From assembly GCF_003254475.1 (NCBI RefSeq), contig NZ_QFYQ01000001.1:558001-622000 (forward strand): 64,000 nucleotides of DNA. The letters are read 5' to 3'. This document shows, piece by piece, positions 1 to 64,000 of this stretch. How positions within the stretch are numbered: position 1 is the first letter of the stretch; each line of letters opens with the position of its first letter. The notes under the pieces were generated by a model. That model ran no database searches. It saw only the letters and a program-made list of their open reading frames with translations, and was not told the origin of the DNA. Both the position numbers and the translations under genes were made by a program. The DNA comes from Phenylobacterium soli (GTDB taxonomy: Bacteria > Pseudomonadota > Alphaproteobacteria > Caulobacterales > Caulobacteraceae).

Positions 1-935
1 AGCCGCGTCTCGGCGCCGATGAAGATGCGCACCCCCTGGCCGTCGCGCACCCCGTCGAGCAGCTGGATGAGCTGGCCCTTTTCCTCGAGGTCGGCGAACA
101 GCGAGCGCACCCGCTCCAGGTCGTCCAGGGCCTCGGGATCCTCGAGCAGGTTGGCGCGGCCGCGGACGATCAGCGCCCGCTCCTCGCCCTCGCCGCCGCC
201 CCAGGCCGCAAGGCCGTCCTCCACCAGCCTGGCGGCGGTGGAATCGAGGTCGCGCCTGGCGGTCTCGATCTGCGCCTTCAGGTCGGCCCGCGCCTCGGCC
301 AGGGTGCGGCCGCGCAGGCGCGCATTGAGGAAGTTCGAGGCCTCCTGCAGGGCCGAGGGCGTCACTCCGGCCGGCAGGCGGATCAGCCGGTTCTCCACCG
401 TGCCGTCCTCGAAGACCATGATCGCCAGGGTTCGCTCGACGCCGAGCGAGACGAACTCCACGTGCTTGACCCCGGCGTCGCGGACCGGCGTCACCACCAC
501 GCTGGCGGCGCCGGCCAGGCCCGACAGGATCGAGCTCGCCTCGTTGAGCGCGTCCTCGTAGTTGCGGCCATGGGCCATGAGCCGGGCCTCGATCGAGCGG
601 CGCTCCTGCTCGGCCACGTCGCCCACCTCCAGAAGACCGTCGACGAACAGCCGAAGCCCCGCGTGGGTCGGCAGGCGCCCGGCGCTGACGTGCGGCGCGC
701 CCAGCAGGCCGAGCTGGGTCAGGTCCTGCATGGTGTTGCGGATCGAGGCCGGCGACAGGGCGATGCCGGCCTTCGACAGGGTGCGCGAGCCGACCGGCTC
801 GCCGGATTCCAGATAGCTCTCCACGATGCGCCGGAAGATGTCGCGCGCGCGTTCGTCGAGTTCGGCGAGCGAGGGCCCGCGGCCTAGGATGGGACTCTGC
901 ACCTTTGGCTTCGGCGATCTCTGAATAGCGCCCAT
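1..935 (-). CDS. hrcA: Heat-inducible transcription repressor HrcA (3' end beyond window)
   Basis: HrcA represses class I heat-shock genes (groESL, often dnaK) by binding the CIRCE operator. About 311 residues are visible from the ATG at 935; family members are usually 340-360 residues, so the C-terminus lies beyond the left edge. The N-terminal winged helix contains [20 protein letters not shown], then EPVGSRTLS and a recognition-helix stretch [12 protein letters not shown]. This is followed by [14 protein letters not shown] and a GAF-like central domain. It is divergent from rph, with 84 bp between them. No CIRCE-like dyad is visible in that gap, so autoregulation is not supported from this side. 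Confidence 0.93.
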
Positions 936-1019
936 GGACTGGACCTTCCCGATCTAGGATAAGCGCCACCTCTTCCGGCGCAAGACGCCCGACCGATCAG
1001 CAGGTTCCGAGATATCCCC

Positions 1020-1733
1020 ATGCGCCCCTCCGAACGCAGCCCTGACACCCTTCGCGCCGTGACCCTGGAGACGGGGGTGAACCGCTACGCCGAGGGCTCG
1101 TGCCTGGTCAGTTTCGGCCACACCAAGGTGCTGGTGACCGCCAGCCTGGAGGAAGGGGTGCCCGGGTTCCTGCGCGGCCGCGGCGAGGGCTGGGTCACGG
1201 CCGAGTACGGCATGCTGCCGCGCGCCACCCACACCCGCGGCCGGCGCGAGGCGGCCCAGGGCAAGCAGAGCGGCCGCACCCAGGAAATCCAGCGCCTGAT
1301 TGGCCGCTCCCTGCGCGCCGTCGTCGACCTCAAGGCCCTCGGCGAGCGGCAGATCAGCATCGACTGCGACGTGATCCAGGCCGACGGCGGCACCCGCACC
1401 GCCTCGATCACCGGCGCCTGGGTCGCCCTGCGCCAGGCCACCCGCTACATGCTGGAGGAGGGCCTGATCACCAAGGACCCGATCCTCGACCAGGTGGCGG
1501 CGGTGAGCTGCGGGGTGTTCTCCGGCACGCCGGTGCTCGACCTCGACTACGAGGAGGACTCCACCGCCGAGGCGGACTCCAACTTCGTGCTGACCGGCAA
1601 GGGCGACATCGTCGAGATTCAGGCCACCGGCGAGAAGCGCGGCTTCTCCGAGGCCGAGTTCGAGGCCCTGTTCTCCCTGGCCCGTAAGGGCATCCGCGAA
1701 CTCTGCGAGCTGCAGCGCGCGGCGGCCCGCTAG
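1020..1733 (+). CDS. rph: Ribonuclease PH
   Basis: This is a phosphorolytic 3'-5' exoribonuclease that trims tRNA precursors after the CCA end and works as a hexamer. The 237-residue product matches the normal family length. Seen motifs are the N-terminal [12 protein letters not shown], the phosphate-binding area [20 protein letters not shown], the [18 protein letters not shown] block and the C-terminal [16 protein letters not shown]. The ATG at 1020 fits the conserved N-terminus. The gene converges on the small Xre gene and their stop codons overlap at 1730-1733. The hrcA/rph divergent pair is a common arrangement in Caulobacterales. Confidence 0.96.
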
Positions 1734-1969
1734 CCCATCTCGTCGTCGTCGGGCTCGTCCGACGGACCAGGCTCGTAGGTCAGCAGGTCGCCGGGCTGGC
1801 AGTCGAGTTCGCGGCACAGCGCCGCCAGGGTCGAGAAGCGCACGGCGCGCGCCTTGCCGGTCTTGAGGATCGACAGGTTGGCGATGGTCACGCCGACCCG
1901 GTCGGCGAGTTCGGTCAGGGACATGCGGCGCTCGAAGAGCACGCGGTCGAGCTGGACGCGGATCGGCAT
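1730..1969 (-). CDS. Small Xre/Cro-type transcriptional regulator (YozG-like)
   Basis: The 79-residue protein is essentially one helix-turn-helix domain. It begins [20 protein letters not shown], continues with [20 protein letters not shown] as the HTH, and then [16 protein letters not shown]. The tail is acidic (DEPDDDEMG). It lies 2 bp downstream of the stop of the DUF2975 gene in the same orientation, so the two are probably co-transcribed. Pairing of a YozG-like regulator with a DUF2975 membrane protein is known in many bacteria; the membrane protein may modulate the regulator, but that is inference. AT-rich dyads upstream of the operon are candidate operators. Confidence 0.88.
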
Positions 1970-1971
1970 GG

Positions 1972-2496
1972 CTAGATCGTCAGCTCCGCTTCGCGGCGCA
2001 GGCGCGCGCCCTCGCGGAACACCTCCGCCAGCACGAAGACCACGAGGACCGAGAACCAGGCGGTGAGGCTCATGTCGGTGTCGACCTTGGCGACGCCCGG
2101 TAGCAGCCAGCGGCCGATGGCGGCGACCACATAGCGCCCAAGCTCCAGGGCCGCCAGGATGACGCCGATCAGGCGCAGGCGGCGGACGTTGTCGGGGTGG
2201 AAGGGGTCGCCGGCGGTCAGGGTCATGAAGATCCGCCGCAGAGTGCCGACGATGACCAGGATGCCGCCCATGTAGAGCGAGGCCGCGGCCAGGCCGCCGG
2301 TGTAGGTCGGCCACTTGCCGGCGAACTGGCCGGTCGACAGGCTGACGTCGTCCAGGAGGCCCGGGTTGAAGGTGAACAGCAGGGCGGCGATGACCATCAG
2401 GACCGCCACGCCGACGCCGACCCACAGGGCGGCGTAGACCACGTCCAGGATGATCTTCAGGAAGCTCGACACCGAGCCTGGACCCAGAGCGCGCAT
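1972..2496 (-). CDS. DUF2975 family membrane protein
   Basis: This is an integral membrane protein of unknown function with four predicted transmembrane segments: around IILDVVYAALWVGVGVAVLMV, GGLAAASLYMGGILVIVGTL, LRLIGVILAALELGRYVVAA and WFSVLVVFVLAEVF. The motif DPFHPDNVRRLRLIG is typical of DUF2975. I chose the ATG at 2496 (MRALGPGS) because GAGGGG lies about 7 bases upstream; an ATG at 2514 and a GTG at 2553 are alternatives giving 180 and 193 residues. It sits between a 40-residue membrane peptide gene and the Xre regulator in one probable operon. Confidence 0.85.
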   Translation of the reverse strand: MRALGPGSVSSFLKIILDVVYAALWVGVGVAVLMVIAALLFTFNPGLLDDVSLSTGQFAGKWPTYTGGLAAASLYMGGILVIVGTLRRIFMTLTAGDPFHPDNVRRLRLIGVILAALELGRYVVAAIGRWLLPGVAKVDTDMSLTAWFSVLVVFVLAEVFREGARLRREAELTI

Positions 2497-2565
2497 CAAC
2501 TGCCCCTCAGCCATGCCGCGCCGGTAGCCGGCGCGGATCCGGGCGAACCCCACGAGCGGCCGACC

Positions 2566-2688
2566 CTAGTAGATCGCGTTGGCGGTCGCGACCGTCATGA
2601 AGGGGAAGGCGAAGACCGTGATGGCGGCGACGGTCATGAAAACGGTGAGGGCGGTGCGGTCCAGGGCGGCGTTCAGGCGAGCGATCAT
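2566..2688 (-). CDS. 40-residue single-pass membrane peptide
   Basis: This short gene runs from an ATG at 2688 to a TAG at 2566. A clear GGAG ribosome site lies about 8 bases before the ATG. The product starts MIARLNAALDRTALTVFMTV and continues with AAITVFAFPFMTVATANAIY, so it is one hydrophobic helix after a short basic amphipathic start. It is the first gene of a probable operon with the DUF2975 membrane protein and the Xre regulator. Function is unknown. A small regulator or partner of the DUF2975 protein is a guess from position only. Confidence 0.65.
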   Translation of the reverse strand: MIARLNAALDRTALTVFMTVAAITVFAFPFMTVATANAIY

Positions 2689-2770
2689 TTCCGTATCTCC
2701 GAATTTGCTGCGGTGCAGCGTGTGTTTGGGTGGAACGCGGTGTTCCGATGCCGACGATCAATATGACCGC

Positions 2771-2808
2771 ATCGATTTTCGATCAAATGAATATCGAGTA
2801 ACGATATT
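2771..2808. promoter_or_regulatory. Two AT-rich dyads upstream of the DUF2975/Xre operon
   Basis: In the AT-rich gap between the 40-residue peptide gene and rdgB, two perfect inverted repeats stand close together: ATCGA-TTT-TCGAT (2771-2783) and AATATCG-AGTAA-CGATATT (2790-2808). They share an ATCG core. They lie about 85-120 bp upstream of the peptide ATG and 60 bp before rdgB. They are candidate operators for the Xre protein encoded in the operon (inference). Confidence 0.4.
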
Positions 2809-2867
2809 AAACTTTTGCAATGCAACAGCAGGGCGCGGGCGGTAGGGTCCGCGCCCGGAGGTGACCC

Positions 2868-3467
2868 ATGGTCCTGAAGCTCGAGCCCGGCCTGAAGCTG
2901 GTGGTGGCGACCCACAATCCCGGCAAGGCCCGCGAGCTGGCGCTGATCCTGGAGAACCGCTTTACGCTGGTGACCGCCGGCGAGCTCGGCCTGGCCGAGC
3001 CGGAGGAGACCGAGCAGACCTTCGTCGGCAACGCCCTGCTCAAGGCGCGGGCGGCGGCCGAGGCCAGCGGCCTCGTCGCCCTCGCCGACGACTCCGGCCT
3101 CTCGGTGAAGGCGCTCGACTGCCAGCCGGGCGTCTATTCCGCGCGCTGGGCCGGCCCCGCCAAGGACTTCACCCTCGCCATGAAGAAGGTCGAGGAGCGG
3201 CTGGAAGAGGCCGACGGCGACGACCTCTCGGCGTGGTTCACCTGCGCCCTCGCGGTCGCCTGGCCGGGCGGGCCCGGGGTTGTGGTCGAGGGGCGGGTGG
3301 ACGGGACCCTGACCTTCCCGCCGCGCGGGACCCGAGGCTTCGGCTACGACCCGATCTTCGTGCCCGTCGGCTTCCACGAGACCTTCGGCGAGATGGACCC
3401 CGAGGCGAAGGACCGGATGAGCCACCGGGCGCGGGCGTTCGAGAAGCTGAAGGCGGCGCTCTTGTGA
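2868..3467 (+). CDS. rdgB: RdgB/HAM1 family XTP/dITP pyrophosphatase
   Basis: It hydrolyses non-canonical purine nucleoside triphosphates (XTP, dITP, ITP) to monophosphates, keeping them out of DNA and RNA. The 199-residue length is typical. Seen motifs are [17 protein letters not shown] near the start, the substrate loop [36 protein letters not shown], and the C-terminal [10 protein letters not shown]. An AGGAGG-like site (cggaggtgacc) precedes the ATG. The hemW start codon (GTG at 3464) overlaps its stop, indicating an rdgB-hemW operon with translational coupling. Confidence 0.95.
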
Positions 3468-4606
3468 CCCCCCTTCCGCCGCTCGGGGTCTACGTCCACT
3501 GGCCCTACTGCGCGCGCATCTGCCCCTACTGCGACTTCAACGTCTTCCGGGTCCGGCGCGAGGCCGAGCCGGCGGCCCTCGCCCGCGCCATCCTCGCCGA
3601 CCTCGAGGCGCAAGCGGCGATCACCGGCCCCCGGGCGCTCGCCTCGGTGTTCTTCGGTGGCGGCACCCCCTCCCTGATGGACCCCGCCTGGGCCGCCGAG
3701 ATCGTCGAGACCGCCCGCCGGCTCTGGACGCCCGCGGGCGTCCTCGAGGTGACCCTGGAGGCCAATCCCACCGACGCCGAGGCCGACCGGTTCGCCGCCT
3801 TCGCCGACGCCGGGGTGAACCGCCTGTCTCTCGGGCTGCAGTCGCTGGACGACGAGGCCCTCGCCTTCCTCGGCCGCAACCATGACGCGGCCGCCGCGGT
3901 CCGCGCGGCCGAGAAGGCGCGCGCGGCCTTCCCGCGGCTCTCCATCGACATGATCTACGCCCGGCCCGGCCAGACGCCCGCCGCCTGGGCCGCGGAACTC
4001 GAGACGGCCGTCGCCTTGGGCGCGGAGCACGTCTCGCCTTACCAGCTGACCATCGAGGCCGGCACGGCGTTCGACCGCGCGGTCCGCCGCAGAACCTTCG
4101 TCCCGCCGGACGAGGAGCTCGGCGCGGCCCTCTTCGACACCACCCAGTCGGTGCTCGAGGCAGCCGGCTTCGAGGCGTACGAGGTCTCCAACCATGCGAG
4201 GGGCGAAGCGGCCCGCTCGCGCCACAACCTCGTCTACTGGCAGGGCCATGACTATGTGGGCGCCGGGCCGGGCGCGCACGGCCGCATCGTCACGGCCGAA
4301 GGGCGGGTCGCCACCCTCGCGGCGGCCAAGCCCGCCGACTACATCGCCACGGTCGCGGAGCGGGGGGCCGGCTTTGCGAGCCGGGAGGTCCTGACCGCGC
4401 GCGAGGCGGCGGAAGAGCGGATCCTGCTGGGCCTGCGCATCGCCGAGGGCGTCGCGCGCGAGGAAGTCGCGGCGCTCGACATTCCCGCGGAGACGATCGC
4501 CGGGCTGATCGGCCTCGGCCTCCTGGCCGACGATCCGGCGCGTCTGCGCGCCACCCCCGCGGGGCGGCTGGTGCTGGACCGGCTGACCGCCGAACTGGCC
4601 GCTTAG
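3464..4606 (+). CDS. hemW: Radical SAM heme chaperone HemW (CPO-like)
   Basis: HemW binds heme and a [4Fe-4S] cluster and delivers heme to respiratory proteins; it was formerly annotated as oxygen-independent coproporphyrinogen oxidase. The N-terminal [17 protein letters not shown] carries the CxxxCxxC cluster motif. [10 protein letters not shown] is the SAM-binding GGGTP motif, and [21 protein letters not shown] is the HNxxYW signature of HemW proteins. Length is 380 residues. The GTG start at 3464 overlaps the rdgB stop (GTGA). The lack of an extra Cys beyond CPYCDF argues for HemW rather than HemN. The gene converges on namZ with overlapping stops. Confidence 0.93.
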
Positions 4607-5805
4607 GGGTAGATCTCGAACGCCCGCCGCTCGTCGCGCCAGGCCGCTTCGTCCGGCCGGGTCAGGGCGTCGAGGTCGCCGGGCGTCGCGGCCGGATCGT
4701 CGACCCATTCACGCAACAGGGGCGAGCCGTTGATCACGTCGATGGCCAGCTTGCCGAGCTCGTATTCATACGGGAAGTCGCGCCACAGGTCGTAGTCCGG
4801 ATAGAGCCGGCGGATGGCCTTGAAGCCGAGCGCCTGCAGCCGCCAGGGCTGGAACGCCTCGTGGTCGTAGGCCGGCCCCTCGGTGTGGATCTGCACCCCG
4901 TTGCAGAGCTTGCCGACGTGCTTGTGGAAGGTCGGCTCGAACCAGCAGTCGCGCAGCAGGCAGCCCTCGAGCCACCGCGGCGCCAGGCGGCGCATTTCGG
5001 CGATCACCTCGCGGGCATCGATGTCCGGGGCGCCGAACAGCTCCAGCGGCCGGGTCGTGCCGCGGCCCTCGGACAGGGTCGTGCCCTCGAGCATCACCGT
5101 GCCGGCGTAGGCCCTGGCCATCCAGAGGTTGGGCGCGTTGGGGCTGGGGTTCACCCACACCCGCTCGCCGAGGGGCCAGCCGTAGCCAGGCCCTTGGTCG
5201 GGCGCCCAGCCCTCCATCTCGATGACCCGGTAGTCCACGTCGAGCTTCATCGCCTTGACGAACCAGTGGCCGAGCTCGCCAAGCGTCAGGCCGTGGCGCA
5301 TCGGCATCGGGCCGGCGCCGACGAAGCTCTCCCAGCCGGGGCGCAGGGTCAGGCCCTCGACCGGCCGGCCGGCGGGATTGGGCCGGTCGAGCACCCAGAC
5401 CGACTTGCCCTGCGCCTGGGCGGCCTCGAGCACGTACAGCAGGGTGGTGATGAAGGTGTAGATGCGGCAGCCGAGGTCCTGCAGGTCCACCAGCATGACG
5501 TCGAAGGTGTTCATCGACTGGCCGGTCGGGCGGCGCACCTCCCCATAGAGGCTGAACACCGGCACGCCGTGGACCGGATCGTTGAAATCCGGGCTCTCGA
5601 CCATGTTGTCCTGCTTGTCGCCGCGCAGGCCGTGCTGCGGGCCGAAGGCGGCGCTGACGTTCAGACCGGTCGCCACCAGGGCGTCGAGGGAGTGGGTCAG
5701 GTCCGTTGTGACCGAGGCCGGGTGGGCCAGGAGGGCGACGCGGCGGCCTTCGAGCGGCTTGCGCAGCTCAGGCTCCGCCAGGAGACGATCGATGCCGAAT
5801 TTCAT
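4603..5805 (-). CDS. namZ: DUF1343 exo-beta-N-acetylmuramidase, NamZ family
   Basis: The 400-residue protein matches the DUF1343/NamZ family, which removes terminal N-acetylmuramic acid from peptidoglycan fragments. Seen blocks are GRRVALLAHPASVTTDLTHS, FGPQHGLRGDKQDNM, PVFSLYGEVRRPT, MLVDLQDLGCRIYTFITTL, VLDRPNPAGR, and later LEGTTLSEGRGTTRPLELFG. No obvious signal peptide is visible at MKFGIDRLLAEPEL, so a cytoplasmic role in cell-wall recycling seems likely, in line with an AmpG homologue elsewhere in the window (inference). It is coupled to the upstream DOMON-like gene by an ATGA overlap. Confidence 0.9.
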   Translation of the reverse strand: MKFGIDRLLAEPELRKPLEGRRVALLAHPASVTTDLTHSLDALVATGLNVSAAFGPQHGLRGDKQDNMVESPDFNDPVHGVPVFSLYGEVRRPTGQSMNTFDVMLVDLQDLGCRIYTFITTLLYVLEAAQAQGKSVWVLDRPNPAGRPVEGLTLRPGWESFVGAGPMPMRHGLTLGELGHWFVKAMKLDVDYRVIEMEGWAPDQGPGYGWPLGERVWVNPSPNAPNLWMARAYAGTVMLEGTTLSEGRGTTRPLELFGAPDIDAREVIAEMRRLAPRWLEGCLLRDCWFEPTFHKHVGKLCNGVQIHTEGPAYDHEAFQPWRLQALGFKAIRRLYPDYDLWRDFPYEYELGKLAIDVINGSPLLREWVDDPAATPGDLDALTRPDEAAWRDERRAFEIYP

Positions 5806-6335
5806 GAGGCCAGAGGTGCGGGGATTTCCAGCGCAAAGCAATCGGGGTGGTGGAAGTCCGGCTTTTCCGGCGGGTGCCTGAGCGCCCAGTAGGACTTGCG
5901 CCCGTCGGCCGCCTCGATCACCGCCGACAGGCCGAGCCGCACCGGCCCCTCGCCGACGTCCGCTAGGGCGGCGATCTCCAGCCAGCCCGGCCCGCGCCGG
6001 ACCGCGACGTTCGGCAGGACCACGTCCTCGGCGAGGCGCATGCCCTGCCGATAGCCGTCGAACCGGTAGGCCGCCCACTGGCCGGACGGGGCGAAGTTGA
6101 ACTCCAGATAGCCCTCGCCGCCGGCCGGCTTGGCGAAGGCCTCGAAGCAGGTGTGACGCCACAGCTCGTCGGTTCGCGCGGCGCCGGCGGCTGCGGGTAT
6201 GGCGAGCCGCGCGATCTCTCCCTGGACCATATAGGTCAGCTTCAGCACGGTCGGCGCGATACGGGCGATCTCGACCCCGATCTCGGTGACCGCGTCGCAG
6301 GGGGTGTCGGGGTGGCGGACCAGGCGCTGGCGCAT
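5802..6335 (-). CDS. DOMON-like domain protein
   Basis: The 177-residue product resembles the MurB-associated DOMON-like family, a beta-sandwich with unknown ligand. Seen stretches are VRHPDTPCDAVTEIGVEIAR, LWRHTCFEAFAKPAGGEGYLEFNFAPSGQWAAYRFDGYR and a C-terminal HHPDCFALEIP. I chose the ATG at 6335, which puts the start just before the conserved HPDTPC; an ATG at 6371 is also in frame. Its stop overlaps the namZ start by 4 bp, so the two are likely co-translated and may act in the same cell-wall or sugar pathway (inference). Confidence 0.8.
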   Translation of the reverse strand: MRQRLVRHPDTPCDAVTEIGVEIARIAPTVLKLTYMVQGEIARLAIPAAAGAARTDELWRHTCFEAFAKPAGGEGYLEFNFAPSGQWAAYRFDGYRQGMRLAEDVVLPNVAVRRGPGWLEIAALADVGEGPVRLGLSAVIEAADGRKSYWALRHPPEKPDFHHPDCFALEIPAPLAS

Positions 6336-6400
6336 CGCGCCATGGTATGCCGCGCCGCCGACGCTTGCCATCCGGCTCCGGACCGGCGAAGCCTGCCCCC

Positions 6401-7264
6401 ATGGCCCGGCTCCTGCCCCCGCCCGCCCTCAACGACGCGCCGCTGGCGCCGGGGCTCTATGTCGTGGCGACGCCGATCGGCAACCTGCGCGACATCACCC
6501 TGCGCGCCCTCGACGTCCTGGCGGCCGCCGACCTGGTGCTGGCCGAGGACACGCGGGTGACCGGCAAGCTGCTCACCGCCTTCGGCCTCTCGGCCAGACT
6601 GGAGCGCCATGACGAGCACGCCGCCGAGCGGGCGCGCCCCAAGGCGCTGGCGGCCCTGGCCGAGGGCAAGCGCGTGGCCCTGGTCTCCGACGCCGGCACG
6701 CCGCTTGTCTCCGATCCCGGCTATCGGCTGGTGCGCGAAGCGGCCGAGGCCGGGCACGCTGTGTTTCCGATCCCCGGCGCCTCGGCCCTGCTGGCCGGCC
6801 TTTCCGTCGCCGGCCTGCCCACCGACCGCTTTCTGTTCGCCGGCTTTCCGCCGCCCAAGAGCGCGGCGCGGCGCACCTTCCTGGAGGAGCTGGCCGGCAT
6901 CCGCGCCACACTGGTCTTCTTCGAGGGCGGCTCGCGCCTGGCGGACAGTCTGGCCGACATGGCCGCGGTGCTCGGAGACCGCGAGGCCGTCGTCTGCCGC
7001 GAGCTCACCAAGCTGCACGAGACCGTCGTGCGGGGGCCGCTGTCGGCCCTGGCCGCCGACCCGCAGTTCGCCGCGCCCAAGGGCGAGATCGTCGTCCTGG
7101 TCGGCCCCGGCCGCGAGACCGCCGCCACCGCCGCCGACGCCGACACGGCGCTCAGGGACGCGCTCACCCGGCTGAAGCCCGCCGAAGCCGCCTCCGAAGT
7201 CGCCAAGCAGCTCGGCCTGCCCCGCCGCGATCTCTATCGCCGGGCCATGGAGCTGAAGAAATGA
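6401..7264 (+). CDS. rsmI: 16S rRNA (cytidine1402-2'-O)-methyltransferase RsmI
   Basis: RsmI 2'-O-methylates C1402 in the ribosomal P-site using SAM. Seen motifs are GLYVVATPIGNLRDITLRAL, VLAEDTRVTGKLL, HDEHAAERA, ALVSDAGTPLVSDPGYRLV, FPIPGASALLAGLSVAGLPT, GFPPPK and EGGSRL, all typical of the family. The ATG at 6401 gives 287 residues; an ATG at 6347 would add a basic extension without family support. The gene overlaps yraN by ATGA, a widely conserved rsmI-yraN pairing. Confidence 0.95.
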   Translation: MARLLPPPALNDAPLAPGLYVVATPIGNLRDITLRALDVLAAADLVLAEDTRVTGKLLTAFGLSARLERHDEHAAERARPKALAALAEGKRVALVSDAGTPLVSDPGYRLVREAAEAGHAVFPIPGASALLAGLSVAGLPTDRFLFAGFPPPKSAARRTFLEELAGIRATLVFFEGGSRLADSLADMAAVLGDREAVVCRELTKLHETVVRGPLSALAADPQFAAPKGEIVVLVGPGRETAATAADADTALRDALTRLKPAEAASEVAKQLGLPRRDLYRRAMELKK

Positions 7265-7647
7265 AGGCGGCCCGGGCCGCCGCCCGCGCCAGCCGGGGCG
7301 CCGCCGGCCGCGTAACGGGCCGCCGCGCCGAGGTGATCGCCGCCCTGCTGCTGATGCTCAAGGGCTACCGGATTCTCGGCTTCAGGCTGAAGACGCCTCA
7401 GGGAGAGATCGACATCCTCGCCCTGCGCGGCCGCGTCCTCGCCGTGGTGGAGGTCAAGCGGCGCGGCGATCTGCTCACGGCGCTGGAGGCCGTCGGCGTC
7501 GATCAGCGCGAGCGCCTGCGGCGTGCGGGCGCAGGCCTGGCGGCGCGCAGGCGCGATCTGGCGGGTGCGGCGGTACGCCTCGATCTCGTGGCCCTCGCGC
7601 CCGGGCGGCTTCCTGTGCATATTCCCGACGCTTGGAAGGGCGCTTGA
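7261..7647 (+). CDS. YraN/UPF0102 family endonuclease-fold protein
   Basis: This 128-residue protein belongs to UPF0102, small proteins with a PD-(D/E)xK-type fold of uncertain role. The motifs are GRRAEVIAALLLMLKGYRIL, then GEIDILALRG with the catalytic-type Asp, followed by VVEVKRRGDLLTALEAV with the ExK pair. The N-terminal part is rich in Ala and Arg. It is translationally coupled to rsmI (ATGA overlap) and is followed 18 bp later by the SirB1-like gene, so all three are probably one operon. Confidence 0.88.
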   Translation: MKAARAAARASRGAAGRVTGRRAEVIAALLLMLKGYRILGFRLKTPQGEIDILALRGRVLAVVEVKRRGDLLTALEAVGVDQRERLRRAGAGLAARRRDLAGAAVRLDLVALAPGRLPVHIPDAWKGA

Positions 7648-7665
7648 GGAGCCCTGGCGGGACGG

Positions 7666-8481
7666 ATGACGCGCGAAGAGGCCGAGGATTTCCTGCTGGA
7701 CGCCGGCAGCGGCGAGGACGGCGAGTTCCCGTTGCTCGAGGCGGCGATCGCGTGCGCGGTCCACGAGGACCCGAGCCGCGACCCCAAGGCGGCGCTGGAT
7801 CTGGCGCGCGTCGGCGTCGAGCGCCTGGCGCGCCGGCTGGAGCGTGAGAGCCCGGAGGAGGCGATCGCCGAGGCCATGGCCGGCGACCTGCGTCTTTCGG
7901 GGGACCTCTTCACCTACGAGGACCCGGACAACGCCGACATCATCGCGGTGGCCGAGCGACGCAAGGGCCTGCCGGTGGCGCTCGGCATCTACTACCTGCA
8001 CTGCGCCAGGAAGTGCGGCCTGAACCTCCAGGGCGTCGATTTCCCCGGCCACTTCCTGCTGCGCATCGAGACCGAGGAGGGGCCGCTGGCCCTGGACCCG
8101 TTCTCCGAGGGCCGGGTGGTGCTGCCGTCCGAGCTGACCCGCCGCGCCCTGCACGCGGGCCTTACCCCCAACGTCGCCGACCGCCTCGACCGGCTGATGG
8201 CGCCGGTGCCCGACCGGGCCGTCCTGATCCGGCTGCAGAACAACATCTTCGCCCGCGCCAGCGCGGTGCGCGACTACCCCCGCGCCGAGCGGGCCGCCCT
8301 GCGCCGCGCCCTGCTCGACCCCAACGACCACCGGCCCTGGCTGGACGTCGCCGCCGCCCGTGAGGGCCAGGGCGCCCTGGCCGGCGCGCTGGAGGCCCTG
8401 GCCCGCGCCACGGCGCTGGACGGAGGCGCCGCGCTCGCCGCCCGGGCCCAGCGCGAACGCGTCAGGCTGCGCCTGAACTAG
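7666..8481 (+). CDS. SirB1-like transglutaminase-fold protein with TPR-like tail
   Basis: The 271-residue protein matches the SirB1 N-terminal (transglutaminase-like) family. The central part has [20 protein letters not shown], then [12 protein letters not shown] and [12 protein letters not shown], which hold the Cys/His/Asp-type positions of the fold (C near the end of YLHCA, H in PGHF, D in LDPF). The C-terminal 70 residues are alpha-helical with a tetratricopeptide character ([20 protein letters not shown]). Function is unknown. It follows yraN at 18 bp, probably in one transcript. Confidence 0.85.
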
Positions 8482-8539
8482 CCGAACGGCCGGCGAGGCC
8501 CTATGTCCGGAGCCGTCAACGGTTTCGGGGAGAGGGCGC

Positions 8540-9484
8540 ATGTCGCTGAAGGTCGCCGTGCAGATGGACCCCATCGAGGGGATCAACATCGAAGGCGATA
8601 CGACCTTCCTGATGATGGAGCGGGCGCAGGAACGCGGCCATTCGCTCTTCGTCTACACCCCTGAGCGGCTGTCGCTGGAAGAGGGGAAGGTCTACGCCCG
8701 CGGCCGCGAGGTCCGCGTCAAGCGCGTCAAGGGCGACCACGCCGAGCTCGGCCCCTGGATGCTGCGCGACCTGTCGGAGTTCGACGTCGTCCTGCTGCGC
8801 CAGGACCCGCCCTTCGACATGGCCTACATCACCTCCACCCACTTTCTGGACGTGATCCATCCGAAGACGCTGGTGGTGAACAACCCGGCCGAGGTGCGCA
8901 ACGCGCCCGAGAAGCTGTTCGTCACCGGCTTCCCCGGCGTGCAGCCGCCGACCCTGATCACCTCCGACAAGGAGGCGATCTACGACTTCCGCGCCCGCCA
9001 CGGGGACATCGTCCTGAAGCCGCTCTACGGCGGCGGCGGCTCGGGGGTGGCGCGGCTGCTGGCCGACGATCCCAACCTCGACGCCCTGCTCGACCTGCAC
9101 GTGATGATCGGCCGCGAGCCGGTGATCGCCCAAAAGTACATTCCGGCCGTCTCCAAGGGCGACAAGCGGATCCTGCTGGTCGACGGCGAACCCGTCGGGG
9201 CCATCAACCGCGTGCCCAAGGAAGGCCAGGTGCGCTCCAACCTCGCGGTAGGCGGCCGGGCCGAGCCGGTGGACCTCACCGGCCGCGACCGGGAGCTCTG
9301 TGGGATCATCGGCCCTGAGCTGAAGAAGCGCGGCCTGATGTTCGTCGGCATCGACGTGATCGGCGACTACCTCACCGAGATCAATGTCACCTCGCCCACC
9401 GGCGCCCAGGCGCTGAAGCGGTTCACGGGCGTCGATGCGGCCGAGATCATGTGGCAGCGCATCGAGGCGATCCGCGCCGGTTGA
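8540..9484 (+). CDS. gshB: Glutathione synthase
   Basis: GshB joins gamma-glutamylcysteine and glycine with ATP. The 314-residue length is typical. The N-terminal [20 protein letters not shown] is characteristic, followed by [17 protein letters not shown], the ATP-grasp glycine loop [35 protein letters not shown] and [11 protein letters not shown]-like [17 protein letters not shown]. The ATG at 8540 follows a gagaggg site. It stands alone between the yraN cluster and the disrupted comM gene. Confidence 0.96.
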
Positions 9485-9557
9485 GGCTTTTCGCGAACCG
9501 CCCACCTGCGCTTGCATAACCCCGCGGGATACGGTAGCGCTATTCCCGTTATGTTCC

Positions 9558-9625
9558 AGCTTGGTTCCAGATTTGCCCCAGGGCGCATCAGCCCCTTGTG
9601 GATAACTTGACTGGAACCACAAGCT
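9558..9625. promoter_or_regulatory. Imperfect inverted repeat upstream of comM
   Basis: The 161-bp gap between gshB and comM contains an inverted pair, AGCTTGGTTCCAG (9558-9570) and CTGGAACCACAAGCT (9611-9625), which match apart from a 2-base insertion. A second GTTCCAG stands at 9553-9559. This could be an operator or promoter element for comM; no known regulator is recognised. Confidence 0.25.
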
Positions 9626-9645
9626 GTAGGGGTCGGGAAGCAGAC

Positions 9646-10102
9646 ATGGCCGCTCGCGTCGTCACCCTGGCGTTCCAAGGCGTCGAGGCGGTCCGTGTCG
9701 AGGTGGAGGTGCAGCTCACCTCCGGGGAAGCGGCCTTCATCATCGTCGGCCTCGGCGACAAGGCCGTGACGGAAAGCCGGGAGCGGGTGCGCGCCGCCTT
9801 CGCCGGCCTCGGCCTCGCCTGGCCCGGCCGCCGCATCATCGCCAACCTGGCGCCCGCCGACCTGCCGAAGGTCGGCAGCCACTATGACCTGCCGATCGCC
9901 CTCGCCGTGATGGCGGCGATGGGGGTCATCCCGCCCGACGCGCTCGAGGGCTGGGCGGCGATGGGCGAGCTGTCGCTCGACGGCCGCATCGCCGCGGTGG
10001 CCGGCGCCCTGCCCGCCGCCATGGCCGCCGGCAGCCTCGACCTCGGCCTCATCTGCCCGGAGCCCTGCGGCGCCGAGGCCGCCTGGGCGGGCGAGACCCG
10101 TA
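9646..10102 (+). pseudogene. comM: comM (yifB) fragment 1: N-terminal domain of Mg-chelatase-like AAA ATPase
   Basis: ComM/YifB is a hexameric helicase that promotes branch migration during natural transformation. This piece encodes about 152 residues of the N-terminal domain, beginning MAARVVTLAFQGVEAVRVEV, then IIVGLGDKAVTESRERVRAA, IANLAPADLPKVGSHYDLPI and LICPEPCGAEAAWAGETR. Homology stops abruptly near 10100. A foreign stretch with an in-frame stop (10228-10230) follows. About 60 codons expected before the Walker A region are missing, so this is a deletion as well as an insertion. The gene is almost certainly non-functional. Confidence 0.92.
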
Positions 10103-10264
10103 GCCGGACACGCCACGATCCTGGAAGGTCATCGTCTCGTCCAACTCCAGACCATGGTCAGCCGCGTACTTGGTGGCCATGGCCCATTGGCGGCGGAAGC
10201 TGTCGCCCCGGGCTTGCTCAGGGGTGCTGAAGCGGACGTAGCTGTAGGCTCTTCGAGAGGTCAT
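10102..10264 (-). pseudogene. Remnant: N-terminus of a large serine recombinase (integrase)
   Basis: Reading on the minus strand from the ATG at 10264, about 54 residues match the start of resolvase-type recombinases: [20 protein letters not shown], then DSFRRQWAMATKYAADHGLE and TMTFQDRGVSGY. The Ser in YVRFST is the expected catalytic nucleophile. Similarity ends exactly where comM sequence begins (about 10102). The fragment lacks most of the catalytic domain and the whole DNA-binding part, so it is dead. It marks a former serine-integrase island in comM. Confidence 0.8.
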
Positions 10265-10290
10265 ACAGCCTCGTAGCAGTGGGGTCTCCA

Positions 10291-10583
10291 CGCCACAACC
10301 TGCTGTTCGTCGGCCCGCCGGGATCGGGCAAGTCGATGATGGCCCAGCGGCTGCCGGGCCTCTTGCCGCCGCTGACCTCCGAAGAGCTGCTCGAGACCTC
10401 GATGGTCCATTCGGTGGCCGGCCTGATCGCCCGTGGGCAGCTGACCCGCGCCCGGCCGTTCCGCAGCCCCCACCACTCGGCCAGCATGGCGGCCCTCACC
10501 GGCGGCGGTCTCAAGGCCAAGCCGGGCGAGGTCAGCCTGGCGCACAACGGCGTCCTGTTCCTCGACGAGCTGCCGGAGTTCTC
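10291..10583 (+). pseudogene. comM: comM fragment 2: Walker A/B part of the AAA domain
   Basis: The fragment resumes at [20 protein letters not shown] (Walker A) and continues through [38 protein letters not shown] and [16 protein letters not shown] (Walker B). It is then cut by the transposon at the codons for EFS. The reading phase equals that of fragment 1, but foreign sequence with a stop separates them. The last bases (10576-10583) are the left copy of the transposon target duplication. Confidence 0.92.
10576..10583. repeat. Left target-site duplication (GAGTTCTC)
   Basis: GAGTTCTC flanks the transposon on both sides (10576-10583 and 17346-17353). An 8-bp duplication is the norm for IS1595. 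The longest direct repeat at the junctions is 13 bp (10573-10585 and 17343-17355), because target and terminal bases coincide, so the exact duplication length cannot be settled from sequence alone. Confidence 0.8.
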
Positions 10584-10606
10584 CGGAATTATGTAGCAAA
10601 CACACC
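10584..10606 (+). repeat. Left terminal inverted repeat of the IS1595-type transposon
   Basis: The first 18 bases, CGGAATTATGTAGCAAAC, are identical to the reverse complement of the right end; bases 19-23 match at four of five positions. This is the expected substrate of the IS1595 transposase. Confidence 0.9.
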
Positions 10607-10787
10607 TAGGTCCTAACGACTGCCGCCAGAACGGCGGCGCACATCACCGGATTTGAGCCGAGCTACACGTGCCCTCAAAGCGGGGGCCCAGATGAATAAG
10701 TTCGTAATGCCTTTGGGGAACTCCAAACGTGCCAACGAACTGCAGCAAGCGTTGCCGTTGCGGCCGGAGTCTGGGCAGGATCGCGGC

Positions 10788-11471
10788 ATGCAGCGGATCA
10801 TTCGCTTCGTCCGCGAGGAGGTGTTGGCGGTCGTCCTCATCGTCGGGGGCGTAGCCGTTTTCATCTACAACGCAGTGAGCGGCGTCCTGCAGTTGCGGGA
10901 TTGGGGCATCCCTGGCTGGGGGTGGCAGATAATCTCTGCCGCCTTGGTGGGGGCGGGCCTTTTGGTCGTGGCCTATCGGCTCCATCAGCGCGTCGAGGCC
11001 GCTGAGCAAGTTTTGCGGTCTGCTCCGGAAGCCCGCGTCGTGGCGCCCCCGCGGTCCGGAACAACCGAGCCCACCACAGCACCAGCTCCAGTGGTCACAC
11101 CCCGCCATAATGCGGCGGACGGGCGCATTGCTCTCGCACTAGTGGACGCCAACCGGCGAAAGATCATCGCAGAGTGGGGGAAGGTCGGCTCGTTCGAACT
11201 CTGGGAGGCGGCAAGCCTATTTGCAGAAGAATTGCCGCCAACGAATGCGCTGTTCCCACGGAGCGACGCTGCCAACGCCAAGTTGGCCATGCTCAAGGCC
11301 GCAGTTCATGACGGAGAACTTCCACGGGCTCCGCTAAGCGGGATTGACGCCACCTTGGCCAAGTTCGGCAGCATCAGCATAGACGACCACACACGGATTA
11401 GGAGGAGCGATCTGGTCGAATACGCGGAGGCGAAGTGCCAGCGCCCAGCCTTCCTATTCCCAGAGCCCTAA
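10788..11471 (+). CDS. Hypothetical two-helix membrane protein (transposon passenger)
   Basis: I do not recognise this protein. From the ATG at 10788 (AGGA about 8 bases upstream) it has 227 residues. An N-terminal basic start MQRIIRFVREE is followed by two transmembrane helices, VLAVVLIVGGVAVFIYNAVS and WGWQIISAALVGAGLLVVAY. Next come a Pro/Thr/Ala-rich linker and a soluble C-terminal domain with SFELWEAASLFAEELPPTNA and LAKFGSISIDDHTRIRRSDL. An upstream ATG at 10653 would extend it by 45 residues. It stands alone near the left end of the transposon. A membrane-anchored effector or sensor is possible but unproven. Confidence 0.65.
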   Translation: MQRIIRFVREEVLAVVLIVGGVAVFIYNAVSGVLQLRDWGIPGWGWQIISAALVGAGLLVVAYRLHQRVEAAEQVLRSAPEARVVAPPRSGTTEPTTAPAPVVTPRHNAADGRIALALVDANRRKIIAEWGKVGSFELWEAASLFAEELPPTNALFPRSDAANAKLAMLKAAVHDGELPRAPLSGIDATLAKFGSISIDDHTRIRRSDLVEYAEAKCQRPAFLFPEP

Positions 11472-11731
11472 TCTTCCACCCAACTCGACCTCGGCGTCGG
11501 CTGGTGGCTCACCAGTTTGCGCCAGAGAGAAATGAGCATCTCGATCCGGATGCACGTTGACTCTTTTGTGATTCGGAGTCTGCGCGGTTGATTCGTGCCG
11601 AATCGCTCGCTAGTATTCCGGAGCGTGCGACACGGTGAATCTCCAGGCCGTGGCCGGATTGGTTAATAGCTGATCCAATTGGCATTATGTGGGGGAATAC
11701 TGGAGTCCCCACCGCGCGGCTTATGGACGGC
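11472..11731. other. Non-coding gap inside the transposon with small dyads
   Basis: No convincing gene is seen in this 260-bp stretch between two converging passenger genes. It holds a perfect dyad GATTCG-TGC-CGAATC (11590-11604) and a looser GACTC...GAGTC pair just upstream (about 11559-11580). These might serve as a terminator or protein-binding site. Confidence 0.3.
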
Positions 11732-12133
11732 TCATGCCGTCCATTTGTCTTTTCGGAGGACCGGATATTTTCGAGTCTTCCGATTCACTTCCAAATTGTT
11801 CGTTTTGTAAAACGTGCAGACATAGAGTCGTCGCGTGTCTTTCGAACACTTTACTGCAGCCTGAAACCAGCCCCGCGGGGTTAGGTGCATGAACAGAATG
11901 TGGTTCGGTCGGTCCAGCAGCGCGCGACCATAGTCAACCACGTCAAACAAGTAGCCGAAGTCATCGTGCCTCGTCCCGTGCTGGGCAAAGGCCTTCATCA
12001 CATAATCGTGGCGATAGAAGACCTTATCTGACGCGGCATTGAGATGCGCGACCATATCGGCCGAAAGCTGCGCGACAGCGATCTCTTTGCCCTGCCCGTG
12101 CCGCAGGAAAAGCTTCCAATCCCTAGGGTACAT
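11732..12133 (-). CDS. Hypothetical protein, possibly nuclease-toxin-like (transposon passenger)
   Basis: The 133-residue product from the ATG at 12133 has balanced, non-shadow-like composition: MYPRDWKLFLRHGQGKEIAV, HLNAASDKVFYRHDYVMKAF, DDFGYLFDVVDYGRALLDRP, HILFMHLTPRGWFQAAVKCS and RRLYVCTFYKTNNLEVNRKT. The order of a helical N-part and a beta-rich C-part with conserved-looking His, Thr and Lys is loosely like the phage-associated Barnase/EndoU/ColicinE5-RelE-like (PBECR) nucleases, but this is a weak impression. The ATG at 12169 would add 12 residues. No neighbouring antitoxin is evident. It is transcribed towards the 260-bp gap 11472-11731. Confidence 0.5.
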   Translation of the reverse strand: MYPRDWKLFLRHGQGKEIAVAQLSADMVAHLNAASDKVFYRHDYVMKAFAQHGTRHDDFGYLFDVVDYGRALLDRPNHILFMHLTPRGWFQAAVKCSKDTRRLYVCTFYKTNNLEVNRKTRKYPVLRKDKWTA

Positions 12134-12308
12134 CACACGACAACTACGCGATGACTCAGTCCGACTCAATTCGGCCGCCGCAAGAGCCTCGGGCTTTGAC
12201 GTCGGGAGAGAGAGCGATCCAATTGAGGCGCGGGCGGCAGTCTCCGCTGAGCCTTGGCCATACCCCCCCTTTAAGCGTTCGTAAGCAAAGCTCAGTCAGC
12301 CTGCGCCC

Positions 12309-12728
12309 ATGGCCACGCTTCCGCGATGGAAATTGGCGGAGATGTATCGGCGCAGGCTTGCGCGCTATGAGGAGACTATGGCCAAGGCGGAGGAGTTGCG
12401 CCGCGAACTCCAAGAGATGGGAGCTGAGCTTATAGCGCGAGGCTTTCCCCTTAGCCCCCGAGAACTCTCGCCGGCGCCGCCAAAACGAGAGAACAAGCCC
12501 CCTGGGTATTGGTCTCAAGCCGCGCTCACAGTCCTGCGCAAAGCGACTGGGCCAATGACAACGAACGAGGTGGCGGAGGCAGTTCGCGCTATGCGCGGCG
12601 TCGACTCCACCGACACACTCACCATCGCCCGTATCGTAGCCGCCGTGGACAGCGCACTTAAGAGACGGGCAGAGAGTGGGCTCATCCTCTCTGAGGGCGA
12701 GAAGCCGAAGCGATGGCGGCTCCCGTAG
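12309..12728 (+). CDS. Coiled-coil plus winged-helix-like small protein A (transposon passenger)
   Basis: The 139-residue protein begins with an amphipathic coiled-coil stretch, MYRRRLARYEETMAKAEELR and RELQEMGAELIARGF. A linker follows, then a probable winged-helix segment: WSQAALTVLRKATGPMTTNE, VAEAVRAMRG, RIVAAVDSALKRRAESGLIL and EKPKRWRLP. The phrase GPMTTNEVAEAVRAMRG parallels GPVTSRDIARRLMTERG in the gene at 16784-17278, so the two share an architecture. Function is unknown; DNA binding is inferred. Its 3' end overlaps the convergent transposase by 47 bp. Confidence 0.6.
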   Translation: MATLPRWKLAEMYRRRLARYEETMAKAEELRRELQEMGAELIARGFPLSPRELSPAPPKRENKPPGYWSQAALTVLRKATGPMTTNEVAEAVRAMRGVDSTDTLTIARIVAAVDSALKRRAESGLILSEGEKPKRWRLP

Positions 12729-13749
12729 CCCTCCTACGTTTGCGCCAGGAGTAGCCCACCCACTCCGACGGGGCGCGCCGTATCACGGCGCGACACATGG
12801 ATTCCCAGCGAGCTTTGTCGCTGCATAGACGGTGGTTGTGTCTCCACGCGAGTTCGTCCCCATATCGTGAAAAGTACGGCCCGGCGACCTTGTGGTAGAC
12901 ACCAATCTGTGAGCGACGCATTTCGGAGAAGAAGCTTTCAGCCTGATTAGTGTTCGCTTCTTGCGAAACATACTCTTTGCTGTGATTGACGGTCTTCACG
13001 TCAAAGAATGCATGCAGATCATTCCACCCGGGCATCGAGTCCGTGTAGACTGTAGCTGACCGATCAACGTGTTCGAGAATGAACGGTTTGGCGTCGCTCT
13101 CCCGCTTAACGACGGTAGTTCGAACGCGACCGCCGCGTTCCGCGGCGACGACCAAGACTTTCTTCCGCTTCGGCGAGCGATATGGATACTTGCGATGGTC
13201 TTTGGCGTCGGCCCTGATGTTGCGCGGCCGAATATGGCCGCCGAACTCCGCTCCGTCGATTTCGACGGAGCCGCTTAGCTTGGGGATGTCGCGGGTCGCT
13301 ATGAACTCACGCAGCATGTGAGCCATCCGCCACGCAGTTCGATAGTTCACCTGAAGAACGTGGCTTAGATGGACGGCGCTTGTTCCGGCGGGGCTTTGAC
13401 TAAAGATGGCGATCCCGCAGAGTATCTTGTTGAAGCTTAGCTTTCGCCGGTGAAACGGAGTTCCAGTCGTGAGGCTGAATCGACGCGCGCACCGTTTGCA
13501 TTTGAATTCGGCGCGAACTTTGTATTCATGCGCGGCATCGCATTGGCATCGGGGGCAGACCGGCCGCCCATCTGTCGCAGCAAACAGTATAGCTCGAAAC
13601 TGCTTTCGAGCCTCTTCCTCGGAGAGGCGAGCGATACTCAATGGACTTAAGTCCCGTGAGGCCGCGGATAGGCGATAGTTCTGCGCCAACGTGCATCCGT
13701 AGATCGTTATCCGTCGATTTACGGACGAGACGGGCGTTATCAATGCCAC
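12682..13749 (-). CDS. IS1595-family (ISXO2-like) transposase
   Basis: The 355-residue protein carries the family zinc ribbon (CPRC at 65-68 and CKRC at 84-87). The DDE-type core follows, with Asp in SVEIDGAEFGG (165), Asp in VYTDSMPGW (237) and the NTNQAESFFSEMRR segment supplying the Asn/Glu position (268-271). The typical ending GVYHKVAGPYFSRYGDELAW RHNHR is present. The first 35 or so residues before SIARLSEEEARKQF are not typical, so the true start may lie downstream. The protein looks intact, and together with perfect ends it suggests a recently active element. Confidence 0.9.
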   Translation of the reverse strand: MALITPVSSVNRRITIYGCTLAQNYRLSAASRDLSPLSIARLSEEEARKQFRAILFAATDGRPVCPRCQCDAAHEYKVRAEFKCKRCARRFSLTTGTPFHRRKLSFNKILCGIAIFSQSPAGTSAVHLSHVLQVNYRTAWRMAHMLREFIATRDIPKLSGSVEIDGAEFGGHIRPRNIRADAKDHRKYPYRSPKRKKVLVVAAERGGRVRTTVVKRESDAKPFILEHVDRSATVYTDSMPGWNDLHAFFDVKTVNHSKEYVSQEANTNQAESFFSEMRRSQIGVYHKVAGPYFSRYGDELAWRHNHRLCSDKARWESMCRAVIRRAPSEWVGYSWRKRRRATGAAIASASRPQRG

Positions 13750-13997
13750 CCGCTACGTGTATCCTATCCCACGACTCCAATATCGTGACACGTGGCACTA
13801 TCTATACATGCGATAAGGTGTCATTATTTACTGGCGGCGCCCGATAAGGTGACGCACGCACAACATTTCGTGATCGTTGCGCGCGTTTGTCCCATGCATG
13901 ACCCCACCGGGGCGCAACATGTCGCCATGCTGTCGCCTTAGCTGTGCTATGCGGTCGCTGACGCGTCGTCTCCCTGTCGCAGGAATTCAAGTTAGCC
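13750..13997. promoter_or_regulatory. Divergent regulatory gap with direct repeat CGATAAGGTG
   Basis: This 248-bp gap separates the transposase and Xre start codons. The 10-mer CGATAAGGTG occurs twice in the same orientation, at 13811-13820 and 13842-13851, 31 bp apart (about three helical turns). This is the kind of arrangement used by a dimeric regulator. The Xre protein encoded immediately downstream is the obvious candidate ligand, possibly repressing both itself and the transposase (inference). Confidence 0.4.
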
Positions 13998-14747
13998 ATG
14001 GCTTCACTGAGAAAGCGAAGGAGCCAAGCAGTGCAGTGCGATGCGGAGAAGATTGTGAGCCTTCGGAAAGCCCGCGCCATGACTCAGGAGAAGCTCGCGC
14101 TGCTCGCGCGGGTGGAACGGAGAACGGTCCAGCGCGCCGAGGCCGGCGCCGCCGTCTCGGCCGAAACGTTGGCGGACCTCGCGGCTGCCTTGGGAGTACC
14201 GCCAGACGCGCTTCTTGCACGGGCGGAGCCAGGCGAGGACGAAAACCAACAGGAGGGCTGGGTTACCGCTCGACCTGTCGAGTCTGGGCGCAAACTGCTC
14301 GAAGATCTCAAGGCGGCGCGCTTGGCCAGCCTGGAGTATGAAGTCGAGCCCACCCGTGAGAATCTTTCTCTGCTCAAGAATGTCGTGAGCGACTTGGCGC
14401 AGCACCTACCGCCCGATCCGTGGGACGAGGCGCCGATCCACGAGCCGCGGCAGTTTCCCTCGGTGGTGCAGCAGTTGGAGAGCATCGCCAATTTGAACGA
14501 GCGCCTCAGGGAGCTTGAGGCGGAGGGGCTCGCCTTGTTCATGGCTCAGCACGTTGAGGCCGCGGTTATGCCGATCTACGGCCTCGACGAGGGACACTAT
14601 TACACGACCCACGGCCAGCGGCCGGAGCTGGTTCGAGTTGTGCGCCTCGTGTTGGGTCGTGCGTCCGCCGACAAGATGAAAGTCCCGCGTCGTCGCGAAT
14701 GGCCTGTTCAGATCGTCGAAGAACTCGAAGACGAGGTGCCATTCTAA
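13998..14747 (+). CDS. Xre-family regulator with unknown C-terminal domain (transposon passenger)
   Basis: The 249-residue protein has an Xre helix-turn-helix at about residues 17-72 (EKIVSLRKARAMTQEKLALL, RVERRTVQRAEAGAAVSAET, LADLAAALGVPPDALLARAE). A 170-residue C-terminal part of unknown type follows, with DLAQHLPPDPWDEAPI, FPSVVQQLESIANLNERLRE and MPIYGLDEGHYYTTHGQRPE. It is transcribed divergently from the transposase and convergently with the GIY-YIG/DUF2130 operon. Control of transposition or of the operon is a reasonable guess. Confidence 0.75.
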   Translation: MASLRKRRSQAVQCDAEKIVSLRKARAMTQEKLALLARVERRTVQRAEAGAAVSAETLADLAAALGVPPDALLARAEPGEDENQQEGWVTARPVESGRKLLEDLKAARLASLEYEVEPTRENLSLLKNVVSDLAQHLPPDPWDEAPIHEPRQFPSVVQQLESIANLNERLRELEAEGLALFMAQHVEAAVMPIYGLDEGHYYTTHGQRPELVRVVRLVLGRASADKMKVPRRREWPVQIVEELEDEVPF

Positions 14748-14760
14748 GGAGCGGGCGTGG

Positions 14761-14985
14761 CTACTGCCGAATGTTGCGATCTCCGGCGGCGAAGTTGAGC
14801 TTCCATACAAGCTTCTCCGCCTTCGCCGCGGTAAGGCCCATCTGAGGCGCTCGCCCTAGGACGACGGTGTGACCAGTCCAAATATCAACCACCGACATGC
14901 CCTCCTCCGTGCGCTCCACAGCATAGCGCGCCCGTCGGAACGCAGGGGGGGCCATCTTAGCGGCGTCGGTCATGCGCTTGCCCAC
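14761..14985 (-). CDS. Small unknown protein, last gene of the GIY-YIG/DUF2130 operon
   Basis: The 74-residue product (GTG at 14985, or ATG at 14973) includes FRRARYAVERTEEGMSVVDI, WTGHTVVLGRAPQMGLTAAK and AEKLVWKLNFAAGD. The GTG shares one base with the DUF2130 stop codon, so translation is probably coupled. The sequence looks like a small beta-rich domain followed by a helix. No family is recognised. Confidence 0.6.
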   Translation of the reverse strand: MGKRMTDAAKMAPPAFRRARYAVERTEEGMSVVDIWTGHTVVLGRAPQMGLTAAKAEKLVWKLNFAAGDRNIRQ

Positions 14986-16250
14986 TATTCAGGAGATTCA
15001 AGCAAGAGCACGTCCAACGCAGCGATCTCCTTCAGGCTCTTGCCCGCAATGCCTTGAAGATCGCCGTACATCCCGGCGGTTGACTCGATCACTGCGCGAA
15101 TTTGCTCCTCGCGTTTCGCCCACAGCCGGGTCATCGTTGTCCGCTCCTTCTGCAGATCGGCCTGCATCTCTGTAAAGCGTTCCACGATGGCCTCGACGCG
15201 GTGCCTGAACCGCGACCCCGTAAGATATGCATAGATCATCTCGGTCTTGGTCTGCTGGCCTTCGCTCGCCTGCCGGGCCGCGGCCAGCGCAATGATCGAC
15301 TCCCGCAATGCCAATGCGACCGGGACGGCGCATTTCGGCTCAGCCACCCAGACGCCGTCCACCAAGTCGAAGTTCGTGAGCATGTCTTTTGGAAGGGCGT
15401 GAGAGATAATCAGGGAGACGTCGGCGTTCGCCGCGCGTTGGTCGCCGCGGACTTTAGTGAGCCATCCATCGCTCCAGTTTTTGGTGCGCTTGATCTCCCA
15501 CAGGATCGAGCCGCACACTTGACCGCCAGGGCCGCGCACACGCTGGATGAGGTCGCCGCCGAACTCCCCCTTTGGAACGGCGTCGATGTCATCGTGAGGG
15601 AACTTCGACCTCAGCAGGCTTTCAAGCTCTAGCTCTTGGACCTCGCCTTGGAGCTGCTGCGACCCTTGCTCCGCTTTGCGCTTAAGGTCCTCGATCTGGC
15701 GCTGCATGGAGGCGATCGTCTCCTCCTTCTCCCGAACCTTCAACTGGAGGGCCTGCTCAGCTTCGAGCTTGGCTTTGTCCCGCACTGAGCCAAGCATTTC
15801 TTGGACTCGTTTTTCGATGGTCAGGTCGAGTTCACGCTTTTCGTCATCCAGCGCGCGTTGCTTCTTCAAAAGGTCGGCTTGCACCTGCTGCGCTTCGGCG
15901 AGCTTGGCTTCCCGCTGCTGCAGCACGGTCTGCAGATCGGCGATGGAGCGATCCTTTTCCTGCAAGTCGGTTTCGATGAGCGCGCGAGCCTTGCGCGCCT
16001 CTTGCTCGGCGATCTTGGCCCTAGCTTCCTCCACCTTGGCGCCGACCAATTCCTCGACTTCGGCACGCTGCTGGGCAAGCGCCTCACGTTCTTTCTCCAG
16101 GGCAGATTCGCGCGCCGCAACTTCCTCATCCTTCTTGACCAACTGCGCTTGGAATTCTTGGCGCGTAGCAGCGATCAACGGAGCGGCAAGGGATTCGGTG
16201 AGCTTAATTTCGTGTTTGCAGTTCGGGCAGGTGATCGTCGGCTCGCTCAT
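14985..16250 (-). CDS. DUF2130 protein: coiled coil plus PD-(D/E)xK-like core (transposon passenger)
   Basis: The 421-residue protein starts with a short CPNCKHEIKL knuckle (only two Cys). A long charged coiled coil follows (about residues 35-205), then the DUF2130 domain. There, a candidate Asp in FGGDLIQRVRG (233) followed by ILWEIKRTKNW (E252, K254) gives the D...ExK signature of PD-(D/E)xK nucleases, and a Gln/Asp-rich stretch KVRGDQRAANADVSLIISHA comes next. The catalytic reading is my inference; DUF2130 itself is recognised from the overall pattern. It lies 16 bp downstream of the GIY-YIG gene and is coupled to the 74-residue gene behind it. Confidence 0.82.
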   Translation of the reverse strand: MSEPTITCPNCKHEIKLTESLAAPLIAATRQEFQAQLVKKDEEVAARESALEKEREALAQQRAEVEELVGAKVEEARAKIAEQEARKARALIETDLQEKDRSIADLQTVLQQREAKLAEAQQVQADLLKKQRALDDEKRELDLTIEKRVQEMLGSVRDKAKLEAEQALQLKVREKEETIASMQRQIEDLKRKAEQGSQQLQGEVQELELESLLRSKFPHDDIDAVPKGEFGGDLIQRVRGPGGQVCGSILWEIKRTKNWSDGWLTKVRGDQRAANADVSLIISHALPKDMLTNFDLVDGVWVAEPKCAVPVALALRESIIALAAARQASEGQQTKTEMIYAYLTGSRFRHRVEAIVERFTEMQADLQKERTTMTRLWAKREEQIRAVIESTAGMYGDLQGIAGKSLKEIAALDVLLLESPE

Positions 16251-16266
16251 CAGAGTCCTCCCATTC

Positions 16267-16800
16267 TCAACTCAGGCGCAGGTGCGGAAAATGCTGCGCA
16301 CACCAATGGCGACAGTCCCCGGGTCTGGCGCTACCCAGGGTGATGTTGAAGCATGTCTTACCTACCCGCATCCATTTTCGCTCGGCCTCTCGGAATTCAT
16401 CCGTTACGGCGTGTCCCGTCCACGTCTCCGCGATCAACCACTCGCGAATGCGCTGACTCAGAATTCCGATGTCTTCAGCAGGTGACCCCGCAATGATGTG
16501 GAAGCGCAGCTCCGCGGCCAGAATCGTGCTCACGAGGTTGCTCGATCGGTAGCCGCCCAGGTGCGAATGGATGCGCGCCCGCAGGTTTAAAGTGGAGCCC
16601 AGGTAGAGGGCATCTAGCCCGCCCACCTTCAGACGGTGCTCTATCTGATGCGCTGAAAAGCGGAGCGAGCGCATGATATCGGCTCCCCTTGGCGACAGGA
16701 AAACGTAGACGCCGGGCGCCTCTGGAATCGCTCTAGGGTGGCGCTTGATGACGGCTGTCGGGGCTATCTCTAGAGGATGCGGGTTAGCCATGGCGGTCAT
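16267..16800 (-). CDS. GIY-YIG nuclease-family protein (transposon passenger)
   Basis: The 177-residue protein has the full set of GIY-YIG positions: GVY at 30-32 (PEAPGVYVFLSPRG), YLG at 66-68 (LDALYLGSTLNLRARIHSHL), Arg at 74/76, the acidic residue at about 120 (QRIREWLIAET) and a terminal Asn at 152 (KTCFNITLG). It could cut or nick DNA as a stand-alone nuclease. I used the ATG at 16800, which overlaps the end of the upstream winged-helix gene; an ATG at 16791 is equally possible. It shares an operon with the DUF2130 gene, which may encode a second nuclease. Confidence 0.8.
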   Translation of the reverse strand: MTAMANPHPLEIAPTAVIKRHPRAIPEAPGVYVFLSPRGADIMRSLRFSAHQIEHRLKVGGLDALYLGSTLNLRARIHSHLGGYRSSNLVSTILAAELRFHIIAGSPAEDIGILSQRIREWLIAETWTGHAVTDEFREAERKWMRVGKTCFNITLGSARPGDCRHWCAQHFPHLRLS

Positions 16801-17278
16801 CCAGACGGATGACCTCCGCCCCGGTCGCCAACGTCCAGCCCTGAAGGCTACCCTCAGCGGGGGCGTTCCGAACAAGTCCTCGGTGCCTCTGCACTCTGAG
16901 ACAGGCGCAGACCCGTTTCACCATTATGATGGAGAGTTCGCGGTCCTCGGGGTTCAATCCGCGCTCCGTCATAAGACGACGCGCGATGTCCCTCGACGTG
17001 ACCGGCCCGTCGGCGCTGCGCAGGGTCCGGAAGACGATACGAGTGACCTCTCCCTTGAATGCGGCGTGTCGTGGAGGGACGGGCTTGGACCTGATGTCGC
17101 CGACGTCGACAGTCGGGTCGAACACTCGAATGGTCGCGTCGAGATGGTCCAGCTCAGTGATCAGATGGCGCAACTGGAGCTGCGTGTGCTCAATGCGACC
17201 GGCGATCTCGGCGCGCTTTCCTATCAGCGCGTGCAGAACGTTCGGGTGCTCGGCGTCTGGGGGAATGAGATCGTTCAT
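16784..17278 (-). CDS. Coiled-coil plus winged-helix-like small protein B, first gene of the operon
   Basis: The 164-residue protein begins MNDLIPPDAEHPNVLHALIG, followed by a coiled coil (RIEHTQLQLRHLITELDHLD). A probable winged-helix part comes next: EVTRIVFRTLRSADGPVTSR, DIARRLMTERGLNPEDRELS, IIMVKRVCACLRVQRHRGLV and GWTLATGAEV. It is the promoter-proximal gene of a four-gene minus-strand operon close to the right end of the transposon, and its stop overlaps the GIY-YIG start. It resembles in layout the protein at 12309-12728. A regulator or DNA-recognition subunit is inferred. Confidence 0.65.
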   Translation of the reverse strand: MNDLIPPDAEHPNVLHALIGKRAEIAGRIEHTQLQLRHLITELDHLDATIRVFDPTVDVGDIRSKPVPPRHAAFKGEVTRIVFRTLRSADGPVTSRDIARRLMTERGLNPEDRELSIIMVKRVCACLRVQRHRGLVRNAPAEGSLQGWTLATGAEVIRLDDRHG

Positions 17279-17322
17279 ACCCCGATGATGGGATAGAGAA
17301 CTGATTTCACATAAGAATTTTG

Positions 17323-17345
17323 GGTGCGTTTGCTACATAATTCCG
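17323..17345 (-). repeat. Right terminal inverted repeat of the IS1595-type transposon
   Basis: The reverse complement begins CGGAATTATGTAGCAAAC, identical over 18 bases to the left end, followed by one mismatch and CACC. It abuts the right copy of GAGTTCTC. Confidence 0.9.
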
Positions 17346-17987
17346 GAGTTCTCCGCGCAGGCGCTGGACTCGCTGCGCCAGCCGCTGGAGACCGGCGAGG
17401 TGATCGTCGCCCGCGCCAACGCCCACGTGCGCTATCCGGCCCGCGTTCAGCTCGTGGCGGCCATGAACCCGTGCCGCTGCGGGAACGGCGGTCCGGGCCG
17501 CGGCGCCTGCGGGCGCGCTCCGCGCTGCCAGACCGACTACCAGGGCCGGGTCTCCGGCCCGCTGATGGATCGCATCGACCTGCAGGTGGAGGCGCCGCCG
17601 GTGACCGCCGCCGACCTCGCCCTGCCGCCGCCGGCGGAAGGCACCGCCGAGGCCGCCGCGCGGGTGGCGCAGGCGCGCGCCCTCCAGGCCGCCAGGGTCG
17701 CCGACGCCGCGGGCGAGGACCGGATCAACGCCACGCCGCTGAACTGCCAGGCGGAAGGCGACTGGCTCGAGCGGATCTGCGCCCTCGATCCGCCCGCCCG
17801 CGCCCTGCTGGCCAAGGCGGCCGAGGCCGGCGGGCTCACCGCGCGGGGCTGGACGCGCACCCTGCGCCTGGCGCGGACCATCGCCGACCTGGAGGGCAGC
17901 GAGGCCGTGCGTCGCGTCCATGTGGCCGAGGCGCTGATCTATCGTCGGGTCGCACCCGGCCGCGTGGCAGCGCTCGGGGCCGCCTGA
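17346..17987 (+). pseudogene. comM: comM fragment 3: C-terminal AAA part
   Basis: The comM frame resumes at EFSAQALDSLRQPLETGEVI and VARANAHVRYPARVQLVAAM, then NPCRCGNGGPGRGACGRAPR with the conserved cysteine cluster, LMDRIDLQVEAPPVT, and the C-terminal GWTRTLRLARTIADLEGSEA with HVAEALIYRR. It ends with a normal TGA at 17985-17987. The sequence shows no further decay, which suggests that the transposon insertion is recent. The first eight bases are the right copy of the target duplication. Confidence 0.93.
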
Positions 17988-17994
17988 GGGCTGG

Positions 17995-18402
17995 CTATTT
18001 TGGCGTGCCGGCGCGGCACTGAAACCACGCCTCGTCCGGACCCATGACGCAGGACCCGAGCGGCACCGGATGGCGCAGCACCGTGGCGTAGCTGTTCGGC
18101 ACGCTGGTAAGGTCGTACTCGCAGTTCAGCTCCTGCTTGCCCTGGTACTCGATCAGCTTCAGCCGCCGCAGCACCACGCCGTGGCCGGTCGCGAACCACC
18201 CGGGGGCGAGGTAGGTCGCCGGGACGTCCATGGTGCTGGTGGCGGGACAATCGATGCGCACGGGATAGGCCGATGTGGAGGCGACGGCGGGCGGCCGGGG
18301 CGCGCGCAGCGCTTCGGGCGCGGCCTGGGCTGAGGGGAGGAAAAGGCTCGCGAGACCGGCGGCGAGGACCGCCGGGGCGCAAGTCCTGACGTGAGGGACC
18401 AT
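17995..18402 (-). CDS. Small secreted protein of unknown function
   Basis: The 135-residue product has a clear signal peptide: a short basic start, the hydrophobic run APAVLAAGLASLFLPSAQAA, and a probable cleavage after AQA. The mature part has four or so cysteines (VRIDCPAT, ELNCEYDL, LGSCVMGP, WFQCRAG) suited to periplasmic disulfides. No family is recognised. It converges on the end of comM with a 7-bp gap. Confidence 0.75.
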   Translation of the reverse strand: MVPHVRTCAPAVLAAGLASLFLPSAQAAPEALRAPRPPAVASTSAYPVRIDCPATSTMDVPATYLAPGWFATGHGVVLRRLKLIEYQGKQELNCEYDLTSVPNSYATVLRHPVPLGSCVMGPDEAWFQCRAGTPK

Positions 18403-18465
18403 GGTGTTGTCTCCGCCTGATGGCGAAGATCTAGCGGGGCCAGGCGCGCGGCGCGTTGAGCCAGC

Positions 18466-18882
18466 TCAAGCCAGGACGACCCGCTCTCGCGCCCGGTTGT
18501 GGGCGCCGACGACGATCGCCGCGAGGCCGAGGTAGGTCCAGATGACGCCGGCCGTGACATAGGCCCAGGCGCGCAGCTGATGGTCGAACAGGCTGGCCAC
18601 ATGGGTGAGGACCGCCAGGAGCTGGAACGCCGCCGCCGGCAGGGGCCACCAGCGCGCGGTGCGGAAGGCGAACACCAGCATCAGGGCGAGGTAGCCGAGG
18701 TCGACCGCGAACATCGCCCACTGGGTGCCGGCCCACCGGCGGTCGAGCAGGAAGGGCGCGGCGAGGGCGGCCAGGGCGAAATAGACCGCCGCCACGCGCT
18801 CCTCGGTCCCGCCTTTCCAGCAGGCGTAGAGGCACGAGCAGCCGATGACCACGGCCGGTATCCAGTAAGGAAGCGCAGGCAT
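18466..18882 (-). CDS. Membrane protein of unknown function
   Basis: From the ATG at 18882 the protein has 138 residues and about four or five hydrophobic helices: YWIPAVVIGCSCLYACW, RVAAVYFALAALAAPFLL, WAMFAVDLGYLALMLVFAF, PLPAAAFQLLAVLTHVASLF and YVTAGVIWTYLGLAAIVVGA. An ATG at 18969 would add an unlikely Arg/Pro-rich leader. No family is recognised. Confidence 0.7.
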   Translation of the reverse strand: MPALPYWIPAVVIGCSCLYACWKGGTEERVAAVYFALAALAAPFLLDRRWAGTQWAMFAVDLGYLALMLVFAFRTARWWPLPAAAFQLLAVLTHVASLFDHQLRAWAYVTAGVIWTYLGLAAIVVGAHNRARERVVLA

Positions 18883-19009
18883 GTGGTGCAGCGGCGGATC
18901 CCCCCTCGGCGCCCGGCCAAACTGGCAGAGCGCGCGCGCCCTGAAAAGCGGGGCGGAGCGGAGAGGCACGGCGCGGCTCCGCCGCTGCGGGCGGAGCCGG
19001 CCGAAGCGC

Positions 19010-19363
19010 TTAGGCCGCGCTGCTCACCGTACGCAGCGCCCGGCCGCCGAGGGCCGAGGTTGCGGGCTTGGTGCCGCCGCCATCGATCGCCACGGCCCCC
19101 AGGCCGACCTGGACCTGTGCGACGCTGAGCTCCTTGTGGGTCTCGACGATCGCGCGACGGGCCTCGGCCAGGGCCATGATGGCCTGGCTGGCCCGTTCCA
19201 CGGCGTCCTGGCCGACGAGCGCCGAGGCGCCCGCCTGCTTGCGCAGCGCCGGCATCACACCGGTGAGCTGAGCGGTCTTGCTGATCGCGGCGTCGATCGC
19301 CGCCTCAGCTTCGAACAGAGCGCCAGCGATCTGTTCGGCCACCATCCGACGTTCTTTGAGCAT
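19010..19363 (-). CDS. Conserved-looking small helical protein
   Basis: The 117-residue product is mostly alpha-helical: MVAEQIAGALFEAEAAIDAA, LTGVMPALRKQAGASALVGQ, ASQAIMALAEARRAIVETHK, then VQVGLGAVAIDGGGTKP. A ribosome site GGAGAG stands before the ATG. It resembles uncharacterised Caulobacterales proteins in style; no function can be assigned. Confidence 0.7.
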   Translation of the reverse strand: MLKERRMVAEQIAGALFEAEAAIDAAISKTAQLTGVMPALRKQAGASALVGQDAVERASQAIMALAEARRAIVETHKELSVAQVQVGLGAVAIDGGGTKPATSALGGRALRTVSSAA

Positions 19364-19438
19364 GAGTTCTCTCCTGCACGCGCCCTCTTCGTGGCGCGCG
19401 TCCGCAGTCCTAGGTTGGGTATGGTTGCGATCCGGTTC

Positions 19439-20215
19439 TCAGAGACCGGAAAAACTTGAACCGAGTTCCTGGAGCGCGTGGAGTCCCGCCAGCATGGCCC
19501 CGAACGCCATGGCCGTGACGACGGCGAGCCCCATGATCGCGCCCAGGCGGGCGGCGGGACTTAGCTCATTTCGGCCGAGCCCTCGTCGGCTTCGGGCCTG
19601 AAGTTCTCGTCCAAGAGAACCCAGGTCATGCAGAGGATTTCCCTCAGCACCATTTCCGAAGGCTTGAACGGTGCGAGCTTGCGCGTAGCCGACACCAGAT
19701 GGCGCACCATCTCCGCCTGGGTCTCGGTAGCCGCCAAATCGACGAGCTGCCGCTCCAGCTGCTCCCAGGAGAAGGTCGGGATCGTCTCCCCGCGGTCCGA
19801 TCTCGTCGGCCAGCGGGCCTCGAAGTCGTCGATCTCCCGGCGCAGACGCAGCGCCTTGCCGATCACGTCGCGGTTGTCGAAGTTCTGCCAGTCGCCCATG
19901 GGTCGCCCCCTCTGTTGCCGGCTCATCCAGCCAGGGGGCGGGGCGATTGTCTGTCCTGATCGTGTCCTGTCCTGACTCGATCAGGACATGGTTAACGTCG
20001 AGCTGGCGCAGCAGGCGCGCGGCGGCGTAGCGGTCGTCCACGCCGAGCTTCTTGCGGGCGCGGTCGCAGTAGGTGTCCACCGAGGTCTTGGACATGCCCA
20101 GCTCGCGCGCGATCTGCTTCGAGGACAGATGCTGATCGACCAGGCGCAGGCACTCACGCTCTCTGGGCGTGAGCAGGCCGACCGCGTCGGTAGAAGCCTC
20201 GGTACGCGTGGGCAT
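19439..20215 (-). CDS. LuxR-type HTH protein with C-terminal membrane helix (linker overlaps another gene)
   Basis: From the ATG at 20215 the N-terminal 90 residues form a LuxR/FixJ-type HTH: LLTPRERECLRLVDQHLSSK, QIARELGMSKTSVDTYCDRA and RKKLGVDDRYAAARLLRQL. The last 45 residues, GRNELSPAARLGAIMG then LAVVTAMAFGAMLAGLHALQ, are the membrane tail usual for Caulobacterales HTH-TM proteins. Between them lies a 110-residue Arg/Gly-rich linker whose third codon positions are poor in GC, while another frame of the same strand carries a good gene (19561-19899). The ends look coding and the middle does not, so the gene may be a mosaic or damaged. It diverges from the Xre gene at 20310. Confidence 0.6.
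   Translation of the reverse strand: MPTRTEASTDAVGLLTPRERECLRLVDQHLSSKQIARELGMSKTSVDTYCDRARKKLGVDDRYAAARLLRQLDVNHVLIESGQDTIRTDNRPAPWLDEPATEGATHGRLAELRQPRRDRQGAASAPGDRRLRGPLADEIGPRGDDPDLLLGAAGAAARRFGGYRDPGGDGAPSGVGYAQARTVQAFGNGAEGNPLHDLGSLGRELQARSRRGLGRNELSPAARLGAIMGLAVVTAMAFGAMLAGLHALQELGSSFSGL
19561..19899 (-). CDS. 112-residue protein nested out of frame in the LuxR-HTH gene
   Basis: The ATG at 19899 follows GAGGGGG by about 6 bases, and the frame shows very high GC at third positions, unlike the overlapping LuxR frame. The product starts MGDWQNFDNRDVIGKALRLR and includes REIDDFEARWPTRSDRGETI, SWEQLERQLVDLAATETQAE, MVRHLVSATRKLAPFKPSEM and VLREILCMTWVLLDENFRPE. It looks like a soluble helical protein; no family is recognised. 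The stop TAA (19561-19563) lies just before the membrane-tail codons of the LuxR frame. Confidence 0.65.
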   Translation of the reverse strand: MGDWQNFDNRDVIGKALRLRREIDDFEARWPTRSDRGETIPTFSWEQLERQLVDLAATETQAEMVRHLVSATRKLAPFKPSEMVLREILCMTWVLLDENFRPEADEGSAEMS

Positions 20216-20309
20216 GGCGCTAATAAACGCCGCCAAGCGTTGCACGTCCAGTTTTCCGCAACATGGGCGTGTCCTTGAGGTATGCTCATCTGGCCTTCGG
20301 AGAGACGCC

Positions 20310-20696
20310 ATGGACGCTCAGGACCAGGGTCGGCACCGCGCCCTCGAGCTTTCGATCGGGGCCCGCCTGCGCGCCAGGCGCCGCCAGCTCGGCCTGTCGC
20401 AGACCGATCTGGCCGAGAAGCTCGGAGTATCCTTCCAGCAGGTCCAGAAATACGAGCGCGGCTCCAATCGCATCGCCGCTTCCACCCTCGTGGCCGCCGC
20501 CGAAGCCCTCTCGACGAGCGTCGCCGGCCTGGTCGGCGAGGACGGGCCGGCCAGGGACGAGGACGACGAGCTGTTCCGGGCGCTCGCCCGCCCCGGGGCG
20601 ATCGAGATGCTGCGGGCCTTCAACACCATCTCGGACTCGCGCGCCCGGTCGGCCCTGCTGACCCTGGCCCAGGAGATGGCCAGCGTCCGCAGCTGA
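20310..20696 (+). CDS. Xre-family transcriptional regulator
   Basis: The 128-residue protein has an HTH with LSIGARLRARRRQLGLSQTD, LAEKLGVSFQQVQKYERGSN and RIAASTLVAAAEALSTSVAG. This is the pattern of the abundant SOS-repressor-like small Xre regulators of Caulobacterales (QVQKYERGxNRI). The C-terminal part, FRALARPGAIEMLRAFNTIS, is helical. The ATG at 20310 is 94 bp from the divergent LuxR-type start at 20215. A 68-bp gap separates it from the histidine kinase downstream, so co-transcription is possible. Confidence 0.85.
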   Translation: MDAQDQGRHRALELSIGARLRARRRQLGLSQTDLAEKLGVSFQQVQKYERGSNRIAASTLVAAAEALSTSVAGLVGEDGPARDEDDELFRALARPGAIEMLRAFNTISDSRARSALLTLAQEMASVRS

Positions 20697-20764
20697 GGTC
20701 CGCAGCTGAGATCTGCGACGATTTGACCAGCCGTTAAGCCGTTCGGGCGCAGGGTCGGCGCCCG

Positions 20765-22303
<1,539 letters not shown>

Positions 22304-22342
22304 CCTTTAGGGCGCGGGGGCGCTCCTGATCCGGGACCGAGC

Positions 22343-23689
22343 ATGACCACGAGCGCAGCGCCGCGCCGCAAGCGGACCGTGATGGAGGTGCTCGCCTCCC
22401 TGCGCCAGCCCAAGGTCACGGTCATGCTGGCGCTCGGCTTCGCCTCGGGCCTGCCGTTCCTGCTGACCGCAAACACCTTCGGCTACTGGCTGCGCGACGA
22501 AGGCACGAGCCTGAAGGCGATCGGCTTCATCTCCTGGGTCGGCCTCGCCTACACCTTCAAGTACCTGTGGGCGCCGGTCGTCGACCGGGTCGACGTGCCG
22601 CTGCTCGGGCGGCTGGGACGCCGCCGCGGCTGGATGCTGTTCACCCAGATCCTGGTGATCGCCGGCCTGATCGGCATGGCCGGCGTCGGGACCGGCGCGG
22701 GCCTGACCGCCATCGGCGCCTTCGCCCTCCTGGTGGCCTTCGCCTCCTCCACGCAGGACATCAACATCGACGCCTGGCGGATCGAGGCGGCGGCCGACAG
22801 CGACGAGCAGGGCCTGCTGACCTCCGGCTACCAGCTCGGCTACCGCGTCGCGCTGCTGGTCACCGACGCCCTGGTGATCGCGGCCGCCGCCCGCGTCGGC
22901 TGGCCGATGAGCTACGTCGCCATGGCCGCGCTCATGACCATCGGGGTCGTCGCCACCTTCTTCGCCATGGAGCCGGCCCGCGCCGAGGCCGCGCTGCAGG
23001 ACAAGGCGCCCCTGTGGACGCCGCGCGGCTTCTTCGACGCGGTGATCGGTCCGTTCGCCGAATTCTTCGGCAAGCACCGCTGGCTGGGCCTGGTCATGCT
23101 GCTGGCCGTGGCGCTCTACCGCCTGCCCGACTTCGTCATGGGGCCGATGTACAACCCCTACTACCACGACCTCGGGCTGACGAAGGACACGGTGGCCCTG
23201 GTGCGCGGCTCGGTGGGGCTGTTCGCCACCTTCGCGGGCATCGCCCTGGGCGGCATCGCCTCGATCCGCCTGGGGGTCTTCCGGGCGCTGATGATCGGCG
23301 TGGTGCTGGAAGGCTTCGGAACCGCCGCCTTCGCGCTTCTGGCCTACCATGTGGACGGGGCGACCTTCGCCGCCGTGATGGGGCTCGACAGCTTCGCCCA
23401 GGCCTTCGCCGGCGTCGCCCTGGTCGCCTACATGTCGAGCCTGACCAGCCTCGGTTACACGGCCACCCAGTACGCCCTGCTGTCCTCGACCTACGCCCTG
23501 CTCGGCAAGTTCCTGAAGGGCTTCTCCGGGGCGGCGGTGGAGGCCCTGACGCCGACGCACGGCCTGCTCGGCGCCTACGCCACGGCTTTCGTGGGCACGG
23601 GGCTGATGGCGGTTCCGCCGGCCCTGCTCTTCCTGCTGCTCGGCTGGCTGCACGACCGTCGCGAGAAGGCGGCAGCCGCCAAGGGCTAG
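22343..23689 (+). CDS. ampG: AmpG-family muropeptide MFS transporter
   Basis: AmpG imports GlcNAc-anhydroMurNAc peptides for cell-wall recycling. The 448-residue MFS protein shows LALGFASGLPFLLTANTFGY, WVGLAYTFKYLWAPVVDRVD, the intracellular RRRGWMLFTQ motif, and SSTQDINIDAWRIEAAADSD, the AmpG-type loop. About 12-14 membrane helices are expected. The assignment rests on the N-terminal half; substrate range is inferred. It converges on the protease gene with a 4-bp stop overlap. Confidence 0.87.
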   Translation: MTTSAAPRRKRTVMEVLASLRQPKVTVMLALGFASGLPFLLTANTFGYWLRDEGTSLKAIGFISWVGLAYTFKYLWAPVVDRVDVPLLGRLGRRRGWMLFTQILVIAGLIGMAGVGTGAGLTAIGAFALLVAFASSTQDINIDAWRIEAAADSDEQGLLTSGYQLGYRVALLVTDALVIAAAARVGWPMSYVAMAALMTIGVVATFFAMEPARAEAALQDKAPLWTPRGFFDAVIGPFAEFFGKHRWLGLVMLLAVALYRLPDFVMGPMYNPYYHDLGLTKDTVALVRGSVGLFATFAGIALGGIASIRLGVFRALMIGVVLEGFGTAAFALLAYHVDGATFAAVMGLDSFAQAFAGVALVAYMSSLTSLGYTATQYALLSSTYALLGKFLKGFSGAAVEALTPTHGLLGAYATAFVGTGLMAVPPALLFLLLGWLHDRREKAAAAKG

Positions 23690-24516
23690 GTCTTCAGGCA
23701 GATGACCTGGGCGATGCGCAGGCTGCGGCGCAGGTCGTCTGCGACGCGGCCGTAGTTGTCCGGCGTGATCGCCTCGCTCGCTCCGTTGTTGACGATCGGC
23801 TCGCGCACCACGCCCAGGGCGCGGGCCACGGTGTCGGGCGAGGTGGTGTAGATCCGCCCCCGGCGCGGCGCCTCGGCGATGGTCACTCCGATCACCCGCC
23901 CCCGATCGTCCAGGGCCGGCGCGCCCGACAGTCCGCCGAGCGTGCCGTGCAGGCCGTCGGTGCGTCCCGCCTCGGCCCAGACCAGCACCGGCTCGGTGCG
24001 CGCGCCGCGGCCGCGCACCACCAGGTTCTCGCGGCCGAGCAGGCGCGAAGTCGCTTCCCCCGGCTCGCCCTGCGGATAGCCGGGGTGGAAGGCCCGCTCG
24101 CCGCGCCGCAGGTCGCCGCCGAGGTTGAGCGGCAGGGCCGGCGCCCCGCCGTTGGTGGTCAGCACGGCCGCCTCGCCGCGCGGATCGATCTTCACCTGGG
24201 CCTCGACGCCGCGGCCCGGACCGACCACCACCGCCGTCTGGGTGCACCCATCGACCACGTGCCGGGCGGTGACCCAGACGCCGCTGTCGGCCACCGAGAA
24301 GGCGGTGCCGGCGGCGGGCTCGGCTTTCTGGGCGACCTCCACCACCACCGAGGGATCGAACGGCGAGGCGGGCGCCAGCATGCCGCCCTCGGCCTCCGTC
24401 GGCGGCGGCGGGGCGGGCGGCGCGTCGGCGCGCTCGCGGCGGCCCACGGCGAGGAACAGCAGCGCCGCCACCACCACCGCGTAGATCAACCAATCGGGAA
24501 GCCTGGGAAAATGCAT
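23686..24516 (-). CDS. Trypsin-like serine protease, membrane-anchored
   Basis: The 276-residue protein has an N-terminal anchor (WLIYAVVVAALLFLAVG), a Pro-rich linker and a trypsin-fold domain. The catalytic His is in GVWVTARHVVDGCTQTAVVV and the Ser in HGTLGGLSGAPALDDRGRVI. The usual acidic position of the D-(L/I)-A-V-L motif reads GEAAVL, with Glu instead of Asp, preceded by an Asp in KIDPRG. Periplasmic location is expected. It follows the DUF350 gene by 8 bp and is probably co-transcribed with it. Confidence 0.82.
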   Translation of the reverse strand: MHFPRLPDWLIYAVVVAALLFLAVGRRERADAPPAPPPPTEAEGGMLAPASPFDPSVVVEVAQKAEPAAGTAFSVADSGVWVTARHVVDGCTQTAVVVGPGRGVEAQVKIDPRGEAAVLTTNGGAPALPLNLGGDLRRGERAFHPGYPQGEPGEATSRLLGRENLVVRGRGARTEPVLVWAEAGRTDGLHGTLGGLSGAPALDDRGRVIGVTIAEAPRRGRIYTTSPDTVARALGVVREPIVNNGASEAITPDNYGRVADDLRRSLRIAQVICLKT

Positions 24517-24524
24517 CGGAGGTC

Positions 24525-24944
24525 TCAGCCGGCGACGGCGGCCCCGAGCACGAGGCCGGTGGCGACCTTCACCGCCGCCAGCAGGGTGGCCGCCGCCACC
24601 TCCCCGTCCTGGATGCGTCGCGGCAGGCCGTGCAGCACGAGGTCGGTGAGGCGCGAGATCAGCAGCTGCACCACGAGGGTGGCGACGCCCCAGAGGGTCA
24701 GGTCGATCAGGCTCGTCGAGGCCTTCATCGAGGCGGCGAGCGGGATCGCCAGGCCCAGCAGGATGCCGGCCAGCGACACCGCCGCGGCGAGGTTGCCCTC
24801 GCGGACCAGCGACACCTCCTTGTGCGGCGTCAGCATGATGTAGACGCCCGAGCCGGCGAACAGCAGGGCGAGCGTCACCGTGACGTGGAGAAGGGTCACC
24901 GGGAAGCCGGTGGCGAAGGCCTGGACCTCAGGCGATGGGAACAT
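24525..24944 (-). CDS. DUF350 membrane protein (YjfL-like)
   Basis: The 139-residue protein has four predicted helices: FPVTLLHVTVTLALLFAGSG, AAAVSLAGILLGLAIPLAAS, TLWGVATLVVQLLISRLTDL and AAATLLAAVKVATGLVLGAA. YIMLTPHKEVSLVREGN between helices 1 and 2 is typical of DUF350. The family is of unknown function. It stands upstream of the trypsin-like protease gene with an 8-bp gap. Confidence 0.85.
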   Translation of the reverse strand: MFPSPEVQAFATGFPVTLLHVTVTLALLFAGSGVYIMLTPHKEVSLVREGNLAAAVSLAGILLGLAIPLAASMKASTSLIDLTLWGVATLVVQLLISRLTDLVLHGLPRRIQDGEVAAATLLAAVKVATGLVLGAAVAG

Positions 24945-25010
24945 GCGGGACCGCCCCTTTGCGACTCTCCCCCCGATAACATGGGGAGCCCTACGATCCC
25001 TAAAGCTGCG

Positions 25011-26201
25011 CTATTCCGACGCGGCCCCGGAGGCGCCTTCGCGCTCCGCCGCGCGCCGGGCGCTGGCCCGCAGCTTCTCGCTCTCGCTCTTCAGCTGGCC
25101 GCAGGCGGCGAGGATGTCGCGGCCGCGCGGCGTGCGGATCGGCGAGGCGTAGCCGGCGCGGTTGAGGATCGCGGCGAAGGCCTCGATGGTCGACCAGTCG
25201 GAGCACTGGTAGCTGCTGCCCGGCCACGGATTGAAGGGGATCAGGTTGATCTTGGCCGGCACGCCCTTGAGCAGCTGGACCAGCGCCTTGGCGTCGGCCG
25301 GGCTGTCGTTGACGCCCTTCAGCATGACGTACTCGAAGGTCACGCGCTTGGCGTTGGAGAGCTGGGGATAGGCGCGGATCGCCGCCATCAGCTCGGCGAT
25401 CGGGTACTTCTTGTTCAGCGGCACGAGCTTCTCGCGCAGCGCGTCGTTGGTGGCGTGCAGCGAGATGGCCAGCATGGCCTGGGTGCGCGTGCCGAGATTG
25501 CCCAGTTCGGGGACCACGCCCGAGGTCGAGACGGTGATCCGCCGGCGCGAGATGGCGATGCCCTCGTTGTCGGCGATGATGTCGATGGCGGCGGCGACGT
25601 TGTCCAGATTGTAGAGCGGCTCGCCCATGCCCATGAACACGATGTTCGAGAGCCGGCGGTCCTCCTTGGGCGAGGGCCATTCGCCGAGGTCGTCGCGGGC
25701 CACCTGGACCTGGGCCACGATCTCGGCCGCGGTGAGGTTGCGCACCAGCGCCTGGGTGCCGGTGTGGCAGAAGGTGCAGTTAAGCGTGCAGCCGACCTGC
25801 GAGGAGACGCAGAGCGCGCCGGCCCGGCCGACGTCGGGGATGTAGACGGTCTCCACCTCGATCCCCGGCGCCATGCGGATCAGCCACTTGCGGGTGCCGT
25901 CCTTCGAGATCTGCCGCTCGACCACTTCCGGCCTGGCCAGGGTGAAGGCGTCGGCCATCGCCGCGCGGGTCTCCTTGGCCACGTCGGTCATGGCCGCGAA
26001 GTCGGTGACGCCGTAGTGGTGCATCCAGCGCCAGACCTGGCTGGCGCGCATCTTGGCCTTCTCCGGCGGGGCGACGCCGGCCGCGACGATGGCCTCGCGC
26101 AGCTCCGCACGGGTCATGCCGGTGATGTTCGGCTTGGCGGCGGCCACAGAGGTCAGCGCTGGGGCCGCCGGCGCGCGCGTAAGGTCGAGGGTCACGCCCA
26201 A
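25011..26201 (-). CDS. rlmN: Dual-specificity rRNA/tRNA (adenine-C2) methyltransferase RlmN
   Basis: RlmN is a radical SAM enzyme that methylates A2503 of 23S rRNA and A37 of some tRNAs. The 396-residue protein has the cluster motif [20 protein letters not shown] (CxxxCxxC), [50 protein letters not shown], and the C-terminal [14 protein letters not shown] with the methyl-carrying Cys. The N-terminal [20 protein letters not shown] is also conserved. The start at 26201 adds a short extension before [12 protein letters not shown]. Confidence 0.95.
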
Positions 26202-26378
26202 GGGAAGAGGTCCGATGCTTGCGGTGGTCGCGGAATATAGGTGGACCCGCGCCGCTCACCAAATCGCTACGCGAGGCGGGGTCGATGCGAACCCGAGCGC
26301 CAAGGTTCTTCAAACGCCCGTTCGAATGGGCTAGCGTCCGCCGGCTTTTGGAAAACGACCCGTGGGGAGAGAGCTTCG

Positions 26379-27380
26379 ATGAAGGCGCTGCTGAGCAAGC
26401 AAGTGGGCGGGCCCGAGACCCTGGTCCTTGAGGATGTGCCGAGCCCGCAGGCCAAGCCCGGCTTCGCCGTGGTCGAGGTGAAGGCGGTCGGCGTCAACTT
26501 CCCCGACGTGCTGATCATCGAGGACAAGTACCAGTTCAAGCCGGCCCGCCCGTTCGCGCCGGGCGGCGAGGTGGCCGGCGTGGTGAAGTCGGTGGGCGAG
26601 GGCGTCACCCATGTGAAGCCGGGCGACCGCGTGCTCGGCAACACCGGCTGGGGCGGCATGGCCGAGGAGCTGGCCCTCGAGGCCGCGCGGCTGGTGAAGA
26701 TCCCGGACTCCATGCCCTTCGACGAGGCCGCGGCCTTCATCATGACCTACGGCACGAGCTGGCATGCGCTGAAGGACCGCGCCCAGCTCAAGGCCGGCCA
26801 GTCGCTGCTGGTGCTGGGCGCCGCTGGCGGCGTCGGCCTCGCGGCCGTCGAGCTCGGCAAGGCGATGGGCGCGACGGTGATCGCCGCCGCTTCCAGCCAG
26901 GAAAAGGTCGACCTCTGCAAGAAGCACGGCGCCGACAAAGGCGTGGTCTACGGCCGCGGCCCCTTCGACCGCGATGGCCAGAAGGAGCTCGCCAACCTGT
27001 TCAAGGACGCCAGCGCGCCGAACGGCGCGGACGTGATCTATGACGCCATCGGCGGCGACTACGCCGAGCCCGCGCTGCGCTCCATCGCCTGGGAGGGCAA
27101 GTACCTGGTGGTCGGCTTCGCCGCCGGCGACATCCCGAAGATCCCGTTGAACCTCGCGCTGCTGAAGGGCTGCGAGATCGTCGGCGTGTTCTGGGGCGCG
27201 TGGGTCGGCAAGAACCCGAAGCGGCACCAGGAGAGCGTGGCCGAGCTCCTCAAGATGTACGAGGACGGCAAGATCAAGCCGTACGTCTCCGAGCGCTTCC
27301 CGCTCTCCAAGGCGGCCGACGCCATCGCCCACCTCGCCAGCCGCAAGGCGATGGGAAAGGTCGTCGTCACTATCGACTGA
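26379..27380 (+). CDS. Zinc-independent NADPH:quinone oxidoreductase family protein
   Basis: The 333-residue protein of the medium-chain reductase superfamily starts MKALLSKQVGGPETLVLEDV. Seen motifs are VKAVGVNFPDVLIIEDKYQF, PFAPGGEVAGVVKSVGEGV and the NADPH-binding LLVLGAAGGVGLAAVELGKA. Zn-binding Cys residues are absent. The later KPYVSERFPLSKAADAIAHL is the usual ending. A GGGGAGAGAG site precedes the ATG at 26379. It is followed at 52 bp by an SDR gene; substrate is not predictable. Confidence 0.9.
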   Translation: MKALLSKQVGGPETLVLEDVPSPQAKPGFAVVEVKAVGVNFPDVLIIEDKYQFKPARPFAPGGEVAGVVKSVGEGVTHVKPGDRVLGNTGWGGMAEELALEAARLVKIPDSMPFDEAAAFIMTYGTSWHALKDRAQLKAGQSLLVLGAAGGVGLAAVELGKAMGATVIAAASSQEKVDLCKKHGADKGVVYGRGPFDRDGQKELANLFKDASAPNGADVIYDAIGGDYAEPALRSIAWEGKYLVVGFAAGDIPKIPLNLALLKGCEIVGVFWGAWVGKNPKRHQESVAELLKMYEDGKIKPYVSERFPLSKAADAIAHLASRKAMGKVVVTID

Positions 27381-27432
27381 GGCCCAAGGTCCCGCTAGTG
27401 ATCGCTGATAACCCATAAACCGGGAGGGGATC

Positions 27433-28296
27433 ATGGCGGGACGTCTGGACGGCAAGGTGGCGGTGATCACGGGCGCGGCCTCGGGCATTGGCCTGGGGAC
27501 CGTGGAGCTGTTCGCCGCGGAGGGCGCCCGCGTCGTCGCCTGCGACATCCAGGACGAGAAGGGCCGCATGCTCGAGCAGCGGTTCAAGGGCCAGGTGCGC
27601 TACGCCCACTGCGACGTCACCCAGGAGGCGGACATCGCCGCGGCCCTTGGCCTCGCCAAGTCCGAGTTCGGCGGCCTCGACGTGCTGTTCAACAACGCCG
27701 GCATCTCGGACCGGATGACCTCCATCGCCGAGGTCACCACCGAAGGCTGGGACTGGATCTTCTCGATCCTGGTGCGCGCGGTGGCGCTCGGCATGAAGCA
27801 CGCCGCCCCGCTGATGATCGAACGCGGCGGCGGCTCGATCATCAACACCGCCTCCATCGCCGGGCTGCAGGCCGGCTACGGCCCGATCGCCTATTCCACG
27901 GCCAAGGCCGGGGTGATCCACATGAGCCGCGTCGCCGCCGCCCAGCTCTCGCCGCAGAAGATCCGCGTCAACGCCATCTGCCCCGGCCTGATCGCCACCT
28001 CCATCTTCGGCGCCTCCTTCGGCCTGCCGCGCGAGGTCGCCGACCAGATGGCGGCCATGGTCGCGGCCAACGGCGCCAAGGCCCAGCCGATCCCCAAGGC
28101 CGGGGTGCCCGACGACATCGCCAAGGCCGCGCTCTACCTGGCGTCCGACGACTCGCTGTTCGTCTCCGGCACGCACCTGGTGGTCGACGGCGGCATCACC
28201 GTCGGCGGCCGGCACTCGTGGGACACGGCCATGGAGAGCCCCTTCGCCACCATCCTCGGCGACCTCGTCCCGCCCCCCGCCGGCCAGGCGGGCTGA
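27433..28296 (+). CDS. Short-chain dehydrogenase/reductase
   Basis: The 287-residue classical SDR has the cofactor motif VITGAASGIGLGTVELF, an acidic CDIQDE after beta-2 (NAD preference likely), LFNNAGISD, the catalytic Ser in IINTASIAGLQAGYGPIAYS and YSTAKAG with Tyr and Lys. GGAGGGGATC precedes the ATG. It is followed 2 bp later by a DMT-transporter gene, so these two form an operon. The substrate is unknown. Confidence 0.9.
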   Translation: MAGRLDGKVAVITGAASGIGLGTVELFAAEGARVVACDIQDEKGRMLEQRFKGQVRYAHCDVTQEADIAAALGLAKSEFGGLDVLFNNAGISDRMTSIAEVTTEGWDWIFSILVRAVALGMKHAAPLMIERGGGSIINTASIAGLQAGYGPIAYSTAKAGVIHMSRVAAAQLSPQKIRVNAICPGLIATSIFGASFGLPREVADQMAAMVAANGAKAQPIPKAGVPDDIAKAALYLASDDSLFVSGTHLVVDGGITVGGRHSWDTAMESPFATILGDLVPPPAGQAG

Positions 28297-28298
28297 AC

Positions 28299-29219
28299 GT
28301 GGCCGCCGCGGCCGGGCCGGACGTCCGCCGCCCGTCGGGCCTCAGCCCCAACCTCCACGGCGCGCTCTGGATGCTGGCCTCGGCGGTGACCTTCACCGCC
28401 ATGACCACGCTCATCAAATACCTGGGCGCGGGCTATTCGGCGGCGCTGCAGACCTTCTATCGCCAGCTCGCCGGCTTCCTGATCCTGCTGCCGGTGATCT
28501 TCAAGCATCGCGGCGCGGCCTTCGCCACCACCCGCCCGGGCATCCTGATCTTCCGGTCCGCGGCGGGGACGGTGGCGATGATCCTGCAGTTCTACGCCTA
28601 CCAGAAGATGCCGCTGGCCGACGCCAACGCCCTGTCGTTCACCCGGACGCTGTGGATGGTGCCGCTGGCGGCGATCATCGTCGGCGAGAAGCTCGGGCCC
28701 CTGCGGATCGGCGCGGCGGTCATCGGCTTCCTCGGCGTGCTCCTGATGGTGCGGCCGGGCGCCGGCGGACACTTCGCCATCGGCGCCCCGGCCCTGGCGG
28801 CCCTCGTGGCCTCCCTGCTCTTCGCCTTCACCATCCTCGGCATGAAGGTGATGACCCGGGACCATTCGCCGATGGTCCTGCTCGTCTGGTCGGCGACGCT
28901 CGGGCTGCTGCTGGCCATCCCGGGCGCGGTGATCGACTGGCGCTGGCCGCGCCCGCTCGACCTCGCCCTGCTCGCGGCCATGGGCGCGATCGCGACGGTC
29001 AACCAGTGGTGCTACATCAAGGGCATGCAGATCGGCGACGCGGCCGCCATGTCGCCGATCGACTACACCCGCCTGGTGTTCGCCGCCGCCGCCGGCTTCC
29101 TGCTGTTCCACGAGATTCCGGGCCTGTGGACCGCGATCGGCGCCGGCATCGTCGTCGCCTCGACCCTGTTCATCACCTGGCGCGAGCACCTCGCCCACAA
29201 GGCGGCCCAGACCATCTGA
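28299..29219 (+). CDS. DMT-superfamily (EamA) transporter
   Basis: The 306-residue protein has about ten membrane helices in two EamA repeats, e.g. ALWMLASAVTFTAMTTLIKY, FRSAAGTVAMILQFYAYQKM, LWMVPLAAIIVGEKLGPLRI and AMSPIDYTRLVFAAAAGFLL. I chose the GTG at 28299, 2 bp after the SDR stop; an upstream ATG at 28218 lies inside the SDR gene and gives a Pro/Arg-rich leader, which is unlikely. It probably exports a metabolite, possibly connected to the SDR next door. Confidence 0.87.
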   Translation: MAAAAGPDVRRPSGLSPNLHGALWMLASAVTFTAMTTLIKYLGAGYSAALQTFYRQLAGFLILLPVIFKHRGAAFATTRPGILIFRSAAGTVAMILQFYAYQKMPLADANALSFTRTLWMVPLAAIIVGEKLGPLRIGAAVIGFLGVLLMVRPGAGGHFAIGAPALAALVASLLFAFTILGMKVMTRDHSPMVLLVWSATLGLLLAIPGAVIDWRWPRPLDLALLAAMGAIATVNQWCYIKGMQIGDAAAMSPIDYTRLVFAAAAGFLLFHEIPGLWTAIGAGIVVASTLFITWREHLAHKAAQTI

Positions 29220-29241
29220 ATCCTGCGCCTAGATCTTGCGC

Positions 29242-29664
29242 CTAGCTCTTGCGCCGCAGCCGCTCGATCGCCTCGCGCGCAGCGTCCTTGTGCTCGGGCC
29301 GCAGGTGCCGGCCGACCAGGCCCAGCAGGGCGGCGAACACCGCCGCGTCGTCGGTGTAGCCGAGGCCGGCGATGAAGTCGGGGATGGCGTCGGTGGGCAG
29401 GACGAAATACGCAAGCGCCGCCAGCATCATTCCCTTGGCCCCCGCTGGGGTGCGAGCGTCCTGGACGCAGTACCAGACCGACAGCGCCTCGGCCGCGAAG
29501 GGCACGCGGGCGGCGGCCTTGGTCAGTTTCGGCCAGAAGCCGCGGGCGACGATCCGCTCGTTCAGGCGCACCGTGCGGGGGACCAGCGAGCGGCTCGGGT
29601 CGAGCGGCCCGGCCGGGTCAAACCCGGGGTTGACGCCGGGTGACACTTTTTCGGCCCTGCTCAT
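29242..29664 (-). CDS. YkvA/DUF1232 family membrane protein
   Basis: The 140-residue protein carries the DUF1232 signature: a first helix LAALAYFVLPTDAIPDFIAG, then GYTDDAAVFAALLGLVGRHL and RPEHKDAAREAIERLRR. The DxxPD motif is complete. The ATG at 29664 has GAGG 8 bases upstream; an ATG at 29703 is also in frame. The function of the family is unknown. Confidence 0.85.
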   Translation of the reverse strand: MSRAEKVSPGVNPGFDPAGPLDPSRSLVPRTVRLNERIVARGFWPKLTKAAARVPFAAEALSVWYCVQDARTPAGAKGMMLAALAYFVLPTDAIPDFIAGLGYTDDAAVFAALLGLVGRHLRPEHKDAAREAIERLRRKS

Positions 29665-29736
29665 CGCGCTAAAGCCTCGCCAGAATTTTCGGTCTGATCT
29701 CAATTTTCCTTCTGATCTTACGGGAGCGGTGCGTCC

Positions 29737-30519
29737 ATGAAACTGAATTCAAATGTCGCGGCGATCGTCACGGGCGGCGCCTCGGGCCTCGGTGAGGCCA
29801 CCTCGCGGGCCCTGGCCGCCCAGGGCGTCAAGGTCGCCATCTTCGACATGAACGAAGCCAAGGGCGAAGCGGTCGCCAAGGAAATCGGCGGCGTCTTCTG
29901 CAAGGTGAACGTGACCTCGGAAGAGGACGTGGACGCCGGCTTCGCCAAGGCCCGCGCGGCCCACGGCCAGGAGCGGATCCTCATCAACTGCGCCGGCACC
30001 GGCAACGCGATGAAGACCGCCAGCCGCGACAAGCAGACGGGCGAGACCAAGCACTTCCCGCTCGACGCCTTCAACTTCATCATCCAGATCAACCTCGTGG
30101 GCACCTTCCGCTGCATCGCCAAGTCGGCGAAGGGCATGCTGGACCTCGAGCCGCTGGAAGACGGCGAGCGCGGCGTGATCATCAACACCGCCTCGGTGGC
30201 GGCGGTCGACGGCCAGATGGGCCAGGCGGCCTATTCGGCCTCCAAGGGCGGCGTGGTCGGCATGACGCTGCCGATCGCCCGCGACCTGATGGGCGACGGC
30301 ATCCGCGTCAACACCATCCTGCCGGGCATCTTCAACACCCCGCTGATGCAGGGCGCCCCGGAGCCTGTGAAGGCCGCCCTGGCCGCCTCGGTGCCGTTCC
30401 CCAAGCGCCTCGGCAATGCCGAAGAGTACGCCTCCCTGGCCCTCGAGATGGTCACCAACGGCTACTTCAACGGCGAGCACGTCCGTTTGGACGGCGCGAT
30501 CCGGATGGCGCCGCGCTAA
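29737..30519 (+). CDS. SDR resembling type-2 3-hydroxyacyl-CoA dehydrogenase (HSD17B10-like)
   Basis: The 260-residue SDR has IVTGGASGLGEATSRALAAQ, an acidic IFDMNEAKGE, LINCAGTGNAMKTASRD and FPLDAFNFIIQINLVGTFRC. It also has IINTASVAAVDGQMGQAAYS with the catalytic Ser and Tyr, then ASKGGVVGMTLPIARDL with Lys. PGIFNTPLMQGAPEPVKAAL is typical of the type-2 enzymes that oxidise (2-methyl-)3-hydroxyacyl-CoA. No fatty-acid oxidation operon is next to it, so the substrate remains inferred. Confidence 0.87.
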   Translation: MKLNSNVAAIVTGGASGLGEATSRALAAQGVKVAIFDMNEAKGEAVAKEIGGVFCKVNVTSEEDVDAGFAKARAAHGQERILINCAGTGNAMKTASRDKQTGETKHFPLDAFNFIIQINLVGTFRCIAKSAKGMLDLEPLEDGERGVIINTASVAAVDGQMGQAAYSASKGGVVGMTLPIARDLMGDGIRVNTILPGIFNTPLMQGAPEPVKAALAASVPFPKRLGNAEEYASLALEMVTNGYFNGEHVRLDGAIRMAPR

Positions 30520-30523
30520 GCGG

Positions 30524-31990
30524 TCAATAGCGCCGGCGGCGGCTTCCGCTGCCGCCGGTCAGCCCGCCCAGCAGGCCGCGGATCAGTTCGCGGCCGACCT
30601 GGGTTCCGATGGTCCGCACCATCGACGTCCCGAACGCCTTGGCCATCGTCTCGATCTCCGATGGCTTCTGAGCCGGCTGGCGCGCCGGCGCGGGTTCGGG
30701 CTCCGCCGCCTTCTGGCTCGCGCGCCCTTGCAGCATCTCATAGGCCGACTGCCGGTCGGTGACCTGGTCGTAGAGCCCGCGCACCGGGCTCTGGGCGATC
30801 ACCGCCTGCCGCTCGGACGGCGTCGCCGGGCCGATCCGCGAGTCCGGCGGCCGCACCCGCGTCCGCGCCACGACCGTCGGCGCGCCCTTCTCGTCCAGCA
30901 CCGAGACCAGCGCCTCGCCGACCGCCAGGGCCTGGATCGTCTCGGCCGTGTCGAAGGCCGGGTTCGGGCGGAAGCTTTCGGAAGCCGCCCTCAGCCCCTT
31001 CTGCTCGGCCGGGGTGTAGGCGCGCAGGGCGTGCTGGATGCGGTTGCCGAGCTGGCCGAGCACGGTGTCGGGCACGTCGGCCGGGTTCTGGGTGACGAAA
31101 TAGACCCCGACGCCCTTGGAGCGGATCAGGCGCACCACCTGCTCGACCTTCTCGAGCAGGGGCTTGGGCGCATCGCGGAACAGCAGGTGCGCCTCGTCGA
31201 AGAAGAACACCAGCCGCGGCTTCTCCGGATCGCCGACCTCGGGCAGCTCCTCGAAGAGCTCGCTCATCAGCCACAGCAGGAAGGTGGCGTAGAGCCGGGG
31301 CGAGGAGATCAGCCGGTCGGCGGCCAGCAGGCTGACATAGCCGCGCCCGGCCGCATCGGTGCGCATCAGGTCCGAGAGCTGCAGCGCCGGCTCGCCGAAG
31401 AAGCCGGCCGCGCCCTGCTGGTCCAGCACCAGCAGCTTGCGCTGGATCGTCGCCACCGTGGCCGGCGAGATGTTGCCGTAGCGCGCGCCGAGCTCGCGGG
31501 CGTTGTCCGAGGCGTAGGTGAGCGCCGCCTGCAGGTCCTTGAAGTCGAGCAGCAGCAGGCCCTGTTCGTCGGCCGCCCGGAAGACGACGTTGAGCACGCC
31601 CTCCTGCACCTCGTTGAGCTCCAGCATCCGCGACAGGAGCAGCGGGCCCATCTCCGACACCGTCGCCCGGATCGGATGCCCCTGCTCCCCGAACAGGTCC
31701 CAGAAGATCACCGGCGCGCCGCGCGGATTGAGGCTGACGCCCAGCTCCTTGGCGCGGGCGGTGAGCTTGTCGTTCGGCTGGCCCGGCTGGCAGACGCCGG
31801 AGAGGTCGCCCTTCACGTCGGCGGCGAAGACCGGCACGCCGGCGTCTGAGAAGCCCTGCGCCAGGACCTGCAAGGTGACGGTCTTGCCCGTGCCTGTGGC
31901 GCCCGCCGCAAGGCCGTGGCGGTTGGCGCGATCCAGCCGCAGCACCTCGGGTTTGTCCGACATCCCGATGAGCACACCTTCGCCCGCCAT
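30524..31990 (-). CDS. HerA-like helicase family ATPase (DUF853)
   Basis: The 488-residue FtsK/HerA-type ATPase begins [20 protein letters not shown]. It has Walker A in [20 protein letters not shown], an [14 protein letters not shown] motif, [20 protein letters not shown], Walker [21 protein letters not shown] and the sensor [20 protein letters not shown]. The tail is Pro/Ala-rich and ends in an Arg cluster, [10 protein letters not shown] chose the ATG at 31990, as the upstream extension is Arg-rich and atypical. Its role, probably DNA translocation or repair, is not established for this subfamily. It diverges from the PerM-like gene (220-bp gap). Confidence 0.88.
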
Positions 31991-32210
31991 GGCTCTCTCT
32001 CCAGCAGACCCTTCCAGAACGAAACGCCGGAGCCGTCGCTCAGGGGCTCCGGACAGCGACGCAATCGTGCGGTGAGACAGGAAATTGTCGATTGCCCGTA
32101 AGCGCAGGGCAAATTCACTCCCATTCCGTCTAGAATAGGGGTAACCGTCACCGCCGTTGACGCCGGCGTAACCGCCGGGGACAGTCGAGCACGCCCTCGC
32201 GAAAGCCCGT

Positions 32211-33353
32211 ATGCCCAGCGCCGCCCAGACCCCCGCCGTCGCCCGCAACGCCCTCGTGGTCCTGGCGGTGATCGCCGCCGGCTGCGCCGCCTACTGGCTG
32301 TCCGGCATCCTGACGCCCTTCGCCCTCGCCGTCTTCCTGGCGATCATGATCGACGGCTTCGCCCGGGTGCTGGAGCACCGCCTGCCCGGGGTGTCGCGGC
32401 GCGCCGCCCTGCCGCTGGCCCTCCTGCTCTCGGTGCTGCTGTTCGGCGGCGCGACCTTCGTGGTCGTCTCCCGCGCCCCGTCGTTCTTCGGGGAGCTGAT
32501 CGACTTCTCGCCGAAGCTGATGGAGGTCATCGGCCGGGTCGCCGGCCTGATCGGGGTCCGCGTGCCGCACACCGTGCAGGAGCTCGTCCGCCAGCTCGAT
32601 CCGGCCCAGTACCTGGGCGAGGTCGCCCGGGCCCTGCAGAGCTTCGCCTCCACGGCGGCCTTCGTGCTGGTGTACCTGGGCTTCATCCTCGCCTCGCGGC
32701 GAGGGTTCGAGCGCAAGATCGTCGGCCTCTTCCCGGGGCGCGCCGAGCGCCAGGACGCCACCGCCACCTTCCTGCGCATCCGCGATGCGGTGGAGCAGTA
32801 CCTGTGGGTGCAGACGGTCACCGGCCTGATGGTCGCCGGCCTGTCCTGGGTGGCCATGGCGGCGGTCGGGCTGCACAACTCCGTCTTCTGGGCCTTCCTC
32901 ATCTTTCTGGCCGTCTACATCCCGGTGATCGGCGGCACCTTCGCCGGGGTCGCCCCGCCGCTGTTCGCCCTGATGGAGTTCGACAGCTACTGGCCGGCGG
33001 TCATCCTGCTGGTCGCCCTGCAGGCCATCGGCATCGTCATCGGCAACGTCGTCTATCCGCGCATGCAGGGGCGCAGCCTCAACATCGACCCGATCGTCGT
33101 CCTGCTCGCCCTCGCCTTCTGGGGCGCTCTGTGGGGCATCGCGGGCATGTTCCTGTCCACGCCGCTGACCGTCATGGCGATGGTCATCCTCGCCCAGTTC
33201 AAGGGGGCACGCTGGATCGCCGTCCTGCTGTCGGCCGACGGCGAGCCCGAGCAGCTGCGCAACCGCACCCCCGGCCGCTCGCCCGACGAAGGGCCGCACC
33301 GGGTCGATGAAGAAGCCGCCGACGCCTCAGCGCGCCGGCCTGAGAGAGCCTAA
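32211..33353 (+). CDS. AI-2E/PerM family transporter
   Basis: The 380-residue membrane protein has about eight helices. Typical parts are the N-terminal [40 protein letters not shown] and [20 protein letters not shown]. Others are [40 protein letters not shown] and [20 protein letters not shown]. Members of this family are implicated in small-molecule or ion efflux; the name gives no proof of autoinducer export. The tail is charged and soluble. Confidence 0.88.
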
Positions 33354-33498
33354 CAGTGACCAGGGTCTTCCATTTGCGCGGCCAGTTCCCATCTAAGGTT
33401 TGCTCGGATCGAGACGGTTCGAGCCCCGGCGTCCGTCCCCCAAGCCCGCGGACGCTGCGAGCACTGAAGGCTTCGCCGGTCCCCCACGGCGCAGCCAC

Positions 33499-33538
33499 GC
33501 GCCGCCGGACACTCTCCTCCGGCGGCGCCCTCGTTTTT
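33499..33538 (+). terminator. Strong GC hairpin followed by T-run upstream of gdhZ
   Basis: An 11-bp perfect stem (GCGCCGCCGGA at 33499-33509 and TCCGGCGGCGC at 33518-33528) with an 8-base loop is followed by CCTCG and five T (33534-33538). It could be the delayed terminator of the PerM-like gene (stop at 33353) or a transcription attenuator in the gdhZ leader, since it ends only 54 bp before the gdhZ ATG. The rest of the 238-bp gap holds no gene. Confidence 0.6.
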
Positions 33539-33591
33539 GGCGGCAGCGCCCTCGTCTCTGGACCTGCGCCCACGTTCCAGGGGGCCATCCG

Positions 33592-36500
33592 ATGAGCCGC
33601 AATCCCCGCGCCGCCGGCCTGGTGCGCGCCGTCATGGCCGCGCTCGGCGAAGACCCCGCCAAGGAGTCCGCCCGCGACTTCGCCGGCCAGGCCGCCGCCG
33701 ACGCCGCCCCCGACGAGCTGCCCGAACTCTCCACCCCCGAGCTCGCCGCCAACCTGGCCGACTTCTGGCGCTTCGGCGAACGCCGCCGGGGCCGCGGGCC
33801 GACCATGCGCATCGTCCCGGCCGAGGGCCGCAAGGCCAAGCTCGACCGGCTGGAGATCGTCCAGGACGACGCCCCCTTCCTGGTGGATTCGATCATGGGC
33901 GAGATCGCCGACCAGGGCCTCTCCGTCCGCGCCATGTTCCACCCGATCGTCGAGGTCGCCCGCGACCGCGCCGGCGTGCGCGGCGCGACCGGCACGGCGC
34001 GCCGGGAATCGATGGTGCAGGTGATCCTCGATCCGGTCGGCGCCGACCGCGAGGCCGCCCTGCTGGCCGGCCTGAAAGCCACCCTGGCCGACGTCCGCGC
34101 CGCGGTGGACGACTTCCCCGCCATGCTGGAGCTGATGCGCCGCACGGTCGCCGAGACCCGCGCCCACCCGGACAAGGCGAGCGCGGAGGAGGTCGCCTTC
34201 CTGAGCTGGCTCGAGGCCGAGCAGTTCGTCTTCCTGGGCGCCCGCGCCTACGAGTACCCGAAGCTGGCCAACGGCGACTATGCGCCGGAGGAGCCCGTCT
34301 ACCAGGCCAAGGACGGCCTCGGCATCCTGCGCGATCCCGAGCGCACCGTGCTGCGCCGCGCCCACGAGCCCGCGCTGCGGATGGCGGAGGCCAAGGAGCG
34401 TATCGTCGCCGCCCCGGCGGTCACCGTCGCCAAGGCCAACGCCCGCAGCCGGGTGCACCGCCGCGCCTACCTCGATTACGTCGGCGTGAAGCGCTACGAC
34501 GACCGCGGCCTGCCGCACGGCGAGGTGCGCTTCGTCGGCCTGTTCACCGCCGAGGCCTACGATCAGCCGGCCAGCGCCGTGCCCCTGCTGCGCGAGAAGC
34601 TCGCCAAGGTCTTCGACCGGGCCAAGGTCGCGCCGGGCAGCCACAACGAGAAGCGGCTGAAGAACATCCTGGAGAACCATCCCCGGGACGAGCTCTTCCA
34701 GGTGACGGAGGACGAGCTGCTCGACCAGGCGCTCGGCATCCTCCACCTCTACGACCGGCCGCGGGTCGGGCTGTTCGAGCGCCGCGATCCCTTCGACCGG
34801 TTCGCCTCGGTGCTGCTGTTCCTGCCGCGCGACCGCTACACCTCCGACCTCGAGGCCCGGGCCGGCCGCATCCTGGCCGGCGCCTACGGCGGCCACGTCT
34901 CGGCCTCCTACCCGAGCTTCTCGGACGGGGCCCTGGCGCGGGTCCACTACATCGTCGGCTTCACCCCCGGCCAGCACGCCTGGCCCGACCTCAAGGCCGT
35001 GGAGGCCGAGATCGCCGAGGCCGCCCGCACCTGGGAGGACCGTTTCGAGGAGGCCGTCCGCGCCCAAGGCGCGACGCAGGGCCGCGAGCCGGAGGACCTC
35101 GCCCAGGTCCTGCTGCGCTATCGCCCGGCCTTCCCGGCCGGCTACCGCGATCGCTTCGACGCGGCGGAGGCGCTCGCCGACCTCGCCGTCATCGAGGCCA
35201 TGGGCGCGGCCGAGACGATCCGCGTGCGCGCCTACCGCACCGCCAAGGACAACCCCCTCCAGTTCCGCTTCAAGATCTACCGCGCGGGCGAGCCGGCGGC
35301 GCTGGCCGACGTCCTGCCGATCCTCGACAACATGGGCCTGAAGGCGCTCGCCGAGGCGGGCTTCCCGGTGTCGCCGGGCGGCGGCGCACCGGTCTGGGTG
35401 CACGACTTCGAGATCGAGGATCCGCGCGGCGAGCACCTCGTCTTCGCCGAGATCAAACAGGCCTTCGAGGACGCCGTGGTCGCCGTCTGGTGCGGCCAGA
35501 CCGAGAACGACGGCTTCAACCGCCTGGTGCTTGAGCTGTCGATGCCCTGGCGCGAGGCGGCGCTGGTCCGGGCCCTCGCCCGCTTCCGCCAGCAGTCGGG
35601 CCTGGATCCCAGCCAGCGGGTGCAGGAAGAGGCGCTGGCCGCCCATCCCGAGGTCACCCGGCTGATCCTCGCCCTGTTCGAGGCGCGCTTCGATCCGGCG
35701 GCCAAGGGCGACCTGGACGCCCGCAAGGCGGCCACTGAACGGCTGATGGGCGAGATCACCGACGCCCTGCAGGCCGTCGAGAGCCTCGACCACGACCGGG
35801 TGCTGCGGCGCCTCGCCATGCTGGTGGCGGCCATCCAGCGGACCAACTTCTACCAGCCCGGCGCTGACGGCGCGCCCAAGCCCTACATCTCCTTCAAGGT
35901 GGCGAGCGGCCAGCTCGCCGACCTGCCGGCGCCCAAGCCGTTCCGCGAGATCTTCGTCTGGAGCGTCGGGGTTGAGGGCGTGCACCTGCGCTTCGGCCCG
36001 GTGGCGCGCGGCGGCCTGCGCTGGTCCGACCGGCGCGACGACTTCCGCACCGAGGTGCTGGGCCTGGTGAAGGCGCAACAGGTCAAGAATGCGGTGATCG
36101 TGCCCGTCGGCTCCAAGGGCGGCTTCTTCCCCAAGATGCTGCCCAAGGGCGGCTCGCCGGACGCGGTCCGCGCCGAGGGCGTCCGGGCCTACAAGATCTT
36201 CCTCCAGGGCCTCCTGGACATCACCGACAATCTGACGCCGGCCGGCAATGTCACCCATCCGAAGAGCGTGGTGGTCCACGACGGCGACGACCCCTACCTG
36301 GTGGTGGCCGCAGACAAGGGCACGGCGACCTTCTCCGACATCGCCAACGGCCTGGCCGAGGACTACGGCTTCTGGCTCGGCGACGCCTTCGCCTCGGGCG
36401 GCTCGGCCGGCTACGACCACAAGGCCATGGCGATCACCTCGCGCGGCGCCTGGGAAGCGGTGAAGCGCCACTTCCGCGAGCTCGGCAAGGACATCCAGGC

Positions 36501-38445
36501 CGAACCCTTCACCTGCGTCGGCGTCGGCGACATGTCGGGCGACGTGTTCGGCAACGGCATGCTGCTCTCGAAGCAGACCCGGCTGATGGCCGCCTTCGAC
36601 CACCGCCACATCTTCCTCGACCCGGACCCGGATCCGGCGAAGTCCTGGAGCGAGCGCAAGCGGCTGTTCGACCTGCCTCGCTCGTCCTGGGACGACTACG
36701 ACCGGAAGCTCATCTCCAAGGGCGGCGGGGTGTTCCCCCGGACCCAGAAGTCGATCCCGCTCTCGGCCGAGGTCCGCAAGCTGCTCGACGTCAGCGCCGA
36801 GGCGATGGCCCCGGCGGAGCTGATCAACGCCATCCTGAAGGCGCCGGTGGAGCTGCTCTTCCTCGGCGGTATCGGCACCTATGTGAAGGCCAAATCCGAA
36901 GCCAACGCCGACGTCGGCGACAAGGCCAACGACGCGGTGCGGGTCAACGGCGCCGACCTGCGGGTCCAGGTGGTCGGCGAGGGCGCCAATCTCGGCGTCA
37001 CCCAGGCCGGCCGCATCGAGTTCGCAAAGCTCGGCGGCCACATCGAGACCGACGCCATCGACAATTCCGCGGGCGTCGACACCTCCGACCACGAGGTGAA
37101 CATCAAGATCCTCACCGGCGGCCTGGAGCGCACTGGAACCCTGGACCGCAAGAAGCGCGACGCCCTGCTCCAGTCGATGACCGACGAGGTGGCCGAGCAC
37201 GTCCTGGCCCACAACTCCGACCAGACCCTCGCCCTCTCGCTCCTGCAGATGGATGCGCCGGGCGAACTGGAGCCGCACGCGCGGTTCATGGCCGAGCTGG
37301 AGGCCGCCGGCCGCCTCGACCGCGCGGTCGAGGGCCTGCCCGACGCCGCCGCCCTCGCCGAGCGCAGGCAGGCGGGTCAGGGGCTGACACGGCCCGAGCT
37401 CGCCGTGCTGCTCGCCTACGGCAAGCTCGAGCTGAAGCGCGAGCTGGTGGCCAGCGACCTGCCGGACGATCCGTTCTACGAAGGCGTGCTGGAGGACTAT
37501 TTCCCCAAGCCGCTGCGCAAGTACGCCGAGCCCATGCGCCGCCACCGTCTGCGGCGCGAGATCATCGCCACGGTCATCGCCAACGACATCGTCAATCGCT
37601 GCGGGCCCTCGTTCCCGTCGCGTCTGATGGCGGCGGCCGGCTGTGACGTGCGGGCCTTCGCCGCCGGCTATGAGGCGGCCAAGGCGGTGCTCGAACTCGA
37701 CGCCCAGTGGGCGGCGGTCGACGCGCTCGACAACAGGATCCCGGCGGCGGGACAGCTCGCCCTCTACCGCCGGCTGGCGGCGGCCTTGCGCGGGGCGACC
37801 TTCTGGCTCGCCCGCCGGGCGATGCGCGAGAACCTCGACGTGGCCGCACTCGTCGAACGCTACGCGGCCGGCTTCAAGCGCCTGCGCGGCCTGATGCCGG
37901 GCGTCGCCTCGCCCATCGAGCAGCGGGCGATCGCCACCCGCACGCGCCAGCTCGCCGAGGCCGGCGCGCCCGAGGCCTGCGCCGAGGGCGCGGCCATCGT
38001 CCAGTCGCTGACCACCGCCGCCGACCTCGTCGACCTCGCCGAGGCCTCGAGCTGGTCGCTGCCGGCCGTCGCGCGGCTCTACCACGCCGCGGGCGCGGCC
38101 TTCGGCTTCGACCGCCTGCGGGCGGCGGCGGCCGGTTTCGCGGTGGGCGACTCCTTCGAGCGGACGGCGCTGCGCCGGCTCCTGGAGGATCTCCTGGCCG
38201 AGCAGGCGGTCCTCACCCGCGCGGTGATGGAGCACGCCGGCTCGCAGAAGGCCGGCGAGGACGCCGAGCGCGCCCGCGCCGCGGTCGAGGAGTGGGCCGG
38301 GCTGCGCCGCGACAAGGCCGAGGCGGCGCGCCGCACGGTGGACGAGATCGAACAGGCCGGCGGCGCCTGGTCGTTCGCCAAGCTCACCATCGCCAACGCC
38401 GCCCTGCGCGAACTCGCCGAGGAGCGGGGGCGGCGGCGGAAGTAG
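33592..38445 (+). CDS. gdhZ: Large NAD-specific glutamate dehydrogenase (GdhZ type)
   Basis: This 1617-residue protein belongs to the 180-kDa NAD-GDH class, which converts glutamate to 2-oxoglutarate and ammonium. The N-terminal half carries regulatory ACT-like regions. The catalytic part around residues 780-1100 has [60 protein letters not shown] and [20 protein letters not shown]. The NAD-binding part follows ([20 protein letters not shown]). In Caulobacter the homologue GdhZ stimulates FtsZ GTPase and links glutamate metabolism to division; that role here is by homology. The ATG at 33592 is the natural start of the conserved region. Confidence 0.95.
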   Translation: [1617 protein letters not shown]

Positions 38446-38456
38446 CCGTGCAAATT

Positions 38457-38572
38457 GCTCCCCCTCAGGGCGGGCTCCGGCGAAGCCGGTGAGGGGGTTC
38501 TCCGCTCAGACGCGGGCGGCTGAAACCCCCTCCGGCCCTCCGGGCCACCTCCCCCTTGAGGGGATGATCGCG
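38457..38572. repeat. Dispersed intergenic palindromic repeat, copy 1
   Basis: Between the convergent gdhZ and purH genes lies a 116-bp GC-rich repeat. It opens with GCTCCCCCTCAGGG and has ACCCCCTCCGGCCCTC in the second half. The reverse complement of the segment 54719-54843 is closely similar over the whole length. Both copies are full of hairpins and lie between convergent genes, so they may act as two-way terminators. This type of short intergenic repeat is common in Caulobacter genomes. Confidence 0.75.
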
Positions 38573-38576
38573 GGCG

Positions 38577-40169
38577 CTAGTGTCGGAACACCCGCACGCC
38601 GGTGAAGACCATGGCCAGGCCCCGCTCGTCGGCGGCCTGGATGACCTCCTCGTCGCGCACCGAGCCACCCGGCTGGATCACCGCCGTGCAGCCGGCGTCG
38701 GCGGCCTGGATCAGGCCGTCGGCAAACGGGAAGAAGGCTTCCGACGCGCAGGCCGAGCTCTTCAGGTCGAGGCCGAAGTCGGCGGCGCGCAGGGCGGCGA
38801 TCCGGGCGGAGTCCTTGCGGTTCATCTGGCCGGCGCCGATGCCCAGGGTCTGGCCCTCGCGCGCATAGACGATGGCGTTCGACTTCACGTGCTTGGCGAT
38901 GGTGAAGGCGAACAGCATGTCGCGGATCTCGGTCTCGGTCGGCGCGCGCTTGGTGACGACCTTGAGGTCCGCCGCGGTCAGGTGGGCCGTGTCGCGGGCC
39001 TGCACCAGGAAGCCGCCGGCCACCGAGCGGAAGGTCTCGCCGGCCGCCAACGGATCGGGCAGGCCGCCGGTCACCAGCAGGCGGACGTTCTTCTTCTTGC
39101 GGAAGAGGGCCACCGCGGCCTCGTCGGCCTCCGGGGCGATGACCACCTCGGTGAAGATCTCCAGCACCTTCTCCGCCGTGGCCGCGTCCAGCTTCGAATT
39201 CAGGGCGATGATGCCGCCGAACGCGCTGGTCGGGTCGCAGGCCAGCGCCCGCTCGTAAGCCTCCGCCAGGGTCTTGCCGGTGGCCACGCCGCACGGGTTG
39301 GCGTGCTTGATGATGGCGCAGGCCGGGCCGGCCTTGGGGTCGAACTCGGCGACCAGTTCATAGGCCGCGTCGGTGTCGTTGATGTTGTTGTAGCTGAGCT
39401 CCTTGCCCTGGAGCTGGGTGGCGGTGGCGACGCCGGTGCGCGGAGCCGCGAAGCGATAGAAGGCGGCGCTCTGGTGGGGATTCTCGCCATAGCGCATGGT
39501 CTGGACAAGCTCGCCGGCGAAGGCCTTGCGGCGCGGATAGTCCTCGCCCAGCGTCTTCGCGAACCAGCCGGAGATCGCCGCGTCGTAGGCGGCGGTGCGG
39601 GCATAGGCGCGGGCCGCCAGGCGCTTGCGCAGCTCGAGGCTCGTCGCGCCGGACGCGTTCAGCTCGGCCAGGACCTCCTGCAGGTCGGCGAGCTCGGTGC
39701 AGACCGCCACATAGCCGTGGTTCTTGGCCGCCGAGCGGATCATCGCAGGGCCGCCGATGTCGATGTTCTCGATGGCGGTGGCGTAGTCGGCGCCCGCCGC
39801 GATGGTCGACTCGAAGGGGTAGAGGTTCACGTAGACGAGATCGATGCCGCCGATCCCGTGCTCGTCCATGGCTCGTCTGTGCTCCGGCGCATCGCGCACG
39901 CCCAGCAGGCCGCCGTGCACCACCGGGTGCAGGGTCTTCACGCGGCCGTCCATCATCTCGGGAAAGCCGGTGAGGTCGGAAATGTCCCTCACCGGCAGGC
40001 CGGCGTCCGCGATCGCCTTGCGGGTGCCGCCGGTGGAGACCAGCTCGACTCCCATACGGCTCAGCGCCTGGGCGGCCTCGATCAGGCCGGTCTTGTCGGA
40101 GACGGAGATCAGCGCCCGCTTGATCGGGGCGCGGTCGGGGGCGGCGGGGAAATCGGGGGCTGCAGGCAC
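38577..40169 (-). CDS. purH: Bifunctional AICAR transformylase/IMP cyclohydrolase
   Basis: PurH carries out the last two steps of IMP synthesis. The 530-residue protein has the N-terminal IMP cyclohydrolase part ([60 protein letters not shown]-like [20 protein letters not shown]). The transformylase part has [34 protein letters not shown] with the catalytic Lys-His, and [21 protein letters not shown] chose the GTG at 40169 ([11 protein letters not shown]), preceded by CAGGAGA; the upstream in-frame sequence is not typical. Confidence 0.95.
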
Positions 40170-40332
40170 GGCATTCTCCTGGTTGAAACCGAAGGAATGC
40201 CCAGGCGAGCGGCGGAATATGGTCTCCGCGCTCCCCGGTGGTCGCCCACCTTTATCGCCAGTCACGCGGGATGGGCGCGGATTAACGCCGCGCGCGCCGT
40301 CAGGTCAACCGGACTCAGGGACCGCGGGCGAT

Positions 40333-40992
40333 TCAGCCGCGCAGAGCGGCGATGTTCTCGGCGTACTTCTCGGGGCCGCCCTTGAAGACGGCCGTGCCGG
40401 CGACCAGCGCCGTCGCCCCGGCGGCGATGCACTGGGGCGCGGTCAGCGCGGTGACCCCGCCGTCCACCTCCAGCAGGATGTCGCGGCCGGTCTCGTCGAT
40501 CATCCGGCGCAGGCGCTCGATCTTCTTGAGCTGCGAGGACATGAAGCTCTGGCCGCCGAAGCCCGGGTTGACGCTCATCACCAGCACCAGGTCGACCTGG
40601 TCCATGATGTGAGCGATCACCTCCGGCGAGGTCGAGGGGTTGAAGACCACGCCCGCCTTGGCGCCCAGCTCGCGGATCCGCTGCAGGGTGCGCGACAGGT
40701 GCGGGCCGGCCTCGGGGTGGACGCTGATGAGATCGGCGCCGGCGGCGCGGAAGGCCTCGAGGTAGGGATCGGCGGGGGCGATCATCAGGTGCACGTCGAA
40801 GGGGATCTTCACGTGCGGGCGCAGCGCCTTCACCACATCCGGGCCGATCGTGATGTTGGGCACGAAGTGGCCGTCCATGACGTCGACGTGCAGCCAGTCG
40901 GCGCCCGCCGCCTCCACGGCCCGCGCCTCCTCGCCGAGCCTCGAGAAGTCGGAGGCGAGGATGGAGGGCGCGATGATGGTCTTGCCGGTCAT
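40333..40992 (-). CDS. rpe: Ribulose-phosphate 3-epimerase
   Basis: This enzyme interconverts ribulose-5-phosphate and xylulose-5-phosphate in the pentose phosphate pathway. The 219-residue TIM-barrel protein has IIAPSILASDFSRLGEEARA, WLHVDVMDGHFVPNITIGPD, FDVHLMIADP-like FDVHLMIAPADPYLEAFRAA, VLVMSVNPGFGGQSFMSSQL and LLEVDGGVTALTAPQCIAAG. It is 17 bp downstream of rsmB and probably in its operon. Confidence 0.96.
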   Translation of the reverse strand: MTGKTIIAPSILASDFSRLGEEARAVEAAGADWLHVDVMDGHFVPNITIGPDVVKALRPHVKIPFDVHLMIAPADPYLEAFRAAGADLISVHPEAGPHLSRTLQRIRELGAKAGVVFNPSTSPEVIAHIMDQVDLVLVMSVNPGFGGQSFMSSQLKKIERLRRMIDETGRDILLEVDGGVTALTAPQCIAAGATALVAGTAVFKGGPEKYAENIAALRG

Positions 40993-41009
40993 GCTTTGGC
41001 CTTAGCCGA

Positions 41010-42311
41010 TCAGCCGGCCCGCCGGAAGCGGGCGATGTAGAAGCCGTCGGTCCCGCCGGGCCGGTGCTGCGGCAGGATGCGCAGCGTGCCGTCGGCGCGC
41101 AGGCTCGCCTCGGGCGCCCCGCCCTCCCCCGCCGCGACCGGCTCGAGCGCGAACCCGGGCGTGCGGGAAAGGAACGCCGCCGCCTGCGCCTCGCCCTCCT
41201 CGGGCTCCAGGGAGCAGACGCAATAGACGAGGCGGCCGCCGGGCCGCACGCGGCGCGCGGCGGAGTCCAGCAGGCGCGACTGCACCGCCGCGAGGTTGGC
41301 GACATCCTTGGGGCTCGCCACCCACAGCACGTCGGGATGGCGGCGGAAGGTCCCGGTCGCCGAGCACGGCGCATCCAGGAGCACGGCGTCGAAGGTCCGT
41401 CCGTCCTTCCAGTCGGCGGCGTCGGCCTCCACCACCTCGGCCGCGAGGCCGGTGCGCCGCAGGTTCTCGCGCAGGCGCTTCAGCCTCTGGCCGTTGCGGT
41501 CGACGGCGACCACCTGGGCCCCGTCGGCGGCGAGCTGGAGGGTCTTGCCGCCCGGCGCGGCGCAGAGGTCGAGCGCGGTCTCGCCGGGTCCGACCGCCAG
41601 CAGGCGCGCCGGCACGGCGGCCGAAGCGTCCTGCACCCACCAGCGCCCCTCGGCGAAGCCCGGCCAGCCGGTGACGTCGCCGGCCATGGCGGCGCGGAAG
41701 CTCCCGCCCGGCAGCACCTCACCCTCCAGCCCCTCGGGCGCGACGCCCGGCTTCAGGCTGAGATCGGTCGGCGGCTCCTCGCCGATCTGGGCGGCGATCG
41801 CGCGCGCCGTCTCCGCGCCATAGGCGCTCATCCAGCGGGCGTAGAGCCATTGCGGAGCCAGGAGCTCCGGCGTGGCGAGATCCGGCGGCTCGCGCGTCAG
41901 GCCGCGCAGCACGGCGTTGACGAGGCCGGTGAAGCTCTTGGGGGCGAGGTCGACGGTGGCGGCGACGGCGGCGTGCGGCGGCGTCTTCAGCACGAAGAGC
42001 TGGGCCGCGCCGATGCGCAGGATGTTCACCACCCGCTCGGGCGGCGGCTTCTTCAGCCGGGCCTGCAGCGCCGCGTCGATGGCGCCGAGGTGGCGGAGCG
42101 TCGCCATGGCGAGGGCGCGGGCGAAGGCCCGGTCGCGCGGCTCGAGGGCGCGGACCGAGGGATGGGCGAGGCCCCCCTCCAGCCCGGCGCGGGCGGCCAG
42201 GGCGGCGTGGAGGATGTCGAGCGCCGCGGCCCGGGCGGGCCGGCCGGCGGCTTCAGTGGTTTCGGTCGAGGTCACGAGCGCCGGCGTGCCCGCATCGGGA
42301 CGCCGGCGCAA
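41010..42311 (-). CDS. rsmB: 16S rRNA m5C967-type methyltransferase RsmB (Fmu/Sun)
   Basis: The 433-residue protein has an N-terminal NusB-like domain (AAALDILHAALAARAGLEGG, FARALAMATLRHLGAIDAAL). The SAM domain has ETALDLCAAPGGKTLQLAAD, VVAVDRNGQRLKRLRENLRR, VLLDAPCSATGTFRRHPDVL with the first Cys and RLVYCVCSLEPEEGEAQAAA with the catalytic Cys. The start at 42311 may be too early: the first 12 residues are not conserved-looking and a GTG at 42275 is possible. It ends 17 bp before rpe. Confidence 0.93.
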   Translation of the reverse strand: MRRRPDAGTPALVTSTETTEAAGRPARAAALDILHAALAARAGLEGGLAHPSVRALEPRDRAFARALAMATLRHLGAIDAALQARLKKPPPERVVNILRIGAAQLFVLKTPPHAAVAATVDLAPKSFTGLVNAVLRGLTREPPDLATPELLAPQWLYARWMSAYGAETARAIAAQIGEEPPTDLSLKPGVAPEGLEGEVLPGGSFRAAMAGDVTGWPGFAEGRWWVQDASAAVPARLLAVGPGETALDLCAAPGGKTLQLAADGAQVVAVDRNGQRLKRLRENLRRTGLAAEVVEADAADWKDGRTFDAVLLDAPCSATGTFRRHPDVLWVASPKDVANLAAVQSRLLDSAARRVRPGGRLVYCVCSLEPEEGEAQAAAFLSRTPGFALEPVAAGEGGAPEASLRADGTLRILPQHRPGGTDGFYIARFRRAG

Positions 42312-42316
42312 GAGAC

Positions 42317-42736
42317 TTAGGCGGCTTTCTTGATCCCGGAAGCCGTGGCGGCCGCCGCCGGGGCGGCGCGGGCGACGACGATCAGGGACAGGCCGAAGGT
42401 CAGCATGCCGGCGACGATCAGCACCTCGCCGCCCACCAGCAGCGGCACGATCGGCGGCTTGCCCGACTGGATCATGGCCACCATCGGCAGGGACATCAGG
42501 TTGCCGACATTGGAGAGGCCGAAGTTGGTCCAGGCGAGCTTGGCGGGCGCCTTGTCCGCGGCGAGGCCGTAGAAGGCGCCCATGAGCGCCAGGCTCGCCC
42601 AGCCGAGCAGGTTGATGTGGGCGTGGACCGGCGCCATCGAGTGGTCGCCCGAACCGCCCATGTACATGCCGAGGACCATCCCCCCGAGGGCGTAGACGAC
42701 GGCGGCGCCGAAGAAAGCGATGGAAATGCGGGACAT
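42317..42736 (-). CDS. Four-helix membrane protein with HAHINLLGW motif
   Basis: From the ATG at 42736 the 139-residue product has four helices: ISIAFFGAAVVYALGGMVLG, HINLLGWASLALMGAFYGLA, LSNVGNLMSLPMVAMIQSG and LLVGGEVLIVAGMLTFGLSL. The segment DHSMAPVHAHINLLGWASLA resembles the His-bearing helix of heme-copper oxidase subunit I-like small proteins, hinting at heme or metal binding in the membrane (inference). An ATG at 42802 would give a basic leader without support. It lies 5 bp upstream of rsmB. Confidence 0.75.
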   Translation of the reverse strand: MSRISIAFFGAAVVYALGGMVLGMYMGGSGDHSMAPVHAHINLLGWASLALMGAFYGLAADKAPAKLAWTNFGLSNVGNLMSLPMVAMIQSGKPPIVPLLVGGEVLIVAGMLTFGLSLIVVARAAPAAAATASGIKKAA

Positions 42737-42839
42737 TCTGCTGTTCCCCCGAACAGAAATTGAGATTGCCGGCAAGAAACCAGCGTTCCGCGAGAGACGC
42801 AATCTGGCGCGCGGCGCCCTAAGGCCTTAAATTTTCGAC

Positions 42840-43034
42840 ATGAAAGACGCCCCGCCCAACGCCGCGCCCGGCAAGGCGCTCAGCCCCGAGGCTCTCCGCG
42901 CCCTCGAAGAAGCCGCCCAGCGCAAGGCTGCCGAGGCGAAGTCCGAGCTGGCTCCGGAAGTGCGCGGCCCGCGCGGCCCCGAACCCACGCGATTCGGCGA
43001 TTGGGAGCGCAAGGGCATCGCCAGCGACTTCTGA
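42840..43034 (+). CDS. Succinate dehydrogenase assembly factor 4 homologue (DUF1674)
   Basis: The 64-residue protein ends with GPRGPEPTRFGDWERKGIAS DF, the DUF1674/SDHAF4 signature. SDHAF4 binds flavinylated SdhA and helps assemble complex II. The N-terminal half is a charged helix rich in Ala, Lys and Glu. It starts at an ATG at 42840 with few bases between it and the divergent membrane-protein gene, and converges on pyrF. No sdh genes are near. Confidence 0.9.
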   Translation: MKDAPPNAAPGKALSPEALRALEEAAQRKAAEAKSELAPEVRGPRGPEPTRFGDWERKGIASDF

Positions 43035-43060
43035 CGCGCGGCCCGCGCCGAGCGCGACCG

Positions 43061-43771
43061 TCAGCCCGCCTGGGACATCTCCGCCACGACCCGCAACGCC
43101 GCGGCGTGCGGATCGTTGGCCGCCGTGATCGGCCGGCCGCAGACGATGTGCGAGGCGCCGGCCTTCAGCGCGTCGAGCGGGGTCGCCGCCCGGGCCTGGT
43201 CGTTCTTGGCCGACCAATCGGGGCGCACGCCCGGCGTCACCACCAGGAAGTCCTTGCCGCCGATCGCGCGGGCCAGGGCCGCCTCGTGCGGCGAGGCGAT
43301 CACCCCGTCGCAGCCGGCGGCCAGGGCCTGGTGGATGCGCCGCTCGACGAGCGCCTTGGCGCCCTCGGCGTAGCCCATCGCCTTCAGGTCCTCGTCGGTA
43401 AGGCTGGTCAGCACCGTCACCGCCAGCACCTTGAGCCCCGAGCCGCCCACGCCGCGCACCGCGGCCTCCATCACCTGCGGCTCGCCGTGGACGGTGAGGA
43501 AGTCGCCGCCGGAGCCGGAGAGCGCCGACGCCGCCTTCTGCACCGTCGTCGGGATGTCGTGCAGCTTCCAGTCAAGGAACACCTGCTTGCCCTCGGCCTT
43601 CAGCGCCTTGGCGAAGTCCATGCCGCCGGTGGCGAACAGCTCGAGCCCCACCTTGTAGAAGCTGACCGCGTCGCCGATCCGGTCGACCGCGGCCCGCGCC
43701 TCCTCGACGGTCGGGAAGTCCAGCGGCACGATCAGGCGGGGATCGGCCTTGACGAGGTCGGCGACGGCCAT
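43061..43771 (-). CDS. pyrF: Orotidine 5'-phosphate decarboxylase
   Basis: PyrF makes UMP from OMP. The 236-residue protein begins MAVADLVKADPRLIVPLDFP. It carries the catalytic motif QVFLDWKLHDIPTTVQKAAS (Asp-Lys-His-Asp), then FLTVHGEPQVMEAAVRG, DGVIASPHEAALARAIGGKD, FLVVTPGVRPDWSAKNDQAR and SHIVCGRPITAANDPHAAAL. Length and motifs are normal. It stands between the SDHAF4-like gene (convergent) and marC (divergent). Confidence 0.95.
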   Translation of the reverse strand: MAVADLVKADPRLIVPLDFPTVEEARAAVDRIGDAVSFYKVGLELFATGGMDFAKALKAEGKQVFLDWKLHDIPTTVQKAASALSGSGGDFLTVHGEPQVMEAAVRGVGGSGLKVLAVTVLTSLTDEDLKAMGYAEGAKALVERRIHQALAAGCDGVIASPHEAALARAIGGKDFLVVTPGVRPDWSAKNDQARAATPLDALKAGASHIVCGRPITAANDPHAAALRVVAEMSQAG

Positions 43772-43854
43772 GGGCGGTCCTTATCTGGCAGGCGCGCGAG
43801 GTCCCGCTCGCGAAGAGCGTTCGGCGGCGCAGCGAATTGGGCTAAGAGCCGTGC

Positions 43855-44547
43855 ATGGGCCAGGGCGAGTTCGCGGTCAACTTCTTCGTGGCGCTGTTCG
43901 CGCTGATCGATCCCGTCGGGAACGTGCCGTTCTTCGCGGCCGGCACCCAGGGCGTGTCGAGCCGCGACCGGGCGCAGATCGCCCTCTACATCTCGCTGTT
44001 CGTGGTCGGCTTCCTGACCTTCTTCTACTTCACCGGCCTCAGTCTGCTCGCCTTCTTCGGCATCTCCCTGCCGGCCTTTCGCATCGCCGGCGGGGTGATC
44101 CTGTTCATCCTCGGCCTCGACATGGTGCGCGGCGAGATCGGCGCGGAGAACCCGCAGACCGCCGCGGCGGCGGCGCCGAAATCCAAGCGGGGCGCGGCCG
44201 GACGGCAGTTCGAGCGGATGATCGTGCCCTTCGCCATGCCCCTGCTGATCGGGCCCGGCGCCATCTCCACCGTCATCATCTACGCCAGCCAGGGCCGCGC
44301 CTTCGGCCTGACCGGCGCAGCGACCGGCGTCGGCGTCATCGCCGCCGTCGCTCTCACCGTGCTGCTGTCCTTCCTGGCGACACCGGTCATCACCCGGCTG
44401 CTCGGCAAAATCGGGCTGACCATCGTCGTGCGGGTGCTGGGCCTGATCCTCTGCGCCATGGCGGTGCAGTTCATCCTGGTCGGCTTCTCGGACGCCACCC
44501 GCGGCCTCATCCGCCACGAGACCGCCCAGCCCTACGCGACGCGCTAG
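43855..44547 (+). CDS. MarC family integral membrane protein
   Basis: The 230-residue protein has about six helices. It begins FAVNFFVALFALIDPVGNVP, with the conserved IDPVGxxP, then FFYFTGLSLLAFFGISLPAF and RIAGGVILFILGLDMVRGEI. Near the middle is FERMIVPFAMPLLIGPGAIS, the second typical MarC motif. The function of MarC proteins is unresolved, and a role in antibiotic resistance has been questioned. The stop overlaps that of the convergent SDR gene by 4 bp. Confidence 0.9.
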   Translation: MGQGEFAVNFFVALFALIDPVGNVPFFAAGTQGVSSRDRAQIALYISLFVVGFLTFFYFTGLSLLAFFGISLPAFRIAGGVILFILGLDMVRGEIGAENPQTAAAAAPKSKRGAAGRQFERMIVPFAMPLLIGPGAISTVIIYASQGRAFGLTGAATGVGVIAAVALTVLLSFLATPVITRLLGKIGLTIVVRVLGLILCAMAVQFILVGFSDATRGLIRHETAQPYATR

Positions 44548-45344
44548 ACCTTGCGGAAGCGCGGCCCCTGCGAGGCCATGAGCGCCAGGGCCCAGTCGTC
44601 GGGGATCAGCTTGGCGACGGCGGCAATCGCCTTGTTCGGCGCGCCGGGCACGCAGATCGCGCGGTTGGCCTCCACCGCCTCGTAGCCTGCCGCCGCCACC
44701 TCGTCGGCCCCGAGCCACAGCCATGGGGGCGTCGAGGCGCTGACCTGGGCCCGGGTGCCGTTGACGTCGTGGAACTCCGAATAGGTGAAGCCAGGGCAGA
44801 GGGCGGTGACGTGCACCCCGCTCGGCTCGCCCTCCAGGTGCAGGCTCTGGGAGAAGCGGACCAGCATCGCCTTGGAGGCGCCGTAGAGGGTGTGGCCCGC
44901 GGCGCCGGGCACGAGGCCAGCCAGGGAGGCCACGTTCACGATCCGCCCGAACCGGCGCTCGACCATCCCCGGCAGCACCTTGTGCGCCAGCTCGCAGGGG
45001 GCGGTGACCATCACCTGCAGGAAGGCCGCCTGGTCCTCCCACTTGGTCTCCGCAAAGGTTCCGGGCAGGCCGTAGCCGGCGTTGTTCACCAGGGCGTCGA
45101 CGCTGCGGCCCTCGGCGGAGAGCGCGCCGAGGATCCGGTCCGCGGCCCCCGCCTTGGCCAGGTCGGCGGCGACCACCAGCGTCTCGACTCCGTGGCGCAG
45201 GCGGATCTCCTCGGCCAGGGTCTCCAGCCGATCGGTGCGCCGCGCGGTGAGGGCCAGGTCGTAGCCGTGGCTGGCGAAGATCTTGGCGAAGGCCGCGCCG
45301 ATCCCGGCGGAAGCCCCCGTCACCAGGGCCAATCTGCGATCCAT
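44544..45344 (-). CDS. Short-chain dehydrogenase (DltE/YqjQ-like)
   Basis: The 266-residue SDR begins MDRRLALVTGASAGIGAAFA, then DLALTARRTDRLETLAEEIR (Arg residues after beta-2 suggest NADPH). It also has DALVNNAGYGLPGTFAETKW, IVNVASLAGLVPGAAGHTLY with the catalytic Ser, and YGASKAMLVRF with Tyr and Lys. The substrate cannot be predicted. It is a single gene, divergent from kup. Confidence 0.9.
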   Translation of the reverse strand: MDRRLALVTGASAGIGAAFAKIFASHGYDLALTARRTDRLETLAEEIRLRHGVETLVVAADLAKAGAADRILGALSAEGRSVDALVNNAGYGLPGTFAETKWEDQAAFLQVMVTAPCELAHKVLPGMVERRFGRIVNVASLAGLVPGAAGHTLYGASKAMLVRFSQSLHLEGEPSGVHVTALCPGFTYSEFHDVNGTRAQVSASTPPWLWLGADEVAAAGYEAVEANRAICVPGAPNKAIAAVAKLIPDDWALALMASQGPRFRKV

Positions 45345-45557
45345 GCCGTCCCCCGAAGCGGCGCTTTGCGCCTCCTGCGGAAACTAGGGCGTCCGCCCGC
45401 GCATTCAAAGGGCCGCCGAGGCTCGTCGTAGGGCGGCCGCCCCAGGGCGGCGAGCCATGGCATTGAACAGGAACTGCTTTGGGTGTATCGCGCCCGCCGA
45501 TCGACGGCATGGGGCCGACCAAGGGAACCACGACAAGCGCGTTCCCGGAGAGAATGG
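45345..45557. other. Gap between the SDR gene and kup
   Basis: This 213-bp divergent gap must carry both promoters. I see GC-rich self-complementary stretches (for example GGGCGGCCGCC around 45430) but no recognised operator, riboswitch or gene. Confidence 0.3.
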
Positions 45558-47477
45558 ATGGCTGATCCCGCCGGCGGCGCCGCCGAGGCGTCGGAGGAGA
45601 CCCGTCACTCCCCGCATTCCGAAAGTTTCCTCGCCCTGGCGCTCGGCTCCATGGGCGTGGTCTTCGGCGACATCGGCACGAGTCCGATCTACGCCATGCG
45701 CGAGGCGCTGCACCATTCGCGCGCCACGGTGGACCCTCAGCTGGCGGTGCTGGGCGTCGTCAGCCTGGTGATCTGGGCGCTGATCCTCATCGTCACCGTC
45801 AAATACGTCGTCTTCCTCATGCGGGCGGACAACAAGGGCGAAGGCGGCACGCTCGCCCTGATGGCGCTGGCCCAGCGGATCGTACCCCAGCGCTCGGGCC
45901 TGGTGCTGTTCCTCGGCATGCTGGGCGCGGCCCTGTTCTACGGCGACGGCATCATCACCCCGGCGGTCTCGGTGCTCTCGGCGGTCGAGGGCGTGCGCGA
46001 CGCGCCCGGCGCCCCGCACGGCATCGGCGAGTTCGTCCTGCCGATCTCCATCGGCATCCTGGTGGCCCTCTTCCTCGTCCAGTCCAAGGGCACGGCGAGC
46101 GTCGCCAAGTTCTTCGGCCCGATCACCGCCGTCTGGTTCCTGGTGCTGGCGGGCCTTGGGCTCTTCCACATCAAGGAAGACCTCTCGATCTTCCGGGCCC
46201 TGTCGCCGCACTACGGCGCGATCTTCCTGTGGGACAATGGCTTCCTGGGCTTCGTCATCCTGGGCAGCGTGTTCCTGGCCGTGACCGGCGCCGAGGCGCT
46301 CTACGCCGACATGGGCCACTTCGGGAAGAAGCCGATCCAGGCGGCCTGGGTGTTCCTGGCGCTGCCCGCCCTGCTGCTCAACTACCTCGGCCAGGGCGCC
46401 CTGGTGCTGCGCCACCCGGCCGACCGGGTCGATCCGTTCTACCGGATGATCCCGGACCCGATCTATTGGCCGGTCCTGCTGCTGGTCACCCTGGCCACCA
46501 TCATCGCCTCGCAGGCGGTGATCACCGGCGCCTTCTCCATGACCCAGCAGGCGGTGCAGCTCGGCCTGTTCCCGCGCATCGATATCCGCCGCACCTCGGA
46601 GACCCAGGCCGGCCAGATCTACGTGCCGCAGGTGAACACCTTCCTGATGGTCGGCGTGGTGGTCCTGCTGGTGATGTTCCGCACCTCGTCGAACCTGGCG
46701 GCGGCCTACGGCATCGCCGTGACCGGCGCGATGTTCGTCGACACCCTGCTGTTCTTCGTCATCGTCCGCTGGATGTGGAAGCGCCCGGTGTGGCAGGCGG
46801 CGCTCGCCTCCGGCTTCTTCGGCGTCCTCGACCTGGTGTTCATCTCCTCGAACCTGCTGAAGATCCCGCAGGGGGCCTGGCTCCCCCTGGTGCTGGGCGG
46901 GGGCCTCGTCACGGTGATGGTCACCTGGAACCGCGGCGCTCAGATCCTCACCGAGAAGACGCGCCGGGATTCGGTGCCGCTCGCCGAGCTGTCGGAGATC
47001 CTCAAGGCCCGCGCGCCTTACCGCGCGCCCGGCACGGCGATCTTCCTGACCTCCGACCCGGACATGGCGCCCGTCGCCCTGATGCACAATCTCAAGCACA
47101 ACAAGGTGCTGCACGAGAAGAACATCATCCTCACCCTGCACACGGCCGAGACGCCGCGGGTCAGCGAGGCCCAGCGGGTGCGGATCGAGCCGCTCAACGA
47201 CGACTTCAAGAAGGTGCACGTCACCTACGGCTTCATGGAAAGCCCGAACGTGCCCAAGGCCCTCGCCCTGTGCCGCAAGCTCGGCCTGAAGTTCGACATC
47301 ATGGCGACGAGCTTCTTCCTCGGCCGCCGCTCGGTGGTGCCCTCGGCCCAGTCCGGCATGCCGCTCTGGCAGGACAAGCTGTTCATCTACCTGATGAAGA
47401 ACGCCGCCAACCCGACCGACTTCTACAAGATCCCGCCCGGCCGCGTGGTCGAGATGGGCGCCCAGGTGACGGTGTAG
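45558..47477 (+). CDS. kup: Potassium:proton symporter of the Kup family
   Basis: The 639-residue protein has about 12 membrane helices and a soluble C-terminal domain. Typical motifs are LALGSMGVVFGDIGTSPIYA, RADNKGEGGTLALMALAQRI, GAALFYGDGIITPAVSVLSA, FLAVTGAEALYADMGHFGKK and FYRMIPDPIYWPVLLLVTLA. The later IASQAVITGAFSMTQQAVQL is also characteristic. Kup imports K+ with protons and is important at low pH. The ATG at 45558 has GGAGAGA just upstream; the upstream in-frame ATG is unlikely. Confidence 0.95.
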   Translation: MADPAGGAAEASEETRHSPHSESFLALALGSMGVVFGDIGTSPIYAMREALHHSRATVDPQLAVLGVVSLVIWALILIVTVKYVVFLMRADNKGEGGTLALMALAQRIVPQRSGLVLFLGMLGAALFYGDGIITPAVSVLSAVEGVRDAPGAPHGIGEFVLPISIGILVALFLVQSKGTASVAKFFGPITAVWFLVLAGLGLFHIKEDLSIFRALSPHYGAIFLWDNGFLGFVILGSVFLAVTGAEALYADMGHFGKKPIQAAWVFLALPALLLNYLGQGALVLRHPADRVDPFYRMIPDPIYWPVLLLVTLATIIASQAVITGAFSMTQQAVQLGLFPRIDIRRTSETQAGQIYVPQVNTFLMVGVVVLLVMFRTSSNLAAAYGIAVTGAMFVDTLLFFVIVRWMWKRPVWQAALASGFFGVLDLVFISSNLLKIPQGAWLPLVLGGGLVTVMVTWNRGAQILTEKTRRDSVPLAELSEILKARAPYRAPGTAIFLTSDPDMAPVALMHNLKHNKVLHEKNIILTLHTAETPRVSEAQRVRIEPLNDDFKKVHVTYGFMESPNVPKALALCRKLGLKFDIMATSFFLGRRSVVPSAQSGMPLWQDKLFIYLMKNAANPTDFYKIPPGRVVEMGAQVTV

Positions 47478-47478
47478 G

Positions 47479-47790
47479 GTGATCCTGACCTACCTCGGCG
47501 ACGCGCTGTGGGTGCTGGCCCTGGCGATCATGTTCGGCGCCTCGCGCCAGGCCTGGGCCCAGACCACGCCCGGCGAGAAGCTGCGCCTGCCCATCGGCGA
47601 GATCGGCCGGGGGCTCGGCATCTGGGCCCTGCCCGGCGCGGCCTTCGCCTTCTCCCTCTGGCTCGCCCTGCAGGCGCGCGACCAGGAAGGCGACGCCACG
47701 GTGATCCTCTTCGGCGTCCGCGCCACCGCCGCCTCGCTGCTCGCCCTCCTCCACCTGCGATGGCTGAAAGCGGCCCTCGAGCGACGCTGA
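47479..47790 (+). CDS. Small membrane protein downstream of kup
   Basis: The 103-residue product starts at a GTG one base after the kup stop and has three hydrophobic helices: YLGDALWVLALAIMFGASRQ, LGIWALPGAAFAFSLWLALQ and VILFGVRATAASLLALLHLR. The spacing implies an operon with kup. No family is recognised; a structural partner of the K+ transporter is only a guess. Confidence 0.75.
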   Translation: MILTYLGDALWVLALAIMFGASRQAWAQTTPGEKLRLPIGEIGRGLGIWALPGAAFAFSLWLALQARDQEGDATVILFGVRATAASLLALLHLRWLKAALERR

Positions 47791-47877
47791 GCGCCGCTTA
47801 AATCCTTGAACCCGCGCGCCACCTGCCCTTAAAGGCGCGCGACGTCTTTCCTCCCGACTTCAGGACTTCCGACACCC

Positions 47878-49110
<1,233 letters not shown>

Positions 49111-49116
49111 CGCCGC

Positions 49117-49323
49117 TCAGCTGTCGAGCCGGTTGTAGGGATAGCGGTCCTGGATCTCGGCCTGGAAGAACCGGCGCTTGGAGTCGGCTTCCAGGAACGA
49201 GCGGTGCACCTCGCCCGGCACGCCGACATAGACGTAGCGCTCGCCCGAGGCGAAGCACACGAGCAGCTTGGCGCGCTCGGCGTCGTAGTCGATCTCCTGG
49301 ATCGCCGCGGATGTCGTCTCCAT
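49117..49323 (-). CDS. KTSC-domain protein
   Basis: The 68-residue protein reads METTSAAIQEIDYDAERAKL, LVCFASGERYVYVGVPGEVH and RSFLEADSKRRFFQAEIQDR, then YPYNRLDS. This is a KTSC domain, usually found at the C-terminus of other proteins or as a stand-alone protein as here. The family lacks a firm function; links to lysyl-tRNA synthetase and nucleic-acid binding have been proposed. It converges on argG with a 6-bp gap. The gap to the next gene (49324-49458) holds nothing recognised. Confidence 0.85.
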   Translation of the reverse strand: METTSAAIQEIDYDAERAKLLVCFASGERYVYVGVPGEVHRSFLEADSKRRFFQAEIQDRYPYNRLDS

Positions 49324-49458
49324 CGGCCTTCTCCAAAGGCTGTGTCGCGCCGACAAAACGGCGGGACCGCCGGCGCCGGTTCCCTTCCGCACGGAAGCGT
49401 GCCAGCTTCGCCGTGAAGCCTGCGGCCGCGTGACCGCCGGCGTTCGGGGGGAAGTCAC

Positions 49459-49863
49459 ATGCAACCGCACAGCCTGGTGGCGATCGTCACCCTGCTCTCG
49501 CTCATCCTCTATTTCAGCATGGGCCTGGGCGTCGCCCGCGCCCGCCAGAAGTGCGGCATCCAGGCGCCGACCATGACCGGCGACCCGGTGCTCGAGCGCT
49601 GCATCCGGGTGCAGGCCAACACCCTCGAGTGGCTGCCGATCTTCCTGGTCTCCATGTGGCTCTTCGCCCTCTACTGGAACGACCTGGTGGCCGCCGGCGT
49701 CGGCCTCGTCTGGATCGTCGGGCGCGTGCTCTACGGCCGCGGCTACGTGGCCGATCCGGCCAAGCGCGAGACAGGCTTCGTCATCCAGGCTCTGGCCTGC
49801 GCGGTGCTGCTGTTCGGGGCGCTGGGCCGCGTCGTCTATGTGCTGGCGGTCGCCGGCGCCTGA
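49459..49863 (+). CDS. MAPEG family membrane protein
   Basis: The 134-residue protein has four helices. Typical features are IVTLLSLILYFSMGLGVARA, the loop GDPVLERCIRVQANTLEWLP with the E-R-x-x-R-x-x-x-N-x-x-E glutathione-binding pattern, and GRVLYGRGYVADPAKRETGF. Members conjugate or use glutathione in membranes; a gshB gene is elsewhere in the window. The substrate is unknown. Confidence 0.88.
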   Translation: MQPHSLVAIVTLLSLILYFSMGLGVARARQKCGIQAPTMTGDPVLERCIRVQANTLEWLPIFLVSMWLFALYWNDLVAAGVGLVWIVGRVLYGRGYVADPAKRETGFVIQALACAVLLFGALGRVVYVLAVAGA

Positions 49864-49977
49864 AGACCACGTTCGTGCGGCTGCAATTGACCTGCAACAA
49901 GGCAACCACAATTGCGGCGAAGTGTTGTGGCCAAGACGTCCGTCTTCGAGGGACGCTTGGATAACCTGAGTCCAACA

Positions 49978-50562
49978 ATGGCAAAGAAAATCGTCGCATT
50001 CGCCGCCGCCGTGGCCTTGGCCGCCGGGCTCACGGCCTGCGCGACGCCCACGCCGTACCAGCCGAATATTCCGGGTCAGGCGACCTCGGGCGGGTATTCG
50101 GAGATGCGGCTGGAGCCGGATCGCTGGCGCGTGACCTTCGCGGGCAACAGCCTCACCTCGCGCGAGACGGTGGAGGCCTACCTGCTGTTCCGCTCGGCCG
50201 AGCTGACGGTCCAGCAGGGCTACGACTGGTTCGAGATCGTCGACCGGCACACCAACCGCGACGCCCACACCTACGTCGAGCCGGACCCGCTCTATCACCC
50301 CTGGTACGGCTACAGCTACTGGCGGCCGAGCTGGCGCTACTACGGCCACCGCTTCGGCGGCTGGCGCAGCTGGGATCCGTTCTGGGGCGACCCCTTCTGG
50401 GCCGACCGGGTGGACGTCACCACCGTCGAGCGCTTCGAGGCCGCGGCCGAGGTCGTCATGCACCATGGCGCCAAGCCGGCCGGCGATCCGCGCGCCTTCG
50501 ACGCCCGCGCGGTGATCGACAACCTGCGGCCGCGCATCCAGTACCCGGCTCCGCGCAAATAG
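49978..50562 (+). CDS. CC0125/CC1285-type lipoprotein
   Basis: From the ATG at 49978 the 194-residue product has a lipoprotein signal peptide: KKIVAFAAAVALAAGLTACA with the lipobox LTAC and the acylated Cys. The mature part contains PYQPNIPGQATSGGYSEMRL, RVTFAGNSLTSRETVEAYLL and FRSAELTVQQGYDWFEIVDR, typical of this Caulobacterales lipoprotein family. A Trp/Tyr/Phe-rich segment WYGYSYWRPSWRYYGHRFGG follows. Location is likely the outer membrane or periplasm; function is unknown. Confidence 0.87.
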   Translation: MAKKIVAFAAAVALAAGLTACATPTPYQPNIPGQATSGGYSEMRLEPDRWRVTFAGNSLTSRETVEAYLLFRSAELTVQQGYDWFEIVDRHTNRDAHTYVEPDPLYHPWYGYSYWRPSWRYYGHRFGGWRSWDPFWGDPFWADRVDVTTVERFEAAAEVVMHHGAKPAGDPRAFDARAVIDNLRPRIQYPAPRK

Positions 50563-50588
50563 GCCTGAACGGCGCCGCCGACGCGCCC

Positions 50589-50624
50589 GGCCTGAGGTCA
50601 GGCCTCAGGTCAGGCCTCAGGTCA
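50589..50624. repeat. Three 12-bp tandem units between convergent genes
   Basis: The unit GGCCTSAGGTCA is repeated three times (50589-50600, 50601-50612, 50613-50624). Units 2 and 3 are identical and unit 1 differs by one base. CCTGAGG and CCTCAGG within adjacent units can pair into a hairpin. The last unit overlaps the stop codon and last codons of the DUF4337 gene. It may end transcription of both convergent genes. Confidence 0.7.
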
Positions 50625-51183
50625 GGTAGGCGGCGCCGAACAGCCCGAGGCCGATCACGGCCAGAAGGATCGAGCCCAGCCAGAACTGCCGCCGCCGGGT
50701 GATGATCGCTACGGTGCAGATGGCGATGCCGATCTCGACCATGGTCGCCGCGCCGGTCAGCCAGTGGTGGCGATGCTCGTGCAGCCGGCTTTGCGCCATC
50801 AGCTTGTCGCGCTCGGCCTCGCCCTCCTGAGCGCGCTTCTTGATCTCGGCCTGCTTCTCGACCTGCTCCCTGGCCGTGCGGGCGAATTCCTCCGCCTTCG
50901 GACCCGGCGCGGCGGCCGCGATGCCGTAGAGGTGCTTCTTGAGGCTGTCGGCCTGGTACTCGTTCCAGGCGTCGGTGGCCTGGTCCTGCGACAGCACCGC
51001 CTCGCTGGCCGCGGTGATCGCCCCGCCGGCCTCGACGGTCTCCAGGCTGCCGATCGAGGCCGCCAGCACCGCCAGCACCGCCACGGTGATCGACACCTGC
51101 GAGATGAAGCTGTCGTGCTCGTGCGCCGCATGCTCGGCATGCTCGCGGTGTTCGTGCGCCTCCAGCGCCGGATCGTGCGTCAT
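50617..51183 (-). CDS. DUF4337 family membrane protein
   Basis: From the ATG at 51183 the protein has 188 residues. A His/Glu-rich N-terminus (EAHEHREHAEHAAHEHD) is followed by a membrane helix (SITVAVLAVLAASIGSLETV), a long central helix of coiled-coil character (EEFARTAREQVEKQAEIKKR) and two C-terminal helices (WLTGAATMVEIGIAICTVAI and FWLGSILLAVIGLGLFGAAY). This is the DUF4337 layout. Function is unknown; the His-rich start could bind metal. Confidence 0.85.
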   Translation of the reverse strand: MTHDPALEAHEHREHAEHAAHEHDSFISQVSITVAVLAVLAASIGSLETVEAGGAITAASEAVLSQDQATDAWNEYQADSLKKHLYGIAAAAPGPKAEEFARTAREQVEKQAEIKKRAQEGEAERDKLMAQSRLHEHRHHWLTGAATMVEIGIAICTVAIITRRRQFWLGSILLAVIGLGLFGAAYLT

Positions 51184-51283
51184 CGTCCGCCCCCCACAGG
51201 CCTCTTCCCGCCAACGCTTAGACAAGCGCCAGCGGCCGGTCACTAGGACCGGTCCGTGGCGATATCGTGATCGTGCGGAATAT

Positions 51284-51358
51284 TGGAGCGGGCGATGAGA
51301 TTCGAACTCACGACCCCAACCTTGGCAAGGTTGTGCTCTACCCCTGAGCTACGCCCGC
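51284..51358 (-). tRNA. tRNA-Gly (anticodon GCC)
   Basis: On the minus strand the sequence folds as a 75-nt tRNA. The acceptor GCGGGCG pairs with CGCCCGC. The D-arm is GCTC-AGGGGTA-GAGC, and the anticodon arm CAACC-TTGCCAA-GGTTG gives anticodon GCC. The T-arm contains GTGAG-TTCGAAT-CTCAT, and the discriminator T is followed by an encoded CCA. No integrase or repeated attachment site is seen beside it. Confidence 0.97.
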
Positions 51359-51443
51359 GCTCCTCGGAAATCGCCTTGTAAAAGGCGGCCCCCGAAATTC
51401 GAGAGCGGGCTTATGGCAGACGCCCCTCGCCTTGGCAAGCGGC

Positions 51444-52187
51444 CTATCCGCCGAATTTCGGCGCCTTCAGCCGGCGCTTGTTGACGTGGTCGGTGCGGGC
51501 CGGCGCCACCTCCTCCGGGAACTCGCCCTTGAAGTAGTAGCGCTGCCAAGCCTGCTTGGTCGCCTCGGGGTCCTGGCGGAAGATCTTCTGGTTGAATTCC
51601 GAGCGGTGCTTTTCCCAGACGTCGTACTGGTGTCGCAGCTCGGGGTTCTTATCCATCCGGCGGATCACCGGCTGGATGTCGTGCAGGGTCTTGTCCTCGA
51701 GCAGGGTGATGAAACAGAAGGCCTCGCCCTTCTCGAAGCGCACCTTGCCGGGGCGCGTGAACAGCCAGTTCATGGTGAAGGGGAAGGGCAGCCAGTCGGT
51801 CTCGACCACCCCTGACAGCGGCTGGATCCCGTCCTTCACCTGGTTCGGCGGCCCCATGACCCACATCGACCAGCCCGGCGGGGTGCGGAACAGGTAGCCG
51901 GAGTGGAAGGTCAGGACGCCGTGGCTGAAATGGCTCTGGGCGTGCTTGTGGAAGTCGGGGTGCGGATGGTCGGGCGTCAGCCGGATGTCCTGCTGGTGGT
52001 TGCCCCCGGTCCACTCGGCCGTGAAGCCCATCGGCGAGAGCAGCTCCCAGCCCGAGGTGTTGGCCATGGACAGCGGCAGGCAGCGATAGGGGTGGCGCTC
52101 GGCGAAATGATCCATCCACGCGCGGTTCGGACGGCCGGGGACCAGCTCCGGCGGCCGCTCGGTGGTGGGGTAGCACTCCAGTTCCAT
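51444..52187 (-). CDS. DUF6065 family protein
   Basis: The 247-residue soluble protein begins MELECYPTTERPPELVPGRP. It contains HPYRCLPLSMANTSGWELLS, FTAEWTGGNHQQDIRL, HFSHGVLTFHSGYLFRTPPG, WSMWVMGPPNQVKDGIQPLS and FTMNWLFTRPGKVRFEKGEA, a pattern of DUF6065. The family is of unknown function and often occurs near secondary-metabolite or tailoring genes, which is not the case here. It is rich in Trp, His and Pro. Confidence 0.8.
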   Translation of the reverse strand: MELECYPTTERPPELVPGRPNRAWMDHFAERHPYRCLPLSMANTSGWELLSPMGFTAEWTGGNHQQDIRLTPDHPHPDFHKHAQSHFSHGVLTFHSGYLFRTPPGWSMWVMGPPNQVKDGIQPLSGVVETDWLPFPFTMNWLFTRPGKVRFEKGEAFCFITLLEDKTLHDIQPVIRRMDKNPELRHQYDVWEKHRSEFNQKIFRQDPEATKQAWQRYYFKGEFPEEVAPARTDHVNKRRLKAPKFGG

Positions 52188-52273
52188 GGGCAGGCTCGAC
52201 CAAAGAGACGAAATCGGGTCCCGACCCTTAGTCCTCCCCTCGCCTCGGCGTCTAGTTCAGGTATCCAGGCAGG

Positions 52274-52792
52274 ATGACCGCACAGACCACCCGCGCCGGC
52301 CTGCTGGCGTTTCTGGAAAAGATCGGCGCCGAGCCCAGGACCCTCGACCACCCGGCGGTGTTCCGCGTCGAGGAGGGCGAGGAGATCAAGGCGCGCATCC
52401 CGGGCGCCCACACCAAGAACCTGTTCCTGAAGGACGCCAAGGGCCAGCTCTGGCTGATCTCCGCCGAGGGCCACGCGGCCATCGACCTGAAGCGACTGCA
52501 CCAGGTGATCGGCTCGGCCAGGCTGTCGTTCGGCTCGGCCGAACTCATGCAGGAGGTGCTGGGCGTGACGCCCGGCTCGGTGACCGCCTTCGCCTTGATC
52601 AATGACAAAGACCGCCGCGTCCGCTTTGTGCTCGATCGCACCCTGGCCGAGGCGGACGAGGTCAACTTCCATCCGCTGACCAACACCGCGACGACGACCG
52701 TGCCCCGGGCCGGCCTGACCGCCTTCCTGTCGGCCATCGGCGTCGAGCCGCTGGTGGTGGACTTCGAGGCCATGAAGGTGGTTGATCGGTGA
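52274..52792 (+). CDS. ProXp/YbaK-type aminoacyl-tRNA deacylase (PrdX-like)
   Basis: The 172-residue protein of the INS/YbaK superfamily hydrolyses mischarged tRNA, typically Ala-tRNA(Pro). Seen stretches are [40 protein letters not shown] with the conserved Lys in [48 protein letters not shown] and [20 protein letters not shown]. It lies 82 bp upstream of cnoX. The exact substrate is inferred from family membership. Confidence 0.9.
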
Positions 52793-52874
52793 GCTCGCCG
52801 ACGTTGCGGGCCGCGCGCCTTGCGACCATCTGTGCAGGCGAGCGTTTGAGTTCGGATTCGAGAGGGATTGGGTC

Positions 52875-53807
52875 ATGACCCTGATCGGCGAGACCAGTGG
52901 AGCCCCGAGCGGCGGCGCGGCGGGCGGGGTTGCGGGCGACCTCATCAAGGACGGCACGGACGCCTCCTTCATGGCCGACGTCATCGAGGCGTCGAAGACC
53001 CAGCCGGTCATCGTCGATTTCTGGGCCACCTGGTGCGGCCCCTGCCGCCAGCTCGGCCCGGCGCTGGAGAAGGCCGTCACCGCCGCCAAGGGCGCGGTGA
53101 AGCTGGTCAAGATCGACATCGACCGGAATCCCTCCTTCGCCGGCCAGCTGCGCGTCCAGTCGATCCCGGCGGTGTTCGCCTTCCACGAGGGCCGGCCGAT
53201 CGACGGCTTCATGGGCGCCCTGCCCGAGAGCCAGGTGAAGGCCTTCGTCGAACGGCTGGCGAAGGCCGGCGGCGGCGGCGCCTCGCCCGTCGACGAGCTG
53301 CTGGAGATCGCCAGGGAGTCGCTCGAGGTGAACGACCTCGGTGGCGCGGCCCAGGCCTACGCCCAGATCCTCCAGCACGACCCCGAGAACCCCAAGGCGC
53401 TGGGCGGCCTCGCCAAGCTCTACATGCAGAACGGTGACGCCGAGCGGGCCCGCGAGCTCCTCGACATGGCGCCGGCCGACGCCAAGGACCCTGACCTCGA
53501 CAGCGTCCGCGCCGCCCTGCACCTGGCCGAGCAGGCCGCGCCATCGGCCGAGGTACAGCAGTTCGAGCACCGGCTGGTCCAGAACTCCGACGACCACGAG
53601 GCCCGCTTCGCCCTCGCCCAGGCCCTGGCCGGCGCCGGCGATCTCGACCAGGCGGCCGACCACCTGCTGCACATCATCGAGCGCGATCGCGACTGGAACG
53701 ACCAGGCGGCGCGCCAGCAGCTGCTCAAGGTTTTCGAGGCGGCGGGGCCCATGTCCGACCTCGCCAAAACCGGCCGACGACGCCTGTCGGCCATCCTTTT
53801 CAGCTGA
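52875..53807 (+). CDS. cnoX: Thioredoxin-TPR chaperedoxin CnoX (YbbN)
   Basis: CnoX is a chaperone that protects clients from oxidative aggregation and hands them to GroEL. The 310-residue protein has a thioredoxin domain with the active WCGPC motif (Cys54 and Cys57) in VIVDFWATWCGPCRQLGPAL. A TPR domain follows (DLGGAAQAYAQILQHDPENP, GDAERARELLDMAPADAKDP, ARFALAQALAGAGDLDQAAD). The intact CxxC agrees with the Caulobacter-type redox-active CnoX, unlike the E. coli protein. It leads a cnoX/Lon-N/Trm112 cluster with small gaps. Confidence 0.92.
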   Translation: MTLIGETSGAPSGGAAGGVAGDLIKDGTDASFMADVIEASKTQPVIVDFWATWCGPCRQLGPALEKAVTAAKGAVKLVKIDIDRNPSFAGQLRVQSIPAVFAFHEGRPIDGFMGALPESQVKAFVERLAKAGGGGASPVDELLEIARESLEVNDLGGAAQAYAQILQHDPENPKALGGLAKLYMQNGDAERARELLDMAPADAKDPDLDSVRAALHLAEQAAPSAEVQQFEHRLVQNSDDHEARFALAQALAGAGDLDQAADHLLHIIERDRDWNDQAARQQLLKVFEAAGPMSDLAKTGRRRLSAILFS

Positions 53808-53830
53808 CCCACTTGGGACGGGAGGCGCGC

Positions 53831-54490
53831 ATGCCGGGCTATCGAAGGGCGGCGGACCTGCCGCAGCTGATCCCGGTGTTTCCGCTCGATGGGGCGCTCC
53901 TGCTGCCCGGCGGCGAGCTACCGCTGCAGATCTTCGAGCCGCGCTACCTCAACATGGTCGACGACGTCATGGCCGGCGACCGGGTGATCGGCATGATCCA
54001 GACCAAGGGCGGCGACCGCGAGCGGCCGAACCTGGCGGCTGTCGGCTGCCTGGGACGCATCACCAGCTACGCCGAGACCTCGGACGGCCGCTACCTCATC
54101 ACCCTGACCGGCCTCTGCCGGTTCGAGCCGCAGGAAGAGCTGAACCTGCGGACGCCCTACCGCCAGGTCCGCGCCCGCTACGACCGCTTCGAGGCCGACC
54201 TCGCCACCGACGAGAAGGCCGAGGCGCCCGAGGCGGTGCGCAGCCGCTTCGCCAAGGCGCTGAAGAGCTACCTCAACCACCGCGATCTCGACATCGACTG
54301 GGAGACGGCGACCACTGCGCCTCTGGAGCCGCTGGTGAACAGCCTCGCCATGGGCCTGCCGTTCGATCCGGCCGAGAAGCAGGCGCTGCTCGAGGCGCCG
54401 GGCCTCACCGACCGCTTCGAGGCGCTCACTACCCTCCTCGAGATCGACTGCCTGGAGGATGGCGATGACGAAAGCCACTCCATGCAGTAG
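53831..54490 (+). CDS. LON peptidase N-terminal (substrate-binding) domain protein
   Basis: The 219-residue protein has a stand-alone Lon N-domain: LPQLIPVFPLDGALLLPGGE, LPLQIFEPRYLNMVDDVMAG, DRVIGMIQTKG, VGCLGRITSYAETSDGRYLI and LTGLCRFEPQEELNLRTPYR. No ATPase or protease part is present. The ATG at 53831 follows GGGAGGCGC. It is 23 bp downstream of cnoX and 9 bp upstream of the Trm112-like gene, so it is probably in one protein-quality operon. Confidence 0.9.
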   Translation: MPGYRRAADLPQLIPVFPLDGALLLPGGELPLQIFEPRYLNMVDDVMAGDRVIGMIQTKGGDRERPNLAAVGCLGRITSYAETSDGRYLITLTGLCRFEPQEELNLRTPYRQVRARYDRFEADLATDEKAEAPEAVRSRFAKALKSYLNHRDLDIDWETATTAPLEPLVNSLAMGLPFDPAEKQALLEAPGLTDRFEALTTLLEIDCLEDGDDESHSMQ

Positions 54491-54499
54491 ACGGGCGCC

Positions 54500-54709
54500 A
54501 TGAGCGAACCCGCCGACACCGCCCCCGCCGTAGAGGTCGATCCGCGGCTGCTGGAGATCCTGGTCTGCCCGGTGACCCACGGCCCGCTGGAGTTCGACCG
54601 CGCCAAGCGCGAGCTGATCAGCCGTTCGGCGAAGCTCGCCTACCCGATCCGCGACGGCGTCCCGATCATGCTGCCGGAAGAAGCCCGCGAGCTGGGCGAG
54701 GGCGAGTAG
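54500..54709 (+). CDS. Trm112/YcaR-like zinc-ribbon protein
   Basis: The 69-residue protein has [20 protein letters not shown], then [29 protein letters not shown]. This is the Trm112/UPF0434 pattern, though only one Cys of the usual CP-x-C is present (CPVTH), so zinc binding is doubtful. Trm112-type proteins activate methyltransferases or act in other roles. It is the last gene of the cnoX cluster. Confidence 0.88.
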
Positions 54710-54718
54710 GGCCCAAGT

Positions 54719-54843
54719 CCTCCCCCACAGGGGGAGTTGGCCCAGAGGGCCGGAGGGGGTTGAAGCCCACCGGCTTCAGGCGCGCCTGCCCCTCAACCCC
54801 CTTACTCCGTTTCGGACAGCTCCCCCTGAGGGGGAGCATCGCG
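54719..54843. repeat. Dispersed intergenic palindromic repeat, copy 2 (inverted)
   Basis: This 125-bp repeat lies between the convergent Trm112-like and UbiH-family genes. It contains CCCCCACAGGGGGAG, GGCCCAGAGGGCCGGAGGGG and CTCCCCCTGAGGGGGAG, all able to form hairpins. Its reverse complement aligns with 38457-38572 along most of the length, with an indel in the middle. A terminator-like role is inferred from the position. Confidence 0.75.
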
Positions 54844-54844
54844 T

Positions 54845-56095
54845 TTACAGCGCCTCGCCGCGGAGCAGCCGCGGCAGGTCGCCGACGGCGCCGCCGGCCT
54901 CCTGCATGAAGAACTTGCGCGCCGGGCCAATGCGGTTGACCGCCGACATGCCGAGGCCGCGGCCCAGCCGCAGCAGCGGGTTGTCGTTGGAGAACAGCCG
55001 CACGAACAGGTCCATGCCGGCCGAGAGCGAGGCGGTGTCGAACCGCCGCCAGGCCGCGTAGCGCTCCAGCACGGCCTCGGAGCCGAAGTCCTCGCCCAGG
55101 CGCGCGGCCTCGACGATGGTCTCTGCCAGGGCGGCCGCTCCCTTGAGGCCGAGGTTCAGCCCCTGCCCCGCGATCGGGTGCACGCCGTGGGCGGCGTCGC
55201 CCAGGAGGGCGATGCGCGGCGCGGTCAGCCGCTCGGCGAGCTGCAGGCTGAGCGGATAGGTGAAGACCGGCCCCTGGCGCTTGGCCTCGCCCAGGAAGTC
55301 GCCGAAGCGGCGCTGCAGGTGGGCGTGGAAGACCTCGTCGCGCGCCGACTTGAGGGCCGCGCCCCGGCTCGTGCTCTCGGTCCACACGAGGCTCGCCCGG
55401 TCCTCGGTGAGCGGCAGGATGGCGAACGGGCCCGAGGGCAGGAAGTATTCGTGGGCGACGCCCTCGTGCGGCCGGTCGAGTTTGACCGTCGCGACGACGC
55501 CCACCTGGCGGTAGTCCCAGCCGATCGTGCCGATCCCGGCCTGCTCGCGGATCACCGAACCGCGGCCCTCGGCGCCCACCACCAGCGGCGCGGTGAGCGT
55601 GCGGCCGTCGGCCAGCGACACCGACACCTCGCGCGGCCCCGCCTCGGCGCCGACGACGCGGGCCGGCGCCAGCACCTCGACCCCGGCGTCCAGCAGCGCC
55701 TGGGCGAGGCCGGCCCGGGTGTGCCGGTTCTGCAGCATGTAGCCGAGCGGCTCGCCCTCCGAGCGGTCGGCGATCTCCTCGGAATCGAAGCGCAGGAAGA
55801 AGGGCGAATGAGCCCCCGCCGAGGCCCCCGGCAGGCGGCCGTCGGTGACCAGGATCTGCTCGATACGCTGGGCGTGCGGCTCCAGATGCGGCGCGGCCCC
55901 GAGCGCGCGCCACTGGCGGAAGTTGGCGTAGGCGATGGCCGAGGCCCGGCCGTCGAACGTCGGGGCGATCTGGGCGTCGAAGGCGACGGGATCGATCAGC
56001 AGGGGCTTCAGCCCCGCCTTGGCGAGCGCCAGGCCCAGGGTCGCCCCGGCCATGCCGGCCCCGGCGATGATCACATCGGCGTCGAACTTCGCCAT
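54845..56095 (-). CDS. UbiH/UbiF-family FAD-dependent hydroxylase
   Basis: The 416-residue flavoprotein monooxygenase probably hydroxylates a ubiquinone precursor. Seen motifs are the FAD-binding DVIIAGAGMAGATLGLALAK, GRASAIAYANFRQWRALG, LVVGAEGRGSVIREQAGI (the DG-like motif with Glu), WDYRQVGVVATVKLDRPHEG and RIALLGDAAHGVHPIAGQGL, followed by NLGLKGAAALAETI. Which ring position it hydroxylates cannot be told, since alphaproteobacteria use UbiH, UbiF, UbiL or UbiM differently. It is 17 bp downstream of fabI. Confidence 0.88.
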   Translation of the reverse strand: MAKFDADVIIAGAGMAGATLGLALAKAGLKPLLIDPVAFDAQIAPTFDGRASAIAYANFRQWRALGAAPHLEPHAQRIEQILVTDGRLPGASAGAHSPFFLRFDSEEIADRSEGEPLGYMLQNRHTRAGLAQALLDAGVEVLAPARVVGAEAGPREVSVSLADGRTLTAPLVVGAEGRGSVIREQAGIGTIGWDYRQVGVVATVKLDRPHEGVAHEYFLPSGPFAILPLTEDRASLVWTESTSRGAALKSARDEVFHAHLQRRFGDFLGEAKRQGPVFTYPLSLQLAERLTAPRIALLGDAAHGVHPIAGQGLNLGLKGAAALAETIVEAARLGEDFGSEAVLERYAAWRRFDTASLSAGMDLFVRLFSNDNPLLRLGRGLGMSAVNRIGPARKFFMQEAGGAVGDLPRLLRGEAL

Positions 56096-56112
56096 GTCGC
56101 ACTCCGAAAGGG

Positions 56113-56934
56113 TCAGCCCTCGCCGCCCTCGTCTTCCGTGAAGCCCATGATGTGGAAGCCGGCGTCCACGTGGACCACCTCGCCGGTGGTCGACAGCCCG
56201 AGGTCGGACAGCAGCCACAGGGCGGCGCCCGCGACGCCCTCCATCGAGGTGTCTTCCCTCATCGCCGACAGCGAGCGGCCCTTGGCCAGCATGCCGCGGC
56301 CGCCGGAAATGCCGGCCAGCGACAGGGTCTTCATGGCTCCCGGCGAGAGCGCGTTGACGCGGATCTTCCTGGGGCCGAGGTCGCGGGCGGCGTAGCGCAC
56401 CGCGGCCTCCAGGGCGGCCTTGGCGACGCCCATGGTGTTGTAGTTCGGGATTGCCCGCTCGGAACCCATGTAGGTCAGGGTGACGATCGAGCCGCCGGTC
56501 TCGGGCATCAGGGCCGCGGCGCGGCGCGCGCAGTCCACGAAGCTGAAGGCCGAGATGTTCATGGCCCGCAGGAAGCCCTCGCGGGTGGTGTTCTCGACGA
56601 ACGAGCCCTTCAGCTCGTCCTTGTTGGCGAAGGCGATGGCGTGGAGGAAGAAGTCGATCGTCCCGAAGGCGTTCTTCACCGTGTCGAACGCCGCGTCCAT
56701 CGAGGCGTCGTCGGTGACGTCCATGGGCGCCAGGACCTTGACCCCCGCCTGCTCGGCGAGAGGCTCGACGCGCCGCTCCATGCCCGGCAGGTGCAGGAAG
56801 GCCATTTCGGCGCCCTGCGCGGCGAGCTGGCTGGCGATGCCCCAGGCGATGGACTGGTGGTTCGCGACCCCGGTGATCACGCCCCGCTTGCCCTTCATCA
56901 GCTCGCCCTTGGGCATCTGGTAGTCTTCGGCCAC
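56113..56934 (-). CDS. fabI: Enoyl-[acyl-carrier-protein] reductase (NADH)
   Basis: FabI makes the final reduction in each fatty-acid elongation cycle and is the triclosan target. The 273-residue SDR-type protein has the pattern GKRGVITGVANHQSIAWGIA, LAPMDVTDDASMDAAFDTVK, DFFLHAIAFANKDELKGSFV and GSIVTLTYMGSERAIPNYNT with the first Tyr. The catalytic Tyr-x6-Lys lies in YNTMGVAKAALEAAVRYAAR (Tyr and Lys seven apart). GGISGGRGMLAKGR-like loops follow. The stop is 17 bp before the UbiH-family gene. Confidence 0.95.
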   Translation of the reverse strand: MAEDYQMPKGELMKGKRGVITGVANHQSIAWGIASQLAAQGAEMAFLHLPGMERRVEPLAEQAGVKVLAPMDVTDDASMDAAFDTVKNAFGTIDFFLHAIAFANKDELKGSFVENTTREGFLRAMNISAFSFVDCARRAAALMPETGGSIVTLTYMGSERAIPNYNTMGVAKAALEAAVRYAARDLGPRKIRVNALSPGAMKTLSLAGISGGRGMLAKGRSLSAMREDTSMEGVAGAALWLLSDLGLSTTGEVVHVDAGFHIMGFTEDEGGEG

Positions 56935-57052
56935 GTGGGCTCTCCCTCGCTTCTCCCGGTCCGCGGTTTGTGGACGGGGCGGCCGGCTTAGGCAAGCCTG
57001 GGCTTGAAAGGCTTCATTTCCCGCCCGGGCTGGGCGATACCGGGCAGGAGCG

Positions 57053-58825
57053 ATGGCCGAGATCCCCTATCTCCCGCGACCGCGACCCGCCCGGTTCCTG
57101 GCCGGACTGCGCCGGAGGCTGCGCGAAAGCGAGCTCTGGCTGATCGTGCTGTCGATCGGCGTCGGGGCCGCCGCCGGCCTGCTGGCGGTCTTCCAGGCGC
57201 GCATCGCCCATTATCTGCAGATGTGGTTCTACGGGATCGACTTCGAGGAGCATCTCTCGGCGACGGCCCGCATCCAGCTCATCGACATGATCTGGCTGCC
57301 GCTCGGGGGCCTCGTGCTGGGCTTGGTCTCCTGGCTGGTGCGCCGCCGGCGCCAGGCCCCGCTCATCGACGTGGTCGAGGCCAACGCGCTGCACGGCGGC
57401 GCCCTGCCGCTCTCGGACAGCGCGATCGTCTGCGCCCAGACCCTGATCTCCAACGGCGTCGGCGGCTCGGTTGGCCTCGAGGCCGCCTATGCCCAGGCGG
57501 GCGGGGCGGCCGCCTCCTTCACCGCCCAGCGGCTGAAGATGCGCCGCCACGACATGCGCATCCTCGTCGGCGCCGGAGCGGGCGCCGCCATCGGCGCGGC
57601 CTTCGGCGCGCCGCTCACCGGCGCCTTCTACGCCTTCGAGATCGTCATTGGCTCCTACACGCCCTCGGCGATCGCGCCCGTGGCCGCCGCCTCCCTGGCC
57701 AGCGTCGTCACCGCCCAGGCGCTGGGCGGCATCCCCTATGTGATCCAAGTCCAGGCGCTGCGCGCGCCCGACATCGCCGCCTACCTGCTCTACGGGGGGC
57801 TCGGCCTCGTCTGCGCCCTGGCGGGCGTGGTGATCATGCGGCTGACCGCCCGGGTCGATCAGCTGGCGCGGCTGATGCCGGGACCCTCGTTCCTCAAGCC
57901 GGCGATCGGCGGCGTGATCCTCGCCGGCCTCGCCATCGCCTCGCCCCAGACCATGTCGGCCGGCCACGGGGCGCTGCACCTCGACCTGTCCATGGACGCC
58001 TCGATCGCCTTCCTGGCGACGGTGTTCTGCCTCAAGATCCTGGCCTCCTCGACGGCCCTGGGCTTCGGCTTCCGCGGCGGCCTGTTCTTCGCCTCCCTGT
58101 TCCTGGGCTCCCTGCTCGGCCAGATCTACGCCCGCTCCATCGCCTACATTCCGATGGCGACGGAGGTCTCAGCCCAGAACGCGGCCCTCGTGGGCATGGG
58201 CGCGCTGGCGGTGTCCATCGTCGGCGGGCCCCTGACGATGAGCTTCCTGGTGCTGGAGGCGACGCGCGACTTCGGCGTCGCCGCCGCCACCCTCGCCGCC
58301 GCCCTGATCGCCTCGACCGTGGTGCGCGAGCGGTTCGGCTACTCCTTCTCCACCTGGCGTCTTCACCTGCGCGGCGAGACCATCCGCTCCGCCCGCGACG
58401 TCGGCTGGATCCGCACCCTCACGGCGGGCCGCATGATGCGCCAGGACACGCGCGTCTTCCCGGCCGACGGCGACATCGCCGAGTTCCGCCGCCGCTTCCC
58501 CCTGGGCTCCACCTCGCGGGTGATCCTCACCGACGACGCCGGCCGCTACGCGGGCATCCTCCTGACGCCCTCCGCCTTCGCCGACGACGTCCACCCCGAC
58601 GCCAAGGCCGCCAGCCTGGCGGTCCAGCAGCAGGCGACCCTGGCGCCGGACCAGGACATCGAGGCGGTGATGCGCGCCTTTCAGGCGGCCGAGGCCGACG
58701 ACCTGGCGGTAGTGGACGAGGAGGGCCGTGTGCTGGGGCTGGTCGGCGAGGCCTACGTCACCCGCCGCTACGCCTCGGAGCTGGAGCGCCAGCACCTCGA
58801 GATCTACGGCGAGGCCAAGGGCTGA
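57053..58825 (+). CDS. ClC-family chloride channel/antiporter with CBS-type C-terminus
   Basis: The 590-residue protein begins with a short cytosolic part and has about a dozen membrane helices. Typical ClC blocks are IVCAQTLISNGVGGSVGLEA (GxGGSVGxE type), ILVGAGAGAAIGAAFGAPLT, GAFYAFEIVIGSYTPSAIAP and FCLKILASSTALGFGFRGGL-FFASLFLG. The C-terminal 150 residues form a CBS-like pair (MMRQDTRVFPADGDIAEFRR, VEEGR-like LAVVDEEGRVLGLVGEAYVT). It could move chloride, fluoride or nitrate. It lies between fabI and fabB, against their direction. Confidence 0.9.
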   Translation: MAEIPYLPRPRPARFLAGLRRRLRESELWLIVLSIGVGAAAGLLAVFQARIAHYLQMWFYGIDFEEHLSATARIQLIDMIWLPLGGLVLGLVSWLVRRRRQAPLIDVVEANALHGGALPLSDSAIVCAQTLISNGVGGSVGLEAAYAQAGGAAASFTAQRLKMRRHDMRILVGAGAGAAIGAAFGAPLTGAFYAFEIVIGSYTPSAIAPVAAASLASVVTAQALGGIPYVIQVQALRAPDIAAYLLYGGLGLVCALAGVVIMRLTARVDQLARLMPGPSFLKPAIGGVILAGLAIASPQTMSAGHGALHLDLSMDASIAFLATVFCLKILASSTALGFGFRGGLFFASLFLGSLLGQIYARSIAYIPMATEVSAQNAALVGMGALAVSIVGGPLTMSFLVLEATRDFGVAAATLAAALIASTVVRERFGYSFSTWRLHLRGETIRSARDVGWIRTLTAGRMMRQDTRVFPADGDIAEFRRRFPLGSTSRVILTDDAGRYAGILLTPSAFADDVHPDAKAASLAVQQQATLAPDQDIEAVMRAFQAAEADDLAVVDEEGRVLGLVGEAYVTRRYASELERQHLEIYGEAKG

Positions 58826-58843
58826 GCGGCGCGGCCGGGGGGT

Positions 58844-60052
58844 CTAGACCCGGCTCATCACCAGGCAGCCGTTGGTGCCGCCGAAGCCGAAGCTGTTCGA
58901 CATCGCCGTCTCGATCGGCTTGTCGTGGCGCTTGGTCAGGATCGGCAGGTCGGCGAAGGCTGGGTCGAGGGTGTCGATGTGGGCGCTCTCGGCGACGAAG
59001 CCGTTGTTGAGCATCAGCAGGCAGTAGATCGCCTCCTGCGCGCCCGCCGCGCCCAGGCTGTGGCCGGTCAGGGACTTGGTCGAGGAGATCAGCGGGGCCT
59101 TGTCGCCGAACACCGCGCGCACGGCCTCCATCTCCTTGATGTCGCCCACCGGCGTCGAGGTGCCGTGGGTGTTGAGGTAGTCGATCGGCCGCCTGTCGTT
59201 GGGCATCGCCAGGCGCATGCAGCGCGCCGCGCCCTCGCCCGACGGGGCGACCATGTCGTAGCCGTCGGAGTTGGCGGCGTAGCCCACCACCTCGCCATAG
59301 ATCTTCGCGCCGCGCGCCTTGGCGTGCTCGTACTCCTCGAGCACCACGATCCCGGCCCCGCCGGCGATCACGAAGCCGTCGCGGTCCTTGTCGTAGGCGC
59401 GGCTGGCCACCGCCGGCCGGTCGTTGAAGTTCGAGCTCATCGCGCCCATGGCGTCGAACAGCACGCTGAGCGTCCAGTCGATCTCCTCGGTGCCGCCCGC
59501 GAAGACGATGTCCTGCTTGCCCATCGCGATCTGCTCGTAGCCGGTGCCGATGCAGTGGGTGGAGGTGGCGCAGGCGGAGGAGATCGAGAAGTTCAGGCCG
59601 CGGATCTTGAACCAGGTCGACAGCGTCGCCGACGGGCCCGAGCTCATCGCCTTGGGCACCGCGAAGGGGCCGACGCGCTTGGGGCCCTTGGTGCGGGCGG
59701 TCTCGGCCGCCTCGATGATCGAGCGGGTCGAGGCGCCGCCGGAGCCGACGATGAGGCCGGTGCGCTCGTTGGAGATGTCGCCGTCCTCGAGGCCGCTGTC
59801 GGCGATCGCCTGTTCCATGGCGATGTGGCCGAAGGCCGTGCCCTGGGCGAGGAAGCGGGCCGCCCGGCGGTCGACCATCGACTCCCAGTCGATCTGCGGC
59901 GGGGCGTGGACCTGGCTGCGGAAGCCGAGCTCGGCGTATTCCGGCGCGGCGACGATGCCCGACTTGGCCTCGCGCAGGGAGGCGAGGACCTCGTTGGCGT
60001 TATTGCCGATCGAGGACACGACCCCGATCCCGGTGACGACGACGCGGCGCAT
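58844..60052 (-). CDS. fabB: Beta-ketoacyl-ACP synthase I
   Basis: FabB elongates unsaturated intermediates made by FabA. The 402-residue protein starts [20 protein letters not shown]. It has the nucleophile Cys in [20 protein letters not shown] (about residue 162), His in [20 protein letters not shown] and Lys/His in [20 protein letters not shown], and the ending [18 protein letters not shown]. It is 24 bp downstream of fabA in the same direction, forming the usual fabAB operon of proteobacteria. Confidence 0.95.
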
Positions 60053-60076
60053 GCTTCCTTCCCGTCTGCGCGATTC

Positions 60077-60592
60077 TTACGACCGCTGATAAAGGCCGAC
60101 GCGCAGGTCTTCCGCCGTATAGATAGGCTCTCCGTCGGCTTCCAGCACCCCGTCGCCGATGCCCATGACGAGGCGACGGTTGATCACCCGCTTCATGTCG
60201 ATCTTGTAGGTGACCAGCTTCTTGTCCGGCGTCACCTCGCCCGCGAACTTCACCGCGCCGCAGCCGAGCGCCCGGCCGCGGCCCTTGCCGCCGATCCAGC
60301 CGAGGAAGAAGCCGACCAGCTGCCACATGGCGTCGAGCCCGAGGCTGCCCGGCATCACCGGGTCGCCGATGAAGTGGCAGTCGTAGAACCAGAGCTTGGG
60401 ATTGATGTCGAACTCGGCCTCGATGTAGCCGAGCCCGTATTTCCCGCCCTCGTCCGTGATCTTGATGATGCGGTCGAACAGCAGCATCGGCGGAGCCGGA
60501 AGCTGCGCATTGCCCGGGCCGAACATCTCGCCGCGGGCGCAGGCCATGAGCTCGTCGAAGCTGTAATGGTCCTTGGCCTTGACGCTGGTCAT
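60077..60592 (-). CDS. fabA: 3-hydroxydecanoyl-ACP dehydratase/isomerase
   Basis: FabA dehydrates 3-hydroxydecanoyl-ACP and isomerises the product to cis-3-decenoyl-ACP, starting unsaturated fatty-acid synthesis. The 171-residue protein has [20 protein letters not shown], then [20 protein letters not shown] with the active His73 and Asp87 in [20 protein letters not shown], and [20 protein letters not shown]. It leads the fabA-fabB pair. Confidence 0.96.
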
Positions 60593-60648
60593 CTGGTGTT
60601 TTCGTTCCCTTGAGGCGTCAGGCCCCTAGCATGAGCCGGTTCGACGGC

Positions 60649-61173
60649 TCAATGACATTGCGGCGCTTCGGCCGTGCCCCAGAGGTCGCCCTCCCGAGCC
60701 CAACCCGAGACGCCGTCGGCCTTCACGCGGCACCAACCCTTCTCGCAGCGGTCCAACGCCGCCAGCGCCCGCGAGTTCAGGAAGGCCGCCGGCTTGGCGT
60801 CCGGCTTGGGCCTGCGGAGCAGGGTCACCCGCGCCTCGCGGGTGTTCATCACCATGCGGCGGCCGTCAGTCGTCCGCTTGTGCACCCAGACGAGGCCGCC
60901 CTGCGGATCGCAGACGCGCCGCCACTCGGAGGTTTCGGCCACCACCTGCACCGGCAGGCCCTTCACCGTGTAGACCCACAGCAGCCTGTGGTCGTCGCCA
61001 GGGCCGGCGCGGGCGTTCACCCGGTCGAACTTTAGGGAGACGTAGCGCGGCACCGGCAGGCCCGAGGGGGTCTGGCGCTCGGCGCCCGCGCTCGGGACGG
61101 CGCTCGCCGCGAGCAGAAAACCGAGGGTGGCGCCCACCAAGGAAGCTGTCCGCCGCGTCAACCCGATCCCCAT
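60649..61173 (-). CDS. Secreted SH3-domain protein
   Basis: The 174-residue product has a signal peptide (TASLVGATLGFLLAASAVPS, cleavage after AGA). Two bacterial SH3-like repeats follow: one from RYVSLKFDRVNARAGPGDDH to GGLVWVHKRTTDG, the other from VTLLRRPKPDAKPAAFLNSR to WCRVKADGVSGWAREGDLWG. Such proteins usually bind cell wall or partner proteins in the periplasm. Two Cys in the mature part (RRVCDP, DRCEKGWC) may form disulfides. It is 56 bp upstream of fabA. Confidence 0.85.
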   Translation of the reverse strand: MGIGLTRRTASLVGATLGFLLAASAVPSAGAERQTPSGLPVPRYVSLKFDRVNARAGPGDDHRLLWVYTVKGLPVQVVAETSEWRRVCDPQGGLVWVHKRTTDGRRMVMNTREARVTLLRRPKPDAKPAAFLNSRALAALDRCEKGWCRVKADGVSGWAREGDLWGTAEAPQCH

Positions 61174-61284
61174 TCCCGCGCGGCTCGCCTTGGCCGCTCG
61201 GAGCCCCTTTGCTAGAGGTGCTCAAGTGAAGCCCCAGGCGCGGCCGAAGCAGCGCTCAAGGCACGTCCCCTTTTCAAGTCGCAC

Positions 61285-62271
61285 ATGCCCGCCCGCAAGC
61301 CGAAAGTCATCGTCACGCGCAAACTCCCCGATCCGGTGGAGACGAGGATGCGCGAGCTGTTCGACGCGGAGCTCAACCTCTCAGACGAGCCGATGACGCG
61401 CGCCCGCCTCGAGGACGCGGTCGGCCGCGCCGAGGTGCTGGCGCCGACCATCACCGACAAGATCGACGCCGAGCTGATCGCCAAGGCGGGGGACAAGCTC
61501 AAGCTGATCGCCAACTTCGGGGCCGGGGTCGACCACATCGACGTCGCCGCCGCCACGGCCAGGGGCATCGCCGTCACCAACACCCCCGGCGTCCTCACCG
61601 AGGACACCGCCGACCTCACCATGGCCCTGATCATGGCCGTCTCGCGCCGGATCGTGGAGGGCGTGCGGGCGGTGGAGGCGGGCCAGTTCGTCGGCTGGAC
61701 GCCGACCTGGATGATGGGCCATCGGGTCACCGGCAAGCGGCTCGGCATCATCGGCATGGGCCGCATCGGCCAGGCGGTGGCGCGCCGCGCCAAGGCCTTC
61801 GGCCTGCAGATCCACTATCACAACCGCAAGCCGGTCTCGCCGCGCATCGCCGAGGAGCTGGAGGCCACCTACTGGGAGAGCCTCGACCAGATGATGGCCC
61901 GGATGGACATCATCACGGTGCACTCGCCGCACACGCCGGCCACCTATCACCTGCTCTCGGCCCGGCGGCTGAAGCTGATGCAGCCGCACGCCATCCTCAT
62001 AAACACCGCCCGCGGCGAGATCATCGACGAGCAGGCCCTGGCCGACCTGCTGGAGAGCCGCGCGATCGCCGGCGCCGGGCTCGACGTCTTCGAGTTCGAG
62101 CCGACGATCAATCCGAAGCTGCTCAAGCTGCCCAACGCAGTGCTGCTGCCCCACATGGGCTCGGCCACCATCGAGGGCCGCATCGACATGGGCGAGAAGG
62201 TGATCATCAACATCCGCACCTGGATGGACGGTCACAAGCCGCCGGACCGCGTCCTGCCCCAGATGCTGTAG
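61285..62271 (+). CDS. D-2-hydroxyacid dehydrogenase (glyoxylate/hydroxypyruvate reductase-like)
   Basis: The 328-residue NAD(P)-dependent enzyme has the Rossmann motif GKRLGIIGMGRIGQAVARRA. Its catalytic Arg is in ILINTARGEIIDEQALADLL, Glu in GLDVFEFEPTINPKLLKLPN and His in AVLLPHMGSATIEGRIDMGE. ANFGAGVDHIDVAAATARGI lies in the substrate domain. Reduction of glyoxylate or hydroxypyruvate to glycolate or glycerate is likely. It diverges from the SH3 gene and converges on the MoeB/ThiF gene. Confidence 0.9.
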   Translation: MPARKPKVIVTRKLPDPVETRMRELFDAELNLSDEPMTRARLEDAVGRAEVLAPTITDKIDAELIAKAGDKLKLIANFGAGVDHIDVAAATARGIAVTNTPGVLTEDTADLTMALIMAVSRRIVEGVRAVEAGQFVGWTPTWMMGHRVTGKRLGIIGMGRIGQAVARRAKAFGLQIHYHNRKPVSPRIAEELEATYWESLDQMMARMDIITVHSPHTPATYHLLSARRLKLMQPHAILINTARGEIIDEQALADLLESRAIAGAGLDVFEFEPTINPKLLKLPNAVLLPHMGSATIEGRIDMGEKVIINIRTWMDGHKPPDRVLPQML

Positions 62272-62281
62272 GCGAGGGGCT

Positions 62282-63025
62282 CTAGGCGCCCCCGCCGCAC
62301 ACCGGGCACTCCGGATCGGCGGCGACCCTCACCGTCCGGGTCTCGGCGGCGAGCGCGTCGTAGATCATCAGCCGGCCGGTCAGCGGCTCGCCCGCCCCGG
62401 TCATCAGCTTGATCGCCTCCAGGGCCATCATCGAGCCGATCACCCCCGCCAGGGCGCCGACCACGCCGACGGCCGAGCAGGTTTCGGCGTCCGGCGGGAT
62501 CTCGGGCACCAGGCACTGGTAGCAGGGCCGCCCGGGATAGACGCCCACCTGCCCCGTCCAGCGGCCGATCGCCCCGGAGACCAGCGGCTTGCCGTGCCGG
62601 ACGCAGGCGGCGTTGACGCAGAAGCGGGTGGCGAAGTCGTCGGTGCCGTCGAGCACCAGGTCGACGCCCTCGACCAGCTTGTCCGCCGTCTCGTCGGAGA
62701 AGGCGCCGTTGAAGCCGGCCACGAAGATGTGCGGATTGAGCGCCGCAAGGCGGTCGGCGGCGGCTTCGGGCTTGGGCCGGCCGAGGTCCTCCTCGGTGTA
62801 GATCACCTGGCGCTGCAGGTTGGACAGATCCACGTCGTCCGGGTCGGCCAGGATGATCGTGCCGACCCCGGCCGCGGCCAGGTAGAGGGCGGCCGGGGCG
62901 CCCAGTCCGCCGGCCCCGACGATCAGGGCGCTGGCGCTCTTCAGCTTCTGCTGGCCGGGCCCGCCCACCTCGCGCAGCACGAGGTGGCGTGCATAGCGTT
63001 CGATCTCCTGGTCGGTGAAGACCAT
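62282..63025 (-). CDS. moeB: MoeB/ThiF-family adenylyltransferase
   Basis: The 247-residue E1-like enzyme activates the C-terminus of a sulfur-carrier protein (MoaD or ThiS) with ATP. Seen are [80 protein letters not shown] and [20 protein letters not shown] with the catalytic-type Cys. A C-terminal CPVCGGG supplies part of the zinc site. MoeB and ThiF cannot be told apart reliably here. It is divergent from hslV with a 41-bp gap. Confidence 0.9.
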
Positions 63026-63066
63026 GTAACTTGACCTGTCCTAGAGCCGTGGCCACATCGGCGGCC

Positions 63067-63615
63067 ATGTCCGACGCCGCTCCGCACCCGAACTGGCACG
63101 GGACCACCATCTTGGCCGTCCGGAAGGGCGGCGCAACCGTCGTCGCCGGCGACGGTCAGGTCTCGATGGGCCAGACCATCGTCAAAGGCAACGCCCGAAA
63201 GGTCCGCCGGCTGGCGGGCGGCAAGGTCGTGGCCGGCTTCGCCGGGGCGACCGCCGACGCCTTCACCCTCATCGAGCGGCTCGAGGCCAAGCTCGAGCAA
63301 TATCCCGAGCAGCTGGCCCGGGCCTGCGTCGATCTCGCCAAGGACTGGCGCACCGACCGCTACCTGCGTCGGCTCGAGGCCATGCTGATCGTCGCCAGCG
63401 CCACCGAGATCTTCACCGTCACCGGCATGGGCGATGTGCTGGAGCCCGAGAGCGGGGTCACCGCCATCGGCTCTGGCGGCAACTATGCGCTGGCCGCCGC
63501 CCGCGCCCTGATGGACTCCGACCTCGACGCCGAGGCGATCGCCCGCAAGGCCATGGGCATCGCCGCCGACATCTGCGTCTACACCAACCGGGAGCTCGTC
63601 GTTGAAACCGTCTGA
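63067..63615 (+). CDS. hslV: ATP-dependent protease peptidase subunit HslV
   Basis: HslV forms a double hexamer that degrades unfolded proteins with the HslU ATPase. The 182-residue protein starts [20 protein letters not shown]; the nucleophile is Thr13 after cleavage of the 12-residue leader. Others are [60 protein letters not shown] and [20 protein letters not shown]. The ATG at 63067 fits the usual alphaproteobacterial leader length. A secreted-protein gene overlaps its end; hslU is not in view. Confidence 0.95.
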
Positions 63616-64000
63616 CGCGGCGGCCCTCGTCGCCGGCCTCGCCGCCGCCCTGGTCCTGCCCTCGGCCGCCTGGGCTGCGCCTCACATGGCCTCCAAAGCC
63701 GATCCGGCCCAGGTGGTCGCCGCCGAGCGGGCCTTCGCCGCCGACGGCCTGGCGCTGGGCGTCAAGCAGAGCTTCCTCAAGCATTCCGCGCCGACCGGCA
63801 TCGTCTTCAATCCCGAGCCCCAGCTCGCCCAGGCGGTCTATGGCGCGGCGCCCGACGGCGGCACGACGAAGCTCGTCTGGTGGCCGCTCTGGGCCGGGAT
63901 CGCCCGGTCCGGCGACCTCGGCTTCACCACCGGCCCGTTCAGCGTCAATGACGCCCCGCGCGCCTGGTACTTCACCGTCTGGGCGCGCCAGCCGGACGGC
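63602..64000 (+). CDS. Secreted protein of unknown function (partial, runs off the right edge)
   Basis: A frame open to the end of the window starts at a TTG at 63602, inside the last codons of hslV. It encodes a signal peptide ([20 protein letters not shown], cleavage after WAA) followed by [40 protein letters not shown] and [20 protein letters not shown]. The last part resembles a SnoaL/NTF2-like domain. The start is inferred from overlap and the signal peptide; GTG or ATG alternatives are absent near it. At least 133 residues are visible. Confidence 0.65.

Follow-up and report, generated by a model that had tools for sequence, protein, structure and literature searches.

A probable DUF2130 nuclease and a GIY-YIG-like protein carried by an IS1595-family transposon of Phenylobacterium soli

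Two described defence systems come closest to the locus considered here. Shield, reported only in Pseudomonas, relies on ShdA, a membrane-bound RmuC-domain DNase that degrades DNA and defends alone (PMC10270631). SNIPE is an anti-phage protein combining DUF4041 with GIY-YIG, which cuts phage DNA at injection (PMC13190303). Insertion sequences of the IS1595 family are described with a single transposase gene and usually with 8-bp flanking duplications (PMC8101967). DUF2130 is a family that has received little study and whose genes often lie next to genes of virus defence. The mentions of it that we found are single entries in three tables, which concern a marine correlation, a vesicle proteome and cyanobacterial surface proteins, and its function was tested in none of them. 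Within the literature in reach, which excluded most subscription papers, we found no description of the present gene set.

The window, i.e. the whole stretch of 64,000 nucleotides that was analysed, contains four minus-strand ORFs (14761-17278), which the initial annotation took for a passenger operon on a transposon and a candidate defence or mobility system. The features of the element are as follows:

10576..10583, no strand: target-site duplication GAGTTCTC, left copy, inside the YifB-family (presumably comM-type) gene
10584..17345, no strand: IS1595-family transposon of 6,762 bp, recognised by its ends, duplication and transposase, interrupting that gene
10653..11471, plus strand: cargo ORF with a hydrophobic part seen by eye (ORF list, Pfam scan)
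12309..12728, plus strand: HARE-type wHTH gene (PF05066 E=5.5e-5, just under the cut-off), convergent with and overlapping the transposase gene
12682..13749, minus strand: IS1595-family transposase with a zinc ribbon (PF12762 E=8e-37; PF12760 E=7e-8; NF033547)
13998..14747, plus strand: Xre-type HTH protein (PF01381 E=1e-9), tail to tail with p74
14761..14985, minus strand: p74, a small ORF with a GTG start (ORF list)
14985..16250, minus strand: DUF2130 protein with a CxxC N-terminus, a coiled coil and a PD-(D/E)XK-like domain (PF09903, conservation, predicted model)
16267..16791, minus strand: divergent GIY-YIG-like protein, an orphan of 174 aa from the ATG at 16791 (PF01541 E=0.0092; hhalign 54%)
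16784..17278, minus strand: wHTH protein whose gene probably belongs to the IS1595 backbone and lies just within the right terminal repeat
17346..17353, no strand: target-site duplication GAGTTCTC, right copy, repeated outside the element

The transposon and its wHTH genes

That the genes are carried on a transposon, as proposed at the outset, is well supported. Besides its IS1595 transposase, the element is bounded by an inverted pair of CGGAATTATGTAGCAAACRCACC, the 8-bp GAGTTCTC is repeated outside both ends, and the GC content is 59.9% within the element versus 70.8% outside. With up to 2 mismatches allowed, the genome holds no copy of the end sequence besides these two, and a megablast search of plasmids found no element similar to this transposon at the DNA level. 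On both sides of the insertion the pieces of the host gene match PF13541, PF01078, PF13335 (Mg_chelatase) and TIGR00368, which identifies a YifB-family Mg chelatase-like gene that we take to be comM-type. Its reading frame runs on across the junction once the element and one duplication are removed. Within the same gene, upstream of the insertion, a minus-strand fragment (10049-10291) looks like the N-terminal part of a serine recombinase (PF00239 E=4.3e-6). As this fragment coincides with a second frame break, the gene appears to have been hit twice.

The transposase scores 140.6 bits against NF033547 (cut-off 75), and the element combines a DDE_Tnp_IS1595 transposase and a zinc ribbon with the 8-bp duplication and terminal inverted repeats of the IS1595 family. 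It departs from the family in that it carries several ORFs besides the transposase gene. We regard the single-gene trait as usual rather than excluding, because other wHTH-bearing elements depart from it as well.

Two wHTH genes lie within the element. The product of the one at 12309-12728, which overlaps the transposase gene tail to tail, an arrangement also seen in annotated IS1595 elements of plasmids, is a distant relative of the wHTH protein encoded at 16784-17278 (24% identity, pairwise E=2e-6). The latter has homologues in seven plasmid records (tblastn; all weak, 31-35% identity), and in 7/7 the homologue has a match to an IS1595 transposase no more than about 100 bp away. Among five annotated plasmid records, the transposase adjoins the wHTH gene in four, while in the fifth (Paracoccus) it is recognised by tblastn alone. 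Terminal repeats were found in loci L125-L128, with cores TTAGGTAGCA, TTATGTAGCA, TTAGGCAGCA and TCATGTAGCA versus TTATGTAGCA in the window. The start of the wHTH gene lies about 45-70 bp inside one of these repeats. No repeat pair was found in L129.

Scanning 289 genomes of the class for the end sequence with 1 mismatch gave matches in 6 genomes versus 4 for a reversed-pattern control, so that a lone end, such as the one in L145 with neither a wHTH nor a transposase gene, may be due to chance. The stretches around related ends (L140-L146) come from five genomes of the class other than that of the window. In L140 (E=8e-26), L141 (5e-9), L144 (via a plasmid relative, 8e-7) and L146 (by eye) a homologue of the wHTH sits on the inner side of an end; in L142 and L143 an end was found on the transposase side only. 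In the related IS1595 elements of L140, L142 and L146 a small DUF6471 protein adjoins the transposase, and L142 and L146 also hold an ORF that looks by eye like a membrane protein.

Taken together, the wHTH gene at 16784-17278 is most likely part of the transposon backbone, and its product would serve the transposon and not the function of the cargo. This corrects the reading of the locus, as one of the four genes most likely belongs to the transposon machinery.

The four-gene stretch and its nuclease-like proteins

The packing of the four minus-strand genes is as first described. The longest ORF of the GIY-YIG-like gene spans 16267-16875; if the likely start is used, the ATG at 16791, its first 8 bp are also the last of the wHTH gene. 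It is separated from the DUF2130 gene by 16 bp, and base 14985 is common to the DUF2130 stop and the p74 start. Such spacing would allow co-transcription of the set. Pfam gave nothing convincing for the wHTH protein at 16784-17278 or for p74. The Xre gene, presented initially as a neighbouring regulator, does adjoin p74; it is, however, placed tail to tail with it, away from the promoter side of the set.

The proposal of a four-gene defence or mobility system was not supported. In tblastn searches (E<=0.01) eight other proteins of the element, including the GIY-YIG-like, wHTH, p74 and Xre proteins, had no match in 121 other loci; an earlier search of fewer loci without low-complexity masking gave a single weak Xre match (E=0.008, L010). 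As the wHTH gene bears the mark of the IS1595 backbone and the GIY-YIG-like protein is an orphan in the searches made, a conserved four-gene system was rejected.

The DUF2130 protein is a clear member of its family (PF09903 E=1.1e-75, 254.7 bits, cut-off 26.7). D233 is present in 117/117 aligned DUF2130 proteins, and E252 and K254 each in 116/117. In a predicted model (pLDDT 83) residues 196-323 adopt a PD-(D/E)XK-like fold, so that both the D...ExK signature and, in the model, the core fold of these nucleases are present. The initial description of a long coiled coil joined to a nuclease-type domain is thus borne out, and the family data favour a nuclease over an unrelated function. We consider the claim supported that the protein is a probable coiled-coil DNA nuclease. 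Kinship with RmuC is weak: no match to Pfam RmuC (PF02646) was found at E<=1, and hhalign gave a 20% probability, with the D and ExK region in register with RmuC (19 of 24 RmuC loci aligned; L197, L199, L215, L217 and L218 left out). A PADLOC match to LmuB (2.3e-5, residues 5-212) was judged to reflect the coiled coil only, and for this reason Lamassu membership is not claimed.

The case for the GIY-YIG-like protein is weaker than first stated. The motifs GVY, YLG, R, E and N, which we take to be the ordered core set of GIY-YIG nucleases, are visible by eye. The PF01541 match reaches 16.7 bits (cut-off 22.6), and the protein is absent from the GIY-YIG matches of its own genome at E<=0.001. A profile built from these 28 matches gave a 54% hhalign probability over 21 columns; in controls the probability did not exceed 1.1% (six other proteins of the window) or 1.6% (30 shuffled versions of the sequence). 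Run as an HMM, the same profile gave E=0.14. The AlphaFold model of the protein alone was unusable (pLDDT 39.5). Given the sub-threshold Pfam score, the hhalign result against low controls and the HMM value, membership of GIY-YIG is likely, not proven, and we regard the protein as a nuclease only tentatively. Two of four insignificant plasmid matches (at E 3-4) are annotated as Cho and GIY-YIG, which fits the assignment and is no proof of it.

A clear GIY-YIG domain occurs in 1/116 DUF2130 loci, L024 (own profile E=9.6e-16; Pfam 5.8e-12), where it forms part of the C-terminal half of an SNF2 helicase (2401-5532, PF01541) encoded upstream of DUF2130. Two further ORFs with weak GIY-like matches, one in L011 (E 0.007; none with Pfam at E<=0.01) and one in L060 (E 0.03), were not counted. 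As far as we searched, no other co-occurrence of GIY-YIG and DUF2130 genes was found, an outcome that the initial annotation had named as counting against the pair.

Genes adjoining DUF2130 in other loci

The DUF2130 family is widespread, with at least 561 matching stretches confirmed in one scan of GTDB contigs. Genes were called with a home-made caller in 116 DUF2130 loci, among them 80 genome and 28 viral contig loci. The neighbour scan covered 137 of 148 proteins of at least 90 aa lying up to 300 bp from DUF2130; the 11 others, several of them defence-like, were excluded because of their size or as redundant. For the control, 137 of 164 proteins were used; they came from 16 of 20 stretches in genomes of the window's class, and the set was not species-matched.

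Among the 137 neighbours, Pfam identified SIR2_2 (9), AAA_15 (9), AAA_13 (8), DNA_pol_A (5), OLD TOPRIM (4) and ResIII (4), all absent from the 25 families listed for the control, of which the rarest has 2 members. General ATPases were also more frequent than in this control, which was not species-matched (AAA_21, 13 vs 6; SMC_N, 13 vs 6). With PADLOC models at 1e-5 the family totals were 336 for the neighbours and 33 for the non-species-matched control, with 25 families listed per scan, a contrast that is overstated because a single SIR2 or OLD protein is counted under many redundant models. Single models gave 11 vs 3 (AriA), 8 vs 1 (GajA) and 13 vs 6 (mad3), and SIR2 was counted 9 times among the neighbours and not among the 25 control families listed. 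With these controls, the view that DUF2130 genes adjoin proteins rich in defence families is borne out.

Same-strand clusters within 100 nt of DUF2130, each named from one representative, were SIR2 (9), AAA_13 type (7; presumably ATPases of the PrrC/RloC kind), OLD (4), DrmD-like (4) and type III Res (3). At least one of the five occurs at this distance in 23/116 loci (21 genome, 2 viral) and none in the other 93. Within 7 kb, one of the five is found in 27/80 genome loci, so that by this measure most loci have no such partner.

Of the viral contig loci, 13/28 (L098-L101, L103-L105, L107-L109, L116, L123 and L124) hold a DNA polymerase A-type cluster and 11/28 an SNF2 cluster. The polymerase neighbours suggest a role of DUF2130 in phage replication or recombination.

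Possible roles of the cargo and comparison with known systems

Judged from sequence and neighbourhood, the DUF2130 protein probably restricts foreign DNA. The reading that we prefer, and to which we give an even chance, is that the transposon carries as cargo a coiled-coil, RmuC-like DNA nuclease of PD-(D/E)XK type acting as a portable restriction-type defence factor. The element in which its gene lies (10584-17345) has a transposase gene between terminal repeats, together with two wHTH genes of the type found with such transposases. The DUF2130 protein would cut incoming or aberrant DNA, its coiled coil and N-terminal CxxC module might serve oligomerisation or target contact, and both host and transposon would benefit. 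The GIY-YIG-like protein would be a second nuclease-like cargo gene, tied to DUF2130 by close spacing at this locus only; a partnership of the two is unproven. Against this reading stand the weak RmuC kinship (hhalign 20%, no Pfam match), the 93/116 loci without a partner cluster within 100 nt and the DNA polymerase A-type neighbours, which would also fit replication or recombination, besides controls that are not species-matched and in which general ATPases are half as common as among the neighbours. If DUF2130 does restrict DNA, many defence islands would hold a component that has been overlooked so far and is open to testing with a single gene.

A bolder version, which we put forward tentatively and hold to be doubtful, is that DUF2130 is an unrecognised modular coiled-coil immunity nuclease with exchangeable partners. 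These would include at least five defence machines unrelated to one another (SIR2-HerA, OLD, AAA_13 ATPases, type III restriction and a DISARM-like helicase) and, on this transposon, a novel GIY-YIG nuclease with which it would form a portable two-nuclease cassette.

It is rather unlikely, in our judgement, that DUF2130 is a nuclease of DNA metabolism (replication or recombination, RmuC-like) that was recruited by phages and mobile elements and has no function specifically in defence at this locus. Such a role would also fit the DNA polymerase A-type genes of 13/28 viral loci and the DNA_pol_A matches of 5/137 adjacent proteins; hhalign, which aligns the D and ExK residues in register with RmuC (20% probability), points the same way. 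However, DUF2130 abuts a SIR2, OLD, AAA_13, type III Res or DrmD-like gene in 21/80 genome loci, and the controls, which were not species-matched, show few or none of these partners.

We think it unlikely that the GIY-YIG-like and DUF2130 proteins form a true two-nuclease defence system, newly assembled on the transposon, with both proteins cleaving foreign DNA in mutual dependence. The 8-bp overlap upstream and the 16-bp gap suggest co-transcription, the two genes are similar in GC content (60.2% and 60.0%), and SNIPE, an elongated protein with a GIY-YIG domain, is described as defending in one chain (PMC13190303). Nevertheless, searches for the GIY-YIG-like protein in 289 genomes of the class, 200 of the order and 398 of the phylum found one match each, the window itself; none was significant in plasmids, phages, viral contigs or GTDB contigs (the contigs being scanned with short exact peptide patterns that could miss distant kin), and the 121 other loci held no homologue.

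Very unlikely is the view that the GIY-YIG-like protein is a selfish nuclease associated with homing or with the transposon, and the set neutral cargo: it is an orphan directly downstream of the transposon's wHTH gene, with the 8-bp overlap, yet tblastn (E<=0.001) gave no match to it in L140-L146, the stretches surrounding related ends. That the p74/Xre end is a toxin-antitoxin-like stabiliser, with DUF2130 incidental, is hardly credible: a small ORF does adjoin an Xre gene, but the two are convergent and form no operon, and p74 has neither a plasmid match at E<=1 nor a significant family match.

Among known arrangements are also SIR2-HerA-like loci: DUF2130 directly adjoins SIR2 in 9/116 loci, 8 of which also hold a HerA-type cluster (the member tested is HerA). 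In these nine loci (L017, L027, L064, L066, L073, L074, L075, L086 and L094) DUF2130 lies directly upstream of SIR2, with gaps of -157 to 32 nt, and in the literature in reach we found no paper describing it as a third gene of SIR2-HerA loci. The window's element differs, as none of its nine scanned proteins matches SIR2 or HerA.

The window proteins belong to neither Shield nor SNIPE. With Shield, DUF2130 has in common a coiled coil and a nuclease domain of the same broad fold, and possibly a defence logic; unlike ShdA, it has no Pfam RmuC match, shows no membrane segment by eye and possesses a CxxC N-terminus. With SNIPE the locus would share the association of an elongated protein with a GIY-YIG nuclease, tentatively assigned here, and putatively an anti-phage role. 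SNIPE, however, is one polypeptide with a membrane anchor, whereas the GIY-YIG-like protein of the window is a separate 174-aa orphan lacking DUF4041; Pfam found no DUF4041 match in it or in the DUF2130 protein.

The closest relatives of the element as a whole are IS1595 elements with a wHTH gene beside the transposase, which it resembles in transposase family, zinc ribbon, 8-bp duplication, similar ends and a wHTH gene just inside a repeat. It differs from them in size and content: at 6.8 kb it carries nuclease cargo, whereas lengths of about 1.5-1.7 kb were measured for the four plasmid elements whose ends could be found, and of about 3.3 kb for the related elements of L140 and L146.
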